NCBI GenBank assembly: GCA_039962225.1
Contig: JAMPKV010000023.1
Location: forward strand, 1-64,000
Direction of reading: 5' to 3'
From: Microcoleus sp. AS-A8
Lineage (GTDB): Bacteria; Cyanobacteriota; Cyanobacteriia; Cyanobacteriales; Coleofasciculaceae
DNA length: 64,000 nt
Shown here in pieces: positions 1 through 64,000 of the stretch. How positions within the stretch are numbered: the first letter of the stretch is position 1; every line of letters begins with the position of its first letter. The notes under the pieces are model-generated. The model worked only from the letters and a program-made list of their open reading frames with translations. It had not been told where the DNA came from and ran no database searches. Made by a program: the position numbers and the translations under genes.

Positions 1-310
1 GGCTTAAGTTATCGTGACTCACACCAAGCCTGATGACACAGGCTATTCTAAAGTTTACCCCTAGTTGTCACCCCACTCTAGACTGGTGGGTTATTTCTGC
101 CGCGCTGCACTAGCCTTCGGCACGCTTCGCTAACGCAGGCTTCAAAACCCTTAATTTTCAGTTAGTCCGCGCAGGCGGACTTGGTTTGTATAGCCGCGAT
201 TTCTAATCGCCAGGGCTTGGTGCAAGATCTGAGTACAAAAAAAGGGTAGTCATCCCGGATTTGGTGTAATCACAAACCCAACTCCAGTACAACTTCCTAT
301 TTCCCTAGGA
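1..310. repeat. Gene-free left edge with dispersed palindromic repeats
   Basis: No convincing gene is seen here. Positions 107-140 hold a REP-like sequence of the type cttcggcacgcttcgctaac. Positions 164-182 form a perfect 7-bp inverted repeat (agtccgc / gcggact around a 4-base loop), followed by tttgtatagccgcgatttc, a combination I recall as dispersed in filamentous cyanobacterial genomes. The region lies downstream of clpC, past its terminator. Function is unknown, and the dispersed-repeat statement rests on memory rather than a search. Confidence 0.5.
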
Positions 311-350
311 CAAAAAAAGCGGTAGAGAAGATTGAGCCTCTCTACCGCTT
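311..350 (-). terminator. Rho-independent terminator of clpC
   Basis: On the minus strand a 12-bp stem (aagcggtagaga / tctctaccgctt) with a 10-base loop is followed by a run of seven T. It sits about 55 bases after the clpC stop codon in the right orientation. Confidence 0.85.
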
Positions 351-405
351 GATTTAAGCACGGGCGTATTGCTCTACGCCTCTATTCCAATTAATGGCTA
401 ATTAA

Positions 406-2874
406 TTACTCAACCGCTTGAGGCAAAAGCTCTCGCTTCTCCCCTGGCAACACTTTCACGGTGCCACTGTCATCAACATCCACCGTAGCGATATCGCCAT
501 CTTTGATGTGTCCACCGAGGATTTGCTCCGCTAACACATCTTCAAGTAGGCGCATGATAGCCCGACGCAGCGGTCTTGCACCATAAGCGGGATTGTACCC
601 TTCTTCCACCAAGCGGTCTTTGAACCGTTCGGTGACTTCCAGGGTGATGCCTTGCTCGTTCAAGCGACCGAACACCTCTTTGAGCATAATGTCGGCAATT
701 TCCTTCACCTCTTCTCTGTTGAGCTGACGGAAGACGATAATCTCATCGAGACGGTTGAGGAACTCTGGACGGAAGTATTGCTTGAGTTCTTCGTTCACCA
801 GCGAACGGATGCGGTTGTACTGAGACTCGGCTTGATTCTCGCTAAACTCAAAGCCAATACCACCGCCACCTTTCTCAATCACCTTAGAACCGATGTTCGA
901 GGTCATGATCAACAGCGTGTTCTTGAAGTCTACCGTCCGACCCTTGGCATCGGTCAAACGCCCGTCTTCCAAAATTTGCAACAGCATGTTGAAGACATCG
1001 GGGTGCGCTTTTTCGATTTCATCGAACAGCACTACTGTGTAAGGACGACGGCGAACGGCTTCAGTTAGCTGACCGCCTTCGTTGTAGCCGACATAGCCTG
1101 GAGGCGAACCAATTAGCTTAGAAACTGTATGGCGCTCCATATACTCCGACATATCCAGGCGGATCATGGCATCTTCAGAACCGAAGAAGTAAGACGCCAA
1201 CGACTTGGCCAATTCGGTCTTACCAACACCGGTCGGTCCAGAGAAGATGAAGCTGGCAATCGGACGGTTGGGGTTCTTTAATCCTACCCGTGCCCGACGA
1301 ATTGCACGGCTTACCGCCTTCACGGCCTCCTCTTGACCAATCAGACGCTGGTGTAGGGTGTCTTCCATATGCAGCAGCTTCTCGGATTCGGATTCGGTGA
1401 GCTTATTCACCGGAACCCCTGTCCAGGACGCTACGATTTGGGCGATATCTTCTTCATCCACCACAGGCCCTGGTTCGTCACTACCGGAGTCTGTCTTTTT
1501 GCTTTGAGCGATCGCGCGAATTTCCGCCTTAATTTCCATTTCGCGATCGCGCAGTTCTCCAGCCCGATCAAAGTCCTGGGAGCGCACTGCATCATCCTTC
1601 TCCTTGAGAACCTGACGCAGTTCCTTATCCAACTCTTTCGCGGCGGGTGGTAGTTGGGAGTTAATCAAGCGCACCCGCGAGCCTGCCTCATCCACCAAGT
1701 CAATCGCCTTATCTGGCAGGTAACGGTCAGAAATATACCGATCCGAAAGCTTCGCTGCCGCTTCCAAAGCGCTGTCCAAGATTTTCAGCTTATGGTGTTG
1801 CTCATAGCGTTCGCGCAATCCATAAAGAATTTCAATCGTTTCTTCCACCGTTGGTTCACCGACCATGACCGGTTGGAAACGACGCTCTAATGCCGCATCT
1901 CGTTCAATATGCTTGCGGTACTCATCCAGGGTTGTCGCGCCGATGCACTGCAATTCACCCCGTGCCAGCGCTGGTTTGAGGATGTTGGCGGCATCAATCG
2001 CCCCTTCGGCAGCACCCGCCCCAATCAAAGTATGGACTTCGTCAATCACCAGGATGACATTCCCGGCCTGACGAATTTCATCCATAATCTTCTTGAGGCG
2101 CTCTTCAAATTCACCCCTATACTTGGTACCCGCGACCAACAGGCCGATATCTAAAGTTACAACCCGCTTTTCTTCGAGGATGTCGGGCACATCATTATTG
2201 GCAATTCGTTGGGCTAACCCTTCTGCGATCGCGGTTTTCCCAACCCCTGGTTCCCCAATTAACACTGGGTTATTCTTCGTGCGGCGACCCAAAATTTGGA
2301 TCACCCGCTCAATTTCCTTCGCTCGTCCCACCACGGGGTCAAGCTTCCCTTCACCTGCCATCTGGGTCAAGTTTGAGCCAAATTCATCCAGGGTTGGCGT
2401 CTTGGTACGACCCTGAGAGGCTCCACTCGTGACTTCTGCCGTCTCACCCAGCATCCGAATCACTTGTGTCCTCACCTTGGTCAGGTCTACACCTAGGTTT
2501 TCCAAAACCCTAGCCGCGACCCCTTCGCCTTCCCGGATTAACCCAAGCAGCAAATGCTCAGTACCAATATAGTTATGTCCCAGTTGGCGAGCTTCTTCGA
2601 GCGATAGCTCCAGAACCCGCTTTGCTCTGGGGGTAAACGGAATTTCTACCGCAACGAAGCCGGAACCCCTGCCAATGATTTTCTCTACTTCGATACGAGC
2701 GTCTTTGAGATTGACACCCATCGATTTGAGAACCTTAGCAGCGACGCCTGTACCTTCTCCGATAAGACCCAGAAGGATTTGCTCCGTGCCTACAAAGTTG
2801 TGCCCCAGGCGACGTGCCTCTTCCTGGGCCAGCATGATCACCTTAATGGCTTTTTCTGTAAAGCGTTCAAACAT
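406..2874 (-). CDS. clpC: ATP-dependent Clp protease ATP-binding subunit ClpC
   Basis: This is the HSP100/Clp AAA+ unfoldase that feeds substrates to the ClpP/ClpR protease core in the cytosol. Residues 1-145 hold the duplicated Clp N repeats. The first AAA+ module has Walker A GEPGVGKT at residues 207-214 and Walker B VIDEVH. A central UVR-type coiled coil near residue 430 distinguishes ClpC from ClpB. The second AAA+ module has GPTGVGKT near residue 550 and a Clp C-terminal domain. The length of 822 aa is normal for cyanobacterial and plastid ClpC. The start MFERFTEKA is the family start. The gene is monocistronic, with a strong terminator at 311-350. Confidence 0.97.
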
Positions 2875-3207
2875 TGGCGTACTTCCATCACCTGTTGCGT
2901 GCCCGTGTACGCTGATTCTAGCATAGGGAATTCCACCGACTGTCTATTTCGAGACAACCGGAAGGGCTAGTTTTGGTCTAGATTTCCCTACTATTTAGGT
3001 GAGGAAATTAGGATTGAACCTTTTTTGGGGATAAATAATGAATCATTTGGATATTGCTTAAACGGTTTACTGACAAAGATTTGAGCCTTTCTTGATGGGT
3101 GATCTCGAAGAGTGAGTTGAAGCTTAGAGCTTAAAGGTTGAAGGCTGGAGGTTTGAACTTTCAACGGTTCAGCTTTCCAAAGTTCAACCTAAAAGACTTT
3201 CTCCCTT
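2875..3207. other. Intergenic region between clpC and rimI
   Basis: A gene-free stretch of 333 bp between two minus-strand genes. It should hold the clpC promoter; a TAGAAT -10-like hexamer lies on the minus strand near 2919-2924. Positions 3133-3190 hold several gttgaa/ttcaac words that can fold on themselves, and similar ttcaacctt words recur near 43320-43360. No ORF or RNA gene is recognised. Confidence 0.4.
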
Positions 3208-3927
3208 TCAACTGTTATGCCCATTCTCTAATTCCCTCCAGGTGAGATGCTGCCAGCCGCCACCGTGCAGGCGCTGTTTGGCTTGCCGATAACAGTGGGC
3301 AAGCGTTTCCTCAAAGTCCTGTTGTTGCAGCCCACCACGCCAGAGAATCAGGGCATCTTCACCCGTATCTTTGTAATAGCGTCGGCGTCGCCCTGCGAGC
3401 GTGAAGCCAAACTTTTGATAAAGAGATAGCGCGGCTTGATTTGATGGCTTCACCTCCAAGGTTGCCCACTCCAACTGACGCCTTTTGGCATCCCGTAGTA
3501 AAGCATACAGGAGTAATTGACCCAGCCCTTGATGTTGGTAGTCTGGATGCACCGCAAGAATCGTAATGTGCGCCTCCTCCAAGATTGACCAGTAACAACC
3601 TAACCCTATTACGGCATTTGACCGGAGCGGTGCGGTTTCAAAATCCGCTGTTTGAGCGTTTTGAGTCGGGGTGGGTTTGGGATTAGTCCCGTCGAGTTCA
3701 ATCTCTGGGGTAACAATTAAACCCTCCTCTAAACCAGACGACGGTGTCTGAAGTCCGGATTCCCCTTGAGTACTTGCCGCTTCTAAAATCAGCAATTGAC
3801 TGTTGGGGCTTTCTAACTCTCGCTCATAACCCGATCGCGTCCACAGACCCCCAAAGCACAGCCGATCTAGCTCCATAACGGCACTCAGCTGTTCTAGGGT
3901 TAGTGGTTTAAGTTTTAAGAAAGTCAC
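3208..3927 (-). CDS. rimI: Ribosomal protein S18 alanine N-acetyltransferase (RimI-like GNAT)
   Basis: A GNAT-fold acetyltransferase that probably acetylates the N-terminal alanine of ribosomal protein S18. The N-terminal part LDRLCFGGLW and the acetyl-CoA loop HPDYQHQGLGQ, followed by the EVKPSNQAALSLYQKFGF block, are typical. I chose the GTG at 3927, five bases after a GAGG, which gives MTFLKLKPLT as in relatives. A longer frame from TTG at 3981 would overlap the divergent lysA frame. The protein (239 aa) is longer than most RimI because a Pro/Thr/Glu-rich low-complexity insert of roughly 60 residues separates the first strands from the acetyl-CoA core. It is divergent from lysA, so the two share a short promoter region. 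Confidence 0.85.
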   Translation of the reverse strand: MTFLKLKPLTLEQLSAVMELDRLCFGGLWTRSGYERELESPNSQLLILEAASTQGESGLQTPSSGLEEGLIVTPEIELDGTNPKPTPTQNAQTADFETAPLRSNAVIGLGCYWSILEEAHITILAVHPDYQHQGLGQLLLYALLRDAKRRQLEWATLEVKPSNQAALSLYQKFGFTLAGRRRRYYKDTGEDALILWRGGLQQQDFEETLAHCYRQAKQRLHGGGWQHLTWRELENGHNS

Positions 3928-4001
3928 AGCCCTCAATTGTACACTGATTAACGGGACGCTCTCTTGGGCTTGTAATGCCAACCAAGGATAATATTTCCAT
4001 T

Positions 4002-5456
4002 ATGCTTTCAACTGACACGGCTGGGGCTGAAAATTCTGGAGCTCAGTATCTCCCCTCACCCAGCAATTGGGACACTCCTCGCTCACCCAATCAGGAACTG
4101 TTACCTCTTAGTGCAACAGTCAATAGTCGTGACTGTCTGGAAATAGGGGGTTGTGATGTAATGACGTTGGTGGAACGATTGGGTTCCCCGCTTTATATTT
4201 TGGACGAGGTGACATTACGAACGGCCTGCCGCCAGTACAGAGATGGGTTTGCTCGATACTACAAAGGGGATTCCCAGGTTCTTTATGCCTCTAAAGCCTG
4301 GAATTGTCTAGCTGTTTGTGCGATCGTGGCCTCAGAAGGCTTGGGGATCGATGTTGTGTCAGGGGGTGAACTCTACACCGCTTTACAAGCTGGCGTCAAA
4401 GCCGAAAAACTTTATCTTCACGGCAATAACAAATCTCAAGCTGAATTGGAGCTAGCCATTAGCAGTGGCTGCACGATTGTGGTAGATAACTGGCTGGAGC
4501 TACGCACTCTCGCCGATTGGAAATTACCGACTTTAGGCTTGAGTGGCGCATCTGACGAAGAGCCCACTCATCCAAAATCAAATCCGATTCGGATGATGCT
4601 ACGGCTGACTCCAGGCATTGAGTGTCATACCCACGAATACATTCGTACTGGCCATCTCGATAGCAAGTTTGGCTTTGATCCCAACGCCTTAGACCAACTC
4701 TTTGCCTTTGTCAGCCAACACCCCAACCTCAACTGCATCGGTTTACACGCCCACATTGGTTCGCAAATTTTTGAGCGCCAACCCCACCAAGACCTGGCGG
4801 GTGTTTTAGTGGATTTTATGACTAAAGCCTCTGGCTACGGTTTATCGATTCAAGAACTGAATGTCGGGGGTGGCTTAGGGATTCGTTACACAGAATCAGA
4901 TGATCCCCCTAGTATTGACGACTGGGTGAAGGGCGTTTCCGAGGCGGTGATGAGTGCTTGTGAACAGCAGCAACTGCCCCTACCCAAGCTACTTTCGGAA
5001 CCGGGGCGATCGCTCATTGGTTCAGCCTGTGTCACCGCCTATCGTGTGGGGAGCCGAAAGGAAATTCCCGAAATCCGGACTTACCTCGCTGTTGATGGCG
5101 GCATGTCCGATAATCCTCGCCCCATCACATACCAGTCCTTATATCGCGCCGTTGTGGCTAACCGGATGTCCGCTCCTGCCACAGAAACCGTCACCCTTGC
5201 TGGGAAACACTGCGAATCAGGAGATATCCTGATTAAAGAAGCCACCCTGCCTAAAACTGAGGTCGGAGATATCTTGGTCGTTATGGGTACTGGTGCATAC
5301 AATTACAGCATGGCGTCTAATTACAATCGCCTGCCGCGACCGGCTGCTGTATTGGTCAATCAGGGAGAAGCCAACTTGATTTTGAAGCGCGAGACCTATC
5401 AGGATATTATTCGGCAAGATTGTTTACCCGAACGACTCATGCCGACCAGCAATTAG
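4002..5456 (+). CDS. lysA: Diaminopimelate decarboxylase
   Basis: This PLP enzyme carries out the last step of lysine synthesis, meso-diaminopimelate to L-lysine plus CO2. It is a fold-III decarboxylase. The PLP lysine lies in VLYASKAWN, glycine-rich PLP phosphate contacts in LNVGGGLGIRY, substrate and PLP residues in LHAHIGSQIF and SEPGRSLIG, and the catalytic cysteine in HCESGDIL. An ATG at 3975 is in frame, but MLSTDTAGAENSGAQYLP at 4002 resembles the start of cyanobacterial LysA and avoids overlap with rimI. An N-terminal extension of about 50 residues before the barrel is usual in cyanobacteria. It is followed 200 bp later by cdaA-uppS in the same direction. Confidence 0.95.
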   Translation: MLSTDTAGAENSGAQYLPSPSNWDTPRSPNQELLPLSATVNSRDCLEIGGCDVMTLVERLGSPLYILDEVTLRTACRQYRDGFARYYKGDSQVLYASKAWNCLAVCAIVASEGLGIDVVSGGELYTALQAGVKAEKLYLHGNNKSQAELELAISSGCTIVVDNWLELRTLADWKLPTLGLSGASDEEPTHPKSNPIRMMLRLTPGIECHTHEYIRTGHLDSKFGFDPNALDQLFAFVSQHPNLNCIGLHAHIGSQIFERQPHQDLAGVLVDFMTKASGYGLSIQELNVGGGLGIRYTESDDPPSIDDWVKGVSEAVMSACEQQQLPLPKLLSEPGRSLIGSACVTAYRVGSRKEIPEIRTYLAVDGGMSDNPRPITYQSLYRAVVANRMSAPATETVTLAGKHCESGDILIKEATLPKTEVGDILVVMGTGAYNYSMASNYNRLPRPAAVLVNQGEANLILKRETYQDIIRQDCLPERLMPTSN

Positions 5457-5657
5457 TTTCTCGCTAATAGGTAGTCCGGTTGGACTCGGTGAGCAACCGA
5501 ATTAATCTAATTTAGCGTCTTACTAGGAACAAAATCCTGGAGGGCTGACTCAAGAGTTTCCAAAGGCAATCGCTCTGTTCGTAACAACAAACAACTTCTC
5601 CCGTTAAAATCAAGCCAGAGTTAAGCATCCCAATAGCTAATCGTTTATAGAAGTTCA

Positions 5658-6581
5658 ATGCCCCCCTCGTCGTCGGGTTCATTTCCTGACCCTAGCTGGG
5701 CTCAGTCCGTGTTGCTTCATAGCATCGACGTTGGATTGGTTCTGGCACTCACTTATATGGTGCTCCTCATTATTGGGGAGCGCCGAACGCTGTGGATGGT
5801 TCGAGGGTTGATTGTTCTGATGCTGGCAGCCGCGTTAAGTAATCGTTTGGGCTTGACGCTGCTGAGTTTTGTGTTAGAAAAGTTGGTGGTTGGATCGGCT
5901 GTAGCCATGGCTGTGATTTTTCAGTCAGAGTTTCGTCGGTTTTTGGAACAGGTAGGGCGGGGAGAAATTGTGCAATTGTTTCAAGAGAAACGAAGGCCAA
6001 TCCCCAAACCCGACAGTGTGATCGATGAAATCGTGGACGCGGTTAAAGAATTATCCCAAAATCGAATCGGTGCTCTGATGATTATGGAAACGAATGGTCC
6101 GATTGATGAACGGGATGTATCTGTACCCGGCGTTCAGCTCAATGCTGAAGTCTCCAAAGAATTGCTGCAAACCATCTTCCAAACATCAACTTTGTTGCAT
6201 GATGGAGCGGTGCTGATTCGCGGTTCCCGCGTCGCTGCCGCTGGTGTAATTCTTCCGCTTTCTGAACGTACAGCATCACGGCAATTAGGTACACGCCATC
6301 GAGCCGCAATGGGAATTACCGAGCGCGTCGAAAATTGTCTTTGTATAGTTGTATCTGAAGAGACGGGTTCAATTTCTTTGGCGGAACGAGGAAAATTAAA
6401 CCGACCCTTAACAAGTAGTAAATTGAAAGAATTGCTAGAGGCTCGATTTTCGACCGCTGTTGACCGCGAGGCTGTCGCCCCAGGTTTACGCAGTATTGGT
6501 CGTCGAATTAAGTCTCGAGGAAAGGATGTGGTTTCGCGTGTCCTCCGTCTTCCGTCATCAACTTCCCAACAGAAGAAATGA
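5658..6581 (+). CDS. cdaA: Diadenylate cyclase (CdaA/DacA type)
   Basis: A membrane-anchored enzyme that makes the second messenger c-di-AMP from two ATP. The N-terminal 90 residues contain about three hydrophobic helices ([36 protein letters not shown]). A DisA_N catalytic domain follows, with the two signature motifs DGA (in [11 protein letters not shown]) and RHR (in [10 protein letters not shown]). Length and topology match CdaA rather than DisA. The stop codon overlaps the uppS start (ATGA), so the two are translationally coupled. The lysA-cdaA-uppS order is compatible with an envelope/osmotic theme, but the shared transcript is inferred. Confidence 0.95.
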
Positions 6582-7327
6582 CTGCTAAGCAAACATTATT
6601 AAAACAGTTACCAAGTGACCTCTCTCCCGACCGTCTACCCCAGCATGTAGCGGTGATTATGGATGGAAATGGTCGCTGGGCCAAACGCCGAGGATTACCG
6701 CGAATTATGGGGCATCGGCAAGGAGTAGATGCCCTAAAGGATTTGCTGCGCTGCTGCAAGGATTGGGGAATCAAAGCGCTCACCGCTTACGCGTTTTCTA
6801 CAGAGAACTGGGGACGGCCCCTGGAGGAAGTGGATTTTTTGATGACGTTGTTTGAGCGAGTGTTGATGCGAGAAATCAGAGAGATGATGCAGGAGAATGT
6901 GCGGATTCAATTTGTGGGCAATTTATCTGTCCTGCCGCGATCGCTCCAAGCTCAAATCGAACGCTCCATGAGCGAAACTCAGAATAATTGTGACATTGTA
7001 TTTACTGTTGCTACAAATTATGGAGGACGAGAGGAGATTTTGCAAGCCTGCCGAGCGCTCGCCAAAAAGGTGCAGCAAGGTCAAATCCAAGCGGAGGAGA
7101 TTGATGAGGCGATGTTTTCACGCCACCTCTACACGGCTGATTTGTGTGACCCAGATTTGCTCATCCGTACCAGTGGAGAGATGCGCTTAAGCAATTTTCT
7201 GCTCTGGCAAATGGCTTACGCCGAAATTTATATCACAGAAGCCTTCTGGCCGGATTTTGATCGGGCGGAGTTCCATCGGGCCTTGTCTGCTTATCAAAAG
7301 CGCGATCGCCGATTTGGGAAGGTATAA
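6578..7327 (+). CDS. uppS: Isoprenyl transferase (undecaprenyl diphosphate synthase)
   Basis: A cis-prenyltransferase that condenses farnesyl diphosphate with isopentenyl diphosphate to make the C55 lipid carrier for cell-wall synthesis. Family signatures are [16 protein letters not shown] near the start (catalytic Asp, diphosphate-binding Arg), [13 protein letters not shown] in the middle, and [17 protein letters not shown] with [14 protein letters not shown] at the end. The length of 249 aa is normal. The start overlaps the cdaA stop by four bases. Confidence 0.96.
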
Positions 7328-7403
7328 CGATTTTAGATTGTGGATATTGGATTCAAAAGCCGCTTATTGAGTCCAGCAAACTGTGAGCGTGGATAAAATC
7401 CAA

Positions 7404-7676
7404 TTATGGCCCGCAGAAGACAGCCGCTTCTATATCCCTACGGCTGAGGGAGTACTTAAAGGAGCGTTGAATATCTCGTCCCCCTTCACTGGCATTTAAA
7501 TAGCGCACGGTTAATTCCTCAATTTCTAAGCACAGTTGTGCTTTCCAACTGGCTCGCTCAACGTGCCAGCAGTGTAAGTCATTGCGGTCTTGTTCGCATC
7601 CCTGGGCTTTTAGCCACTGCTCAATTTCAGGGAGAGGATGGTTGTATAAAGGGGTATCAGCTAACGGAAGAGCCAT
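7404..7676 (-). CDS. DUF3143 domain-containing protein
   Basis: A 90-residue soluble protein matching the small DUF3143 family of cyanobacteria (MALPLADTPLYNHPLPEIEQWL start; the WKAQLCLEIEELTVRYL core). Its molecular function is not known. It lies 76 bp downstream of the J-domain gene on the same strand, and this neighbour pair is one I recall from other cyanobacteria, so the two may be co-transcribed. Confidence 0.85.
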   Translation of the reverse strand: MALPLADTPLYNHPLPEIEQWLKAQGCEQDRNDLHCWHVERASWKAQLCLEIEELTVRYLNASEGGRDIQRSFKYSLSRRDIEAAVFCGP

Positions 7677-7752
7677 ATTAAAGAATGAATGGTTTTGAAT
7701 GATGTTGGAGCAGTGCCCCTGGATCTGAAAGACGGTGGGAATGGACTGAAAA

Positions 7753-8391
7753 TTAAAACTTATCGGCGGATGGGGGTTTAGGAAGGGTTGGAGTCTGAGT
7801 CTTAACCAACGCTTGCTTTAAGGGCGGTTCGGATTTAAAGTTGCTCGGCGTCAGGACTCGATGAGGAATCGGCTGTTGTTGGGTCGGTGAGTTCTTACTG
7901 CTCGACCCAGAAACTGAGTGGAACGCCGAATCTCCTCGCGTTAACCCAATGGCGATCGCTAGCAGAATGCAACCCACAAAGGTTAAGCCCAGAATGAACA
8001 GAGCAAAAATCTCACCCGCCGAGAGAGGGCGGTCAGTTGGGTCGAGATAGGCTGAGGATGAGTAGGTTGGTCGCTTTTGGGAAACGGGTATGTTTAAATT
8101 TGCAGGTGCCTGAATGACATTGAAGCGTGAGTAGCCAATGGTTTGATCATACGCTACTCGCCGCTCTGGATTGCTGAGAGTGGCATAGGCTTCATTAAGT
8201 TGTTGAAATTTTTGAGTTGCCGTGTCCGTGGGTAAGGTAGTGGTATCCGGATGATAGCGCTTGCTAAGTTCCCGATAGGCACGCCGGATTTCTATGGGTG
8301 ATGCACTAGGGTGTAACCCCATTAGGAGATAATAATTTGGATTTTGTGTTACACCATTCCTGACTTTTTGTCTAACCCGATCTTGCGCCAC
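7753..8391 (-). CDS. J domain-containing membrane protein
   Basis: A DnaJ-like co-chaperone anchored in a membrane. The J domain occupies about residues 18-85, with the Hsp70-stimulating HPD tripeptide in KRYHPDTT and a normal helix IV. One transmembrane segment (FALFILGLTFVGCILLAIAIGL) follows near residues 130-150, then a Ser/Pro/Thr-rich tail. There is no G/F region, zinc finger or substrate domain, so it is a type III J protein that would recruit DnaK to a membrane site. The partner is unknown. Confidence 0.9.
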   Translation of the reverse strand: MAQDRVRQKVRNGVTQNPNYYLLMGLHPSASPIEIRRAYRELSKRYHPDTTTLPTDTATQKFQQLNEAYATLSNPERRVAYDQTIGYSRFNVIQAPANLNIPVSQKRPTYSSSAYLDPTDRPLSAGEIFALFILGLTFVGCILLAIAIGLTRGDSAFHSVSGSSSKNSPTQQQPIPHRVLTPSNFKSEPPLKQALVKTQTPTLPKPPSADKF

Positions 8392-8447
8392 GGCAGTTTT
8401 ACCCGGCAGAGATTACAACATGTTTCTCATTATTTTAAGCCAAGCGC

Positions 8448-8585
8448 ATGAAGTGCAGCTATCGTGTGATTGAATCCTACGGCGACACCATCGCTTTGGT
8501 TGGGCATCCCACCGAATCCGAGTTGACTACCCCTTTTGTGGAACGAACCACTCCAGACACAGAGTTCGCCCAGAAGAGTCCTTGA
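8448..8585 (+). CDS. Possible small protein (45 aa), unknown
   Basis: A short frame starting MKCSYRVIESYGDTIALVG, divergent from the J-domain gene and ending before the convergent membrane-protein gene. It has no membrane segment. Composition looks coding rather than random, with no in-frame start upstream. No clear Shine-Dalgarno is seen, which is common in cyanobacteria. I do not recognise a family. Confidence 0.4.
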   Translation: MKCSYRVIESYGDTIALVGHPTESELTTPFVERTTPDTEFAQKSP

Positions 8586-8621
8586 TTCTTTTTCCCATCA
8601 ATTCCCAAGCTCTTGTTTCAG

Positions 8622-10043
8622 TTAATGGCTTTCTAAGCGTTGCGAAGTCAAAATTCCTTGATATCGATAAACAACTCCACAAATTGCGGATAAAAGTACC
8701 CAACCGAAGGTATTGATTCGCATATCAAACAGCGTTACATCTACCAAGTTAAATAGAGTGCAGCCCCCGAAAGCCATTAGATAAGTGAAAAAAATTAATC
8801 TGTCTTGATGCCAGGAAGGTCTATTTTCGAGCGGTTCTATATCTGACCATACTCTTAAAATTAAGACAGCTTGAGCCAGAACCCAGCCAATTAAGCCACA
8901 CAATAACAGCGTCGCCGGAATACCCGTTTCAGCCATCAACATGAGTAGCAAATTGTGGGGATGACCCAGCCAAAGATGCATTGTCGCTTGGTAGAGTGGC
9001 GTAAAATTCCTTAGCCCCCAACCCATCCAAGGACGTTCCTGAGTCATCGTCCAGGCAAACTGCCACTGGGTTTTCCGCATCAGAGCCAGCGGACGATTGG
9101 GATACAATTGGTCAGTCAGTCGTGCCCACAAGAAAGGTGGGACAATCGTGCTACGCAGCCATTGGCGACCCAACTGAGGGCCAAACGACGCCCAGAGTAC
9201 GGTACTCGCTGCCGCCGTGACGCCTAGGACAATCAAGCGCCAACCCAGATATAGGGCAAAACTAAGGCAAGCTAAAACCACGATCCCCCAAGCATTGCGA
9301 GAATTGGTCAGAAGCAGAGCGATCGCATTCCCCAGGACGGCTACACTCCAAATTACTAGCTGCCCCACGGGGTAACGATTCCCGCTGTTTCGCCAAGCTT
9401 GAAACCTCTCAATCCACAGCCCTAACCCCAAAATAAACATGATCTGGAGATAAGCGGCGAGAATATTGGCGTACATGAACACCGAAGACATTCGTCCCGG
9501 AGGATTGCCCTTGGCTTCGAGTATCCAACCGAACACAATTTGCCACGGCACATTGCCTGCCCATCCCCAAAATAATTGCCCAAACCCGATGATCACAACG
9601 GGCCATGAACCTATAACCAAAAGCTTCGCGAGCTGTCGCAATTGAGAGGGATACTGAATTAAACTACTGTAAGCGGCAAAAACCAGGAAATACGGTAATA
9701 AATTGGCTAAACCCAGAAACGCTTCTGGACGGTTATGGGCAAAGCAACAGGTAATCACCAGCCATCCACTCAGAATAGCCAGTCCCCAATTCAAAGGGCG
9801 TCGAATAATAGTACGGTATTCTTGCTTCCAGGCTCCTGCCACAGCCAAGACGAGTCCCACGCTGCCCAGTGTTGGCATCCACGGGAACAAGAATAGCCCC
9901 CCTTGCAAAGCCGTCCACGCCGCCTGCAAACGCGGTTCTGGATGCTGGCTCAAAAGCGATTTGAAGATTTGAGAAACGCGAACTGCGCTTCGCAGCAGCG
10001 CTTCGCGATCGCACGTCGGGGGAATTTTGAATCGACTCCTCAC
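8622..10043 (-). CDS. O-antigen ligase / IctB-family polytopic membrane protein
   Basis: A 473-residue protein with about ten to twelve hydrophobic helices and the Wzy_C/WaaL features of a long periplasmic loop between helices and the motif GWGLRNFTPLY...HLWLGHPHNLLLMLMAETG (conserved Arg and His residues). Cyanobacterial members include IctB, once called a bicarbonate transporter, and polysaccharide ligases or polymerases. I would call it a lipid-linked glycan ligase/polymerase by family, with the substrate unknown. The first 30 residues are encoded partly by a REP/HIP1 repeat (about 9987-10016), so the true start may be an internal TTG near LSQHPEPRLQ. Confidence 0.8.
   Translation of the reverse strand: MRSRFKIPPTCDREALLRSAVRVSQIFKSLLSQHPEPRLQAAWTALQGGLFLFPWMPTLGSVGLVLAVAGAWKQEYRTIIRRPLNWGLAILSGWLVITCCFAHNRPEAFLGLANLLPYFLVFAAYSSLIQYPSQLRQLAKLLVIGSWPVVIIGFGQLFWGWAGNVPWQIVFGWILEAKGNPPGRMSSVFMYANILAAYLQIMFILGLGLWIERFQAWRNSGNRYPVGQLVIWSVAVLGNAIALLLTNSRNAWGIVVLACLSFALYLGWRLIVLGVTAAASTVLWASFGPQLGRQWLRSTIVPPFLWARLTDQLYPNRPLALMRKTQWQFAWTMTQERPWMGWGLRNFTPLYQATMHLWLGHPHNLLLMLMAETGIPATLLLCGLIGWVLAQAVLILRVWSDIEPLENRPSWHQDRLIFFTYLMAFGGCTLFNLVDVTLFDMRINTFGWVLLSAICGVVYRYQGILTSQRLESH
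9985..10016. repeat. REP-like HIP1 palindrome inside an N-terminal coding region
   Basis: The sequence gcttcgcagcagcgcttcgc followed by gatcgc is a small self-complementary repeat of the REP type common in cyanobacteria. It overlaps the annotated N-terminus of the O-antigen-ligase-like gene. A related copy ends the SelD gene near 52456-52482. Confidence 0.5.
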
Positions 10044-10104
10044 TCCTGGCTCCTCGCCGCTAAATTTAACAAGTTCACGGCTGAGTGCACAGTCGTCAGT
10101 CCAA

Positions 10105-10947
10105 TCAAACGGGTTCCCAGCATTCGGTGCGAGTGAGACGAATTTGTGCTAGAGCAAAGATGGTGGGGATAATTCGACCGTAATTGGTGGCGATCGCCCG
10201 CCAGCCCAAGTCAGCAAAGAAATAACCCCATAATACTGGCCCCAACAACGCAAATACACTCCGAGTCGCTCCATAACGAGCGGCATTTAACGCCATCCCC
10301 CGTCCTGCTGTTTGTAGCACCAGATAGCTTTCCACCTGAGCCGCTGCTGCTACACCGCCACGAACAACGGCTTCTTTGGCAACTTGATACTTAGCAAAAT
10401 GAAGGGCAAGATGACGCGCCATTTGTTGCAACAAAATTGGCTTAATAATTGAGCTAACGGCCAAGGCGCTGCCCCCTTTGACTAGTAAACTCATGGGATT
10501 GTGCTGGAGATGTACGGGGAGGGGTTCAGAAAAGTTAGACTGAGCCAGCGATCGCTGCACTCGCACGGTGAGTGATTTCTTTTCGGAGGCGGGTAACTTT
10601 TTCCAAGCTCGACCCATTAAATTCAGAAATATCTCTGCCTCTATATCCGTCGTTGTCAGCTTTTTAGAGTAAGGGATCTTCAGGTAATGACAAACTTGAA
10701 TCAGCGCTTGTCGGTAGGTAATTTCGTGGCTGCGTCCTCTGAGTACCGTTAAGCCATCTGCCGCCAAAAAGCGAAATCGATCCTCTATGGCATCTAGCCA
10801 AGCCTCGCGATCGCGGCTTTGCACCTCAATTGGGTCAGGTGTCTGAACATAATCTAAGGGATTAAACTTACGACGGAACAAAATGTCCGTCAGTTGAACT
10901 AACTCTTCTTCCGTTGCTAAATCTAAGGCGCTTCTCAGTTCATCCAA
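10105..10947 (-). CDS. YaaW family protein (UPF0174-like)
   Basis: The protein begins LDELRSALDLATEEELVQLTDILFRRKFNPLDY, the hallmark of the YaaW family, whose biochemical function is unknown. The C-terminal half has Ala/Gly-rich hydrophobic stretches (GGSALAVSSIIKPILLQQ, FALLGPVLWGYFFADLGW) suggesting membrane association. I chose the TTG at 10947 because a GGAGG lies eight bases upstream and it places the family start first. Upstream in-frame starts (ATG 11037, GTG 11064) would run into the divergent oxidoreductase start at 11021. The two genes are divergent across about 70 bp. Confidence 0.75.
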   Translation of the reverse strand: MDELRSALDLATEEELVQLTDILFRRKFNPLDYVQTPDPIEVQSRDREAWLDAIEDRFRFLAADGLTVLRGRSHEITYRQALIQVCHYLKIPYSKKLTTTDIEAEIFLNLMGRAWKKLPASEKKSLTVRVQRSLAQSNFSEPLPVHLQHNPMSLLVKGGSALAVSSIIKPILLQQMARHLALHFAKYQVAKEAVVRGGVAAAAQVESYLVLQTAGRGMALNAARYGATRSVFALLGPVLWGYFFADLGWRAIATNYGRIIPTIFALAQIRLTRTECWEPV

Positions 10948-11020
10948 CGTCCTTCCCTCCAAAACCCCAGTTTCCTTGTTGTCAATTATTCTATTTGTAT
11001 ACCAAAGGAGAGCATCCGTC

Positions 11021-12097
11021 GTGTTTGATGTCGCCATTATTGGTGCAGGACTTGCAGGACTCACTTGTGCCCAACAACTGCATCAAGCTGGATATCGTGT
11101 GGTTGTCGTGGAGAAGTCTCGCGGTGTGGGGGGACGTTTAGCGACACGACGGCTCTATGATACCTGCGCCGATCATGGAGTACGTTACCTGGAAGCGCAA
11201 GGAAGGTTATTGAAAGCGCTGATTGAACTTCTGGTACAGCGCGATATCCTCCACACTTGGACTGATACGTTGTACGAACTCCAACCCACGACATCAGAGT
11301 CATTGGGTGAAAATTTCGCTCACCCCTCACCGCTTACCTGTTACGCAGCACCCGCCGGAATGACAGCCGTTGCCAAATTTTTAGCGACTGGTTTAGACAT
11401 TGAGTTCAATCGACGAGTACAAGCGATAACACCCACCCAGGAACAGAGTTGGCTTCTCACCCTCGACTCAACAGAGGTACCTGACGAACTAACCGCTAGA
11501 GCCGTTGTTGTTGCCATCCCAGCTCCCCAAGCTTTAATGCTACTCGAACCTCTAGCCGCAAAAGGTCTGTCACCAGAATTTTTAGATCGCCTGAGATCTG
11601 TCGAGTTTGAGCCTTGCCTAAGTGCGATCGCAGGTTATCCACAAGCTGCCATTCAAGACTTCCCTCTAGCTTGTCATGTATCCAATGATTCTGATCTAGC
11701 CTGGATTGGCTTAGATAGTAGCAAGCGCTCCAATCCTCAGATGCCGATTTTTGTTTTACAAAGTACCGCTGACTTTGCCCAAAAATACCTTGATACCGAG
11801 GATCTAAAACCAGCCGGACAGCAGCTATTATCCCGTGCCGCACAATTACTTGCTCCCTGGCTTGATACTCCCAATTTGGTTCAAGTGCATCGCTGGCGTT
11901 ATGCCTTTCCCCAGTCTCCTTTAAATCAAGACTATCTCCACACCCCAACACCCTTACCTCTCATTTGTTGTGGCGATTGGTGTGGGGGCAAGCGGATAGA
12001 AAGTGCCTTACACTCTGGATTAGCCGCCGCTGTCCAAATTAATCAACAACTGCAACAGCGATCGCTACCCGGAGAAAATTTTTGGCATACCCTCTAG
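11021..12097 (+). CDS. FAD-dependent NAD(P)/amine oxidoreductase, renalase-like
   Basis: A Rossmann-fold flavoprotein. The dinucleotide motif DVAIIGAGLAGLTCAQQLHQAG starts at residue 2, followed by VVVEKSRGVGGRLATRR, typical of the amine-oxidase/renalase group. A C-terminal block (ICCGDWCGGKRIESALHSGLAAA) closes the FAD site. The start is the GTG at 11021, preceded by an AAGGAG at 11005-11010 with a ten-base spacer; the ATG at 10976 would put extra residues before the Rossmann motif. The substrate is unknown. Confidence 0.88.
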   Translation: MFDVAIIGAGLAGLTCAQQLHQAGYRVVVVEKSRGVGGRLATRRLYDTCADHGVRYLEAQGRLLKALIELLVQRDILHTWTDTLYELQPTTSESLGENFAHPSPLTCYAAPAGMTAVAKFLATGLDIEFNRRVQAITPTQEQSWLLTLDSTEVPDELTARAVVVAIPAPQALMLLEPLAAKGLSPEFLDRLRSVEFEPCLSAIAGYPQAAIQDFPLACHVSNDSDLAWIGLDSSKRSNPQMPIFVLQSTADFAQKYLDTEDLKPAGQQLLSRAAQLLAPWLDTPNLVQVHRWRYAFPQSPLNQDYLHTPTPLPLICCGDWCGGKRIESALHSGLAAAVQINQQLQQRSLPGENFWHTL

Positions 12098-12170
12098 AGC
12101 CATCCTCAAAAATTCCTGAAAACCTCTCTTTCTTCCTGTGTGCCTCTTTGCCCTCTGTGGTTGATTAAAA

Positions 12171-12533
12171 TCACTGAGAAAGTCTTTTGTCAATCCGGAT
12201 CTGTAGCTTTCGTAACTCTTCAGAATTAGAACCAGCCAGCACTAAAATCAGAGTTTTACCGTCACGCACACAGTACATTTCAATAGAGGTGTCCCCGGCA
12301 GATCCAAATACATCTCTTGAACTGCTATTAAAGTCTTGAACTCCTTCTTCTTTCATCACCCTTTCAGCATTACTGACACACTCCTCCACCGTATTACCGC
12401 TTAGCTCGTATTCGGTGATGTTCATCGCCGGAGATTCAGCCATGACGGCTGTAATCGAGAGAGGAAGAGATGCAGCACTTAAAATGCCTGTTATTACTAT
12501 TTTTGTGACTGCCGAGTTAGCTAATTTCATCAA
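12171..12533 (-). CDS. Small secreted protein, unknown
   Basis: A 120-residue protein with a signal peptide (positive start MMKLANSAVTK, hydrophobic core, probable cleavage after AVMA). The mature part is about 90 residues with two cysteines (EECVSN and MYCVRD) that could form a disulfide in the periplasm, and a basic C-terminal helix. No family is recognised. A second methionine at residue 2 is equally possible as the start. Confidence 0.65.
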   Translation of the reverse strand: MMKLANSAVTKIVITGILSAASLPLSITAVMAESPAMNITEYELSGNTVEECVSNAERVMKEEGVQDFNSSSRDVFGSAGDTSIEMYCVRDGKTLILVLAGSNSEELRKLQIRIDKRLSQ

Positions 12534-12693
12534 ATCCTTTGACCTCTTTTTAGCTAAAAACTTGAAATAAGAAAAGAGAACGCTTCAGCCCTAAGATAAA
12601 TCTTCCCGCTCAAGCTGGGTAATCTTTTAAATCTTCGGCCTATCTCAACCCTAGAGCAAGTATTTTTATACTTTATACTTCATCGTTCATCCT

Positions 12694-13959
12694 TTAAGGA
12701 GTGTCAATTATCTGAGTTGCTAAGTCTAAGGCTTGCGCTGCTGTGGAAATTCGCCCCTCGGCGCGTGCAACTCCGATAGTCGTGAGCAGTTGACCAATTT
12801 GCCGCCCTGCTGGAAGATGAAGCGATCGCATCAAATCTTTGCCCGTTACCAGTTGAGTCGGGTGAGCCACTGGATCGTCAGGGGTAAGATATCGCTTAAT
12901 CAAAGGTGTAACCTGCTCCACACGGATTCCAGACGCCACAGCCAGAACTGCCAAAGCCGGAAAGACTGCTCCCACATCCTGAAAGAAAAAATACTGCTCC
13001 CTGATAGACATTGGAGAGGCGGCGTGAGACAAAAGCTGGGGTAAGTTTTTGACCGCTGTAATCCCTGTGCGAACCTCAGCGCGACTATACTTTAAATTCA
13101 ATAATTGTTCCTCAGCAGCTTCTGGCACTGATGGCAGCAAACACGCCAACTTCGCCAGACTCACCAAAGAGGCTGACTTGCCGCCAACTGAGGCTCGAAG
13201 TTCTACCCCAAGTTCAGGCCAAATTTGTTCTAAAAGAATAGCTGCCTTGTCAACGGCTGCAACTTGTGCTAAGCCTTGAGCGGTTGCATCGGGAAACCAC
13301 CCTTGTAGCAACTTATCCTCCCATGCCGCTCTTAGGCAGGCAGTTCCTTGGGGGGATTTCAGCAAATAACCTAATTCTACCTGCACTCGTTCTGCGGCTA
13401 TCTGCTGGATTAAAGGCGCTAGCTGGCGAATAACTGACTGGGTGGCTGGTTCAGTCTTAAAACCGAGCTGGGCGGCTTGCCGATAGGCTCGTAGTAGCCG
13501 CAAGGGGTCATCTTGGAGATTTTTGGGCGATACCATCCGGATGATACCCTGTTGCAAATCGGCATAACCTTGGAGTGGGTCGATGAGTTCTTGGGTGTAG
13601 GGATTGTAGGCGATCGCATTGATTGTAAAATCTCGCCGCCGCAAATCAGTTTCCAGACTGTCGCCTTCTTGCTGAGCCAAATCAACGGTTGCCTGCTCGA
13701 ACACCACTCTCGCAATCTGGCGATCGGGATCGAGTACCACAAATCCAGCGTTGTACTGTTGAGCTAGCTGTCGCGCTGTCTGTACGGCATCCGTGGGCAA
13801 AACAAAGTCTAAGTCCAGGTACTCACCTCGTCTTCCGAGTAAGGCATCTCGCACGGCACCACCGACTAAGCAAGCCTCTGGGGGTAGCCACTCTTGGCTA
13901 AAAGGCCAAGTTTCGGGAGAGAGGACAGAAGAGGCGATGTCTAGATTTTGCCAGTTCAT
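12694..13959 (-). CDS. CCA tRNA nucleotidyltransferase / poly(A) polymerase family
   Basis: A class II nucleotidyltransferase of the type that adds or repairs the 3' CCA of tRNA. The N-terminus shows CLVGGAVRDALLGR and the metal-binding DLDFVLP (DxD). RRRDFTINAIAYN and DDPLRLLRAYRQAAQLGF are the neck and nucleotide-recognition motifs. The C-terminal body is helical. The length of 421 aa fits. Some bacteria split C- and A-addition between two enzymes, and I cannot tell from this gene alone whether it does both. Confidence 0.92.
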   Translation of the reverse strand: MNWQNLDIASSVLSPETWPFSQEWLPPEACLVGGAVRDALLGRRGEYLDLDFVLPTDAVQTARQLAQQYNAGFVVLDPDRQIARVVFEQATVDLAQQEGDSLETDLRRRDFTINAIAYNPYTQELIDPLQGYADLQQGIIRMVSPKNLQDDPLRLLRAYRQAAQLGFKTEPATQSVIRQLAPLIQQIAAERVQVELGYLLKSPQGTACLRAAWEDKLLQGWFPDATAQGLAQVAAVDKAAILLEQIWPELGVELRASVGGKSASLVSLAKLACLLPSVPEAAEEQLLNLKYSRAEVRTGITAVKNLPQLLSHAASPMSIREQYFFFQDVGAVFPALAVLAVASGIRVEQVTPLIKRYLTPDDPVAHPTQLVTGKDLMRSLHLPAGRQIGQLLTTIGVARAEGRISTAAQALDLATQIIDTP

Positions 13960-14185
13960 CTCAAGATCAATAGATTGTAAGACTACCGAAATGTCTAATT
14001 TACCAATCTCTGTTGGTTGGCATATAAGTAGGAGAAGCGGTTATAGTAGTCGCTGCCTGCTTCCTAAGCTGCGCTGAGCAGTAGAAGTCATGGTGAGGCA
14101 AGAATTGCCACATTGCCTTAGTGGCTGGGGGAGAGCCAATGCCTTTCCTGCCAATGGCTTTTAATGTTACTCAATCAATCTGCCA

Positions 14186-14644
14186 ATGCTGCAACGAACG
14201 TCGAGCGCGTACCGCTTCTTCCTCATCTCGTGCGGGGCTTCTTTTCTGCTGAGCCTGACTTTTGTAATGATGTGGTTGTTTAGCTATAGGTTCTATACGT
14301 CACTTGGCGTAGATACAGATCGAGCCGATGGCTCCGACGTGATAACTGGATATTACCGCATTCGCTGGCCTGGAAACGGCTCTTTCTGGATTGGAGGTGG
14401 TGCGTATAGACATCCTGATGAGGGAAAGCCTTTGCAAGCCTTCGATCTAGGAGGTGTTTTCTTTCAACCTCCACCGCGATCGCAACCTCATTCATTCTGG
14501 AATCGTGTAGGCTTTTGGTTGAAAAGAGAATCTGAGCTAAATCAGTGGCAATTTTGGATCGGTGTGCCCAGTTGGCTACCCGTGTTACTTACAACTGCCT
14601 TGCCGATGCGGTGGTGGACTTTACATCAGCGACGAAAAGGATGA
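14186..14644 (+). CDS. Small two-helix membrane protein, unknown
   Basis: A 152-residue protein with an N-terminal transmembrane helix (FFLISCGASFLLSLTFVMMWLF), a hydrophilic middle rich in Gly, Arg and Trp, and a second helix (WIGVPSWLPVLLTTALPMRWW) followed by a basic tail. The PxWLPVLL.ALP.RW end is a pattern I associate with small Planctomycetes membrane proteins, so horizontal transfer is possible. It has no known function and no operon partner. Confidence 0.65.
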   Translation: MLQRTSSAYRFFLISCGASFLLSLTFVMMWLFSYRFYTSLGVDTDRADGSDVITGYYRIRWPGNGSFWIGGGAYRHPDEGKPLQAFDLGGVFFQPPPRSQPHSFWNRVGFWLKRESELNQWQFWIGVPSWLPVLLTTALPMRWWTLHQRRKG

Positions 14645-14780
14645 AGGATACAGTGTGAACTTTTTTTATCGGCAACTCATAGCGAAAAACTTCTTTACAA
14701 GTAATAAAAATCAATCCAAATGCTGGTGAACAAAGGTCTTGCCTAAGCTACAGTGGCAAAAAGGACTTGGAGTTTGTGCA

Positions 14781-15029
14781 ATGTGTATTTGCGTTAACTG
14801 CCACTATGTAGACCGCTGTACCACTTATCATGCTGTGGAAATTCAGCATGAGGTGCCGCACTTGACGGAAACCCCCGATTTTGAAGCGACAGAACCTACA
14901 ATTAATGTTAATATCCGTCCCCATCAAGATTATGTGGAGATGGAATGGGATGTGGTGGGGTGCCTGAGCTTTAAGCAAGAAACCGGGAAATGGGCTAAGC
15001 TGCGTCCGGGTGAGTTGGTGCCGACTTGA
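14781..15029 (+). CDS. ycf34: Ycf34 family protein
   Basis: An 82-residue protein starting MCICVNCHYVDRCTTYHAVE, the Ycf34 signature with its closely spaced cysteines. The family is known in cyanobacteria and red-algal plastids and has been linked to an Fe-S cluster and photosynthetic electron transport. A frame opening exists from 14739, but the family starts at the ATG at 14781. Confidence 0.9.
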   Translation: MCICVNCHYVDRCTTYHAVEIQHEVPHLTETPDFEATEPTINVNIRPHQDYVEMEWDVVGCLSFKQETGKWAKLRPGELVPT

Positions 15030-15190
15030 AGAGGATTACGGAATGTATAGGGTGTGTTACGGTGAGCCAAAGCCCCTAAGCGGCGATCTCTCAGAATTGT
15101 ATGCCCCTAATGCACCCTGCTTCATTGACACAGTTCCTGCGATCGCGCCAAGATGAGAACGGTGATGAATTTTTGTAAAGGCTAAACTGG

Positions 15191-15844
15191 ATGTCTTTTG
15201 AGTTTCTGTCACTGGAGACGATCCAGGAAATCGCTAAGCAGTATGGCTACTTAGCTGTTTTTCTAGGAATCGCCCTGGAAAGTTTAGGAATTCCCATACC
15301 GGGAGAAACGATTACCATAGTGGGCGGTTTTCTGGCAGGTAGTGGAGAACTGGATTATTGGCTAGTGCTAGGTACAGCAAGCATCGGTGCTGTTCTGGGC
15401 AGTAGCATTGGCTATTGGATTGGCAAACTGGGCGGTTGGGCTTTGTTGGAACGAGCGGGGCGGTTGTTTCGCATCAGTGAAGCGCAACTGATAGAAGTGA
15501 AAAGGGAGTTTGGGGAAAATGCGGGCAGAGCTGTATTTTTCGGCAGATTTGTAGCATTTCTACGGATTTTAGCGAGTCCAATGGCAGGAATTGTGGAAAT
15601 GCCCTTCCCGCAATTCATGGTGTTCAATATAGCTGGTGCTACCGTTTGGGCATCGGTGATGGTGACTTTATCGTTCTTTCTCGGACGGATCGTACCACTG
15701 GAACAGTTAATCTCTTGGGTCGCTAAATTTGCGATCATTGCTCTTATCCTGGTGGTTGCTTGGTTTGTGGTTCCTGGATGGTTAGAGTCACGAAAGCTGA
15801 AACAATCATCGGTTAGCGATCAGCCTCCAGCACCAGGAGAGTAA
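15191..15844 (+). CDS. DedA family membrane protein
   Basis: A polytopic SNARE-associated/DedA-family protein of 217 residues. An amphipathic start is followed by the ESLGIPIPGETITIVGGFLAG motif, then FGRFVAFLRILASPMAGIVEMPFPQF with the conserved Arg residues, and C-terminal helices. DedA proteins are thought to act as undecaprenyl-phosphate or phospholipid translocases or in envelope homeostasis; the substrate here is not known. Confidence 0.92.
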   Translation: MSFEFLSLETIQEIAKQYGYLAVFLGIALESLGIPIPGETITIVGGFLAGSGELDYWLVLGTASIGAVLGSSIGYWIGKLGGWALLERAGRLFRISEAQLIEVKREFGENAGRAVFFGRFVAFLRILASPMAGIVEMPFPQFMVFNIAGATVWASVMVTLSFFLGRIVPLEQLISWVAKFAIIALILVVAWFVVPGWLESRKLKQSSVSDQPPAPGE

Positions 15845-15882
15845 GAGTGAGAATCGGCTAATAGGTTTAGGTTAATTAGAGT

Positions 15883-15944
15883 GCGATCGCGTCTTAGTGT
15901 GTTTGAGTGTAGCGATCGCTTTCAATTGGCATCCACAAAGAAGC
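15883..15944. repeat. HIP1-bounded dispersed repeat, copy 1
   Basis: The unit is gcgatcgcgt, a tTTGGT-like spacer, gtgtttgagt, then gcgatcgct. Similar units lie at 16682-16707, 17475-17513 and 17936-17974, all within the accessory patch. The copies share the spacer word as well as the HIP1 ends, so they are one repeat family rather than chance HIP1 sites. Confidence 0.55.
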
Positions 15945-16052
15945 GATCGCGCTGGATGAAGATGTAAGCGCCTCCCTGCTCTACCCAACCATAAACTTAA
16001 ACTCCACAATTGAGCGAACATGGAGGTTAGAGACAACAAGAGGGGGATTGCG

Positions 16053-16655
16053 ATGTCTTACAGTGAGTTCACCCTCCGAAAGGTGAAACAAGCCTTTGCT
16101 CTAAACACCGTTGAGGGTAAGCGATTTCTCCCAGAGATAAACCCCATTGCACCCAGTATCACCCTCGCCGCCTTTTTGGAGGAAACTTTACCACTGGCGA
16201 TCGCTACTGGCAGCGAAAAGGCACGCTCCGAATTGATTATCAGTCCTGTGCTCGTTGAGGTGCGAAAGATTCTGCAACGCCAAGTTAGCCTGTTCTCAGG
16301 TGCAGAGTTTACTGTCGAACCCGCCTCTGGACTCAATGGAGTATGCGATTTCCTCATCACTCGATCCCCTGAGCAGTTAGAGATTGAAGCGCCAGCGGTG
16401 GTGATTGTGGAGGCAAAAAAGGCTGATTTGAATATCGGCATTGGACAGTGCATCGCTGAAATGGTGGCAGCTCAGAAGTTTAATGAGGCAAACGGTCAGC
16501 CTATTGCTACTATCTACGGCAGTGTAAGCAGTGGAACTGCCTGGAGATTTCTTCAACTGGAGGGACGAACCGTAACAGTCGATCTCACAGATTACCCACT
16601 TCCTCCAGTGGAGCAAATTTTGGGAATGCTGGTGTGGATGGTACAGGGGGGATAG
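16053..16655 (+). CDS. PD-(D/E)XK-like protein (HsdR N-terminal-type nuclease fold), copy A
   Basis: A 200-residue protein. Its order of residues, E in SELIISPVLVEVRK, D in GVCDFLIT, ExK in VIVEAKKAD and Q in IGQCIAEMVAAQ, matches the E-D-ExK-Q nuclease core of type I restriction R-subunit N-termini. There is no helicase or methylase nearby, so a restriction role is not shown. I chose the ATG at 16053 after an AGGGGG. This start aligns with MAYSDFT of the paralogue at 18667-19284, which lies in inverted orientation 2 kb away. Function is unknown. Confidence 0.75.
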   Translation: MSYSEFTLRKVKQAFALNTVEGKRFLPEINPIAPSITLAAFLEETLPLAIATGSEKARSELIISPVLVEVRKILQRQVSLFSGAEFTVEPASGLNGVCDFLITRSPEQLEIEAPAVVIVEAKKADLNIGIGQCIAEMVAAQKFNEANGQPIATIYGSVSSGTAWRFLQLEGRTVTVDLTDYPLPPVEQILGMLVWMVQGG

Positions 16656-16681
16656 GTGAGCTTGCTCAGGTTCAGCCAAGA

Positions 16682-16707
16682 AGCGATCGCGTTTTGGTCT
16701 GCTCAAC
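16682..16707. repeat. HIP1-bounded dispersed repeat, partial copy
   Basis: Contains gcgatcgcgttttggtctg and then departs from the other copies, lacking the right-hand HIP1. It lies between the first PD-(D/E)XK gene and the Uma2 gene. Confidence 0.4.
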
Positions 16708-16774
16708 CAACAAGTCAGTACGTGTACTCGCCCTTATCTCGATATAACTCGTTAGGGTTTGGCTTCGGGAGCAG

Positions 16775-17398
16775 TTACGGTAATAAATCCCGCACTCTTA
16801 AGCGACCAACTTCACGTCCCTCAATTGCAACAGAAACTTCATCCGACAGGCTGTAATCTTGGTGCTGCTGATAAGTTGGTTCTTGAGCTAAGTCGATGGG
16901 TTGTGTGTAAACTTCTAGTTTTTGTTCAGGAAGGTTGACGATCCAATAAACCAGAATGCCTGCACGGGCGTAGAGTCGTTTTTTGGAAGTTCTATCTCGC
17001 TCTAGCGTAGAGTCTGCAATTTCAACAACCAAAGCTAAATCTTGGGAACCCGGATGGCGATCAAGATAATCACGAGTATTACCTCGGACAACGACGACAT
17101 CTGGCTCTGGCTCACTATCTAAGAGAGTAATGGGTTCTTGGGCATCGACATACCATCCCTCTGGCACAATCTCTTCCAAAGCATTGCGAGTCAGTTTGGT
17201 TGAAGCGCGATGTGGTGGATTTTTTGGCATTTTTTGAATAATCCACCCTTCAAGCAATTCCACTGGATCATCTTCGGTTAGAATGCCTAAGCGAATCATC
17301 TCGTGGTACTGAGCAACACTGAAGCGCCAAACTGGTTCGGTCGGCACAACCAGAGTTTGCCTGGAGTTTGGTGCATTGGGTTGAGTGGAGACAGACAC
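16775..17398 (-). CDS. Uma2 family protein (PD-(D/E)XK fold)
   Basis: A 207-residue member of the Uma2/DUF820 family, hugely expanded in cyanobacteria. Recognisable are DDPVELLEGWIIQKMPKNPPH, the acidic EPEPDVVVVRG and the VVEIADSTLERDR..KR.YARAGILVYWIV core, which supplies the putative nuclease D/E...ExK-like residues. Biochemical function is unproven; the family is classed as endonuclease-like. It lies alone on the minus strand inside the accessory patch. Confidence 0.9.
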   Translation of the reverse strand: MSVSTQPNAPNSRQTLVVPTEPVWRFSVAQYHEMIRLGILTEDDPVELLEGWIIQKMPKNPPHRASTKLTRNALEEIVPEGWYVDAQEPITLLDSEPEPDVVVVRGNTRDYLDRHPGSQDLALVVEIADSTLERDRTSKKRLYARAGILVYWIVNLPEQKLEVYTQPIDLAQEPTYQQHQDYSLSDEVSVAIEGREVGRLRVRDLLP

Positions 17399-17474
17399 AA
17401 AGGTACTTGCCTTCTACTTTTGTCCCTTATTGTAGCGCTGGGACACGATTCACTTGTTGCTTCAGCCGCTCTGT

Positions 17475-17513
17475 TGCGATCGCATGTTGGTCTGTTTGAG
17501 TTATGCGATCGCT
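17475..17513. repeat. HIP1-bounded dispersed repeat, copy 2
   Basis: The unit gcgatcgcatgttggtctg, tttgagttat, gcgatcgct lies between the divergent Uma2 and xisI genes. It shares the ttggt and tttgagtt spacer words with copies 1 and 3. Confidence 0.5.
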
Positions 17514-17600
17514 GGCTAGGAGGTTGAGATTTGGGCTATCTCTATAATTGAAGTTAGCTCTTAGATGTCCCTGCTATGTCTGTGACACAATTACTGCCAA

Positions 17601-17936
17601 ATGGATACTTCAGAGAACTATCGGAAGATTATCAAGAGCGTTCTTGAACCCTACACTAAAATTCCATACGCTCATGGAGAACTTACTTGTAAAGCCGTTT
17701 TTGATGAAGTAGCTGATAGCTATTTATTGATTACTCTTGGTTGGGATACTGCAACGCGGGTTCATGGATGCCTTGTTCATCTTGATATTATCGATGGCAA
17801 GGTTTGGGTGCAGCGAGATGATACAGAAGATGGCGTGACGAACGAACTGGTTGCTGCGGGAATTCCTAAAGAGAAAATTGTTTTGGGGTTTCACCCACCG
17901 GATGTGAGGCAGTATACAGGATACGCTGTGGCGTAG
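17601..17936 (+). CDS. XisI-family protein (fdxN element excision controlling factor)
   Basis: A 111-residue protein of the XisI family (YRKIIKSVLEPYTKIPYAHGELTCKAVFDEVADSYLL, then GWDTATRVHGCLVHLDIIDGKVWVQRDDTEDGV). XisI is named for a role in excising the nifD/fdxN element in heterocyst formers, but most copies are elsewhere and of unknown role. XisI is normally encoded directly after XisH, and no XisH is present here, so this copy is an orphan. The stop codon abuts a copy of the HIP1-bounded repeat. Confidence 0.88.
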   Translation: MDTSENYRKIIKSVLEPYTKIPYAHGELTCKAVFDEVADSYLLITLGWDTATRVHGCLVHLDIIDGKVWVQRDDTEDGVTNELVAAGIPKEKIVLGFHPPDVRQYTGYAVA

Positions 17937-17974
17937 TGATCGCGTTTTGGTTTGTTTGAGTTGGGCGATCGCTC
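17936..17974. repeat. HIP1-bounded dispersed repeat, copy 3
   Basis: The unit tgatcgcgttttggtttg, tttgagttgg, gcgatcgct begins at the last base of the xisI stop codon. Its left HIP1 is degenerate. Confidence 0.5.
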
Positions 17975-18028
17975 AATGGAATTTATCATCGACATAGAAA
18001 GCCTTCTCCATGCTACAGGAACCCTCAT

Positions 18029-18547
18029 ATGATTACAGAATTTGAAGATAAAGACTTTATTCCCTCTTTACCCAGAATTCCAATTGCTCAATTGCCAATT
18101 ACTCAGTCGGCTCAGGAGGTTCCTGCGTCTCCTGCTATCTGGTTTGCCGTAGATGAGACTAACAAGGTGTGGTATGTAGGAGAAGCAGGAAATCTTCGTA
18201 ACTCTTTATCCAGCCGTCATCCAAAGATAAAAGCATTCAAAGAAAATGGTGTTTCCTCTATTGCTTATTGGGTGGTAGAAGAAAAACAGGAAAGCTTGGC
18301 AAAGGAAGCCAGGAAAAAGCATAATCCACCTCTCAATCAGAATAAAAGTGATATTTTTGTACCTGCGATTAACTCCTTGGTTAAAAATACAGGGTTACCT
18401 AAAAAAGAAATCATTACAAAGTCAGATATTGGTGAGAATTTTTTAAATGACCTGGAAAAGAACAATCGAGGTATTGTTACGTCAAAATTAGAAAATATTT
18501 TATTATCTGATTGTGTTACCAAAGATATATTTAAAGAATTCCTTTAA
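18029..18547 (+). CDS. GIY-YIG-like nuclease-family protein
   Basis: A 172-residue protein. Residues about 35-85 (AIWFAVDETNKVWYVGEAGNLRNSLSSRH) show the two-strand YVG plus R/N pattern of a GIY-YIG domain, with WFAV replacing GIY and WYVG replacing YIG. The C-terminal 70 residues are charged and unrecognised. The usual glutamate of active enzymes may be E83 or E87 (VVEEKQESLAKE), so activity is uncertain. The gene is AT-richer than its neighbours in its second half. Confidence 0.65.
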   Translation: MITEFEDKDFIPSLPRIPIAQLPITQSAQEVPASPAIWFAVDETNKVWYVGEAGNLRNSLSSRHPKIKAFKENGVSSIAYWVVEEKQESLAKEARKKHNPPLNQNKSDIFVPAINSLVKNTGLPKKEIITKSDIGENFLNDLEKNNRGIVTSKLENILLSDCVTKDIFKEFL

Positions 18548-18666
18548 TTTTGAACAAAATTATTTTTAGTTTTTCTCATGATCCATGTATTCAGTAAAGT
18601 GACAGTCCTATCGCACATCACCAGATACGTTAGCTCAAGCATAACGCACCAAATAGAGCCAGTCCC

Positions 18667-19284
18667 TCACTCCTCAAGCTGAAATTCTTTAAACGGCATT
18701 GTTAAAATCCCCAAAATTCGACTCACTTCATTGATAAAATAGTCCCGTTTATCAATCCAGACAGTCTTATCAATCAACTTGAGAAACTTCCAATCCGTTC
18801 CCGTCGTTACGGCTCCATAGATACTTGCGATCGCCTCTCCATTCCGTTGATTAAATAGTTGCGCTGCAACCATTTCAGCAATACACTGCCCTAAGCCAGA
18901 TTTAATACTTTCATTCTTAGCTTCTACCAAGGTTACAATCGGAGTCCGAATTTCATAAGATTCTTTTGATGCAGTCAGGATATAATCGCAATATCCACTC
19001 AAACCCGCCTGTAAATCTACATTGAATTCTGAACCCGAAAAGAAACCAATTTGAAAATTGAATATTCGCCTAACCTCTAATAAAACTGGAGCAATAATTA
19101 ACTCCGAACGAGACTTTTCAGTATTGATGGCAGTTGCTAAAAATACATTCTCATTTAAAGTTGTCTGGAGATGAGAACTTGGCAATACTTCTGGAATATC
19201 AGTAAATAAGTCGATAGATTCTTCAATCGTTAACCCAAAAGCTTCTCTAACTTTAGTTAGGGTTGTAAAATCACTGTAAGCCAT
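18667..19284 (-). CDS. PD-(D/E)XK-like protein (HsdR N-terminal-type nuclease fold), copy B
   Basis: A paralogue of the 16053-16655 protein, sharing start MAYSDFT, the SRSELIIAPVLLEVRRIF block, GYCDYIL, the ExK in TLVEAKNES and GQCIAEMVAAQLFNQRNGEAIASIYGAV. The E-D-ExK-Q order is complete. The length of 205 aa is nearly equal. The two copies are inverted relative to each other and bracket the Uma2, xisI and GIY-YIG genes. Role unknown. Confidence 0.75.
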   Translation of the reverse strand: MAYSDFTTLTKVREAFGLTIEESIDLFTDIPEVLPSSHLQTTLNENVFLATAINTEKSRSELIIAPVLLEVRRIFNFQIGFFSGSEFNVDLQAGLSGYCDYILTASKESYEIRTPIVTLVEAKNESIKSGLGQCIAEMVAAQLFNQRNGEAIASIYGAVTTGTDWKFLKLIDKTVWIDKRDYFINEVSRILGILTMPFKEFQLEE

Positions 19285-19401
19285 AATCTAGAACTACTGT
19301 AACTTATATCAATACTCCCAAATATAACCATCATTCCGGCAGAAAGACGGAAGACTTCTCCTGATGGATTGTGATTAACATTCTAGCGATCGCTCCTCGA
19401 T

Positions 19402-19438
19402 GTAGGGTGCGTCACTCCTGCGTAACGCACCCTCTCAA
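19402..19438. repeat. Small palindromic repeat (gtagggtgcgt / acgcaccct)
   Basis: The inverted repeat gtagggtgcgt ... gtaacgcaccct lies just downstream of the argG stop. A related palindrome, gtagggtgcatta ... ttaacacaccctac, lies at 25767-25800. These are members of a widespread small palindromic family in cyanobacteria; it may act as a terminator hairpin here. Confidence 0.5.
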
Positions 19439-19453
19439 CTAAGGAAGGGAACT

Positions 19454-20692
19454 TCAATCCTTAATTTGACCACTTGTAGCGAGTACACGCGCACTCACAC
19501 CCAACACCCGTAACAATCCCTCCGAATCGGCATGATTATAACTACCAATCCCTTCCATCGAGGCATTCTCTTCTGAATAGAGGGAATGAGATGTATTCGT
19601 TGCCGAAACAAACGAGATATTCCCTTTATAAAGAGAAACCGTAATCGTTCCTGTCGCCAATTCTGCTGTGGGTTGAATCGCTTGCAATGCCATCTGAGTA
19701 GCCAAGTCAAACCAATACCCCTGATAGATTTGCTTGGCAATTAATAAAGATAATTGGTCAAAGAATTCACGAGAACGGCGATCTAAAATCAGTTGCAGCA
19801 ACAAGGCATAACAAGTTCCTAGTATTTCTACACCTGGGCTTTCATAAACACCCCGTGACTTAATCCCCACGAAGCGATTCTCGACTAAATGAGTGCCAAT
19901 CCCGATACCATGACGCCCGCCGATCGCATTCGTCTGAACAAATGCCTCAACTAAGTCTACCGAACTGCCATTAATCGAAACCGGACGACCTTGCTCAAAG
20001 TGTACCGTGAACTCCTCCGCTTGATCGGGAGCCTCGGCAGGATAGCAACCCATAATTGGCTTGACAAAATGCGCCGGAGTTGATAGAGATTCCAGTAATC
20101 CCGATTCGTGGGTTAGACCGAGCAAATTAGCATCGGTGGAATAAGGCTTATCTTTCGTCGCCGAGACGGAGAGTCCCTTTTCTTCACAAAAGTCAATCAT
20201 CTCGCTGCGACCCGGAAAACGCGCTAAAAATTCCTCATCCCGCCAGGGCGCATACACCTCAAACTCTGGAGCAAGCATATTGGTGATCAGTTGAAAACGG
20301 ACTTGATCGTTGCCTCGTCCGGTTGCGCCATGACTGAAGATTGTCAGCCCCTTCTTTTGCATCTCCTGAATCATGGCTTTGGCTAGGACACACCGGGCGA
20401 TTCCTGTAGTATTCCAGTAGCGTCCTTCATAGCAGGCTTGAGATTGAATCACACTAAGACCCGCTTGTGCGATCGCTTCTCGTGCAGGTAACAAGACAAA
20501 ATCTGCTGCCCCCGCTAAGAGCATCCGCTGACGAATTGCTTCTGTATCGTCTTCATCCGGTTGCCCTAGGTCGGCGGTAAAACACACAACCCGTACCCCC
20601 TGATCGGTCAGCCAACGGGTGATGGTGCAGCTATCCAGACCACCAGATCCAGCAAATGCAATCGTTTTTCCTTTCAAATCTTGAGCTTTCAT
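19454..20692 (-). CDS. argG: Argininosuccinate synthase, E. coli-like divergent type
   Basis: This enzyme joins citrulline and aspartate with ATP to make argininosuccinate in arginine synthesis. The ATP pyrophosphatase loop is GSGGLDSCT near the N-terminus, followed by TADLGQPDEDDTEAIR. Blocks such as IGGRHGIGIGTHLVENR and IKSRGVYESPGVEILG resemble the longer E. coli ArgG type more than the short canonical cyanobacterial type, which starts MGRAKKVVLAYSGGVDTS. A remnant of that canonical type lies directly upstream at 20916-20990. Acquisition by transfer or retention of a second type is inferred. Whether the enzyme is the main ArgG of the cell is not known. Confidence 0.88.
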   Translation of the reverse strand: MKAQDLKGKTIAFAGSGGLDSCTITRWLTDQGVRVVCFTADLGQPDEDDTEAIRQRMLLAGAADFVLLPAREAIAQAGLSVIQSQACYEGRYWNTTGIARCVLAKAMIQEMQKKGLTIFSHGATGRGNDQVRFQLITNMLAPEFEVYAPWRDEEFLARFPGRSEMIDFCEEKGLSVSATKDKPYSTDANLLGLTHESGLLESLSTPAHFVKPIMGCYPAEAPDQAEEFTVHFEQGRPVSINGSSVDLVEAFVQTNAIGGRHGIGIGTHLVENRFVGIKSRGVYESPGVEILGTCYALLLQLILDRRSREFFDQLSLLIAKQIYQGYWFDLATQMALQAIQPTAELATGTITVSLYKGNISFVSATNTSHSLYSEENASMEGIGSYNHADSEGLLRVLGVSARVLATSGQIKD

Positions 20693-20915
20693 CGTGTAAT
20701 TTTCCTCTTCAACGTGATCGTGGGAGTCCCCAGGCTGCTTCGTTGAGCCGAACCGTCGTAACTAGAACTGACGCACTTAAGGAAAGTGAGCGTTAACGAC
20801 ATCGCTTGGTTAGCCTGGTTTTCCAGTAACCGTTGTCTGTGCCCTGAGCACGCTCACGGCTTAGTCCACTTGTTCGCGTTGCTCTGTATTCTGGCTCGTC
20901 GGGAGTGTCCGTCTG

Positions 20916-20990
20916 TTTGAGATAAGGAATGTATACACAGGCATCGATTCCGCCTGAGTATGCCAATACAACTTTTTCAGCGCGACCCAT
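20916..20990 (-). pseudogene. Remnant of canonical argG 5' end
   Basis: The minus strand from ATG at 20990 reads MGRAEKVVLAYSGGIDACVY then IPYLK, matching at about 20 of 25 residues the N-terminus of canonical cyanobacterial ArgG, including the SGG(I/V)D ATP loop. After residue 25 the similarity stops abruptly and the frame runs on for 40 unrelated residues to a stop. The rest of a canonical argG is absent. It sits about 220 bp upstream of the intact divergent argG, so it looks like a deletion scar. Confidence 0.65.
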
Positions 20991-21158
20991 TGATGTCCCA
21001 CCCTGGAAAACGACCGAGGAATTATTGTATCCGGTTGGGCAATCGCTAAATTGTCAGTACGAACAAAGTCTTTAGAAACACGCGTGGGAAGACGGCATTT
21101 TGCACCTAAGGTGCGATCGCTAGGGATCGGAAGTTTACCCCTATCCTGAGTCATCGAG

Positions 21159-23735
21159 TCATCTTGCCAGTTCAGCGATCGCCCCAATCAACACATGGGG
21201 ATTAATCGGCTTGGCAAGATGCTGCTGGTAGCCTGCTGCTAGTAATCGTTCTCGGTCGGATTCATAGGCATAAGCGGTGAGCGCAATCGCTGGAAGATTC
21301 CTCAACTGTGGCAGCGATCGCACTTGATGAATCAATGCATAACCATCCATCTGCGGCATCTGAATATCGCTCACCAACACATTAATTGAAGATTGAGCCA
21401 TGACATCCAGTGCCGTTTGAGCTGATGTAACCGTCGTGACGATCGCCCCTTTTTGTTCCAGCAGCACCTGGAGAAACTGCAACGTATCCGTCTCATCATC
21501 TACGACTAATACCTGGATGCCTTGTAAGTTCGATGACTGATTCACCGAGGGCGGCTTAGGAACGACCGATTGGGATGCCGGAATCAGCGGCAGTCTGACG
21601 GTAAAGGTAGCCCCCTCTCCTTCTCCAGCACTGGCTGCCGAAATTGTGCCTCCATGCGCCTCAACCAGTTGCCGAGAGATAGCCAAACCTAACCCCAAAC
21701 CCCCAAACTGGCGAGTTGTGGAACTATCTTGCTGGCGGAACATTTCAAACAGGTGGGGCAGAAAATCTGGACGGATGCCTTTACCCGTATCACTGACTTG
21801 AATTTGGGCATAGCGCTCGACTTGTTCTAATCGCACTGTCACGCGACCACCTTCTGGCGTAAATTTGATCGCATTTAACAGCAAGTTCCATACGACTTGT
21901 TGTAGCCTTCCGGCATCGCCTGAAACCTCTCTCACGGTAGGGTCTAGCCTTGTTTCGATCGCGATTGATTTAGCCCAAGCCACTTGATGCACAGTTTCAA
22001 TTGCCGCCGTAATTGGGGTCAGCAGCGATACAGGAGTACAATTGAGGCTTAATTTCCCTCGGATGATGCGAGAGATATCCAGCAAGTCGTCAATCAGTTG
22101 CACTTGCAGCTTGGCATTGCGTTCGATCGTGGAGAGAGCCTGCCGGGTTTGCTCCTGGCTAAAGTTACGGGTTTGCAAGAGCTTGGCCCAGCCAAGAATC
22201 GGATTGAGGGGTGTTCGCAGTTCAGGGGAAAGAACTGCCAAAAATTCATCTTTGATTCGGTTAGCGTGAGCAAGCTGCTCAGTCTGTTGTCGTAGCTGAG
22301 CTTCGCTCTGGCGCAGTGCTTCCTCTGCCTGTTTGCGATCGTCTTCGATGCGCTTGCGCTCAGTAATTTCCTCGCAAACCGTACTGATCCCAATAATGCG
22401 ATCGCCATTCTTTAACGGCAAAAAGTGCTCTAACCAGATTCGCTGCACACCCGGTTGAGCCGGAGTTTCCCCGCTAATTTCCACATTCAGAATCGGTTCC
22501 CCCGTTTCCAAGATGGGGCGCAATATCTGTTCGGCTGCCTCAGCCATATCGGGTAGCACCTCACGCAACGTGCGACCGATATGGGCTTCAACGGGAAGCC
22601 CATTCATTTCTGCCAGTCGCTGGTTAATCCGCACAAAGCGGAAGTCGGTATCTAAGACGTTTAAACCTATTGGGGCTGATTGGTAGATGGCTTCAATTTC
22701 AGCCAGTTGCTGCTGAAGCTGTGCCTGACTCTGGAGCAAAGCGGCTTCTGCTTGTTTGCCATCGGTGACATCAGTGATTCGCACCAAATGCACGTTCCGC
22801 TCCCCAAAGCGGATGGATTTAGCCGCTAGATTGCCCCAGAAGTAATTGCCTTGACGGGTAACATATTCAATTTCTTTAATCCAAACCCCCTTGTGCATAT
22901 CAGCAACAATGGCATCTAGTTCATTGGGTGTAAATTGTTGCCGTTGCAGCGTATGCCCTTCAATACCAATTAACTCTTCCTTGCCACTTGCTTCAAACAA
23001 CTCCACTGCTCGCTGGTTACAGTCTACCGTCCGCAGAATTTCGGGATCGACCAGGAACAGGGCGTCACTGGATGCGTTGAAAACAGTTTCATGTAAATCT
23101 CTACTCTGTCGCAGCGCTTCTTCTGCCTGTTTGCGATCGTCTTCGATGCACTTGCACTCTGTAATGTCTTGAGCAAATCCCAGTACTTGATGCAACTGAC
23201 CGGCTGCGCTGCGGTGAAATACCCGATCTTGACTGGCAAACCAACGCCACTCGCCATTGGCATGACGCATCCGGTATTTGAATTCCACTAAGTCACTGGA
23301 TTGAGCGCGCTCAAGTTGCTCTAGGTGCCGTGGGAATCGGGCAAAATCCTCTGGATGCATAATGGTGGCAACAAAGTTGGCTCCCATTGCCATTACTCCA
23401 TCAACTGAGTAACCCAGTAATTCTGCTGCTTGCGGGCTAAGGTAGACAGACCGTTGAGCGATCGCATCAAATAGATAAACGACTCCCGGTAAATTGCGGA
23501 TGACTTGCTCAATGAATTGTGGGCTTGGCGGCACCTGAGCGAAGGGATTGAGGGGTTGCTCCTGAGATGAAGCCGATACCTCTGCGTTTAGGGATTGTGC
23601 TAGCTCTTGCGGGCTTTTGTGTTCCTCTCCGTCTAACCCAAGAGAGTTCGATGCGCTTGTATAAAGGTTTGAAGAGGGAAAACCAGCCAATGCCATATCG
23701 AGCGGGAAGTGTTCGGAGCGATCGAGGCTTTGCAT
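21159..23735 (-). CDS. PAS-domain hybrid histidine kinase with substituted H-box
   Basis: An 858-residue soluble sensor. Three PAS/PAC modules span about residues 65-195, 210-335 and 345-475, followed by a HisKA region, an HATPase_c domain (NLLLNAIKFTPEGG, DTGKGI, GGLGLGL boxes) and a C-terminal receiver (VVDDE, phosphorylatable Asp in VSDIQMPQMDG, Lys in LAKPIN). The H-box reads LAVLSPELRTPL: residue 504 is Pro (codon CCT) where the phospho-accepting His (CAT) is expected, so normal autophosphorylation should be impossible. The kinase ATP site and receiver look intact. No transmembrane segment is seen. No partner gene is adjacent. Confidence 0.9.
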   Translation of the reverse strand: MQSLDRSEHFPLDMALAGFPSSNLYTSASNSLGLDGEEHKSPQELAQSLNAEVSASSQEQPLNPFAQVPPSPQFIEQVIRNLPGVVYLFDAIAQRSVYLSPQAAELLGYSVDGVMAMGANFVATIMHPEDFARFPRHLEQLERAQSSDLVEFKYRMRHANGEWRWFASQDRVFHRSAAGQLHQVLGFAQDITECKCIEDDRKQAEEALRQSRDLHETVFNASSDALFLVDPEILRTVDCNQRAVELFEASGKEELIGIEGHTLQRQQFTPNELDAIVADMHKGVWIKEIEYVTRQGNYFWGNLAAKSIRFGERNVHLVRITDVTDGKQAEAALLQSQAQLQQQLAEIEAIYQSAPIGLNVLDTDFRFVRINQRLAEMNGLPVEAHIGRTLREVLPDMAEAAEQILRPILETGEPILNVEISGETPAQPGVQRIWLEHFLPLKNGDRIIGISTVCEEITERKRIEDDRKQAEEALRQSEAQLRQQTEQLAHANRIKDEFLAVLSPELRTPLNPILGWAKLLQTRNFSQEQTRQALSTIERNAKLQVQLIDDLLDISRIIRGKLSLNCTPVSLLTPITAAIETVHQVAWAKSIAIETRLDPTVREVSGDAGRLQQVVWNLLLNAIKFTPEGGRVTVRLEQVERYAQIQVSDTGKGIRPDFLPHLFEMFRQQDSSTTRQFGGLGLGLAISRQLVEAHGGTISAASAGEGEGATFTVRLPLIPASQSVVPKPPSVNQSSNLQGIQVLVVDDETDTLQFLQVLLEQKGAIVTTVTSAQTALDVMAQSSINVLVSDIQMPQMDGYALIHQVRSLPQLRNLPAIALTAYAYESDRERLLAAGYQQHLAKPINPHVLIGAIAELAR

Positions 23736-24172
23736 AAGATACTAGCTGGATTAGCGGGACGAAAATGATGTGGCAACGACCGCTGTTGCTGGTTCAATCT
23801 CGCCACAGCAATCCTGAATTTTGAGCGCCAATTGATAGGGCTCAGCCATATCTGGGTTGAGTGCGATGTTGAATCGGTAACGGTAGTGTGCGGCGAAGTT
23901 CCATCAAAAAAGGAATTGCCGATTCTATCTTTTGTGCAGTGCGATTGTTCACTCCGTAGCTCCTGCTACCGTTAAGACACAGCGTGCAAAGGATGCTCAA
24001 CTACAAGTCATCTCCCGGAGGTTAGATTTCACTCCTATCTAGGAGGATTATAACTTCTATCTAAAGACAGATTTTGTTCCATATAATATAAATTCCTAAG
24101 CCCTTAGAAGTGCCGCGCTGACCTCAAGAGGAAAGTCTCAATCTGTAGTTTTGACACAGATCACTGTAATAG
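23736..24172. other. Gene-free region upstream of the hybrid kinase
   Basis: 437 bp with no convincing ORF. It must contain the promoter of the minus-strand kinase. A hairpin-prone word (ctcctatctaggag) lies at about 24033-24046. No trace of cas12k, tniQ, tnsB or tnsC coding sequence is recognisable by eye. Confidence 0.4.
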
Positions 24173-24366
24173 TGTACAAAATTGATTTTCTCTCATGACA
24201 TCTAATTCGTCACTGTTACTTCAGCGACAGTTATCTGTCACAACGACACGCAGTTAGTCAGTGCGACAACAATCTGTCACTGATGACAATTATTTAGTCA
24301 CTATGCAAATTGATTGTAGAGGGACAAATAATTTGTCGAAACGCTCAAATAATTTGTCCCTCTACT
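24173..24366 (-). mobile_element. Probable relic end of a type V-K CAST / Tn7-like transposon
   Basis: Five sites of about 17 bp with the form (C/T)GACA-N6-(A/T)-TGTCA or AGTCA start at 24196, 24225, 24244, 24264 and 24284, all in one orientation; the last four are spaced 19-20 bp. This matches the TnsB-binding repeats I know from the ends of ShCAST-like elements (GTGACA..AT...TGTC). A TGTACA, the terminal hexamer of ShCAST, is at 24173-24178. A perfect 20-bp inverted repeat (24316-24335 / 24346-24365), itself made of gacaaataatttgtc words, touches the tRNA-Cys 3' end. The position next to a tRNA gene fits V-K elements, which home to tRNAs. No transposition or Cas gene is in the window, so this is a solo end or a mini-element. 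Confidence 0.6.
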
Positions 24367-24368
24367 TA

Positions 24369-24440
<72 letters not shown>

Positions 24441-24588
24441 GTAAGCTCAGCTTCCTATTATATAACCAAATGCTAGTTTTTTCTAGCGCTGTAGCAAGAC
24501 ATCGGTGCCAACTGAATCACATCCAGTCTAGTTTATCATTGGCAGTTCACTGGGACTCCTAAGGTTATCGGAAAGCGCTTAACATCCT

Positions 24589-24730
24589 GAAATTAGCACT
24601 GTGTACGGTAGGGATACGGTCACTTACGCTTGGGGAGATTTGCCCAATAAGAGCAGTTGGAGCAATCCTGCTGTCTAACGACGAGTCCGTGAACCAAGAA
24701 TCTCCGCACTTCTAGGGCGGAGAGTGTCAA
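24589..24730 (+). mobile_element. Relic of an IS605-type tnpB tail and omega-RNA right end
   Basis: From 24589 a short open stretch ends DTVTYAWGDLPNKSSWSNPAV with a stop at 24676-24678, resembling the C-terminal tail of cyanobacterial TnpB proteins. It is followed by ccgtgaaccaagaatctccgc, a small stem (tctccgc / gcggaga) and gtgtcaa at 24724-24730, the pattern I know for the 3' end of the TnpB guide (omega) RNA at the element's right end. The rest of tnpB is missing. This rests on remembered patterns, not alignment. Confidence 0.55.
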
Positions 24731-24929
24731 CCTGGTGTCAATAAAAAATTACCTATAAATACTGTTGCATTCCTATATACGTAAAATTATTGCTACTGGT
24801 CACATCTATGTGGATGTGCCACGAAAAACACCCCGTTCGATTGGGTTACAAGTACGATCTGGGTGCTAGAGATTTCCTGAGTATCTATGTTCAGGTCGTG
24901 AGTCGGATTCCTTTTACATTGAGCCTGAT

Positions 24930-25727
24930 ATGATCCAAGCCTCTCCACTGCTAATTGCTCAAGTTACAGATATTCACCTGTTTGCTAATCCAACGCAAGA
25001 ACTCTTGGGGCTTCCAACCGCGAAGTCTTTCCATGCCGTTCTAGAACAATTGCAAAAACTGTTACCCCAACCCGATCTCCTGCTACTCACAGGAGACTTA
25101 TCTCAAGATGAGACACCGGAATCTTATCAGTATCTGCAAGACTGGCTTAAACCCTTGGGAATCCCAACCTACTGGCTACCCGGCAACCATGACCAACCTT
25201 CAGTAATCGCTCAGGTGTTCAATCAGGCTCCGATTTCCCCTAAAAAGTCTTTCTCTGCCGGAGGCTGGCAGTTTCTGCTACTAAGCACAGCCGTTTCAGG
25301 CCAAGTCTATGGTCAGCTATCACCAGAAAGTTTAGCTTGGCTCGATCTACAGTTACAACAGAACCGTGAACAACCGACTCTTATTAGTTTCCATCATCCA
25401 CCGTTTTCAGTCCATTCAGATTGGCTCGATCGCATTTCCCTACAGAATGCGGATGAGCTGTTTGCCGTGATTGACCGCCATCCACAGGTGCGTTTGGTAG
25501 TCTTTGGTCATATTCATCAGGAATTTGAGCGATCGCGTCACGGCGTTAGCTACTTGGGTTGTCCCTCAACTTGCTTTCAGTTTATGCCTAAAAGTGACAA
25601 CTTTGCCTTGGACAACGCCAACCCCGGATTTCGCTTAATCAGCCTCTATCCCGATGGCTCATTCCACACCCAAGTTGAGCGGGTGGAATACGTCTACGAA
25701 CTCTATACAGGCGCAAACGGCTATTGA
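24930..25727 (+). CDS. Metallophosphoesterase, CpdA-like 3',5'-cyclic-AMP phosphodiesterase family
   Basis: A calcineurin-like dinuclear metal phosphoesterase of 265 residues. All motifs are present in order: QVTDIHLF (DxH), LLLTGDLSQDE (GDxxx), LPGNHDQ (GNHD), ISFHHPP and VFGHIHQEF (GHxH). The spacing and length match the CpdA group, which hydrolyses cAMP; other cyclic nucleotides or phosphodiesters are possible. Confidence 0.88.
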   Translation: MIQASPLLIAQVTDIHLFANPTQELLGLPTAKSFHAVLEQLQKLLPQPDLLLLTGDLSQDETPESYQYLQDWLKPLGIPTYWLPGNHDQPSVIAQVFNQAPISPKKSFSAGGWQFLLLSTAVSGQVYGQLSPESLAWLDLQLQQNREQPTLISFHHPPFSVHSDWLDRISLQNADELFAVIDRHPQVRLVVFGHIHQEFERSRHGVSYLGCPSTCFQFMPKSDNFALDNANPGFRLISLYPDGSFHTQVERVEYVYELYTGANGY

Positions 25728-25766
25728 GTGTTAGGGATCTTTGATCAAGTCAACATTAACTTAAAG

Positions 25767-25800
25767 TAGGGTGCATTACACTCCGTTAACACACCCTACC
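25767..25800. repeat. Small palindromic repeat (gtagggtgcatta / ttaacacaccctac)
   Basis: An imperfect inverted repeat with arms of about 13 bases, 40 bp after the CpdA-like stop codon, between convergent genes. It is similar to the palindrome at 19402-19438 and could end transcription of the phosphodiesterase gene. Confidence 0.45.
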
Positions 25801-25963
25801 GATGGAAAATTACTTTATAGGCTATGTGGGGATGGCTCTTGCCCTGTATCGCTCCCTGAAGTGTTTGACAAAATTCATCCCCACTCAAGGCTTGTTCATC
25901 AGCACCATGTGTCCGCAGGACTTGAAGCGAGTCTTGCACCCTTGTCCACACTTTGAATTGACT

Positions 25964-26743
25964 CTATTGTTTAGTGCCATTGAGGTTGACGTTCGCACCG
26001 TCTAACTTAGCTTCAGTTAAATCGGTTCTGTTGATTTTCGCCTTGTTCAGATTCGCCCCCCGCAAATCTGTCTTGCTCAAGTTAGCACCTTCCAGGTTCG
26101 CACCACTCAAATTGGCGTTGCTTAAATCGGCCTCAGTTAAATCGGCTCCCCTGAGATTGGCATCTTGCAGGTTCGCATTGCTTAAATTAGCCTTACTCAG
26201 GTTAGAACTTTGCAGATTGGTCTTACTCAAATTAGTCTTAGCCAAATTCGCTTCGGTACAATCTGCTTGACTCAGATTCTTGCTACTAAAATTCTGTCCC
26301 GAAAGATTTAAATTTGCACACTTGAAATTAGTCACAACCGGATTGGGGTTAGTCAGTGAAGGTTGACTCGTAATCGGTTGTTGTACCGGTGGTGGTGGTG
26401 GTTGAACCTGTGCATTGGTGGCAGCATTCCTGGCAAGGAGCCATCCTATGCCAGCAATGGCGGCAAGGAGTGGTAACCCGATCGCCAGACCAATGAGGTA
26501 TTTTTTATTTTGAGTCATTGGTACGGGTTGTTGAGTGGGCGAATGCTGAATCTGAAGCTCATCGATCGCTTGTTGAATAAACTCTGGCGGAATTCTTGCC
26601 TCTGTTCCAGCGTCCATCAGCTCTTTAACAGAATAGCTTTGATTGTGCTGGGCGTACAATTGAGCCGCAAGCGTAAAAACTTCCTCAGCTTTATCTTCAG
26701 AAATGCGATACTCTGAAGGAATTCGATATTCTGGGCGGTTCAT
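25964..26743 (-). CDS. Membrane-anchored pentapeptide-repeat protein
   Basis: 259 residues in three parts. The N-terminal 85 residues are charged and helical (ISEDKAEEVFTLAAQLYAQH). One transmembrane segment (YLIGLAIGLPLLAAIAGIGWLLA) lies near residues 85-110. After a Pro-rich linker (QPPPPPVQQ) there are about 22 A(D/N)LXX repeats, which fold as a right-handed quadrilateral helix. The repeats should lie outside the cytoplasm. Ligand and function are unknown. Confidence 0.85.
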   Translation of the reverse strand: MNRPEYRIPSEYRISEDKAEEVFTLAAQLYAQHNQSYSVKELMDAGTEARIPPEFIQQAIDELQIQHSPTQQPVPMTQNKKYLIGLAIGLPLLAAIAGIGWLLARNAATNAQVQPPPPPVQQPITSQPSLTNPNPVVTNFKCANLNLSGQNFSSKNLSQADCTEANLAKTNLSKTNLQSSNLSKANLSNANLQDANLRGADLTEADLSNANLSGANLEGANLSKTDLRGANLNKAKINRTDLTEAKLDGANVNLNGTKQ

Positions 26744-27028
26744 AAGGCAGTCACGATAAAATAAACAGGAAAAATAAACACTGTTTCCGCGATCCTAGTC
26801 TCTCTATTCAGCTAGTGTCAGCCTTAATCAGCCAAGTGTGCCTGGTTTTTTGGACTTAATTTGCGATCGCGCTCCATCCTTGATCCAAGTTGCGATCAGC
26901 GTTGTATCGCTGGACTGTAGAAGAATCCGTCTTCTGACAGTTCGGTTGTACTCACTGGCGGGCTTGCCCGCTTTTACTAAATTAGTTAATAGAAATTGTA
27001 ACAACTCTACAAACTGGCGGTTACTACC

Positions 27029-27370
27029 ATGAACCATCTGTCAAATTCAGGTTCCGAGCTCTTCGGCAGCGAAGGGGAACGCAGTAACTTGCTGTGGCAA
27101 TACGTTCAATCTATGAACCCAGAGATAGTTGCTCAACTCTCCAAACCGCCTTTGGAAGTGGCGCAGGTGATGGAACGCAACCTTGTCAGTATGCTAGGAC
27201 ACTTACCTCATGAACACTTTGGAGTTACAATCACCACGAGTCGCGAACAGCTTGGTCGGCTTTTGTCCTCTGCAATGATGAGTGGCTACTTTCTGCACAA
27301 TGCTCAACAGCGAATGGTATTTGAAAAGTCTTGGCAACAAGCAGCAGAAGATAAGGAAAAAGAAGATTAG
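27029..27370 (+). CDS. DUF760 domain-containing protein
   Basis: A 113-residue soluble protein of the DUF760 family, found in cyanobacteria and plastids (LLWQYVQSMNPEIVAQLSKPPLEVAQVMERNLVSMLGHLP core, then SREQLGRLLSSAMMSGYFL). The family function is not established. A small GC-rich hairpin (gcgggc / gcccgc followed by tttt) at about 26961-26977 lies 50 bp upstream. Confidence 0.85.
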   Translation: MNHLSNSGSELFGSEGERSNLLWQYVQSMNPEIVAQLSKPPLEVAQVMERNLVSMLGHLPHEHFGVTITTSREQLGRLLSSAMMSGYFLHNAQQRMVFEKSWQQAAEDKEKED

Positions 27371-27598
27371 TAAGCCTATCAAGCACAGGGGGCTTCAGAT
27401 GTTAAGGGTGAGTACCGCTCACCCAACGGGTTCTACGGCTTAATTTCTGTAATCTTTAGGTAGGTGTTTATCGGTATAATGGAAGTTAAACCCTAAACTG
27501 GTACTTGGATCATGGATAAAAGTTAAGACGACGTCTTCAATTACCAATCCGAGAAAATCACAGAAATTGACCACCACTGGGTAGAAAGAATTTTTCAT

Positions 27599-29812
27599 AT
27601 GACAGGGCGCATCTTTCCAAATGCTTATGAACTGGATTGGTCTAAAGATACCAATCTGCCACATCAAGCAAGTCTCCAGCAATCTCAGGACTTAATTTAC
27701 AAATCGCTGAAAAGCCTTGTCAATAGCCAGCCCCCAGAAACAGTACTCCTCGAATTTAAGAATTTATTCATTTCTGGGGATAGTAGCCTTAATCCAGAGG
27801 GATTACAGGCTCTTTATAAAATTATTTTGAATAACGACGAACAAGAGTTTAAAAACACTCTAAAACGCTCGTGTTACATCTTAATCAATAACTGGGCTTC
27901 CCAAAGAAAATTTGGTTTTATACAAGAACTGATTCAAATTTTGGCTGCTGCCAAGGAAACGCCAACCCCTCTATCACCCAGTCTAAAACGCCTCAAAAGC
28001 TGGATTATTAACTTTGTTAATCAGGAGGATTATCAAGAACTTAAATTATTTGCTGCACCTCACTTATCTCAAGAGCGAGGCTATTGGAGTCATCGTTATA
28101 CCTCTTATTTATTAGTACCCCAATATCTAGATTCTCGAAACCCTAAAGAACAGCGAGAAATTGCCCGAAACCTGTCTCAACGGTTGAAAGAAAAGTTCAA
28201 ACTTGATTTGGCAATGTACACGGCTCGCTGTAATTCTTCCATAGCTCAAAACAAAGAAGTCTCTAATTCTAATCCGACGAAACTCGGAGAGGGGGTGATT
28301 GGTTTAATCAAAAAAGTTATCACTCGAACGACATTATTTGATTACACCAACCAAGCTCATATTTTTTTACAGCAAACCAGAGAACTCAATTATCTTAAAT
28401 TTAAACATCGATTAAAGAGCTATTTAGGCATTAGCATTCAGCATAAAAAAGGGTTAGAAATTCTCCCAACTAAGTTCTATGAAAAAATTGATAACCTTTA
28501 TGAAACTCATAATCAAGATAGCTTAAATGTTGACCTTTTGCTAAGAACCTCTAGGCAAATTATTGAGTGGTTAACAACAGAAGATGGCCAAGAGCCTTCT
28601 TACCTATTTATTGTGTTGACGACCCAAGGCAACACACTGACTCTGGTGGTCATCCTACTCAAAGTTATTTTGATCTGCCAATATGTTCGGACTTATCTAG
28701 AAGTTTGCATTGCCAAACTGATTCGCTATTATGAGAAATATCCAGAGAAGGAATGTCAGTGGTTTATTAATTTCTTAGAAATTTTTAACCTCGTAATGGC
28801 CATTTATACGGAAAATGTTCAGTACAACCTCGTTCAAGTAAAAGACAATCATTCCGAGAATCAGCTTCTTGGGGATTTAGATACCTACCGAGTTTTTTCT
28901 CAATTCAAAGGAGCTGACTTACGAGGAAATGATTTAAGCAATACTGACTTACGTCACAGCGATCTGAGCGCGGCTGATATGCGTGAGGCTAATCTGTGCG
29001 GTACCGATCTCACTCAGGCTGACTTGAGTCTTGCTAAATTGAGTAACGCCAACATGAGCCGTGCCATCCTCAATGAAGCGGAGTTGATTGCGGCGGATTT
29101 GAATCATGCTGATTTGAGTGGTGCGACGCTGATCGCCACTAAATTACGTCATGCTGACTTACATCAGGCAAATTTGAGCCATGCGACACTCAACCGTGCA
29201 ACGCTAAATGCTTCTACTTTAAGTGGTGCCGACCTACGAGAAGCAGACCTTCAGTATACTGACCTAAGCTACGCCAATCTCAACCAGGCTAATTTGAGTG
29301 GTGCTAACCTCCAGTATGCCGACTTGAGTAATGCTAGCTTGAGTGGGGCCAATTTGAGCGGGGCCAACCTGCAAAATGCCAATCTATCCCATGCCAACCT
29401 CCACAGCGCTAAACTCCCTCAAGCCAATCTCAGCCGCGCCGATTTAGAGTCGGTGAACCTGCGGGGTGCCAATCTCCAAGGAGCTCTTCTGCGTCATGTA
29501 AAACTGAGTCATGGTAATTTAAGCGGCGCTAATCTTAGCCGTGCAGACTTGAGCCATGCTGAGTTGAGCTGTGGCAATCTCAGAGGTGCCAATCTGAGCG
29601 ATGCTCTTCTACGTCACGTCAACCTCAGTGGCGCTGACTTGAGAGATGCCAATCTCAAAGGTGCTAACTTGTTTAGTACCCATCTTAACTGCGCCGATAT
29701 TACCCATGCTCAGTTTGGGGAGAATTCCGAATTCTTTGAGCTCAACCAAGAGCGAGTAGATGCTGGCAAAAATACAGTTTGCGAACGACTCGAACGAATC
29801 ACTTTAGATTGA
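27599..29812 (+). CDS. Large pentapeptide-repeat protein with unknown N-terminal domain
   Basis: 737 residues. Residues 1 to about 430 are mostly helical and unrecognised, with one hydrophobic stretch (TLVVILLKVILICQYV) near residue 350 that could enter a membrane. From about residue 435 to 715 there are more than 50 consecutive A(D/N)LXX pentapeptides, an unusually long uninterrupted solenoid of about 13 coils, followed by a short capping tail. The start ATG at 27599 directly abuts a possible divergent start (CATATG). Function is unknown; long pentapeptide solenoids can mimic DNA or act as scaffolds. Confidence 0.85.
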   Translation: MTGRIFPNAYELDWSKDTNLPHQASLQQSQDLIYKSLKSLVNSQPPETVLLEFKNLFISGDSSLNPEGLQALYKIILNNDEQEFKNTLKRSCYILINNWASQRKFGFIQELIQILAAAKETPTPLSPSLKRLKSWIINFVNQEDYQELKLFAAPHLSQERGYWSHRYTSYLLVPQYLDSRNPKEQREIARNLSQRLKEKFKLDLAMYTARCNSSIAQNKEVSNSNPTKLGEGVIGLIKKVITRTTLFDYTNQAHIFLQQTRELNYLKFKHRLKSYLGISIQHKKGLEILPTKFYEKIDNLYETHNQDSLNVDLLLRTSRQIIEWLTTEDGQEPSYLFIVLTTQGNTLTLVVILLKVILICQYVRTYLEVCIAKLIRYYEKYPEKECQWFINFLEIFNLVMAIYTENVQYNLVQVKDNHSENQLLGDLDTYRVFSQFKGADLRGNDLSNTDLRHSDLSAADMREANLCGTDLTQADLSLAKLSNANMSRAILNEAELIAADLNHADLSGATLIATKLRHADLHQANLSHATLNRATLNASTLSGADLREADLQYTDLSYANLNQANLSGANLQYADLSNASLSGANLSGANLQNANLSHANLHSAKLPQANLSRADLESVNLRGANLQGALLRHVKLSHGNLSGANLSRADLSHAELSCGNLRGANLSDALLRHVNLSGADLRDANLKGANLFSTHLNCADITHAQFGENSEFFELNQERVDAGKNTVCERLERITLD

Positions 29813-29963
29813 GTTTGGAAATAGCAACTTTTTTGTTTGTTGGAGGCTTCATGAAATAACTGAAGGCTACCATCGAATCAACGGATGTACCCGGATTTGA
29901 GCGGGCAGTATGCGTGTTGTGGATTAGACAAGACTAATCCGTTGCACGGGAGATGCTTGCCCT

Positions 29964-30065
29964 ATGATGAGCAGCCGAATTCGCTGGATCGTGATCGCAC
30001 TTCTGCAACTCGCCCTACTCAGTGCCGCCCCGCTATTAATGGAGTTCTTTGAGAAGTTGCAATAG
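29964..30065 (+). CDS. Possible 33-aa single-pass membrane peptide
   Basis: The frame MMSSRIRWIVIALLQLALLSAAPLLMEFFEKLQ has a basic start, one 20-residue hydrophobic helix and a charged tail. A GGGAG at 29948-29952 lies eleven bases before the ATG. It looks like the small membrane proteins common in photosynthetic complexes, but I do not match it to any known subunit. Confidence 0.35.
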   Translation: MMSSRIRWIVIALLQLALLSAAPLLMEFFEKLQ

Positions 30066-30248
30066 TCATCCAGCAACACTGCTCCCTATCAAAGACTTGC
30101 CTCTAAAGCCTATTCCAAGTCAAGATGAGGGTTAGCGGAACGCGAAGTGCATCTAATCCCTGTGGGTAGAAAGCTAGTTCTAGTGTCTTTGCTACCCTGG
30201 AAACAGTTGCACCCCCTTGGAATTTAGGCGAATGGCAAAGGTTGTTCC

Positions 30249-30292
30249 GTGAAATTTTTGTAAACTACATGGCGTTTACGGCCTGATTTCAC
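30249..30292 (+). promoter_or_regulatory. Nested hairpin in the leader of the AEC transporter
   Basis: gtgaaat pairs with atttcac on the outside, and gtaaac with gtttac inside, around a tacatggc loop. It ends 27 bases before the ATG at 30320 and could be an operator or an RNA switch. There is no U-run, so it is not a plain terminator. Confidence 0.35.
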
Positions 30293-30319
30293 CTAGACAA
30301 GATTGCCATTCTAGCGTCT

Positions 30320-31318
30320 ATGATTGACTCTCTATTCCACGCCTACGCCCCTCTGCTCATCTGGTCAGGGTTAGGGTTCGTACTGTTTCGGTTTATCCCA
30401 GAACGTTTTCCCAAGCTACTCGGTCTTGCGCTTTATTGGGTGGGAGTGCCACTACAACTTCTTGTTTTAGGGCGTCAGACAGAGTTGTCCCATGGGGGAG
30501 AATTGATTCCTGTGGTAGCCGTCGGAGTATTGCTACTGAGTATGAGCTTGGCGCTGTTGAGCTGGTGGGGATTGCAAAAGCTAAGCCGTCGAAACGCCAC
30601 CGCTTCATCTCAAGAAGGCCAAAAAAATTCCCTGCTTGATTTCTCTTTTTCCAGTGTTAACACCCTGGGGCGCGCAAGTCTTGGAAGTTTTATCCTGGCT
30701 TCCATGTTAGGCAATACAGGGTTTATTGGCTTGGCGCTTACACAGGTTCTCTTTGGTACGGAAAATATTAGCTGGCCTGTGCTATTTAGCGTTACTAGTA
30801 ATGTTGTCGGCAACTATGGCATTGCTGTGTTTATTGCGAGTTATTTTGGTCGTAGTGAAACCAAAAATCATTGGTGGATTCAGTTGCGGGATGTGCTGAG
30901 TGTCCCGACCCTATGGGCTTTTATCATTGGCTTTAGTACTCGAAATATAGAACTGCCTTCTAGGGTCGAAACAGGATTAGATCAAGCCGTCTGGGTCGTG
31001 ATTGCCTTTGCTTTGTTGTTGGTTGGTCTGCGATTGGGGTCTGTGCATGGATGGCGAAGTTTGAAACGAGCCTGGATGCCAACCTTGTTAAAAGTTGTGA
31101 TCGTGCCGATGCTAGTAGGATTAGGTGCTACTTATTTCGGGTTAACTGGCGACTCTCGTCTAACATTAGTGCTCATGTCTGGAACGCCCACTGGACTTTC
31201 GGTGCTGATATTAGCAGAAGTTTATGAGCTAGACCGGGAATTGCTAGCGAGTAGTATTGCATTGAGTTTTATGGGATTGCTGCTGATGCTGCCTGTGTGG
31301 CTTGTGTGCTTTGGCTAA
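30320..31318 (+). CDS. AEC-family transporter (auxin efflux carrier-like permease)
   Basis: A 332-residue protein with about ten hydrophobic helices in two halves separated by a hydrophilic loop near residue 100. The GNTGFIGLALTQVLFG and GTPTGLSVLILAEVYELDRELLASSIALS stretches match the AEC (MdcF/YfdV) family, whose members move organic acids or similar solutes across the inner membrane. The substrate cannot be told. A structured leader lies directly upstream. Confidence 0.85.
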   Translation: MIDSLFHAYAPLLIWSGLGFVLFRFIPERFPKLLGLALYWVGVPLQLLVLGRQTELSHGGELIPVVAVGVLLLSMSLALLSWWGLQKLSRRNATASSQEGQKNSLLDFSFSSVNTLGRASLGSFILASMLGNTGFIGLALTQVLFGTENISWPVLFSVTSNVVGNYGIAVFIASYFGRSETKNHWWIQLRDVLSVPTLWAFIIGFSTRNIELPSRVETGLDQAVWVVIAFALLLVGLRLGSVHGWRSLKRAWMPTLLKVVIVPMLVGLGATYFGLTGDSRLTLVLMSGTPTGLSVLILAEVYELDRELLASSIALSFMGLLLMLPVWLVCFG

Positions 31319-31447
31319 TCTGAACCTAGAACTCAGGGGTTAGCATTCCCCAAAAAACGGTATCATAAACTACTTTTTTGGGCGCTGCAAAACTTTTCGG
31401 TCTACTGACATTGAGCAAGTTCCGTTGCGGCGGAAGCTAAAACAAAT

Positions 31448-31978
31448 CTAGGTGCAAGCCGCACACAGGACTTGCCGCATTTGGCGCATATTTTCTGGCA
31501 ATTCCATGTGCATCGCCTGTTGAATGAAAACTGTCGGTATCGGAATGCTAGGCGTTGCTTGCACGGAATAGGTGAGCAAAGTACCATTGCCGAAATCTTG
31601 CAGTTTCAGGTCTGCCGTAAAATCGGTAAAGGTGCCTTTTTCTAGCCGGAACTGAATGTGCTGGCCAAGTATCTCAAAGACGTTCAGGTAAATTTCAACT
31701 TGAACAGTGAGAAACAGAAAGGTTTTTTTGGCAACTTGATACAGACGTTTTACCTCGCCTCTATGCAAGACTTCGCTCTTGGTGAGATCGGGGAAGTATT
31801 GCACCCAACAGGGGTAATCGGTTAGTTGCTGCCAAGCGTGCGATCGCGCTATTGGTAAGTACATTTGTGCAGTAACAGCACCACCCCAAGCTGAGTGCGG
31901 TCGCGTTTCCACCAAAATATTCCCTTGCAAAAGCGCCTTTTGCTGACTCCACGCTAAATCTGGCACTGGATTATTCAA
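31448..31978 (-). CDS. SRPBCC family protein (polyketide cyclase/START-like)
   Basis: A 176-residue protein with the helix-grip fold pattern of the SRPBCC superfamily (ARSHAWQQLTDYPCWVQYFPDLTKSEVLHRG, then VEIYLNVFEILGQHIQFRLEKGTFTDFTADLKLQDF). Such domains bind hydrophobic ligands. No enzyme residues are obvious and the ligand is unknown. It is convergent with the AEC gene. Confidence 0.85.
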   Translation of the reverse strand: MNNPVPDLAWSQQKALLQGNILVETRPHSAWGGAVTAQMYLPIARSHAWQQLTDYPCWVQYFPDLTKSEVLHRGEVKRLYQVAKKTFLFLTVQVEIYLNVFEILGQHIQFRLEKGTFTDFTADLKLQDFGNGTLLTYSVQATPSIPIPTVFIQQAMHMELPENMRQMRQVLCAACT

Positions 31979-32717
31979 ATCTGAGCAATAAAGTGTAGCC
32001 CTAATAGTTTAGCCACTCCTTAACCCATATGACTACCTCTTAACTCGGACATTTTCACACTTAAGTACACTAGGTAAGTCTCCTTTTTCCAACTTATAGA
32101 AATTTTTTAAAGAATGAATAAATTTACTGGAAAGCTTCTAATAATTTAAATTCACATTACTGGTATTTTTTCTCCACTGGAAACGGGGTATGTACCCAAA
32201 AATAATGACTAATCAAAGCGGTGGTGCTAAATGTCAAAATTGAGTTGTATATTTTAAAGTTATACATTAAAAAATATTGTGTATATATGGTCGTGTTTTG
32301 GAGCTTAAATTTTGCTTTTTTAGGATTTCAAGTGTTTGTTCAATTGCTCTTAATCGGTCTGATTAATTTATTCTCTATGTATGTTAACTGGAGCAAGAGC
32401 AAGCGTAGAAAGCGCTGTTATCGGTAACATAATCCTGCTTGTTCAGCAGCGAAGGTATTGGCACAACAGTAAGTCTTTCTTTGGGTGTAGATTACCGAAC
32501 AGCAACCTTTTCGGTTTTCCGTAAAGCCAGGAAAGTTTCAAAAGTTTCAGAGGTGTAAAGCTTTGATTAATTTCCTTCTAAAGGCTGTTTTTTGGGCCCT
32601 TTCCGCATTCAAGCTGGAGCAGGGAGTATCCACCTTCTTCTGCCCACCCTGGCGGAGTGGAGCGCAAGCGCGTTAAAACATTGGAATCAATAATTCCTCG
32701 TGTAGGAGATAAAAAGT
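31979..32717. other. AT-rich gene-poor region upstream of the glycosyltransferase
   Basis: 739 bp, noticeably AT-rich between 32060 and 32440. A possible 46-codon membrane ORF lies at 32287-32427. The last 100 bases should contain the glycosyltransferase promoter. No RNA gene or mobile element is recognised. Confidence 0.4.
32287..32427 (+). CDS. Possible 46-aa single-pass membrane peptide
   Basis: The frame MVVFWSLNFAFLGFQVFVQL continues hydrophobic to about residue 32 and ends in a strongly basic tail (SKSKRRKRCYR). It is in an AT-rich region without a clear ribosome-binding site, so chance is a real possibility. Confidence 0.25.
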   Translation: MVVFWSLNFAFLGFQVFVQLLLIGLINLFSMYVNWSKSKRRKRCYR

Positions 32718-34163
32718 ATGTCACATCTGGATGGGCAGCCGATTACCCAAGGGGCACAGCAGAAGGCGATCGCACACCAAGAGGAAAGTTCCTTAATGTT
32801 GAAAAAAAATCAGGACTCTCATTCGCCTGTTCGCTTAAATCAAGCTGAGAGTAGCGCCTCACCTTTCCACTCTGCCCGTCCAGCTATTCCTGGGAGGCAG
32901 CCTATTGCTCTGATTTCGGCTCATGGCGACGCCGCCACTGAAGTCGGCGCACAAGAAGCCGGAGGTCAAAATGTTTACGTGCGCCAAGTGGGCGAGGCTC
33001 TGGCAAAATTAGGGTGGCAGGTGGATATGTTCACCCGTAAAACTCATCCAGACGATGAGCCAATTGTGCAGCATTCACCCCACTGTCGCACCATTCGTCT
33101 GGTTGCCGGTCCTCAAGCCTTCATTCCGCGACAGGAGTTGTTTGAATACATGCCCCAATTTGTGGAGGCATTCCACAAATTTCAGAGCAAAGAAGGCACG
33201 AATTATCCCCTAGTTCATACGAATTACTGGCTTTCCGCTTGGGTTGGCTTGCAACTACAAGCATCAAGCAATATTCAGCTGATTCACACCTACCACTCCC
33301 TGGGAGCCGTCAAATACAAAGCGGTTTCTGTGCCATCGCCCATGCACCAGATACGCTTGGCTGTTGAACGGCAGATTCTGGAGCAAGCCAGTTGTGTAGT
33401 CGCAACCAGTCCTCAAGAGCGAGAAACCTTGCACTCCCTGGTTTCTGAGCAGGGTTGCATCGAAGTGGTTCCTTGCGGAACTGACTTGGAGAATTTCCGC
33501 ATCATCCCGAAAATGGAGGCCAGAGAGCAGTTGGGTCTCGATCCAACGGAGCAGATTATTCTGTATGTGGGACGATTTGACCCTTGCAAAGGCATTGAGA
33601 CACTGGTGCGCGCCGTGGCGATGTCGGAGACGAGAGCGAAGGGAAATGTTCGCTTGGTGATGGCTGGTGGCAGTGATGCCGAACTGGAAGACGCACAAGA
33701 ACGCCAACGAATTGAGCAAATTGTACAAGAGGTTGGGCTGACCCAACAAACGCTCTTTTCCGGGCGTTTGGGTCACGATGTGCTGCCACTTTACTACGCC
33801 GCCGCCGACGTTTGTGTGATTCCCAGCCATTATGAGCCGTTTGGACTGGTAGCGATCGAGGCGATGGCTTGTGGTACGCCTGTGGTGGCCTCAGATGTAG
33901 GAGGATTGAAGTTTACGGTGATACCGGAGGAAACCGGTTTGCTCGTTCCTCCTCAGGATACAGCGGCCTTTGCGGCTGCGATCGATCGCATCTTAACCGA
34001 TGAATTGTGGGCGACTCAACTGAAAAAGCAAGCGTCTGTTCGAGTTCGTCAGAATTTTACCTGGAGTGGGGTAGCCATTGAGCTGAGTAACCTTTACCGC
34101 CGCTTACTGGCACAGTCGCTTCTGGACGAACGGCTGTGGTCAGCGCAACTGCTTAGTCCTTAA
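32718..34163 (+). CDS. GT4-family glycosyltransferase
   Basis: A 481-residue retaining glycosyltransferase with GT-B fold. The N-terminal domain shows ISAHGDAATEVGAQEAGGQNVYVRQVGEAL, the sugar-acceptor glycine loop typical of sucrose-phosphate synthase/MshA-like enzymes. The C-terminal domain shows LYVGRFDPCKGIETLVRA, HYEPFGLVAIEAMACGTPVVASDVGG (E-x7-E motif) and the nucleotide-sugar site. The start ATG follows a GGAG nine bases away. Donor and acceptor are unknown. The N-terminal 55 residues are a low-complexity extension. Confidence 0.88.
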   Translation: MSHLDGQPITQGAQQKAIAHQEESSLMLKKNQDSHSPVRLNQAESSASPFHSARPAIPGRQPIALISAHGDAATEVGAQEAGGQNVYVRQVGEALAKLGWQVDMFTRKTHPDDEPIVQHSPHCRTIRLVAGPQAFIPRQELFEYMPQFVEAFHKFQSKEGTNYPLVHTNYWLSAWVGLQLQASSNIQLIHTYHSLGAVKYKAVSVPSPMHQIRLAVERQILEQASCVVATSPQERETLHSLVSEQGCIEVVPCGTDLENFRIIPKMEAREQLGLDPTEQIILYVGRFDPCKGIETLVRAVAMSETRAKGNVRLVMAGGSDAELEDAQERQRIEQIVQEVGLTQQTLFSGRLGHDVLPLYYAAADVCVIPSHYEPFGLVAIEAMACGTPVVASDVGGLKFTVIPEETGLLVPPQDTAAFAAAIDRILTDELWATQLKKQASVRVRQNFTWSGVAIELSNLYRRLLAQSLLDERLWSAQLLSP

Positions 34164-34180
34164 TGCAATTTGCTTGAGGT

Positions 34181-34432
34181 TTAACAGAGCGACAAGCGGC
34201 AGATGCACTCAGAAAAACAATAGATTGGAAATACGCACTTAGTCTAAACTTCAGTGATTCAGAATTTGATTCAACTGTACTAAGTGAATTCCGAGAACGA
34301 TTATGCCAGCATGACTTATCGAACAAGTTGCTGGATTTGATGCTGTCTCACTTGAAGGAACATAATCTAATCAAGCATCGTGCAAAGCAACGCACAGACT
34401 CAACACAGGTAGTTGCATCAATACGTCTTTGA
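34181..34432 (+). pseudogene. IS1182-like transposase fragment
   Basis: Read in frame from 34181, the translation LTERQAADALRKTIDWKYAL continues with LSEFRERL and ends HRAKQRTDSTQVVASIRL with a stop at 34430-34432. This matches the N-terminal third of IS1182-family transposases (QAADAVRxRIDWKYALxL, FDxSVLSEFRxRL, RQRTDSTHVLA). There is no start codon, the N-terminus is cut and the DDE domain is gone. No terminal inverted repeats are seen. Confidence 0.75.
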
Positions 34433-34570
34433 TATCGCGATAAATACATTCGACGTTTGAACCTTGATGCAATGAGTATTTCTACGTTGTACGAAACGTT
34501 CTTGCAGCCTCAAAATTGGGCGAGTTGGACTCCAGATTCATCTTCCAAAGGATGAGATGAACTGAGAAGA

Positions 34571-34602
34571 TAAAAAAAAAGAGAGCCACCAAGGCGACTC
34601 TC
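34571..34602 (-). terminator. Terminator of the candidate small RNA
   Basis: The minus strand reads gagagtcgccttggtggctc then tc and nine T. The stem is gaga/tctc plus gcc/ggc with an internal bulge. The nearest coding gene upstream on this strand ends 450 bp away, so the terminator most likely serves the small RNA. Confidence 0.65.
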
Positions 34603-34692
34603 CCGATCATCAGGGTGCATCTACTGGTCTTATTATGGTCTTTGGGGGTGAGGGGTGTCACCCCCTATGGGTTATCTTTAACAAAACTTTAA
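34571..34692 (-). ncRNA. Candidate small RNA gene (about 120 nt)
   Basis: On the minus strand a promoter-like pair (34699-34727) is followed by a transcribed region with no ORF. It contains a GC-rich hairpin (ggggtga...caccccc, about 34644-34665), then a C-rich single-stranded stretch (acccctcaccccc), and ends in a hairpin gagag...ggctctc followed by nine T. The layout resembles conserved cyanobacterial trans-acting sRNAs whose C-rich loops pair with Shine-Dalgarno regions, but I cannot assign it to Yfr1, IsaR1 or PsrR1. The 5' end is estimated. Confidence 0.55.
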
Positions 34693-34698
34693 ATATTT

Positions 34699-34727
34699 AT
34701 CTTAGTTTGCGCGATCGCAAGTGACAA
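34699..34727 (-). promoter_or_regulatory. Sigma70-type promoter for the candidate small RNA
   Basis: The minus strand has TTGTCA (34722-34727), a 17-base spacer holding a HIP1 octamer, and TAAGAT (34699-34704). Spacing is ideal and both hexamers are close to consensus. Transcription would start near 34692 and run to the terminator at 34571. Confidence 0.55.
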
Positions 34728-34732
34728 CGAGA

Positions 34733-35047
34733 TTCCCGATTTATGCGATAAGTCGGGAATTTGTATCGATTTGAGTCTGATTCCTATGAATATAGATTTA
34801 ATCCTGAGCGGATACTATCCATATTCTCCTCATTCCATGAACACGACGTGATCAAACCCGCTACATGGCGCTTTTTCTCAACTACGGTTGATGGCTTGAT
34901 GCCGAGGGTTTGCTCAGTTTAGGGCTTTGCGGCTTGAGAGTAATCCAGACTGAGAGATCTCTGGTGTTCAGAGGTCGTGAATCACGGTTACTCTGTCCCT
35001 GATGATGCAATGCCAATGTACAGATTTTGCACATGTTTTTTCTTTTC
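34733..35047. other. Gene-free region between the sRNA promoter and the methyltransferase
   Basis: About 315 bp with no ORF. An inverted repeat (attcccgat / gtcgggaat) at about 34733-34760 could terminate minus-strand transcripts from the methyltransferase side before the sRNA promoter. Nothing else is recognised. Confidence 0.35.
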
Positions 35048-36139
35048 TTAGTTTTTCTTGACGATGTAAAAATTATTCAATAAATCATGGTCGAGTTGTT
35101 GGATTTTTACACGAGAAAATCCTGCATTTTTCAACATTTCTAGAGCCTTTTCTTCACCCCACACGGCACCAAGCCCCATACCGTCTGCGGCGAGTGAAAC
35201 TGTCATGCAATGCAGGCAAGAAATGGTGTAAAGAAAGGGTGCGACTGGATGATCTAAATTGCCCTGAACATTGCTGGATGCACGAATATCTTGCATTAAG
35301 TAGGTGCCATCATGGCGCAACGCCTGCTGAATCCCACGCAATACAACATCGGGTCTGGCTTGGTCATGAATTGAATCAAAGGTACAAATCAAGTCATATT
35401 GCTCCACTTCGTCGAGTTTGGCAGCATCTTTGACCTGAAACTCAATGTTGGTGAGTCCTTGTTCATTGGCTTCGGATTGAGCTGTTGCGAACGACTCTCG
35501 GCGCGCTTGCGCTATCGCCTCTTCAGAGAAGTCGTACCCTTTGAAGCGACTGTTGGGAAACTGCTTCGCCATTTTGTTGAGAACACGACCACTTCCACAA
35601 CCCACATCAAGCACATCAATTCCCCTTTCCAACGCTTCCGTTAAATCGGGAATCAGCGGAAGAATATGCTCTTCTAGTGCTGCAACCACCGTTTGCCCAC
35701 TATCTTCCGCCATAACTTGATGGAAACGCTTGTAAGCGGAGTAGGGCACGCCCCCACCTTTGTAGAAGCATTCGATTACCTGATCTTCTACCGTTGCTAG
35801 TAGCGGCAGGAATTGGGCGGTGACAGCAATGTTATTGGGACTCGCAGCCCGCGTCAGAAAGGCTGCATGTTCCGGAGGCAGGGAGTAAACACCCGCGATC
35901 GGCTCATATTCGACAAAACGAGCTGTAACCATCGATCCTAACCACTCTCGCACGTAGCGCTCGTTCAATCCGGCGGCATCGGCAATTTGCTGACTCGTGG
36001 AGGGTGGCAGTTGAGCCAAAGTATCAAATAATCCGGTGCGGTGTCCGATGGAGGTCATCAGTGCGATCGCTCCGCTATTGAGAATGTCCAACATCCGTTG
36101 AGCGAACACTTCGGCTTTTGTTTGATCGAGGGTCTGCAT
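35048..36139 (-). CDS. SAM-dependent methyltransferase with winged-helix N-terminus
   Basis: A 363-residue protein. Residues 1-100 form a winged-helix dimerisation-like domain ([25 protein letters not shown]), as in O-methyltransferases and Rv-type transcriptional-regulator-like methyltransferases. A class I SAM fold follows, with motif [15 protein letters not shown], acidic loop [14 protein letters not shown] and motif [18 protein letters not shown] chose the ATG at 36139; the frame upstream to 36202 is less likely. The substrate is unknown. The upstream region holds a hairpin at about 36350. Confidence 0.85.
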
Positions 36140-36665
36140 AATCTCGTTTCCTTCTCTGTACAGACTAGTTGGTATGTTGACGACAACAAACAGCCCTGTC
36201 AATCCTCTTAAAGGCAGAACTGTTTTAAGAGAATAGACTCTCTGGTCAAAGTCAAGGTTTACTACCTAGCTGTTTACTTATCAGCCTGTTGTTGATCACT
36301 TATGCAAGAAGTATCCAAAAAATTGGCACGACTTTGAACGGGGTTCACTCCCCGTTTCAATGCGTCTAGATAGCACAGCACAGCTTAAAAGCAGGAGTTT
36401 TACATCTCCCTGTTCTACATCCTTGACATTGAGTCAAGCATTCAGGGAACTTAGACAATTATTGTGTCGCTGTCCGGGTCTTCAAAGTTAGAATAAGATT
36501 CGATTGCTCAATCACACGCAGATAGTTGTGGAGAATGGGGCGTGATGCTGATAGTAACAGACCTTATTTTCGCTGTGTATAAAGGCAATTGATAGGTAAT
36601 AGGAAGATTCTCTACCTATTACCCATTACCCCTTTTTAAGACAGATGTGAAGTAGAACGTAAATT

Positions 36666-36779
36666 CTAGGCACGTCTTCCATGAGAAGGCTTGCTTACGA
36701 AGCGTAACCAAGTCGCCAGTAAGCCGACTGAAAAGGTACAAGCAAAAGCAAAGGTCACAAAAGTTTCAAGCGCTGACAT
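36666..36779 (-). CDS. Possible 37-aa single-pass membrane peptide
   Basis: The frame starts MSALETFVTFAFACTFSVGL, continues LATWLRFVSKPSHG and ends RRA: one hydrophobic helix and a basic end. Topology and size resemble small photosystem or NDH subunits, but I do not recognise it. A weak GGGA lies about ten bases upstream of the start. Confidence 0.4.
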   Translation of the reverse strand: MSALETFVTFAFACTFSVGLLATWLRFVSKPSHGRRA

Positions 36780-37126
36780 AAGGACATCCCGATTCTTCAG
36801 AGGAACAAGTGAGTCATACTCTTAATTCTTATATCAGCCGTACTCAACACCGATCAGGATGGTTAAGTTGATCAGAATTATTGAAATTAATTAAAGTTGT
36901 ACTCAAAAATAATTTTGTTAAGTAGTGGAACTCAACGCCAAGGCAAGATTACCTAGACGGCTTGGCGATCGCACTTGAGTTATATCCATACTGCATGTTC
37001 CGCTTACGGCTGGGAACGACTGACGTATTTTTTAAATATTCCGTAAGGGAGATGTGCTTTTTGTAAATTTAAGACCCATATTCAAGATTATTAGAGACTG
37101 TGGTATACCACATGACCTATTATGAA

Positions 37127-37154
37127 ATACCGCTTGTAGTGCAAAGAGCGGTAT
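37127..37154 (+). promoter_or_regulatory. Inverted repeat in the leader of the diguanylate cyclase
   Basis: ataccgct pairs with agcggtat around a 12-base loop, ending ten bases before the ATG at 37165. It overlaps the place where a ribosome-binding site should be, so it could be an operator or a translation-blocking hairpin. Confidence 0.4.
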
Positions 37155-37164
37155 CTAAAAATCA

Positions 37165-38136
37165 ATGGTTAGTGAAATATCGACAGATCAGTGTCCCCTT
37201 CCCCAACACGCTTCCCCTCTGATTTTGGTGGCAGATGATGACAAATTGACGCGATTAATATTACACAAAATCTTAGAAAAACAAGGATATTCGGTTGTAG
37301 AAGCCTCTCAAGGAGATGAGTGCTTAGAGGTGTATAAACACACCCAACCTAGCCTGATTATTCTAGATGCCATGATGCCAGTTATGGATGGTTTTGAGTG
37401 TTGCACAACCCTGCAATCTTTCCCAGGCAGCGAACACATCCCAGTGTTAATGATTACAGCACTAGAAGATCAAGCCTCAGTGGATCGCGCTTTTGAAGTG
37501 GGTGCTAGCGATTACATCACAAAGCCAATTAACTTAGCTGTGCTGCGTCAACGCGTGCGAATTCTGATTGAAAAGTCTCGGCTTTATCGAGAGTTGGAAC
37601 AAGCGAATCAAAAGTTACTCCATTTAGCAACCATCGATAGTCTCACCCAGGTGTCTAACCGTCGCTCTTTTGATGAGTACTTAAGCCGGGAGTGGCAGCG
37701 CATGGTACGAGAGTTCTCCCCTGTGTCGCTAATTTTGTGTGACGTTGACTTTTTCAAAGCTTATAACGATACCTATGGTCATCCTTGCGGAGACACCTGT
37801 TTAAAAGCTGTGGCGCGTGCTATCTCCGAATCGGTGAAGCGTCCAGCCGATTTAGTGGCACGTTACGGTGGAGAAGAATTTGCCGTGATTCTGCCGAACA
37901 CAGAAGCGATAGGTGCTACTCATATCGCTCAAAACATTCAGTCTAAGGTTAAGGCTTTGAAAATTCCTCATGCTAATTCTCGCGTGAGTGAATATGTCAC
38001 AGTGAGTATCGGAATTGCTAGCCTCTTTCCCACATCTGAGTCTATCCCTGACACACTGATTGCGGCTGCCGATCGCGCCCTCTATCGGGCAAAAGCCCAA
38101 GGACGGAACTGTATCATCTTATCAACAAATTGTTAA
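37165..38136 (+). CDS. Response regulator with GGDEF domain (diguanylate cyclase)
   Basis: A 323-residue receiver-output protein that makes c-di-GMP from GTP. The receiver has VADDDK, the phosphorylatable Asp in IILDAMMPVMDG and Lys in YITKPIN. A short coiled linker (RELEQANQKLLHLATIDSLTQ) leads to the GGDEF domain with an active GGEEF (ARYGGEEFAVILPN) and an intact RxxD inhibitory site (RPAD) five residues before it, so feedback inhibition is expected. No cognate kinase is adjacent. Confidence 0.95.
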   Translation: MVSEISTDQCPLPQHASPLILVADDDKLTRLILHKILEKQGYSVVEASQGDECLEVYKHTQPSLIILDAMMPVMDGFECCTTLQSFPGSEHIPVLMITALEDQASVDRAFEVGASDYITKPINLAVLRQRVRILIEKSRLYRELEQANQKLLHLATIDSLTQVSNRRSFDEYLSREWQRMVREFSPVSLILCDVDFFKAYNDTYGHPCGDTCLKAVARAISESVKRPADLVARYGGEEFAVILPNTEAIGATHIAQNIQSKVKALKIPHANSRVSEYVTVSIGIASLFPTSESIPDTLIAAADRALYRAKAQGRNCIILSTNC

Positions 38137-38348
38137 CTTAGGCAAAAACGCTCAAGAAAATACATAGTGGGATTTTCATCGCTTCTGGGTGTACTCTCGC
38201 CCATGGCATCTCAATCGAGTCGTTAACACAAGCCCTTGTGAGGATATTAACCTAATCAAGGGGCACCCTTGAGAGGCGCTACCCCAAAGCAAGTAGGATC
38301 GACAATACTTACCCTACTCAAGCGCCTCAACATTAGAGGAAATCATTT

Positions 38349-38948
38349 ATGGCATATTACTGGTTTAAAGCATTTCACCTGATTGGCGTTGTCGTTTGGT
38401 TCGCCGGGTTGTTCTACCTGGTGCGTCTTTTTGTCTATCATGCAGAGGCTTCCCAAGAACCGGAACCCGCTCAAACGATTCTCAAAAAGCAGTATGAGTT
38501 GATGGAGAAGCGGCTTTACCGCATTATTACCACACCAGGAATGCTGGTGACAGTCGCGATGGCGATTGGTTTACTGACGACTGAACCGGAAGTTCTCAAA
38601 AGCGGTTGGTTACATGTCAAGCTAGCGTTCGTTGCGGTTTTGCTGGCTTATCATCATTACTGCGGTCGAATTATGAAGAAACTGGCAGCAGGAGAATGCC
38701 AGTGGAGTGGACAGCAATTTCGAGCGCTGAATGAAGCACCAACGATCCTGCTGGTGGCGATTGTCTTACTCGCCGTGTTTAAGAATAATCTACCGACCGA
38801 TATTACCGCCTGGGTCATCTTTGGCCTAATTATTACAATGGCAGTCACGATTCAGCTCTACGCTAAAAAACGCAAGCGGGATAAAGAAAAACTTCTGGCA
38901 GCCACTCAAGGTAAAGATGGTGAAGTAGCTGGACAATTACCTGTTTAA
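38349..38948 (+). CDS. hemJ: Protoporphyrinogen IX oxidase HemJ
   Basis: A 199-residue four-to-five-helix membrane protein of the HemJ/UPF0093 family, the protoporphyrinogen oxidase of most cyanobacteria, supplying haem and chlorophyll synthesis. Signatures are YYWFKAFHLIGVVVWFAGLFYLVRLFVYH (conserved His) and LYRIITTPGMLVTV, WLHVKLAFVAVLLAYHHYCGR. It is preceded by an AGAGGAA eight bases before the ATG. The C-terminal 25 residues are a charged tail. A large hairpin follows at 39007-39068. Confidence 0.95.
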   Translation: MAYYWFKAFHLIGVVVWFAGLFYLVRLFVYHAEASQEPEPAQTILKKQYELMEKRLYRIITTPGMLVTVAMAIGLLTTEPEVLKSGWLHVKLAFVAVLLAYHHYCGRIMKKLAAGECQWSGQQFRALNEAPTILLVAIVLLAVFKNNLPTDITAWVIFGLIITMAVTIQLYAKKRKRDKEKLLAATQGKDGEVAGQLPV

Positions 38949-39006
38949 ACAACTAACAGGGATTGCGTTTCATGCACTAGTCAAGTTGCTCACAAAAGAG
39001 CTTCTG

Positions 39007-39068
39007 AGTACTAGAATATCACTTCTTTGTTTTTCATCTTGGAATTAATGAAGTGGTGTTCTAGTACT
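39007..39068. terminator. Large inverted repeat between convergent hemJ and cheW
   Basis: gtactagaatatcacttc pairs with gaagtggtgttctagtac at 16 of 18 positions around a 26-base loop. It lies midway between convergent genes, so it may be a bidirectional transcription barrier; the long arms also fit a small MITE-like element. Confidence 0.5.
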
Positions 39069-39100
39069 TGATAAAACCAATAAAAATAGCCGCATTTTCC

Positions 39101-39589
39101 TCAGGACGGCCTTAAAGACAGTAGATTATTATCTTGAATAGCATTACTCACTGTTCGCTTCATATCCAACAAAAGAATCGTCATTGTACCTTCTTTAGCA
39201 GATACAACAGCCGCATGACTAACCATCTGAGAGAGACTTGATTGATGATGAGATTGCGGTATACTTCGTAGGCTCTGTTGGGGTAACTCCATCAAATTAG
39301 GTGGCTCATCCACTAAAATTCCGCAAAGTTCCCCCTCGCCATCCCGCGTAATGACTAAAAAAGATTGCTCGCCAGGTAAATCGGTCAAATCTCCTGATCT
39401 TAGCGATTGATGAAAATCTAAAACCTTGACCATGTACTGACCTAGCTGAACGATGCCCATTGTTCTCAGGTTTCTGTTATCTGTAAGAGAACAACTGACC
39501 ACCTTCAGGACATCGCTAATCGGGAGACCTAAGAGATAGTCTGCAATTGTAAAAACGATGAATTTTTCTATGTTAGGCTCGTCTTGCAT
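39101..39589 (-). CDS. CheW-like adaptor (operon distal)
   Basis: A 162-residue CheW-domain protein (FIVFTIADYLLGLPISDVLKVV, then QYMVKVLDFHQSL and FLVITRDGEGELCGILVDEP). CheW links the chemoreceptor to the CheA kinase. It is the last gene of the minus-strand signalling operon, 16 bp after the CheA gene, so it is probably co-transcribed. The operon holds a second CheW at 48049-48597. Confidence 0.88.
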   Translation of the reverse strand: MQDEPNIEKFIVFTIADYLLGLPISDVLKVVSCSLTDNRNLRTMGIVQLGQYMVKVLDFHQSLRSGDLTDLPGEQSFLVITRDGEGELCGILVDEPPNLMELPQQSLRSIPQSHHQSSLSQMVSHAAVVSAKEGTMTILLLDMKRTVSNAIQDNNLLSLRPS

Positions 39590-39605
39590 GATTTCTCTTA
39601 ACCTC

Positions 39606-42600
39606 CTATCGAGAACTAGAATTTAGACTACTTTTCTCAAGTACAACCGTTACCCTTGTCAACAGATTGTGTTCTATAAAGGGTTTGGTGATATAATCAG
39701 TGGCTCCTAATTCTGAAGCAATTAAACGATGTTTTTCACCACTCCGAGAGGTGAGAATGATGGTAGGAATGTTGACCAGAGTAGGGTCTTGTTGACGGTG
39801 TTTGAGAAACTCGAACCCATTCATTCGAGGCATTTCGATATCACAAATAACTAACCCAATGTTGTTAGCCTGGTGCCGGAGTTGTTCAATGGCTTCGTAA
39901 CCATCTTTGGCCTGAAGCACTTGATAGCCAGCCTTCTGTAGGGTCAAAGCCAGAGTTTGGCGTAAGGTAATGGAATCATCAACCAGGAGAATCATTTTCC
40001 CCGGTTTGGCCGGGAAATCTGGATCGGGTGTTCCTGGTAAAGCCGCACGCGCCCCCGTTGGCAATTGCCGTTGTGTTCGGCTGGATGGGAGGAGATGGGC
40101 TGTGGCATGGGGTAGAGCATTCCTATCTGGTTTCCTGAAGGGTAAGGTAACGAGGGTGTCATCCGTTTGTTGAGCGATTGCCTCTGGCACTGCCCTTTGG
40201 GCGATCGCATATTGCATTAATACGGCTCCATCGATCACCAATGTCAGCCGACCATCGGCCAGAATGCTGCCCCCATAAACATAGGCGGGTGGCACAATCA
40301 TTTCCCCCAAAGGACGGATGACCAATTCCTGTTCCCCAAGCAGTTGGTCTACTTCCAAGCCCAAAAGCCTCTCCTGGCAACGGATGAGAATGATGGGGAA
40401 CTGTTGACCCTCAGCCGCGACGGGATACTGAGATGGAGAGGGCAATGCATCAGGGAGCAACGAGCAGTAATTCAGAACGTCCGAGAGTCGGTATACCGCA
40501 ATGAGTTGCTCGTGAGCATCCTTGCCCCAGCGGATGACTTTGCCACCTTCCCAACACCGGATTTGGTGAGATTGAGGAATTAGAATTTGTTCAATCGCAT
40601 CCGTGAGCAAGGCATAGCTGCGGTTGCCCGCTTGAGCGAGGAGTAGTTGAGCGATGGTTAGGCTCAGGGGAATTTGCAGTACGAACCTTGTTCCCCCGTT
40701 GGGTTCAGAATCAACCGTGACCGAACCCTGGAGGGCTTGCAACTGAGCACGAACCAGATCCAGACCGATCCCTCGCCCGGAGAGGTCGTTCACCTGAGAG
40801 GTTGTAGAAAAACCCGCCTCAAATAGGAAATTCGTTAACTGCACTTCATTGAGACGCGCCGCCTGTTCCGGTGAGACAAGTTGGCATTCTACCGCCCGTT
40901 GGCGAATCGCCTCAAAATCTAACCCTTGACCATCATCCCGGACTTCAATTACTAGGAACTTACCTTGATGGTAAGCAGAAATTTCAATCTGACCGATTTT
41001 GGGCTTGCCCTGCTGTTGCCGGACTGTAGGGGACTCAATGCCGTGGGCAAAAGCATTGCGAACCAGGTGCAGCAAAGGAGCATACAGCTTCTCGGCTACC
41101 ACTTTATCGACTAGAACTTCTGTCCCACCGAGTTCCAACCCGACTGGCTTGTTATGCAACGCTTCCAACTGCTGTAGGACACGAGGGAAGCGACTGAAGA
41201 TCTCTCCCAAGGGCAACATCCGGGCTTCCATCAGGGCATCACGGGTGCTGGTCAACAACCGACGTTGTTTTTCCAGAGTCTGATTGGACTGATGAGCAAA
41301 CAGGTCAACCGCCTCGGCAGCTTCTGATAATTGCACAGCGTCCTCCAGAAGCAACTGAACCAGGATTTGAGATTCACTATAGTGATCGAGTTCCAGAGAA
41401 TCAAAGCGATTTTGGATTTTGGCAGCGCCACTGATTAAGGGAGAGGCTGGATTTTGGATCGGGTGGTTTGGATAGAAAGGAGCCTTACTTATTCCCCATT
41501 GCTCAATTTGCTGTTTTTCTGACACAACGGATAGGTGGTCAGACCAATCCTGTAATTGACCCAGCAGTTGTTGATGTTGCTCAAGGCGGGTGAGGAGTGA
41601 ACGAACTGCCGTCTGTAGCTGTTCGTTTTGGAGTGACTGGTGGTTTTGGTTAGTGAGCAATTCCCCAATCGAGTAATTCAGGTGATCTAAGTGTTCAACT
41701 TCGATCCGCACGGTTTGAGACACAGACACCTGTTCTTTCTGGGGGATGGTTGTTGGTTCGCTGGCTTCGGTTGTCGCGATGGGAGCGTTATCACTATCAG
41801 TGTTAGCTCCAGAACGGGATACACTAACTGGCTCGGCAGATGAGGTTTGCAGACTCGCTTTTGCGCCTACAGACTCAGCAGGAGTAGACGCTTCGCGATC
41901 GGTTAGGCTCACTTTCTCCTCAGGAGGGGGAGTTGCAGAGATAGGGTCTGCTGACGCTAAAGAATCTTGCTCAAAGGTTTGGAACTCTGGGATGCCTGCC
42001 CCACCCCAGATTAACTCCAAAAGAGGGTTGACTGATTCATCGTTGTGTGAATCAGTCACGCTTAAGTCTAAATCCGATGTATGGGTTACCCAGTCCAATT
42101 CCGGTTGAGTCCCTAAATCTTGAGTCTCACCGTCAAGGGTATGCTGAAGTTCGCTCGTCTCTGGCACCGTCGAAAGGCCGATCGCCTCTGGCACCGCCCC
42201 TTGGGCGATCGCATCGCTGGTGAAACCCGCAAGTTGTTGCAAATCCAGGGAGGGTTGACCGCCTTGGGTGCGATCGCCATCAAGCACCGCTGCCTGTCCA
42301 GCTTGAAAGTCGGCTAGAGCCGTCTGGGCAATCAGCAGCACCTGATCGGGATGAGCGCCTAGAGCAGCGATCGCCGCCTGAGCAATAGCTTCAAAGCCCG
42401 ATAAATTCAAAGATTGCGCCAACCCTTGGAAAATTTCGCACTGAGTCCGTAGCGTGATGGCAACGGCCTGATGGTCGCCTAGGGCGACAACAGCAGCAAT
42501 TTCGTCTAAGCGTTGGGTGACACCCACCTCAAAGATGGACTGCGCTACATCAAAACCCAATTCGACAGAGTTGGGGATGTGAGCGTCCTCACCAAAACAG

Positions 42601-43004
42601 TTTCCTAGCTTCTGTTGGAGTTGAGTAAAAATAGCGGTGGTGCGATCAAGAATCTCTGCATCATTCACTTGTCCTCCTGTCAGTTCAGCCGTGAGAGGTA
42701 AGCGTAGACACTCATAACCCTCGAAAAGCAAGGCTTCAACTTCTGTATCAATGGACAATTCGGGATTAAACAGAGCTTTGAAAATATCCTCTAAAGAGTG
42801 AGCCACCGTTTTGATAGTTTCCAACCCAATACTCGCGGCGGCTCCTTTTAGGGTATGGGTTGTCCGCATCAGATTGTGGACTTTGTTGATACTGTAATCT
42901 TCTCGAAGACTGAGCAATTCTTGCTCTAGAACTTGTAAAAGTTCCGGCGCTTCCTGGAGAAAGTAGCGGTAGCTTTGTTCGCGAATTGTTGGGTCATTTG
43001 TCAT
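39606..43004 (-). CDS. CheA-like hybrid histidine kinase (Hpt-CheA-CheW-REC)
   Basis: An 1132-residue kinase. The Hpt domain is at the N-terminus with the phosphorylatable His in THTLKGAAASIGLE near residue 50. A long acidic low-complexity region (about residues 250-430) is followed by the dimerisation and ATPase domain (HLVRNAFAHGIESP N-box, VRDDGQGLD G1, GRGIGLDLVRAQ G2), a CheW-like domain and a receiver with VDDSITLRQ and the Asp in VICDIEMPRMNG. The architecture matches PixL, HmpE and PtxE kinases of cyanobacterial phototaxis and hormogonium motility loci, which signal to type IV pili. Confidence 0.93.
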   Translation of the reverse strand: MTNDPTIREQSYRYFLQEAPELLQVLEQELLSLREDYSINKVHNLMRTTHTLKGAAASIGLETIKTVAHSLEDIFKALFNPELSIDTEVEALLFEGYECLRLPLTAELTGGQVNDAEILDRTTAIFTQLQQKLGNCFGEDAHIPNSVELGFDVAQSIFEVGVTQRLDEIAAVVALGDHQAVAITLRTQCEIFQGLAQSLNLSGFEAIAQAAIAALGAHPDQVLLIAQTALADFQAGQAAVLDGDRTQGGQPSLDLQQLAGFTSDAIAQGAVPEAIGLSTVPETSELQHTLDGETQDLGTQPELDWVTHTSDLDLSVTDSHNDESVNPLLELIWGGAGIPEFQTFEQDSLASADPISATPPPEEKVSLTDREASTPAESVGAKASLQTSSAEPVSVSRSGANTDSDNAPIATTEASEPTTIPQKEQVSVSQTVRIEVEHLDHLNYSIGELLTNQNHQSLQNEQLQTAVRSLLTRLEQHQQLLGQLQDWSDHLSVVSEKQQIEQWGISKAPFYPNHPIQNPASPLISGAAKIQNRFDSLELDHYSESQILVQLLLEDAVQLSEAAEAVDLFAHQSNQTLEKQRRLLTSTRDALMEARMLPLGEIFSRFPRVLQQLEALHNKPVGLELGGTEVLVDKVVAEKLYAPLLHLVRNAFAHGIESPTVRQQQGKPKIGQIEISAYHQGKFLVIEVRDDGQGLDFEAIRQRAVECQLVSPEQAARLNEVQLTNFLFEAGFSTTSQVNDLSGRGIGLDLVRAQLQALQGSVTVDSEPNGGTRFVLQIPLSLTIAQLLLAQAGNRSYALLTDAIEQILIPQSHQIRCWEGGKVIRWGKDAHEQLIAVYRLSDVLNYCSLLPDALPSPSQYPVAAEGQQFPIILIRCQERLLGLEVDQLLGEQELVIRPLGEMIVPPAYVYGGSILADGRLTLVIDGAVLMQYAIAQRAVPEAIAQQTDDTLVTLPFRKPDRNALPHATAHLLPSSRTQRQLPTGARAALPGTPDPDFPAKPGKMILLVDDSITLRQTLALTLQKAGYQVLQAKDGYEAIEQLRHQANNIGLVICDIEMPRMNGFEFLKHRQQDPTLVNIPTIILTSRSGEKHRLIASELGATDYITKPFIEHNLLTRVTVVLEKSSLNSSSR

Positions 43005-43361
43005 GCGTCATTCGTCCTTAGTCTTTATTCCATAAAAGGTTGAAGGTTAGCCGGTTGCAGGTTCTACCAAATCCGAGATGAATTCCTCTTGTATGGGAAC
43101 AAACTACAGAGGCGCAGAGTTCGCTGAGGAGAGAATTAGAGGAAATCAATAGATAAAAGGGGTTTTGAGGGCGGATTTGAGATTACAAGTTGCAGGTTAA
43201 GCAATCTGCATAAAACCTGGCATGGCTTGGATGGGCAGAATGCCCATCCCAGAAGAAAAAGGTTGAAACCTAACTCCCTGTCTTAAATGCACAAAAGCTT
43301 AGAAATTCCAACTTTTAAACTTTCCAACCTTCAACCTTCAACCCTAAAAAACCTTCAACCC
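43005..43361. repeat. Intergenic region with dispersed repeats between MCP and CheA genes
   Basis: 357 bp. Holds the dispersed word actacagaggcgcagagttcgc at about 43103-43127 (related copies near 47891 and, reversed, near 12137), a perfect hairpin ggatgggca-gaa-tgcccatcc at 43229-43249, and ttcaacctt tandem words at 43325-43365. No ORF. The hairpin may attenuate transcription between the MCP and CheA genes. Confidence 0.5.
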
Positions 43362-46300
43362 TTAATCGACCTTGAACTGGTCAGCACTAGCTTGCAGGTT
43401 TTGAGCCATTGCCAGCAGTTCTTTAAAGGATGTGGAAATCTCCACAGAATCCTCTGAGGTCTTGTTAGCGATCGCCGCCACATCGGTCATGGTTTGCGTC
43501 ACTGACTGAAACTGATTGGTTTGGAGTTGGGTTGCTTGGGTAATACCTTCCACTAACTGACTAATTTGACTGGTGGCTTCAACGATCGCATTCAGATTTT
43601 GGCGGGCATTGGTAACTAAATGAGTCCCTTGAGCCACCTGCTGAATGCCGGTTTCCATCGCGACGGAAACCTCCGCCGTACCCTCCTGAATCTCCTGAAC
43701 TAGCTGCGCGATCTCAGTCGTCGCCTCAGCTGATTGACGTGCTAGAGAGCGCACCTCATCCGCAACCACAACAAAACCCCGTCCATATTGACCCGCTCTG
43801 GTGGCTTCAATTGCCGCGTTCAGCGCTAACAATTGGGTTTGGGTCGTAAAATTGCTAATCAGGTTCACCACCCTGGACACCTTCTGGGACGATTCACTCA
43901 AGCGCTTGAGGCGTTTGCTTGTTTCCGCCACGGTTTCGCGAATCGCTAGAATGCCATCCACGGTATGGTTCATGGCTGCATCCCCTTCCCGAACCGTCTG
44001 GTTCGCCTGTTGCACCGCAAAGTTGACCTGTTGAGCGTTGGTACTCACAGCATTGGTGGAATTGACAAGCGTCTGAATTTGCTCCAGGGTGCGCTCTAGG
44101 AACTGGAATTGCTGCTGAGCTTGTGACGCCAAACCGGCGATCGAGGATTCACTGTCTTGGGAGGTTTGTGCCACTTGTCTGGAAGCGCCTTGCACCTGCT
44201 TCACGATACCGCGCAGGCTTTGCAGAGTATTGTTGTAAGCATCGGCGATCGTACCCACTTCATCTTCCGTCACGGGGGCGCGAACGGTAAGGTCACCCTT
44301 GAGTGCCGGTCGCACTGCCGTCAGTAATTGAATTACCTCTCGTTGCAGTTGCTCTTTTGCCCCTCGTTCCCGTTCAGCTGACTCGGTCAATTGCTGCGCT
44401 TGCGTTCTCAGTTGTTCTAAGTATTCCGCTTGTTGCAGAGCCAGACCCATTTGCACACCCACTTGAGCCAGCAAGTTCACGTCCATCTGCTCCCAGTGGC
44501 GGGGTGCATCATTTTGATAGGCTCCTAATAGACCCCAGAGTTGGTCACCCTTGAAGATGGGGGCAATCATGTAGGCTTTCGCGTCCCATTGTTCCAGCAA
44601 TTGGACGTGGCATTCCTGATGCCCAATCGTGTAGATATCGTCTACGCTGAACGTTTCTCGCCGACGATAGCGACCCCCCTTGTTCTCTTGGAGGTGGGTA
44701 TCTTCAACCATCGCTAGGTCTGTGCCTACGAGTTTCGTCCAATTGCTGCCCACATCCTCGACGATAAACTGACCACTCCAGTCTGGATTAAATTGATAAA
44801 TACCGACGCGATCGCACTTCAACTGTTTGCGTAATTCCAGCAGCGCCAGTTGTAACAGATGATCCAGAGAAAAATTCTCCTGAATCAGAACACTTCCCAG
44901 TCTGTAAATCAGTCGGCTATAAACGGCTCCTCGATCCACGGACTTGGCTAACTGTTGGGACTGCACACGCAGTTCCTCAATATACTCAGCCTGTTGCAGA
45001 GCTAAGCCGAGTTGAGTCCCAATTTGAGCCAGTAACTTGACCTCACCCTCTTGCCAATGCCGAGATTCACTGTGTTGAAACGCCGACACTAATCCCCAAA
45101 GCTTTTGCCCTTGCAGGATAGGAGCCACGAGGCAGGATTTGATTGCAAAGAATTCTAAGGCTTCCACATGACAATCCGTCATGTCCGTTTTGTAGATATC
45201 ATCCACGACGAAGACTTCATTGTTGCGGAAGCGACCCCCTTTGTGTTCTTGTAAATAAGGGTCTTCCCAACCACTGCCCACGAGTTTAGGCCAACCTCCA
45301 GACTCCGACTCCACCAGGAAATCGCCGAAATAGTCCGGGCGAAACTTGTAAATCGTCACCCGCTCTACATTCAGGACTTTTCGCACTTCCTGCACCGTCG
45401 TCTTGAATACGGTGTCAAGGTCAGAGGATTTGAGAATCTTTTCCAGGATGCTAGCGACAATTCTCTCCCGTTCTGCGCCTTTGGCGATTTGGGTGGCTTG
45501 CTCCTTGAGCTGTGCTACATATTCTGCCTGCTGGATTGCTAAGCCCAGTTGAGCGGCAATTTGAAACAGCAACTTGACTTCACTTTCTTGCCAATGCCTG
45601 GGGCCGCTGTGTTGAAAGGCACTGAGCAATCCCCACAACTTCTTGCCTTGGAAGATGGACACCACCATGCAGGATTTCACCCCAAAGTATTCCAAGGCTT
45701 CCACATGGCAATCCGTGAGACTGCCATTGTAGACATCATCGACGACCAGAGGTTCGTTGTGGCGGAAGCGACCGCCTTCGTTTTCCTGCAAATAGGGGTC
45801 TTCCCATCCACTACCCACCAGTTTGGGCCAGCCTCCCGTCTCCGACTCCACCAGGAAATCGCCGAAATAGTCGGGACGGAATTTGTAAATCGTGATCCGC
45901 TCTACATCGAGCAGCCGACGGACTTCTTGCGCCGCGACTCGGAAAATGGTATCCATATCCGATGACTGGCGAATTTTATCAATTACGCGGGCGATTGATC
46001 GCTCTCGTTCTGCCTCTTTACCCATTTGCTGGGTTTGGTCTTGCAGTTTTTCTAAATACTCCGCCTGCTGTAGCGCTAACCCCAGTTGAGCTGCGATTTG
46101 AGACAGCCATTTGACTTCACTGTCTTGCCAATGCCTGGGGCCGCTGTGTTGAAAGGCACTGAGCAATCCCCACAACTTCTTGCCTTGGAAGATGGACACC
46201 ACCATGCAGGATTTGACGCCGAAGTTTTCTAACGCTTCCACATGGCAATCCGTGAGGCCGCCATTGTAAACATCATCGACTACCAGAGGTTCGTTGTTGC

Positions 46301-47579
46301 GGAAGCGACCCCCTTGGTGTTCTTGTAAATAGGGGTCTTCCCATCCGCTGCCGACCAGTTTAGGCCAGCCTCCTGTCTCCGACTCCACCAGGAAATCGCC
46401 GAAATAGTCGGGACGGAATTTGTAAATTGTGATGCGTTCGATATCTAAGAGTTTGCGGACTTCTTGCGCGGTTGTTGCCAAAATGGTATTGATGTCCAGG
46501 CTCTTGCGAATCTTTTCGATCACCAGATTCACGGCTCGCTCCGCTTGAGCCTCTTTAGCACCGACTTCAGCCTGTTTTTGCATTTGAGCCTGAAATTCCA
46601 GGGGCTGTAGGGATGTCGTCAGCTCGGTGACAACTTGGTACAGCAGATGAATTTCGGCTTCCTGCCAGCGTCGGGAAAGCGTCGAGCAGTCTTGCACAAC
46701 GAGTAAGCCCCACACTTGCCCTTCTATGAAAATGGGCAGACTGAGGCTGGCTTTAACTTGAAACTTTTGCAGCAATTGGAGTTGATAGGGCGTTGGAGCT
46801 TTTTGGTAGACATGCTCTAGGACGATGACTTGCTGTTGTTGGTAGTCCTGTCGGTTGTCGGCACCAAATGCGATCGCCGGCAGAGTTTCTCCCAAGGCCG
46901 GAGTATAGCCACCCGCCATCAACTCGGCGACCACCGTACCCTGAGTATCGGTGTGGAATTGGTAGATTAACGCTCGGTCTACCTGTAAATGTTGACCAAC
47001 CTCAGTCACTGTAAGTCTGAGCAAAGCATCTTGAGCGGTCGATTGGCGCATCTGATTCGCCAGGGTTGACAACCACTGCCGTTCATGCTTTAACTGTTGC
47101 TCGGTCGCCATACTCAAGTGAGGCTTCAATTCGGTTGGCAAGTTTTGAGCCAATTTTTCCAACTGGAGAATTTTCTCATAAGCGTCCGGTTGGGTGAGAT
47201 ATCCTGCGTGTTTCAGGTCTGCTTTGATGGCACTGACTAAGGCGAGAGCTTGGTGTGGATCGTCAAAATGGCCTTTGAATCCTACAGGTGTTTGATCGTT
47301 TTTAGGGTGAGTGGGTGAGGAATCGAGTTGGGATTCAAGAGGGGGCATCGCCAGGGAGCGATCGCGTTCTGGCGAGATTAGCGCTAGCTGCTCTGGGGTT
47401 AGCTCTGGCTCAATTACCCATCTCGACTGCCCCGTAGCTGCGGTATTCGGCTCAGTCCCCACATTACAAACATCGGCGCTAGGGTTAGCAACCTCTGAAG
47501 GGTCAACTGCACCGGAGCTACCAGGAATTCCGTTCGGGTTATTGCTATTAAAAGGGTGGCTGTGGCTGAGATCTGTCAT
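43362..47579 (-). CDS. Soluble methyl-accepting photoreceptor with five GAF domains
   Basis: A 1405-residue receptor without a transmembrane segment. The order is a low-complexity N-terminus, GAF1 (about 185-330), GAF2-GAF4 (three near-identical repeats), GAF5, HAMP ([20 protein letters not shown]) and an MCP signalling domain ([22 protein letters not shown]). GAF2-GAF5 keep a Cys-His pair at C445, C624, C803 and C990 in the context TDCHVEAL(E)xF or [10 protein letters not shown], the position of the bilin-binding cysteine of phytochromes and cyanobacteriochromes. GAF1 has Tyr-Gln there. No DXCF second cysteine is seen. It resembles PixJ/PtxD receptors and should report light to the adjacent CheA/CheW; the spectral type is not predictable. 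Confidence 0.9.
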
Positions 47580-48048
47580 AGTTTATTGGCTTCTGGATTC
47601 AAAGGGTGGAAATTTGCACAGCAAGCTCCAACAGCAGCCCAGCGTTTTTTTGCGGCTAGCTGTTGTTTTTGGATATCAACGTTAAAGCTGTGGGTTGTTA
47701 CAAAGAAAGGCAGATGGCAGAAGGCAGAAGGCAGAAGGGCAGAAGGCAAGAAAAACTTTAGTTGTGGGTGTTATTGCCCACGCCTGAAAGAAAAAAGTTT
47801 GGGAAAACAGACGACTATCGTGTCTTGAATCAAAAGAGCCTTTTTCATCCACGTTTTACTCCCGTCCTGCCCCAAAAATACCTATTAACGAACCACAGAG
47901 GCGCAGAGAGCGCAGAGGAAGGGATAGGTAATTTTCGAGTGGGCAGGGAGTAAAAACGTGGGAGCCAAAAAGCGCTCTGCTTTCTATCTTCTGTCCTTAC
48001 TAAAGCTCCGGTCTGCCTTCTGCCTTCTGCCTTCTGCCTTTTGCTATA
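47580..48048. repeat. Intergenic region with inverted heptanucleotide STRR arrays
   Basis: 469 bp. About five ggcagaa-type heptamers run from 47709 to 47748, and about four complementary ttctgcc heptamers from 48011 to 48044, in opposite orientation about 265 bp apart, so they could pair. Between them lies a dispersed accacagaggcgcagagagc repeat at 47891-47920. No ORF is credible. Confidence 0.6.
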
Positions 48049-48597
48049 TCAGGAATGCCTCTGCCACAAGGGATACTGAGCAATGGCGATGACATCTAAG
48101 ACCGTACCGTTGTCCCCGCGCAGTGCCCCCAGGACAAAAGGCAAGAGTTTAGGCGGAAATAAACCAGGGGCAACGGGCTGGAGTTGCTGTAAGTCGTGTA
48201 ACTCGATGTCGTTGACTTGTTGCACCACGAGACCGACGGACTGACCCTGAACCTGAACCACCATTACTGTCGGAGGCACCAACAAGGATTGTTGCCGAAA
48301 CAGGGGGGGACATCCCACCAGATGGTTGAGGTCTATCAGCCAAATCATTTCTCCTCGCCAATTGCAAATTCCTAAAACCTGACTGGGCATTTCAGGTACT
48401 GGGAGAATTTCTGCCACATTCAGCCTAAAAATTTCTGTAATTTGTTCTAGGGGCAGCAGAGCACTGTCTTCAACACCCAAGGGAAAGCGAAGCAAGCGTT
48501 GGCGTGTTTCTGGGGGTAGGGCAGCTTCAGACAGAAAGTCTAATGTCAGCAAGTCAAGGCTGCTTACTGTTTGCCCAAAGTCAAGCGAGTTCAGCAT
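48049..48597 (-). CDS. CheW-like adaptor (PixI-like)
   Basis: A 182-residue CheW-domain protein (LPLEQITEIFRLNVAEILPVPEMPSQVLGICNWRGEMIWLIDLNHLVG is the hallmark; later VVQVQGQSVGLVVQQVNDIEL). It couples the multi-GAF receptor, next gene in the operon, to the CheA kinase. It starts 20 bp after the CheY-like gene. Confidence 0.92.
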   Translation of the reverse strand: MLNSLDFGQTVSSLDLLTLDFLSEAALPPETRQRLLRFPLGVEDSALLPLEQITEIFRLNVAEILPVPEMPSQVLGICNWRGEMIWLIDLNHLVGCPPLFRQQSLLVPPTVMVVQVQGQSVGLVVQQVNDIELHDLQQLQPVAPGLFPPKLLPFVLGALRGDNGTVLDVIAIAQYPLWQRHS

Positions 48598-48617
48598 GAA
48601 TCCCTGTTCCTCATCAC

Positions 48618-48986
48618 CTAATAAATGGAAGTCAATTGCTGGATGGTTTGCATGAGTGCTTTTTGATCGATCGGCTTAGGGATGTAGGCATCGGCTCCCA
48701 GCATCGAACCCCAAAGTTTATCGGCTTCGGTTCCTTTGGTTGAACAAATCACGACTGGGATGGCTTGGGTATGGGAATTGGTCTTGATTTCGCGGCACAG
48801 TTCAAATCCGCTTTGCCCTGGCAAAATCACATCGAGAATTACCAAATCGGGTTTTTGCGACTGAAGTTGAACACGGGCTTCTTCACCACTGGTGACACTG
48901 ATTACGGTTAAACCCGCCTGTCTGAGGTGACGGGTAATCACTTCGGTTTCCGTGAGACTATCTTCAACCAACAGGACTGTAGTCAT
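48618..48986 (-). CDS. CheY/PilH-like response regulator
   Basis: A single receiver domain of 122 residues with LVEDSLTETE, the phosphorylatable Asp in LVILDVILPGQSG, Ser/Thr in VICSTKG and Lys in IPKPID. It is the second gene of the operon, in the position of PixH in phototaxis loci. Output is probably through the type IV pilus motors or as a phosphate sink. Confidence 0.93.
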   Translation of the reverse strand: MTTVLLVEDSLTETEVITRHLRQAGLTVISVTSGEEARVQLQSQKPDLVILDVILPGQSGFELCREIKTNSHTQAIPVVICSTKGTEADKLWGSMLGADAYIPKPIDQKALMQTIQQLTSIY

Positions 48987-49078
48987 AAAACAAGCTTTTG
49001 TCAGATAAAATGGGTCAAATTCATGGCTTTGGGCTTTAAACCAAGGGCAAGAGACTCATCCTGCCAATTTTGCTACCT

Positions 49079-50353
49079 CTAGGATGGAGCAGGTTTTGTT
49101 AGCACTAGATACTTTTGCAGAATACTCAGCACTTTTTCCCGCCCGATGGGCTTGGCTAAAAAGCCCGTAGAGCCAACCATCTTGGCTCGTACCCGGTCTA
49201 CAATTCCGTCATTACTGGTGAGAATAATCACAGGCGTATCTTGAAATACTGACATTCGGCGAACTTGCGAGCAGATTTCATACCCGTTGGTAACGGGCAT
49301 AATCAGATCCAAAAAGATTAGGTGAGGTTTATGCTCTAGCAAGAGTGGCAGTGCTTGCACTGGGTCTTGAATCAGGATGCACCGATAGCCAACCTGAGCG
49401 AGAATATGATTCATCCTCTGGCAATCAAGTCGGCTGTCATCGATATAAGCCACCAAGGGACTCGTCTGTTGGGCTTGAACCGGCCTTACCCGTGAACCGA
49501 AGGCTGGGGGCTGAGGAGGAGTCGTTGGCTTGATGGCATAGTTCAAGTCCCCAACTTCGAGTACTTCAATCAATCCTTTACGGATGTAGGGCATGATGGA
49601 CAGGGTTAGGGGTAACAGGTTCTGTTTTAACTTGACCGCTAAATCCCTGAATGTCTGATGACCATCCACAAGGGTGATCAGGTTTTGGTAGACTTTGGGC
49701 GAAGTTTGCCAACGCAATTCCTCAGCTTTGGAGATGGCGGGAGCAAGGTTGGGGGAAACCTCGGCTAAGGCGTCCTGCTGCCAAGCCTGCCAAGTTTGCA
49801 AGGCTTGCTGCCAAATCGGCTCAACTTGAATCGAAACCAGTGTGGAATCGCTCGAATTTAAGGTGTCTGGAGGAATGGAGCGGTAGGTGAGTTGCAAGGC
49901 TGAACGATAGCGGAATCGATCCCATCGTTGATGGATATCGAAGAGTATCTCCGCAATGTAACCTTCAACAATCGCCGACATTTGCGATCGCCTAAGTTTC
50001 CCCTGCTTCATCAACTCGACTAAAAAGCGGTAGTCTCCATCTTGAGGCTGAACCGCTTTTTGAGAGATAGTAGACACTCGCGTGGGAAGCTTGCGCTGTG
50101 TACATAGACTGGCTAAGGCATTGCTATCGATCGCCAGTTGCGGACAGTACATAGATAACTGCCGCAGCAATCGGCGAATGGGATGTATTTCATCAGCACC
50201 CCAAATCAAACTACCTTGGCGGAAATACAGACTCCAACCCTGAGATTTGGGTTCTTTAATCGCCAAATCCAACTGACCTGTAAATCCCTGTTCGCTGCAA
50301 ACCAGAATCTGCTTTGCCAGTTCGGCGGTGGTAACTACCTCCTGAGTTGCCAT
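49079..50353 (-). CDS. PatA-like response regulator (PATAN plus receiver)
   Basis: A 424-residue protein. The N-terminal two-thirds match the PatA N-terminal region/PATAN type (ELAKQILVCSEQGFTGQLDL, then WSLYFRQGSLIWG), and the C-terminal receiver has YIDDSRLDCQ, Asp in LIFLDLIMPVTNG and Lys in FLAKPIG. It matches PixG/HmpA/PtxA, the first gene of cyanobacterial che-like loci, which steers pilus activity. The start is the ATG at 50353, six bases after AAGGAGT (50359-50365); the frame upstream to 50398 is not needed. It is first in the operon, so the operon promoter lies to the right. Confidence 0.92.
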   Translation of the reverse strand: MATQEVVTTAELAKQILVCSEQGFTGQLDLAIKEPKSQGWSLYFRQGSLIWGADEIHPIRRLLRQLSMYCPQLAIDSNALASLCTQRKLPTRVSTISQKAVQPQDGDYRFLVELMKQGKLRRSQMSAIVEGYIAEILFDIHQRWDRFRYRSALQLTYRSIPPDTLNSSDSTLVSIQVEPIWQQALQTWQAWQQDALAEVSPNLAPAISKAEELRWQTSPKVYQNLITLVDGHQTFRDLAVKLKQNLLPLTLSIMPYIRKGLIEVLEVGDLNYAIKPTTPPQPPAFGSRVRPVQAQQTSPLVAYIDDSRLDCQRMNHILAQVGYRCILIQDPVQALPLLLEHKPHLIFLDLIMPVTNGYEICSQVRRMSVFQDTPVIILTSNDGIVDRVRAKMVGSTGFLAKPIGREKVLSILQKYLVLTKPAPS

Positions 50354-51828
50354 TGGAAACTCCTTTAAACATGAACTAACAAATGAAGAAGTAAGCATTG
50401 CTCACTACCTTAGATAGAATGGCTAAGTCTAAAAGACTAAAAAAAGGTTCAACAAATCATAGACACGAACTATCTGCTCAATGTCTACTGTTACAAGACG
50501 CTCCTCCGAGCCATACTAGGTGCTGAAAACGGTATTTTGCTCTAATACAGCGTTCTATCGCCTAATCATTATTCGATTTTTGTCAAGAGTTAAAACTCTA
50601 TTACACAGGCGTTTTCTACCTTTGACGGGTCTTTGGGAACCTCATCATTATTAAAATTTGAAGTCAAATTTTATCGGTTAACTTCATCATTTATTGAAAA
50701 ATAGAGATATTCGTACCAGGCAACCCACTCATGTTGTTGAACTCTCTTAATAGCTGTTCATCGTGTGTATTTCAGGTGAAATACGTGGCTTTTAACTCTT
50801 CTGTAAAAATAGCCATGACTTACGATTAAAATTGCGAAATTTGGCTTGAAAGCACCCTTTATCTGGCTTTCATTCAATATTTAGGCAACACTGTTGCGAG
50901 TAAGTTGGATGGCCATGAAGCCTTGGTAGATTGCTCAGACTGGTCAGCACCCAATTCTATGGATTCTTAGGCTGAGATTATTGACACTTAAGAACACCCT
51001 TAATCGCCTGGAACTCTCTTCTCGCTTGTTCGATCTTTACCCTGACTCAGCTTAGGAGCATCCAAGTTCCTTAATTCAGACGTTGAAACCGGGTTCGGCT
51101 TGAGAGCAAGTCTGAAAATACAAATTGATCACCGTATTACATGTATAACATTATATTCCTGTGAATGTACTTATGTAAATAGGCTTTGTCTGGCTACACA
51201 GACCGTCTTTAGACGATCTATGTTGAACCTTGACACAGGACATGATCGCTCCTGTATTACAGGCTCTGTCAATTTATTACTTCCTCTCGGCATCAAATCA
51301 GGTAAATCAGCAATTAAATTTTTGAATTCCACTCGATTTTTCTCTGGTCAGAACATGAAAGACCGATAAAATATATCTTGAGATACTGGCAATCAAGGCA
51401 TTTATAATATTAATGGCTAGTCATGAAACTATTAACCAGTGGAGAATTTATGAAGTGTCGATGAATGAATCTTCGCTTCAGCTCTCCTCTTTTGGCTGAG
51501 TAGCATCTTACAAGGGGCACAAAGTGGATTTGACAAAATCTACACTACGCCAGAATCAAGTGTTACTCGACGTTGAAATAATCGTTTTTTGTATCAAAAA
51601 TCACAAAAAAACAGTCAACTAATGCTGAAAGTGGAAAGCTTGGGAATAGTAGCTAATTGAGGTGAATGAGTGCGATCGCAACGGGCTGTTCTATCCGCAA
51701 TAGGTAGCATTATAAAACCAACTATCGGGGTCTGGCTTCACCCAAACGGTTCACCTAAATAGAGGAATTGCACTGGCTTTGAGCCATTGTAAGGTGATTC
51801 CAGTGTATCGGCAATTCTCCAATTTAAT
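50354..51828. other. 1.5-kb region without a convincing gene upstream of the phototaxis operon
   Basis: AT-rich sequence between divergent genes (the PatA-like operon and the pentapeptide protein). The only long frame (51100-51369, plus strand) lacks coding character and a ribosome-binding site. No tRNA, transposase fragment, repeat array or known riboswitch is recognised. It probably carries promoters for both sides and perhaps decayed DNA or unannotated RNA. Confidence 0.4.
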
Positions 51829-52278
51829 ATGAAATTCCAAGGGATAACAGCGATAACTCTCCTGGCAACCGTTGGATTTAGCTCTGTTGTTTACGCCGCA
51901 TCCAACGAACACTTTCAAACATTGCAGCAGACGGGCGATTGTATTCAATGTGATTTGAGAGGTGCGCCCCTGAATCAGGCTAACCTGAGTGGTGCCAATC
52001 TCAAAGGGACTCAACTCAGTTCCGCTTCCCTGAAGAAGGCTCAACTTGCGAATGCTAACCTGAGTGATGCCAATCTCAAAGGAGCGGATCTAGAGAATGC
52101 TGATCTCCGAGGGGCTAATCTCAAGGGAGCTAACTTAGAGTTGGCAAATTTGAGTGGTGCCAATCTGGAAGGGGCGAACCTTCAGGGGGCGACATTGGAA
52201 GGTGCCTTAATCAACGGAGTCAACTTTTGTCGTGCGACTGTACCAGAACGCTATCGCTCATTGCGAAGCTGTCGGTAA
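51829..52278 (+). CDS. Secreted pentapeptide-repeat protein
   Basis: 149 residues. A signal peptide ([20 protein letters not shown], cleavage after VYA) precedes a short Cys-containing segment (TGDCIQCDL) and about 17 A(D/N)LXX repeats that form a short right-handed solenoid in the periplasm or thylakoid lumen. The C-terminus has two more cysteines ([16 protein letters not shown]). This type, with CIQCDL before the repeats, is common in cyanobacteria; function unknown. Confidence 0.88.
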
Positions 52279-52471
52279 AATTCAATCGTTGCGATCGCTG
52301 CGGAATGAGAGATGCTGCATTCATTAACATCAGTGAAACACCTGAAGCATCGAGCGCCAAACACTGGGGGTGTGGTCAAAACCCGTCGGTAGATGCGATC
52401 TGCGCTGACGCTCGTTCAACGAAGTCGTTCCCGAAAGGTAGACAGGGCTTAGCTCCGCTATCGCAGCAGCG

Positions 52472-54799
52472 CTACGCGATCGCAACTGGCTTAATGCCTT
52501 CCACACGGGGTATCACACAACCCACAATTCGACTCTGGGCATAACCTCTGGCTTGCAGTGTGGCTAAACATACATCGGCTTGCCCAGCCGGCACCGCTGC
52601 CAGAAGTCCACCAGAGGTTTGGGGGTCAAACAAAAGTGGGTATTTGGCACAAGTGCTGACTTCAGATAAGTTGTTGATGTAATACGAGGCTCTTAGATTC
52701 TGGGGTTGCAGAGAACTCATAATTCCCTTTTCCACTGTTTCGAGTGCCCCATCCAAAACTGGAATGGCCTCTAAATCCAACTCAACAGCCACACCCGAAG
52801 CTTTCACCATTTCCATCAGGTGCCCCAACAAACCAAACCCTGTGATATCCGTGCAGGCCGTCGCCCCATGTTGCACAAATACCTTAGCGGCTTCCTGATT
52901 GGATAGCAACATGGAGTGAACCGCCTGATCAATCCACCGCCCCTTCGCCTGCAACCGCATATCAGCAGCAAATAAAGTGCCCGTGCCTAGCGCTTTCGTG
53001 ACAATCAACACTTGACCGGGCTGCATACCCCCTTTCCTGAGCAACTTCTCCGGTGCTGCCAGTCCATTGCAAGCCAGTCCGAAAGCTAATGCTGCCCCTT
53101 CTGTGGTGTGACCCCCAATCAATTGCGCCTGTGCTTGGTAGAGTACATGCATCGCACCTGATAGCAGTTGATAGAGCGTTTCTTCTACTTTGTCTTCGCT
53201 GGCATAAGGAACACTCACCATTGCCAAGGCACTCTGAGGGGTTGCGCCCATGGCAAAAATATCACTTAAGCAGTGATGAGTACTAATTTGACCAAAAATG
53301 TAAGGGTCACTGAGCAAAGCGGGAAAATAATCAATAGTCTGCACGATCACTTGACCTGCGGGGACTTGTATTACCGCTGCATCATCCGGCGTTCCCAATC
53401 CGATGAGAATATCCTCTCGTTGCATCCAATTTGGGGTTTGCAGTTGCAGCCGTTGCAATACTCGTTCTAGGGTAGAACTGCCAACTTTAGACCCGCAACC
53501 CGCACAACGCATTACTGGAGTTTGGTTTCCTCCCTGAACCCCCTTCACTCCCTCTTTATTAAAAAGACTACTGGGGGGTAAGGGTAAGATGGAGTTTGGA
53601 GTTTGGATGTTAGGCTCTTGCCCATTCCCCATGGGTGACAAGTCACTGAAGCGCTGCATGAATTTGCGATCGATGTAATCTTTCCAGCGCCACAGTAAAG
53701 GCGATTGCCAGCACAAAGCCCCCCAAGATGCGATCGCTTCTCCGTCCCCTGTACCAATTAATCCTAAAAATTGCTGCTGCGGTTTGTAAGGTTTTAAGGG
53801 TTTTTCCCGTAAGAACGCCGTCAAATTTTCAAACAGTGGTTTTCCCTGACGCACGGCAAAAACCCCAGCTTTGGGACGGGGATGATTGACCATCGTGGCA
53901 ATGTCACCAGCGGCAAAAATATGGGGATGAGACAGGGATTGCAAGGTGTCTCCCACCAAAATAAAGCCGTCTGAATCGGTTTTCAGTCCAGATTCCTCAA
54001 TCCATTCCGGTGCTGAGGCGTTTGTCACCCAGAATGTATAATCGCACTCTACCTGTAAACCGGACTCACAGTCAATTTTGTCCGGTAAAACCTCACTGAC
54101 GGTTTCCTCTAAATGTACCTGAACACCCCGATTCATCAGCAGGTGGTAGAGGTGTCGGCGTACCCAAGCATTATGGTTGGGCATTAATTCAGCACCACGC
54201 TGGAATAAATGAATTTGTGGCTGCTGTTGTTGTGGGTGTTCTTTGGCTTGAAGGATTTGATGCAGATGGTGTTGCATCGTCAGCGCGAGTTCCACGCCGC
54301 CAGCACCACCCCCCACAATACCTAGATGCATGGGTTGTTGGGGATTTTGGGTAAATTCCTCAATTAACTGATTCCAGTGTTGTAAAAATAGGGGAACTGG
54401 CTTGGCGGGAATGGCATATTGGGCGGCACCGGGTACATCCACTTTGGCTGGAGTGCTGCCAATATCGATGGATAAGACATCGAAGGCGACGGGTGGATGA
54501 TTGGCACAGAGAACTTTGTTGTTTTTTAAGTCAAGACCGACTGCGCGATCAATATAAAGTTGAGCTTGGGCAAACTGAGCAAGGTGTCGCAGATCAATGT
54601 GGCATTCGTCAAAGTCATAGTAACCCGCAACATGACCGGGCAACATCCCAGAATAAGGGGTGTGGGAGGTGTCGGTAATCAGAGTAATGCGTAATCCGGG
54701 CAACGGCTTCATGCCCAACATGCGAAGTGCGATCGCATGGGTATGACCGCCACCAATTAATACTAAGTCTTTCACAATGGGATGGGTTACTGGCTGCAT
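52472..54799 (-). CDS. selD: Selenide, water dikinase SelD fused to an NADH-dehydrogenase-like domain
   Basis: 775 residues in two parts. Residues 1 to about 390 form an FAD-dependent pyridine nucleotide-disulfide oxidoreductase (LVLIGGGHTHAIALRML, GIVGGGAGGVELAL, IFAAGDIA), as in NDH-2-like proteins. A low-complexity linker of about 50 residues follows. The C-terminal part is SelD (CAGCGSKVGSSTLERVL with the catalytic Cys/Lys, GTPDDAAVI, DITGFGLLGHL, DPQTSGGLL), which makes selenophosphate from selenide and ATP. This fusion is frequent in cyanobacteria. The linker (PPSSLFNKEGVKGVQGG) is encoded by a dispersed repeat, and the stop codon falls in a REP/HIP1 repeat. Confidence 0.93.
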   Translation of the reverse strand: MQPVTHPIVKDLVLIGGGHTHAIALRMLGMKPLPGLRITLITDTSHTPYSGMLPGHVAGYYDFDECHIDLRHLAQFAQAQLYIDRAVGLDLKNNKVLCANHPPVAFDVLSIDIGSTPAKVDVPGAAQYAIPAKPVPLFLQHWNQLIEEFTQNPQQPMHLGIVGGGAGGVELALTMQHHLHQILQAKEHPQQQQPQIHLFQRGAELMPNHNAWVRRHLYHLLMNRGVQVHLEETVSEVLPDKIDCESGLQVECDYTFWVTNASAPEWIEESGLKTDSDGFILVGDTLQSLSHPHIFAAGDIATMVNHPRPKAGVFAVRQGKPLFENLTAFLREKPLKPYKPQQQFLGLIGTGDGEAIASWGALCWQSPLLWRWKDYIDRKFMQRFSDLSPMGNGQEPNIQTPNSILPLPPSSLFNKEGVKGVQGGNQTPVMRCAGCGSKVGSSTLERVLQRLQLQTPNWMQREDILIGLGTPDDAAVIQVPAGQVIVQTIDYFPALLSDPYIFGQISTHHCLSDIFAMGATPQSALAMVSVPYASEDKVEETLYQLLSGAMHVLYQAQAQLIGGHTTEGAALAFGLACNGLAAPEKLLRKGGMQPGQVLIVTKALGTGTLFAADMRLQAKGRWIDQAVHSMLLSNQEAAKVFVQHGATACTDITGFGLLGHLMEMVKASGVAVELDLEAIPVLDGALETVEKGIMSSLQPQNLRASYYINNLSEVSTCAKYPLLFDPQTSGGLLAAVPAGQADVCLATLQARGYAQSRIVGCVIPRVEGIKPVAIA
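53535..53585. repeat. Dispersed repeat encoding part of the SelD linker
   Basis: The sequence ccctgaacccccttcactcc, ctctttattaaaaagac, tactggggggtaagg is a semi-palindromic intergenic-type repeat (ccccc...ttaataaa...gggg). In frame it gives PPSSLFNKEGVKGVQGG, a peptide signature often left by this repeat class in cyanobacterial proteins. Confidence 0.5.
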
Positions 54800-55032
54800 T
54801 GGGACGCCGTATCTGGAATAAAGAACCCTGACACCATGATAATTGTCCTTAATTTTTCCCTACTGAGTCATAAATTCCCATGACCGATTACCGATTACCC
54901 ATTGCCTAAAAATAGGGTTTTCCACCACAAATATGGGAGCAGCAGCCTAGTTTCTAAAACTGTAACCCATCGGACTTCACACCAATTTGGATGCCAGATT
55001 AGGGACATCCAATCCACTGAGTCAGCCAAAAG

Positions 55033-55794
55033 ATGAACAGCTTCCTTTACTCCCCGTTGAATTCCTGGGATCGGTTGAAGGCATTATTGTTAGTGGGTAG
55101 TTTGCTCACTCTCACCTCCTGTCAAGCTGTTTCGAGTAACGCCCAAACGCCCAATTTGGCTTCTGCGGCTAGAACCTTGACAGTTTCAGGTACCGGCAGT
55201 GTTAATATTCCCACAACCTTGACTCAGGTGCGTTTGGGTGTTGAAATTCAGGGAAAAACGGCTCAGGACGTACAACAGCAAATCGCCAAGCGATCGCAAA
55301 TGGTGGTGGAACTGCTGAAATCCCGCAAAGTGGAAAAGCTGGAAACTACGGGTATTAGCCTGACGCCTAACTACACCTACAAAGATGGGAAGCAAAGCAT
55401 TAATGGTTATATTGGCACTAACACCGTCAGCTTTCGCATTGATACCGATAAATCTGGGAGGCTGTTAGATGAGGCGATCAACGCCGGAGCAACACGGATT
55501 GATGGTGTGAGTTTTGTGGCTTCGGATAATGCGATCGCACAAGCTCAACAGCAAGCGATTCAGAAAGCGGCTGACGATGCGAAAAAGCAAGCGGATGCGG
55601 CATTGAGAGCACTCAATCTCGATCAACGGGAAGTGATGGGCATTCAAATTAATGGAGCCAACCCACCTCAACCCATCATTTATCCCGCTGTTGCCAATCA
55701 GGGTAAAGTCGCAGCAGAGCAAAGGGCTGACTTACCCGTTGTTGGGGGTGAGCAGAAGGTGCAACAATCCGTGACGCTGCAAATTCGCTACTAA
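55033..55794 (+). CDS. SIMPL domain (DUF541) lipoprotein
   Basis: 253 residues. The N-terminus is a lipoprotein signal with lipobox LTSC near residue 30, so it should be anchored in a membrane facing the periplasm. The SIMPL/DUF541 domain follows (LTVSGTGSVNIPTTLTQVRLGVEIQGKTAQDVQQQIAKRS, later AIAQAQQQAIQKAADDAKKQADAALRALN). The family, which includes BP26/YggE, is linked to oxidative stress tolerance and forms channel-like rings; the exact role is unknown. Confidence 0.9.
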   Translation: MNSFLYSPLNSWDRLKALLLVGSLLTLTSCQAVSSNAQTPNLASAARTLTVSGTGSVNIPTTLTQVRLGVEIQGKTAQDVQQQIAKRSQMVVELLKSRKVEKLETTGISLTPNYTYKDGKQSINGYIGTNTVSFRIDTDKSGRLLDEAINAGATRIDGVSFVASDNAIAQAQQQAIQKAADDAKKQADAALRALNLDQREVMGIQINGANPPQPIIYPAVANQGKVAAEQRADLPVVGGEQKVQQSVTLQIRY

Positions 55795-55808
55795 ATATTA
55801 TGTCCGCG

Positions 55809-56834
55809 TTAATACCGAATACGTGGGTCAATCAAAGCATTGATAATATCGATCGCCATGCTAGCCACGACAACGATTGAGCCAAAAAATACCATAATTC
55901 CCTGCACGGTTGGGTAATCTCGTTCCGAAATAGCCGCATACAAGCGATTGCCTAAACCAGGCCAAGAGAAGGTTACTTCGGTTAACACGGCTCCTCCCAG
56001 CAAAGAAGCCAGCGTCAGTCCCAACACGGTAATCACGGGAATCATTGCATTCTTCAGAGCGTGAGCGACGACAATTCGAGCTTCGGGAATACCCCTAGCT
56101 CTTGCAGCTTCCACATAATCGGCTTTGAGGGTTTGCTTCAGGTTTACCCGCACAATCCGCTCAAAAATCCCACTGAGCAGCACTCCCAATGTGACACTCG
56201 GTAACGCGAGATAATAGAGGGCGGTAAAAAACTGGTTCAGGTTGCCGCTCAGGAGGCTATCAATGGTATAAAGACCCGTAAAGCCAACAGGGGACGGGAT
56301 GGAAATCGGGAAGCGTGTTCCGAGAGGGAACCAATTGAGTTGCACCGCAAAAATTAACTGCAAAATCATCCCTACCCAGAAGAGGGGTAGGGAATAGGTG
56401 ATGATACCAAATAGGCGTCCTCCAATATCAAAAAGGGTGCCGCTGCGGGAGGCGGCGAGAGTCCCAATGCTAACACCCACGAAAAAAGCCACTATAATCC
56501 CAAATACCGCCAATTCCATGGTGGCTGGGAAATGGAGCTGAATAATTTCCCAAACTTTTTGACCCTGACTGGATATGGAGCTGCCTAAGTCGAAATGCAG
56601 TAAGCTTCCCAGATAGCGAAGGTATTGCAACCACAAGGGGTCGGATAACCCTAACTGTTGTCGGAGTTTGTTCTTCTCCTCATCGGGAGCACGACCGCCA
56701 AGAATCGCATCAACGGGGTCTCCTGGCGTAGCTCTAAGCAGGAGAAACACGAGGGTTGTAATCGTCCACAGCATCAAAGGAGCTAGGAGTAGACGCGTCA
56801 GGACGTAATATTGTAAGGCCTTGGCACGAGACAT
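55809..56834 (-). CDS. ABC transporter permease, DppB/OppB type
   Basis: A 341-residue inner-membrane permease of a peptide/nickel-type importer, with six hydrophobic helices. The TPGDPVDAILGGRAPDEEKNKLRQQLGL segment and the EAA loop (VEAARARGIPEARIVVAHALKNAMIPVITVLG) are diagnostic. The ATG at 56834 (MSRAKALQYYVLTRLLLAP) is preferred over a TTG two codons earlier. The partner permease, ATPases and binding protein are not adjacent, as is common in cyanobacteria. Confidence 0.92.
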   Translation of the reverse strand: MSRAKALQYYVLTRLLLAPLMLWTITTLVFLLLRATPGDPVDAILGGRAPDEEKNKLRQQLGLSDPLWLQYLRYLGSLLHFDLGSSISSQGQKVWEIIQLHFPATMELAVFGIIVAFFVGVSIGTLAASRSGTLFDIGGRLFGIITYSLPLFWVGMILQLIFAVQLNWFPLGTRFPISIPSPVGFTGLYTIDSLLSGNLNQFFTALYYLALPSVTLGVLLSGIFERIVRVNLKQTLKADYVEAARARGIPEARIVVAHALKNAMIPVITVLGLTLASLLGGAVLTEVTFSWPGLGNRLYAAISERDYPTVQGIMVFFGSIVVVASMAIDIINALIDPRIRY

Positions 56835-56943
56835 AAACAAGGATGCAGTGTGAAGTCTGAAGTATGAAGTATAAGAAATTATGGTGAAATAGTATGAAAA
56901 TATTGGTGCATAGCATAGCCGTTGAGATTAATTAACCAGCCTG

Positions 56944-57309
56944 ATGTCTATCCAAGTCTACGGAATACCCAACTGCGGAACCTGTAAGAAGGCGTTTACG
57001 TGGCTCGAAGATAATTCTGTTGCGTATGAGTTTATTAATACGAAGGAACATCCGCCAACCCATGAGATGATTCAGCGTTGGGTGGAAGTTTTGGGGTCTA
57101 AACCGATGCGGAACACCTCCGGACAGTCCTACCGGGCATTAGGTGACAAAAAGCAGGATTGGACAGATGAGCAGTGGATTGAGGCGTTTGCCCAGGATGC
57201 GATGCTGCTCAAGCGACCGCTTTTTGTTAAAGATGGAACGGCGGTGTTGGTTGGGTTTAGGGCCAAGGAGGACGTGATCCGGGAAAAGTTGGGGCTATCT
57301 CAATATTAG
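56944..57309 (+). CDS. Spx/ArsC-family thioredoxin-fold protein
   Basis: A 121-residue protein of the ArsC/Spx/YffB superfamily (MSIQVYGIPNCGTCKKAFTWLEDN). It has a CxxC at Cys11-Cys14, as Spx/MgsR regulators do, where classical arsenate reductases have a single cysteine. The RNKLVRGTGSSY-like Arg patch is replaced by RNTSGQSYRALG. It is a reductase or redox regulator; which is not decidable here. Confidence 0.88.
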   Translation: MSIQVYGIPNCGTCKKAFTWLEDNSVAYEFINTKEHPPTHEMIQRWVEVLGSKPMRNTSGQSYRALGDKKQDWTDEQWIEAFAQDAMLLKRPLFVKDGTAVLVGFRAKEDVIREKLGLSQY

Positions 57310-57353
57310 GTGGCATCATTTGATTGAGAGCCTTTAGCAGAGAAATTGTTGAC

Positions 57354-57725
57354 ATGACCAATGCTAGAAACGTCCTTGGGGGAGAACTAGAAACCTGCTG
57401 CACATCGCCCATCACCGGATTTTACCGCGATGGAAAATGTAGCACTGGAGCGGGTGACATCGGCGCACACATCGTCTGTGCCCAAATGACACAAGAATTC
57501 CTAGCCTTTACCCAATCGAGGGGGAATGACTTGAGTACGCCAGTGCCAGCCTTTAATTTCCCAGGATTGAAACCCGGCGATCGCTGGTGTTTGTGCGCCT
57601 CGCGCTGGAAGGAAGCTTTGGATGCTGGCGTTGCTCCACCCGTCGTTTTGTCAGCCACCCATGCATTAGCGCTGGAATACGTTTCTTTGGCTCAATTAAA
57701 GCAAAATGCTCTTGATCCTGCCTAA
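57354..57725 (+). CDS. DUF2237 family protein
   Basis: A 123-residue protein. NVLGGELETCCTSPITGFYRDGKC, DIGAHIVCAQMTQEFLAFT, FPGLKPGDRWCLCASRW and VVLSATHALALEYV are all DUF2237 signatures. Several cysteines are conserved, but function is unknown. The ATG at 57354 gives the family start; an upstream TTG at 57324 is unlikely. It follows the Spx-like gene by 44 bp and may share its transcript. Confidence 0.9.
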   Translation: MTNARNVLGGELETCCTSPITGFYRDGKCSTGAGDIGAHIVCAQMTQEFLAFTQSRGNDLSTPVPAFNFPGLKPGDRWCLCASRWKEALDAGVAPPVVLSATHALALEYVSLAQLKQNALDPA

Positions 57726-57831
57726 ATTCCCAATTCTCAGCCATCTCTTCTTGCTGTTTTATCGATTAATTTACCCTACTCCTCGTAACATTTTCAGCCG
57801 TATAGGAAAGGGAAAGTGGAGTAATCCGAAA

Positions 57832-58569
57832 ATGCGTATTGTTCAAGTCTTACTGCTAACAATAGGAATACTATTGTTAAGTACAGAAACGGCTAGCGCC
57901 AACAGTTGGCCTCCCGCCGGCGTGGTGCTTTTAAATTTACCCTTAATTGCGTCAATCGCTAGCTTTGGCATTGGACTCTTGTTCATCATTGGGATTGAAA
58001 GCATTACTCTCGCTCAACGAGAGCATCTGAATCGTTTTAAATCCATTCAGATATTGACCGTAGCTAACCTGTTTTCCACACTTGTTGGTGTATTCTTTAT
58101 TTTCGGAGTGGCGTCTTTAGGCTATCCCTCCCTGGTTACTTACCTAATTTTGGGCTTATTTGTTCTCTTATTCGGTTCACTATCAACCCATTTTTTCAAG
58201 CGAATTCACCTAAAAGCTTTTAGCCTGAATCCGCTATTATGGGGTATTTTATGGTTCCTGATATTATTTTTAGAGGTAACGCTGATTAGATTTATTAATT
58301 CATTGAATTGGACGACAGTAACAGTTCCTATTTTTACCAATTTCAGCGTAGAGTTTTACACCAACATTCTGCAAATTTTAGCTTTTATCATTTTCCTCTC
58401 TGTGGGTTTCTTCCTAAGTGTTGTTTCAGAAGGATTCTGTTTAGTGCGATTTTTTCCTCAGCCTTCCTCGACTTTGGGGATGACAATTTTAGTGATGAAT
58501 CTCCGTTCTTATGCTTATGTAGCAATTCCTATCACCTTAGGACTTTGGCTTTGGTCGGGGATACGTTAA
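57832..58569 (+). CDS. Polytopic membrane protein, unknown
   Basis: 245 residues. A cleavable signal (MRIVQVLLLTIGILLLSTET, cleavage after ASA) precedes about five to six hydrophobic helices; the N-terminal segment NSWPPAGVVLLNLPLIASIASFGIG is unusual and may mark a family. I chose the ATG at 57832, preceded by GGAG ten bases away; a longer frame to 57706 would overlap the DUF2237 gene. No family is recognised. Confidence 0.75.
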   Translation: MRIVQVLLLTIGILLLSTETASANSWPPAGVVLLNLPLIASIASFGIGLLFIIGIESITLAQREHLNRFKSIQILTVANLFSTLVGVFFIFGVASLGYPSLVTYLILGLFVLLFGSLSTHFFKRIHLKAFSLNPLLWGILWFLILFLEVTLIRFINSLNWTTVTVPIFTNFSVEFYTNILQILAFIIFLSVGFFLSVVSEGFCLVRFFPQPSSTLGMTILVMNLRSYAYVAIPITLGLWLWSGIR

Positions 58570-58586
58570 CACCCATACTCTAAAAT

Positions 58587-59396
58587 TTATTGATCAACAT
58601 ACTGAGCGTCCAAATTGGCAAAATCAAACAGCTGAGTATCAGCCAAGTGAGAAGGCGTAACATTCTGAATACTATGGAATAAACTTTCTGTGCGTCCTGG
58701 ATATTCCTCTTCCCAAGTTTGCAGTAACTTCTTAATTTGTACTCGCTGCAAGTTTTCCTGAGAGCCGCAAAGTTTACAGGGAATAATGGGAAACTCTTTA
58801 GCGATCGCATAATCCCCAATGTCCTGCTCAGAGCAATACGCCAATGGTCGAATAACCACATGCTTGCCATCATCACTCAACAGCTTGGGTGGCATGGCTT
58901 TAAGTTGTCCCCCATAGAACATATTGAGAAACAAGGTTTCTACAATATCATCTCGATGGTGACCGAGGGCAATTTTGGTTGCTCCCTCTTCACTGGCTAC
59001 ACGATAGAGAATGCCACGACGCAAGCGCGAACATAATCCACACATGGTCTTTCCTTCGGGAATCACCCGTTGCACAATACTGTACGTGTCCTCTTCCACA
59101 ATCCGATACGCTACCCCCAAAGATTCCAAATATTCGGGTAGCACATGTGCTGGAAAACCCGGCTGTTTCTGGTCTAGGTTCACCGCGAGGATATCGAACT
59201 TGATGGGGGCTTTACGCTGGAGGCTCAGCAATAAATCGAGTAGGGTGTGAGAATCCTTGCCACCCGATAGGCATACCATGATGCGATCGCCATCCGCAAT
59301 CATGTTGTAATCATGGATAGCTTTCCCGACTAAGTGGCGTAGGTGAGTTTGCAACTTTTTGAGGGTTTTTGAGTGGTGAGCCTTTATTGTGTCCAT
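58587..59396 (-). CDS. ttcA: tRNA 2-thiocytidine biosynthesis protein TtcA
   Basis: A 269-residue PP-loop ATPase that puts sulfur on cytidine 32 of some tRNAs. The PP-loop is [15 protein letters not shown] near residue 45; the CxxC pair in [14 protein letters not shown] and the [13 protein letters not shown] pair match the Fe-S and catalytic cysteines. The closest alternative is the archaeal/eukaryotic Ncs6 group, but length and motifs fit bacterial TtcA. It lies downstream of guaA on the same strand, separated by a terminator at 59435-59467. Confidence 0.93.
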
Positions 59397-59434
59397 ATTG
59401 ACCCCCGAAGCCGATTACGAGACGTTTTTTGAGC

Positions 59435-59467
59435 AAAAATCCCGCCCTACCGAGGGGTGAGAGCGGG
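59435..59467 (-). terminator. Terminator downstream of guaA
   Basis: On the minus strand cccgctctcacccctcggta followed by gggcggg forms a stem (cccgc/gcggg plus an inner ccc/ggg pairing) and is followed by attttt. It lies about 40 bases after the guaA stop and before the ttcA start, so the two genes are likely separate units. Confidence 0.6.
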
Positions 59468-59504
59468 TTAAGTGAGATCAATCTAAAACTAGTCTTACAG
59501 GTCT

Positions 59505-61148
<1,644 letters not shown>

Positions 61149-61278
61149 AGAAATTGTATAAGAGTGCAACATTTCGCTGCCAAAGCCTTCCAATGAGCAG
61201 CGAACATCTATTGCGGTTAATAGATAGATTGAAACTAGAGAGTTTCTATCGTTTAAGTGTGTAGAGATTCATACAAAG

Positions 61279-62448
61279 TTAGCATAATTGCGACAATAAC
61301 GCGGTACCTGTTTCGCTACAAACGATGATTTGGCGATCGCGATCAAACAAGACTGAACCGACACGAACGTCCTGTTCACTGTGTCGGCGGATATAGTCTT
61401 GGGAGCGAGCATCAATGGTAGAGGCAATTGAGCTGTAAACCTGCTCTACCCAATGGCTGCCACTGCTAGCATCCAATTCCCGCAGAGACTTCAGTGCCGC
61501 TTCCGCCGTGGTGCTGGCAAAAACCTCCTGTAACACTGATGTGGGTAGACCTAGCTTAGCGCAGTGAGCCGTGAGAATTTCTAGCCGCCCATCTGCTAGG
61601 TGATGGTGAGTGTGAAAAATCCCACCGGCGAGTTTAATCAGCTTGCCATGGTAGCCAAACAACAAAATTGCCGGAACTTGCTGCAATCCCGCTTCTACCA
61701 ACATTGGCCCTAGCCAATTAGCCGTTTTCATCAGTTGTTCTGGATGAATACCCAACTGTCGCGCCAAATCCAGACCATTTTCCCCTACACAGAATACTAA
61801 AGTTGGGTCATGGGTAATGGGGAATGGCTTATTGGCCGATTGTGGCTTATTTCTGAGTTGACTAACTTTATCGTGTAATTCTTCACGGAATGCTTCTAAT
61901 TGTCCAGGAGCACTTAGGGGTTGGGAAATGCCAGTCGTCCCTAGCAGGGAGAGTCCTTCGACAACGCCAAAGGCTGCATTCGAGGTGCGTTCAGCTAACT
62001 GACGCCCTTCCGGTAGGATAATTGTCACCTGAATTTTTTCCTCCGGTGCCAGTTGCCGCCTCAGATTTTCTTGGAATAATTGCTCGGCATAAGCGTAAAT
62101 TGCCGCCTTTCCCCCGGCGTTTAATTGTCGTCCAATTCCCTCACCACCGACTAACCGTATCGGTTCGGTTTGCTCTACACTTCCCCATTCAACTAAAGCC
62201 CAAATTGGGGTATTGCGGGTAAGGTCAAGGTTATCACCCGGTTGGGAGCGTGTGACAGCTAGCACCATTGCTGCGCGAATCTCAGCCACTTGCTCAATCG
62301 GAATTTGTACCGTTTCGCAGGGATCAATTAAATCCACAAGTACTGTATTTAGGAGTTTCCCTTGACGTAACCGATGCAGTGCAGCAAGAGCAGCAGCACA
62401 AGCAAAAACTGGTAAGGTGTATCCAGCAAGAGGTGGGGAAGTTGTCAT
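61279..62448 (-). CDS. cbiD: Cobalt-precorrin-5B C1-methyltransferase CbiD
   Basis: A 389-residue enzyme of the anaerobic (early cobalt insertion) cobalamin pathway that methylates C1 of cobalt-precorrin-5B with SAM. Recognisable are the GYTLPVFACAAALAAL start, the NTPIWALVEWGSVEQTEPIRLVGGEGIGR block and GTTGISQPLSAPGQLEAFREEL. The ATG at 62448 is preferred over one nine codons upstream. No cobalamin riboswitch is visible in the 300 bp upstream. guaA follows in the same direction. Confidence 0.95.
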   Translation of the reverse strand: MTTSPPLAGYTLPVFACAAALAALHRLRQGKLLNTVLVDLIDPCETVQIPIEQVAEIRAAMVLAVTRSQPGDNLDLTRNTPIWALVEWGSVEQTEPIRLVGGEGIGRQLNAGGKAAIYAYAEQLFQENLRRQLAPEEKIQVTIILPEGRQLAERTSNAAFGVVEGLSLLGTTGISQPLSAPGQLEAFREELHDKVSQLRNKPQSANKPFPITHDPTLVFCVGENGLDLARQLGIHPEQLMKTANWLGPMLVEAGLQQVPAILLFGYHGKLIKLAGGIFHTHHHLADGRLEILTAHCAKLGLPTSVLQEVFASTTAEAALKSLRELDASSGSHWVEQVYSSIASTIDARSQDYIRRHSEQDVRVGSVLFDRDRQIIVCSETGTALLSQLC

Positions 62449-62757
62449 AAAAACAAGTAGAGCGATCGCTCCCAAACCGGGTTTGTATCAATTTCTAGAA
62501 TTTTTTGGCGTACCCATCTCTAGAGAAAGTAGCCGACAATCTCAGGCTATCGGTTGAGCTGTGTGTTAAGCAATTTTTATAGAACACTAAATTAATTTAC
62601 TTGTTTTAAAATCTTCTTGCTAAATATTGCCTTAGGTTGCAAAGTGTTGAGAAATAGATCTTTCCCCTGAACGATGCTTCCCTAGCAAAGCACCCCCTAT
62701 CCTTCAAAAGGATTTCTTTTGTAAACGCCGAGAGCTTTAGCCGATCAATTACCCTGC
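62449..62757. other. Divergent promoter region between cbiD and the MFS gene
   Basis: 309 bp between divergently transcribed genes, AT-rich around 62560-62640. A short hairpin (atccttcaaaaggat) is at about 62699-62713. No ORF, RNA gene or riboswitch is recognised. Confidence 0.4.
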
Positions 62758-64000
62758 ATGGTTAGAAACACCGTCGATTGCACCCTAGAAGAGACAAGCC
62801 CCCTTCCAGCCATAGACGTTTCAGATCACAGAGCCTTATCAGAAGTCGTCCTTCCCACACCCTCTCTGGCGATTCCCAAGAAATCAGTTCGGACGACGCT
62901 CCGGGCATCAACCCTAGATGGAGTATTTGCTACGTTTTTTGGCAGCGTCACGACAGGTGTGCTGCTGACGAACTTTTTGTTGGAACTGGGTGCAACGAGT
63001 GTGGAAATTGGCTTACTCTCGTCAATTCCCATGTTTGTTAATTTGCTGCAACCCCTAGGAGCCTATCTGGGCGATCGCACAACGAGCCGTCACTGGTACA
63101 GTCTTTTTATTTTTGGCTCCTCGCGGTTGTTGTGGGTGATTCTGTTGGTATTAATGGCAGGCGTGAGTAATTCTCCAAGCGAACACCACCAACTTCTGAT
63201 CTGGACATTAGGAGTTGTCTTTGTCACCCATATCCTGGGTTCACTCGGCAGTGCGTCTTGGTTCAGTTGGATGGCGGCATTGGTGCCTCGGCGGTTGCGG
63301 GGACGATATTTTGGGGTTCGTAATAGTGCCGCCAATTTGATGAATCTGATCTGCGTTCCCTTAATGGGATGGGGAGTGTCAACCTGGAAAGGTGGGGCGA
63401 TTCAAGGTTACGGCATTGTTTTAGCTTTAGGCATTGTCGCCGGTCTGCTCAGTTTGGCTTTTCAGTGGTTCATGATTGATGTGAATCCCCAAGCCCCCAC
63501 AGAGTCTAAAGGTGTCTCTCGTGGTGACTCCAATGAGCCAGCTTCTCGGTGGTTTAAGGATACGAACTTCTTGATGTTTCTGCTCTACTTCGGGACTTGG
63601 ACGTTTGCGGTTAACCTCAGCACGCCGTTTTACTCCCTGTATATGTTGGATAATTTGCATCTGGATGTCAGCTTAGTCACGCTGTACAGCAGCTTAACGG
63701 CTGGCGCGAATCTGCTGATGCTGATGGTATGGGGGAAGTTGGCGGATCGGATTGGGAATCGACCTATTTTACTCTCGGTGGGGATTTTGGTGGCGGTGAC
63801 GCCTATATTCTGGCTGGCGACGGGAGCTAACCCCGCTTCTGTGTGGATCGGGTTGCCCCTGATTCATGTGCTGCGGGGGAGTACTTGGGCGGCGATCGAT
63901 CTGAGTATTCACAATATGCAGATGAGTGTGGCACCTTTACGCAATCAAGCCGGTTATTTTGCGATCGCTGCCGCTATTACTGGGGTGAGTGGAGCACTGG
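62758..64000 (+). CDS. MFS transporter, partial at window end
   Basis: An open frame from ATG 62758 (MVRNTVDCTLEETSPLPAID) runs off the window without a stop, at least 414 residues. After a 50-residue soluble start come the helices of the major facilitator superfamily, with LGDRTTSRHWYSLF after helix 2, RRLRGRYFGVRNSAANLMN in the middle and WGKLADRIGNRPILLS after helix 8 (a GxLaDRxGxRp motif). The FGxRN segment is shared by a clade of bacterial MFS proteins of unknown substrate. The C-terminus is missing. Confidence 0.85.
   Translation, partial: MVRNTVDCTLEETSPLPAIDVSDHRALSEVVLPTPSLAIPKKSVRTTLRASTLDGVFATFFGSVTTGVLLTNFLLELGATSVEIGLLSSIPMFVNLLQPLGAYLGDRTTSRHWYSLFIFGSSRLLWVILLVLMAGVSNSPSEHHQLLIWTLGVVFVTHILGSLGSASWFSWMAALVPRRLRGRYFGVRNSAANLMNLICVPLMGWGVSTWKGGAIQGYGIVLALGIVAGLLSLAFQWFMIDVNPQAPTESKGVSRGDSNEPASRWFKDTNFLMFLLYFGTWTFAVNLSTPFYSLYMLDNLHLDVSLVTLYSSLTAGANLLMLMVWGKLADRIGNRPILLSVGILVAVTPIFWLATGANPASVWIGLPLIHVLRGSTWAAIDLSIHNMQMSVAPLRNQAGYFAIAAAITGVSGAL

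Follow-up and report, generated by a model that had tools for sequence, protein, structure and literature searches.

A worn solo left end of a type V-K CAST beside tRNA-Cys in a cyanobacterial genome

A tRNA-Cys gene in a 7.75-Mb cyanobacterial genome is bordered by a short array of similar sites, which raises the question of whether the array is the end of a transposon and, if so, of what type and in what state. The window, by which we mean the whole stretch of DNA that was analysed, is 64,000 nucleotides long and runs from base 1 of contig C23 (94,976 bp). The best explanation overall, to which we assign a probability of roughly 0.9, is a relic of a V-K CAST at tRNA-Cys: a solo left end (LE), the rest of the element having been lost. 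Read on the minus strand and away from tRNA-Cys, a hairpin is followed by the hexamer TGCATA and then by five TnsB-type sites. The features are as follows.

24369 to 24440, minus strand: tRNA-Cys (GCA), probable attachment site
24315 to 24366, no strand assigned: hairpin made of two outward-facing V-K-type tips with their first sites, arms at 24316-24335 and 24346-24365
24195 to 24307, minus strand: solo LE, V-K CAST-type, tip towards the tRNA (BLASTN and alignment of 14 LEs)
24302 to 24307, minus strand: degenerate terminal tip TGCATA (alignment of 14 LEs)
24285 to 24301, minus strand: TnsB-type site 1, GTGACTAAATAATTGTC, matrix score 21.4, the highest in the window
24265 to 24280, minus strand: TnsB-type site 2, GTGACAGATTGTTGTC, 16 nt, read from the sequence and the LE alignment
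24245 to 24261, minus strand: TnsB-type site 3, CTGACTAACTGCGTGTC, matrix score 8.4
24226 to 24241, minus strand: TnsB-type site 4, GTGACAGATAACTGTC, 16 nt, read from the sequence and the LE alignment
24197 to 24213, minus strand: TnsB-type site 5, GTGACGAATTAGATGTC, matrix score 20.6

The LE lies downstream of the tRNA with its tip directed at it, and 61 bases separate the 3' end of tRNA-Cys from the tip. The five sites in one orientation that the first-pass annotation had described are present on the minus strand, from 24301 down to 24197; they start at 24301, 24280, 24261, 24241 and 24213, giving start-to-start steps of 21, 19, 20 and 28. The same annotation had noted a TGTACA at one side of the array. 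This hexamer exists at 24173-24178, but we rejected it as the tip of the element, as it lies at the end of the array remote from the tRNA and inwards of about 24195, where the homology to other LEs ends (the BLAST matches of L014 and L015 both stop at 24195). The homologous tip is at 24302-24307, where the window LE has TGCATA instead of the TGTACA found in 9 of the 13 other aligned LEs.

BLASTN searches of the same genome and its relatives with 24160-24368 as the query gave 19 match rows, with matches in 13 of 57 genomes. The best match in a relative was 82% identical to the window LE over 94 bp (E 4.5e-20), and similar arrays were found in the same genome on contigs C5 (83% over 72 bp), C30 (75% over 91 bp) and C11. 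One row was the hairpin matching itself; 15 of the 18 other loci, the window included, adjoin a tRNA gene, while no tRNA gene was found in the ~3 kb of L013, L019 and L020. Fourteen of the 15 tRNA-side LEs were aligned tip inwards, L014 being omitted as it has two tips.

The clustering of the sites was assessed in two ways. A pattern combining a tip with a site, modelled on ShCAST ends and allowing up to 3 mismatches, had 10 matches in the 7.75-Mb genome versus 1 for the reversed pattern that served as control, and two of the ten are the window LE and the left arm of the hairpin. A site matrix of 17 columns was built from 25 sites in 14 other LEs, with the window excluded; it does not detect sites 2 and 4, which are 16 nt long. 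Its top four matches in the 64-kb window all fall at 24197-24339. Four same-strand matches lie within 130 bp, where 100 dinucleotide-shuffled windows gave one (78 times), two (21 times) or three (once), in a test that is partly circular because the 14 source LEs were retrieved by their similarity to the window. A chance cluster of short palindromic words is a negligible prospect: the DNA is intergenic and weak single matrix matches do occur elsewhere in the window (18 scoring above 7, against 15.7 expected), but the cluster exceeds every one of the 100 shuffles, with the circularity just noted, and we count the homology at E 4.5e-20 to a tRNA-side end of another genome as refuting chance. On sequence grounds, the array is a true transposon end, with sites predicted to serve TnsB.

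The type of the element is indicated by its homologues. We assign the window LE to type V-K because the homologues on C30, in L014 and in L015 carry V-K repeats together with tRNA anchors. The C30 LE, at tRNA-Phe in the same genome, shares the end motif of the window and is followed in the fetched stretch by five full V-K repeats and by a truncated repeat, after which comes GAGCAGAGGACTGAAAAT, an anchor spacer identical to a stretch of tRNA-Phe that has a GTA PAM and begins 60 bp from the tip. Unlike the window, it thus retains the anchor unit and the repeats, and its contig ends before the remainder. The anchors of L014 (nine repeats) and L015 (one repeat) each have 1 mismatch in 15. This is the arrangement that PMC9938897 gives for V-K elements, with the LE downstream of a tRNA gene, a truncated repeat with a 17-nt anchor spacer, and a GTN PAM. 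As in the window, the LEs of ShCAST (Tn7747) and other V-K CASTs have TnsB sites in steps of about 20 bp and face the 3' end of the tRNA. A ShCAST LE probe from PMC9527255 matched 24 of 33 positions, ungapped, at 24257-24289, a stretch that includes site 2; nothing else in the window reached 22, which was also the best score in 50 shuffled windows. The ShCAST primers in PMC9527255 show the tip tgtacagtgac; the tip of the window LE is mutated to TGCATA. Unlike ShCAST, the window keeps the left end alone, and neither an anchor, a CRISPR array, cas12k, tns genes nor a right end was found.

Other Tn7-like elements that target tRNA genes, namely I-D or I-B2 CASTs or a Cas-less element with TniQ/TnsD, have a slight chance of being the source of the end. 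The I-D and I-B2 types are marked by a fused TnsAB and by a TnsD/TniQ that targets tRNA genes. tRNA genes are used by I-D and I-B2 CASTs according to PMC11406308, three loci at tRNA-Cys (L067, L103 and L118) have repeat arrays of a different kind, with GTACA close to the tRNA, and the tRNA-Cys of relative G001 has TnsB, TnsC and TniQ, whereas Cas12k had no match in the 32 kb retrieved there. Against such a source, the end motif of the window is that of the C30, L014 and L015 ends bearing V-K repeats and tRNA anchors, and the published ShCAST LE probe (PMC9527255) matches the window. By sequence comparison, the window feature is a worn relic of the known V-K kind, with no sign of a family that would be new. 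The earlier reading of a V-K left end facing the tRNA is thus upheld by homologues with V-K repeats and anchors and by the alignment it had proposed to a published V-K end (the 24/33 match at 24257-24289). Its suggestion of a possibly undescribed family is contradicted by the ordinary V-K repeats and anchor of the C30 homologue and by the same probe match.

What, then, remains of the element? Probes for cas12k, tnsB, tnsC and tniQ drew a blank across all 94,976 bp of the contig, in agreement with the first-pass statement that the window has no tns, tniQ or cas12k gene. Within 1.5 kb of tRNA-Cys there is no V-K repeat or anchor, the best anchor candidate having 4 of 15 mismatches. A search of the own genome for a tRNA-Cys anchor spacer (at most 2 mismatches) returned 20 matches, with the tRNA itself alone at 0-1 mismatches and none of the other 19 following a TTGAAAG. 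No right end was seen as a plus-strand matrix cluster left of the LE in the window or in the rest of C23; on the inner side of the LE this search spans ~24 kb, where the contig starts. A lone minus-strand site at C23:84965 was rejected as the right end, as it lies beyond the tRNA from the LE and has the wrong orientation. This right-end-like site (C23:84965-84988, tip TTTTACAGTGAC) lies 2.5 kb from tRNA-Arg(CCG), with no partner end seen. A decayed spacer in 24150-24190, sought by eye, was too weak to claim. Near the array, Rfam searches identified the tRNA alone; two animal microRNA families also matched the hairpin, both below threshold. We call the LE solo because the contig yielded no anchor unit, CRISPR repeats, cas12k, tns genes or right end; what the window preserves is the relic of a V-K CAST and not such an element itself. 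The same test on the 15 tRNA-side LEs found an anchor and repeats in three (L003, L014 and L015) and neither in 12, including the window. This proportion is a hint rather than a census, because the search started from a solo end and the test recognises just two types of repeat; L021 and L022 offered just 402 and 278 bp of interior.

The genome around this relic holds V-K machinery, as a genome scan suggested by the first-pass annotation brought out: Cas12k, TnsB, a TnsC ORF, TniQ and homologous ends all occur elsewhere in it. Family searches identified three full-length Cas12k genes (C4, C10 and C27) and a broken one in two pieces on C48 (L151 179-1266), and TniQ on C1 (two), C25, C27, C4 and C6. 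On C25, TnsB, TniQ and a short TnsC ORF adjoin a right end whose motif matches the window LE; in this set (L152 3115-5762) TnsB has 571 aa, and the TnsC ORF beside the right end is 142 aa long. The anchors of the V-K CASTs on C4 (from 94.2 kb) and C10 match tRNA-Pro(CGG) and tRNA-Val(TAC), respectively, and the match of the C27 anchor is to flanking DNA without a called tRNA; the three elements differ from one another in end motif. Further solo V-K LEs lie at C1:144251 beside tRNA-Val(CAC), with one clear site, and at C11:212585 beside tRNA-Thr(CGT), with about three sites. A 478-bp segment at C5:198411-198888 (L144), beside tRNA-Thr(GGT), has outward V-K tips at both ends and may be a mini-element or a shrunken CAST.

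There is a very slight chance that the window feature is likewise a mini-element, still movable in trans by the V-K transposases of the genome. Cas12k and TnsB genes are retained, and the segment with V-K tips at both ends on C5 illustrates such a form. However, no right end was found on the contig, the LE tip is mutated, and the C25 set, which has the matching end motif, has a TnsC ORF of 142 aa versus 323 aa in G001. The solo LE is presumably now inert.

Guidance to tRNA-Cys is observed in other cyanobacteria. We examined 97 loci, of which 55 contain tRNA-Cys and 54 are distinct in this respect (L059 and L178 are one place). Cas12k lies within ~2.1 kb on the relevant side in five of the 54 (L061, L068, L096, L109 and L124) and was not matched at the other 49, of which 16 offered less than 1.6 kb of flank. 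An anchor spacer matching tRNA-Cys is present in four (L061, L096, L109 and L124, not L068). The stretch that these anchors target, L061 being part of G004, is held by the tRNA-Cys of the window as GTAAGGCAGAGGTCTGC, 3' of a GTG PAM. Thus, a spacer against tRNA-Cys, which had been proposed as a check, was found in these cyanobacteria and not in the own genome.

One of these elements sits at the orthologous locus. L061 (JAIUYC010000071.1 of Coleofasciculus sp. S288; contained in L172 and in G004:C805) has the gene order cpdA, tRNA-Cys, end, anchor, repeats and Cas12k. This V-K CAST shares the tRNA-Cys/cpdA locus with the window, its anchor spacer AGGCAGAGGTCTGC matches tRNA-Cys, and its tip is 62 bp from the target start. 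Unlike the window, it has an anchor, repeats and Cas12k (the contig breaks inside that gene), and its end motif belongs to another lineage, the TTTAAAG type. The ends at tRNA-Cys in G001 and G006 also have a motif other than that of the window, and one exact pattern for an intact end of the window motif at tRNA-Cys had no match in 388 genomes. A tRNA-Cys anchor pattern matched 1 of 388 genomes, which is a lower bound because L096, L109 and L124 exceed the TTGAAAG-GGCAGAGG spacing allowed or lack its last A. At the same tRNA-Cys, G001 carries a Tn7-like element with TnsB, TnsC and TniQ (L141 12321-15806). tRNA-Cys is a V-K attachment site that has been used repeatedly, by more than one end lineage. 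Two further observations concern tRNA-Cys loci. The arrays of L067, L103 and L118 consist of repeats like CGACATGATCGTGCG and perhaps represent another type of Tn7-like end, and second, partial copies of the 3' portion of tRNA-Cys occur ~1.2 kb from the tRNA in L110 (3005-3049) and L122 (3270-3316).

We compared the position of the window LE with the insertion distances of these elements. Measured to the tip from the target start, which directly follows the PAM, the distance is 60 in C30 and L124, 62 in L096, L109, G004 and C10, 59 in L015 and 64 in C4; in C27 it is 46 from the full anchor start and 43 for a shortened target word. The tip of the window LE is 116 bp from the predicted target, taken with the GTG PAM as in L096, L109 and L124. 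PMC9938897 gives PAM-to-LE distances of 46-82 nt with a single exception of 147, so that 116 falls outside this range, unless the hairpin arrived later. Removal of the 52-bp hairpin span would place the LE at 64, and the tRNA-side tip of the hairpin is 57 bp from the predicted target start. With the GTA PAM of G004 all distances in the window are 4 less, i.e. 60 for the LE without the hairpin and 53 for the hairpin tip. A similar arrangement is seen in L014, where tips lie at 58 and 126; the one at 126 belongs to the main array, and site words in reversed orientation separate the two.

The hairpin between tRNA-Cys and the LE has the make-up of transposon tips. It is ~50 bp long, has a 10-nt loop, and contains three matrix matches (19.4, 19.6 and 12.3), both arms scoring as sites. 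The first-pass annotation had recorded a perfect 20-bp hairpin of related words touching the tRNA: the structure is real and is built from such words, but 19 of 20 positions pair, it ends 3 bases from tRNA-Cys, and the nature of its arms as V-K-type tips had been missed. The window has no other inverted repeat with 20-bp arms, a loop no longer than 20 and at most 2 mismatches. The left arm is identical at 23 of 24 positions to the end beside tRNA-Lys in L024.

We lean slightly towards the view that the hairpin is what a second element, inserted at this same spot, left behind on collapsing, because the outer tip of the hairpin is near the usual insertion distance and L014 shows the same geometry. 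Alternatively, the hairpin could serve tRNA-Cys as a terminator or in processing, or could be a palindrome that arose otherwise; we consider this a serious possibility at somewhat less than even odds. It folds strongly as RNA (z = -7.7), and a look-alike adjoins tRNA-Cys in L108. A related sequence (86% over 42 bp) occurs in G001, at L019, 17 kb from tRNA-Cys and with neither a V-K end nor a tRNA beside it. V-K CASTs duplicate 5 bp of their target, and the flanks of the hairpin (TTGAT and TAAGG) lack such a duplication. That the own genome has no further copy of the hairpin likewise counts against a second element. On the other hand, the hairpin does not belong to a common dispersed family, because the own genome holds no second copy and matches occur in 7 of 117 genomes including its own, covering 24-42 of 61 bases outside it. 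The near-identity of the left arm to the tRNA-side end in L024, the position of the outer tip near the insertion distance and the absence of a T run after the hairpin on the tRNA strand also speak against a terminator or an unrelated palindrome. In a locus with no tRNA called (L013, ~1590-1620, in G054), two transposon tips abut head to head (GTCACTGTTGTACAGTGAC).

The genes on the inner side of the LE bear on the history of the locus:

19454 to 20692, minus strand: argG, 3.7 kb from tRNA-Cys
21159 to 23735, minus strand: gene for a hybrid histidine kinase, in the interval from argG to the LE, with PAS, HisKA, HATPase and receiver domains

In relative G006, just 483 bp separate argG from tRNA-Cys, and they include a solo end with a different motif; in G001 argG is 111 kb from tRNA-Cys, in the opposite relative orientation. 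In none of the 55 loci did the first 500 residues of the kinase match anything to the left of tRNA-Cys, and elsewhere in 14 relatives there were partial matches only, among the matches listed. The hybrid histidine kinase may be former cargo. Comparison with sister strains, as had been proposed, did reveal ends of another motif in G001 and G006, but offered no clean empty site, because G001 has another element at tRNA-Cys and G006 a solo end of another motif.

The history that best fits a V-K relic would begin with a truncated repeat and anchor spacer guiding Cas12k to tRNA-Cys. TnsB would have bound the end sites, with insertion ~60-65 bp downstream of the PAM and the left end towards the tRNA. 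Next, a second element would have entered at the usual distance, displacing the old end outwards, before collapsing to two tips. After the first insertion, everything inwards of ~24195 would have been lost, namely the anchor unit with the CRISPR array, cas12k, the tns genes and the right end; the ~113 bp left over are the solo left end, which retains five TnsB-type sites and whose tip is mutated. That the window LE itself was guided to tRNA-Cys, and the order of these events, we infer from the comparisons above.

Solo V-K LEs might be retained as target-immunity tags that lower further guided insertion at the same tRNA, to which we give a small chance; if so, hosts or resident elements would gain by keeping bare ends. 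The apparent stacking in the window and in L014 speaks against complete immunity, not against partial immunity. In the open-licence literature searched, which misses key papers, we found nothing on orphan V-K ends, and we make no claim of novelty. A collapsed second element between the target and an old end is a suggested explanation for outlying PAM-to-end distances. In the end-based search orphan LEs outnumber anchor-bearing ends (12 of 15) and record past homing events. These tRNA sites thus collect old transposon ends.
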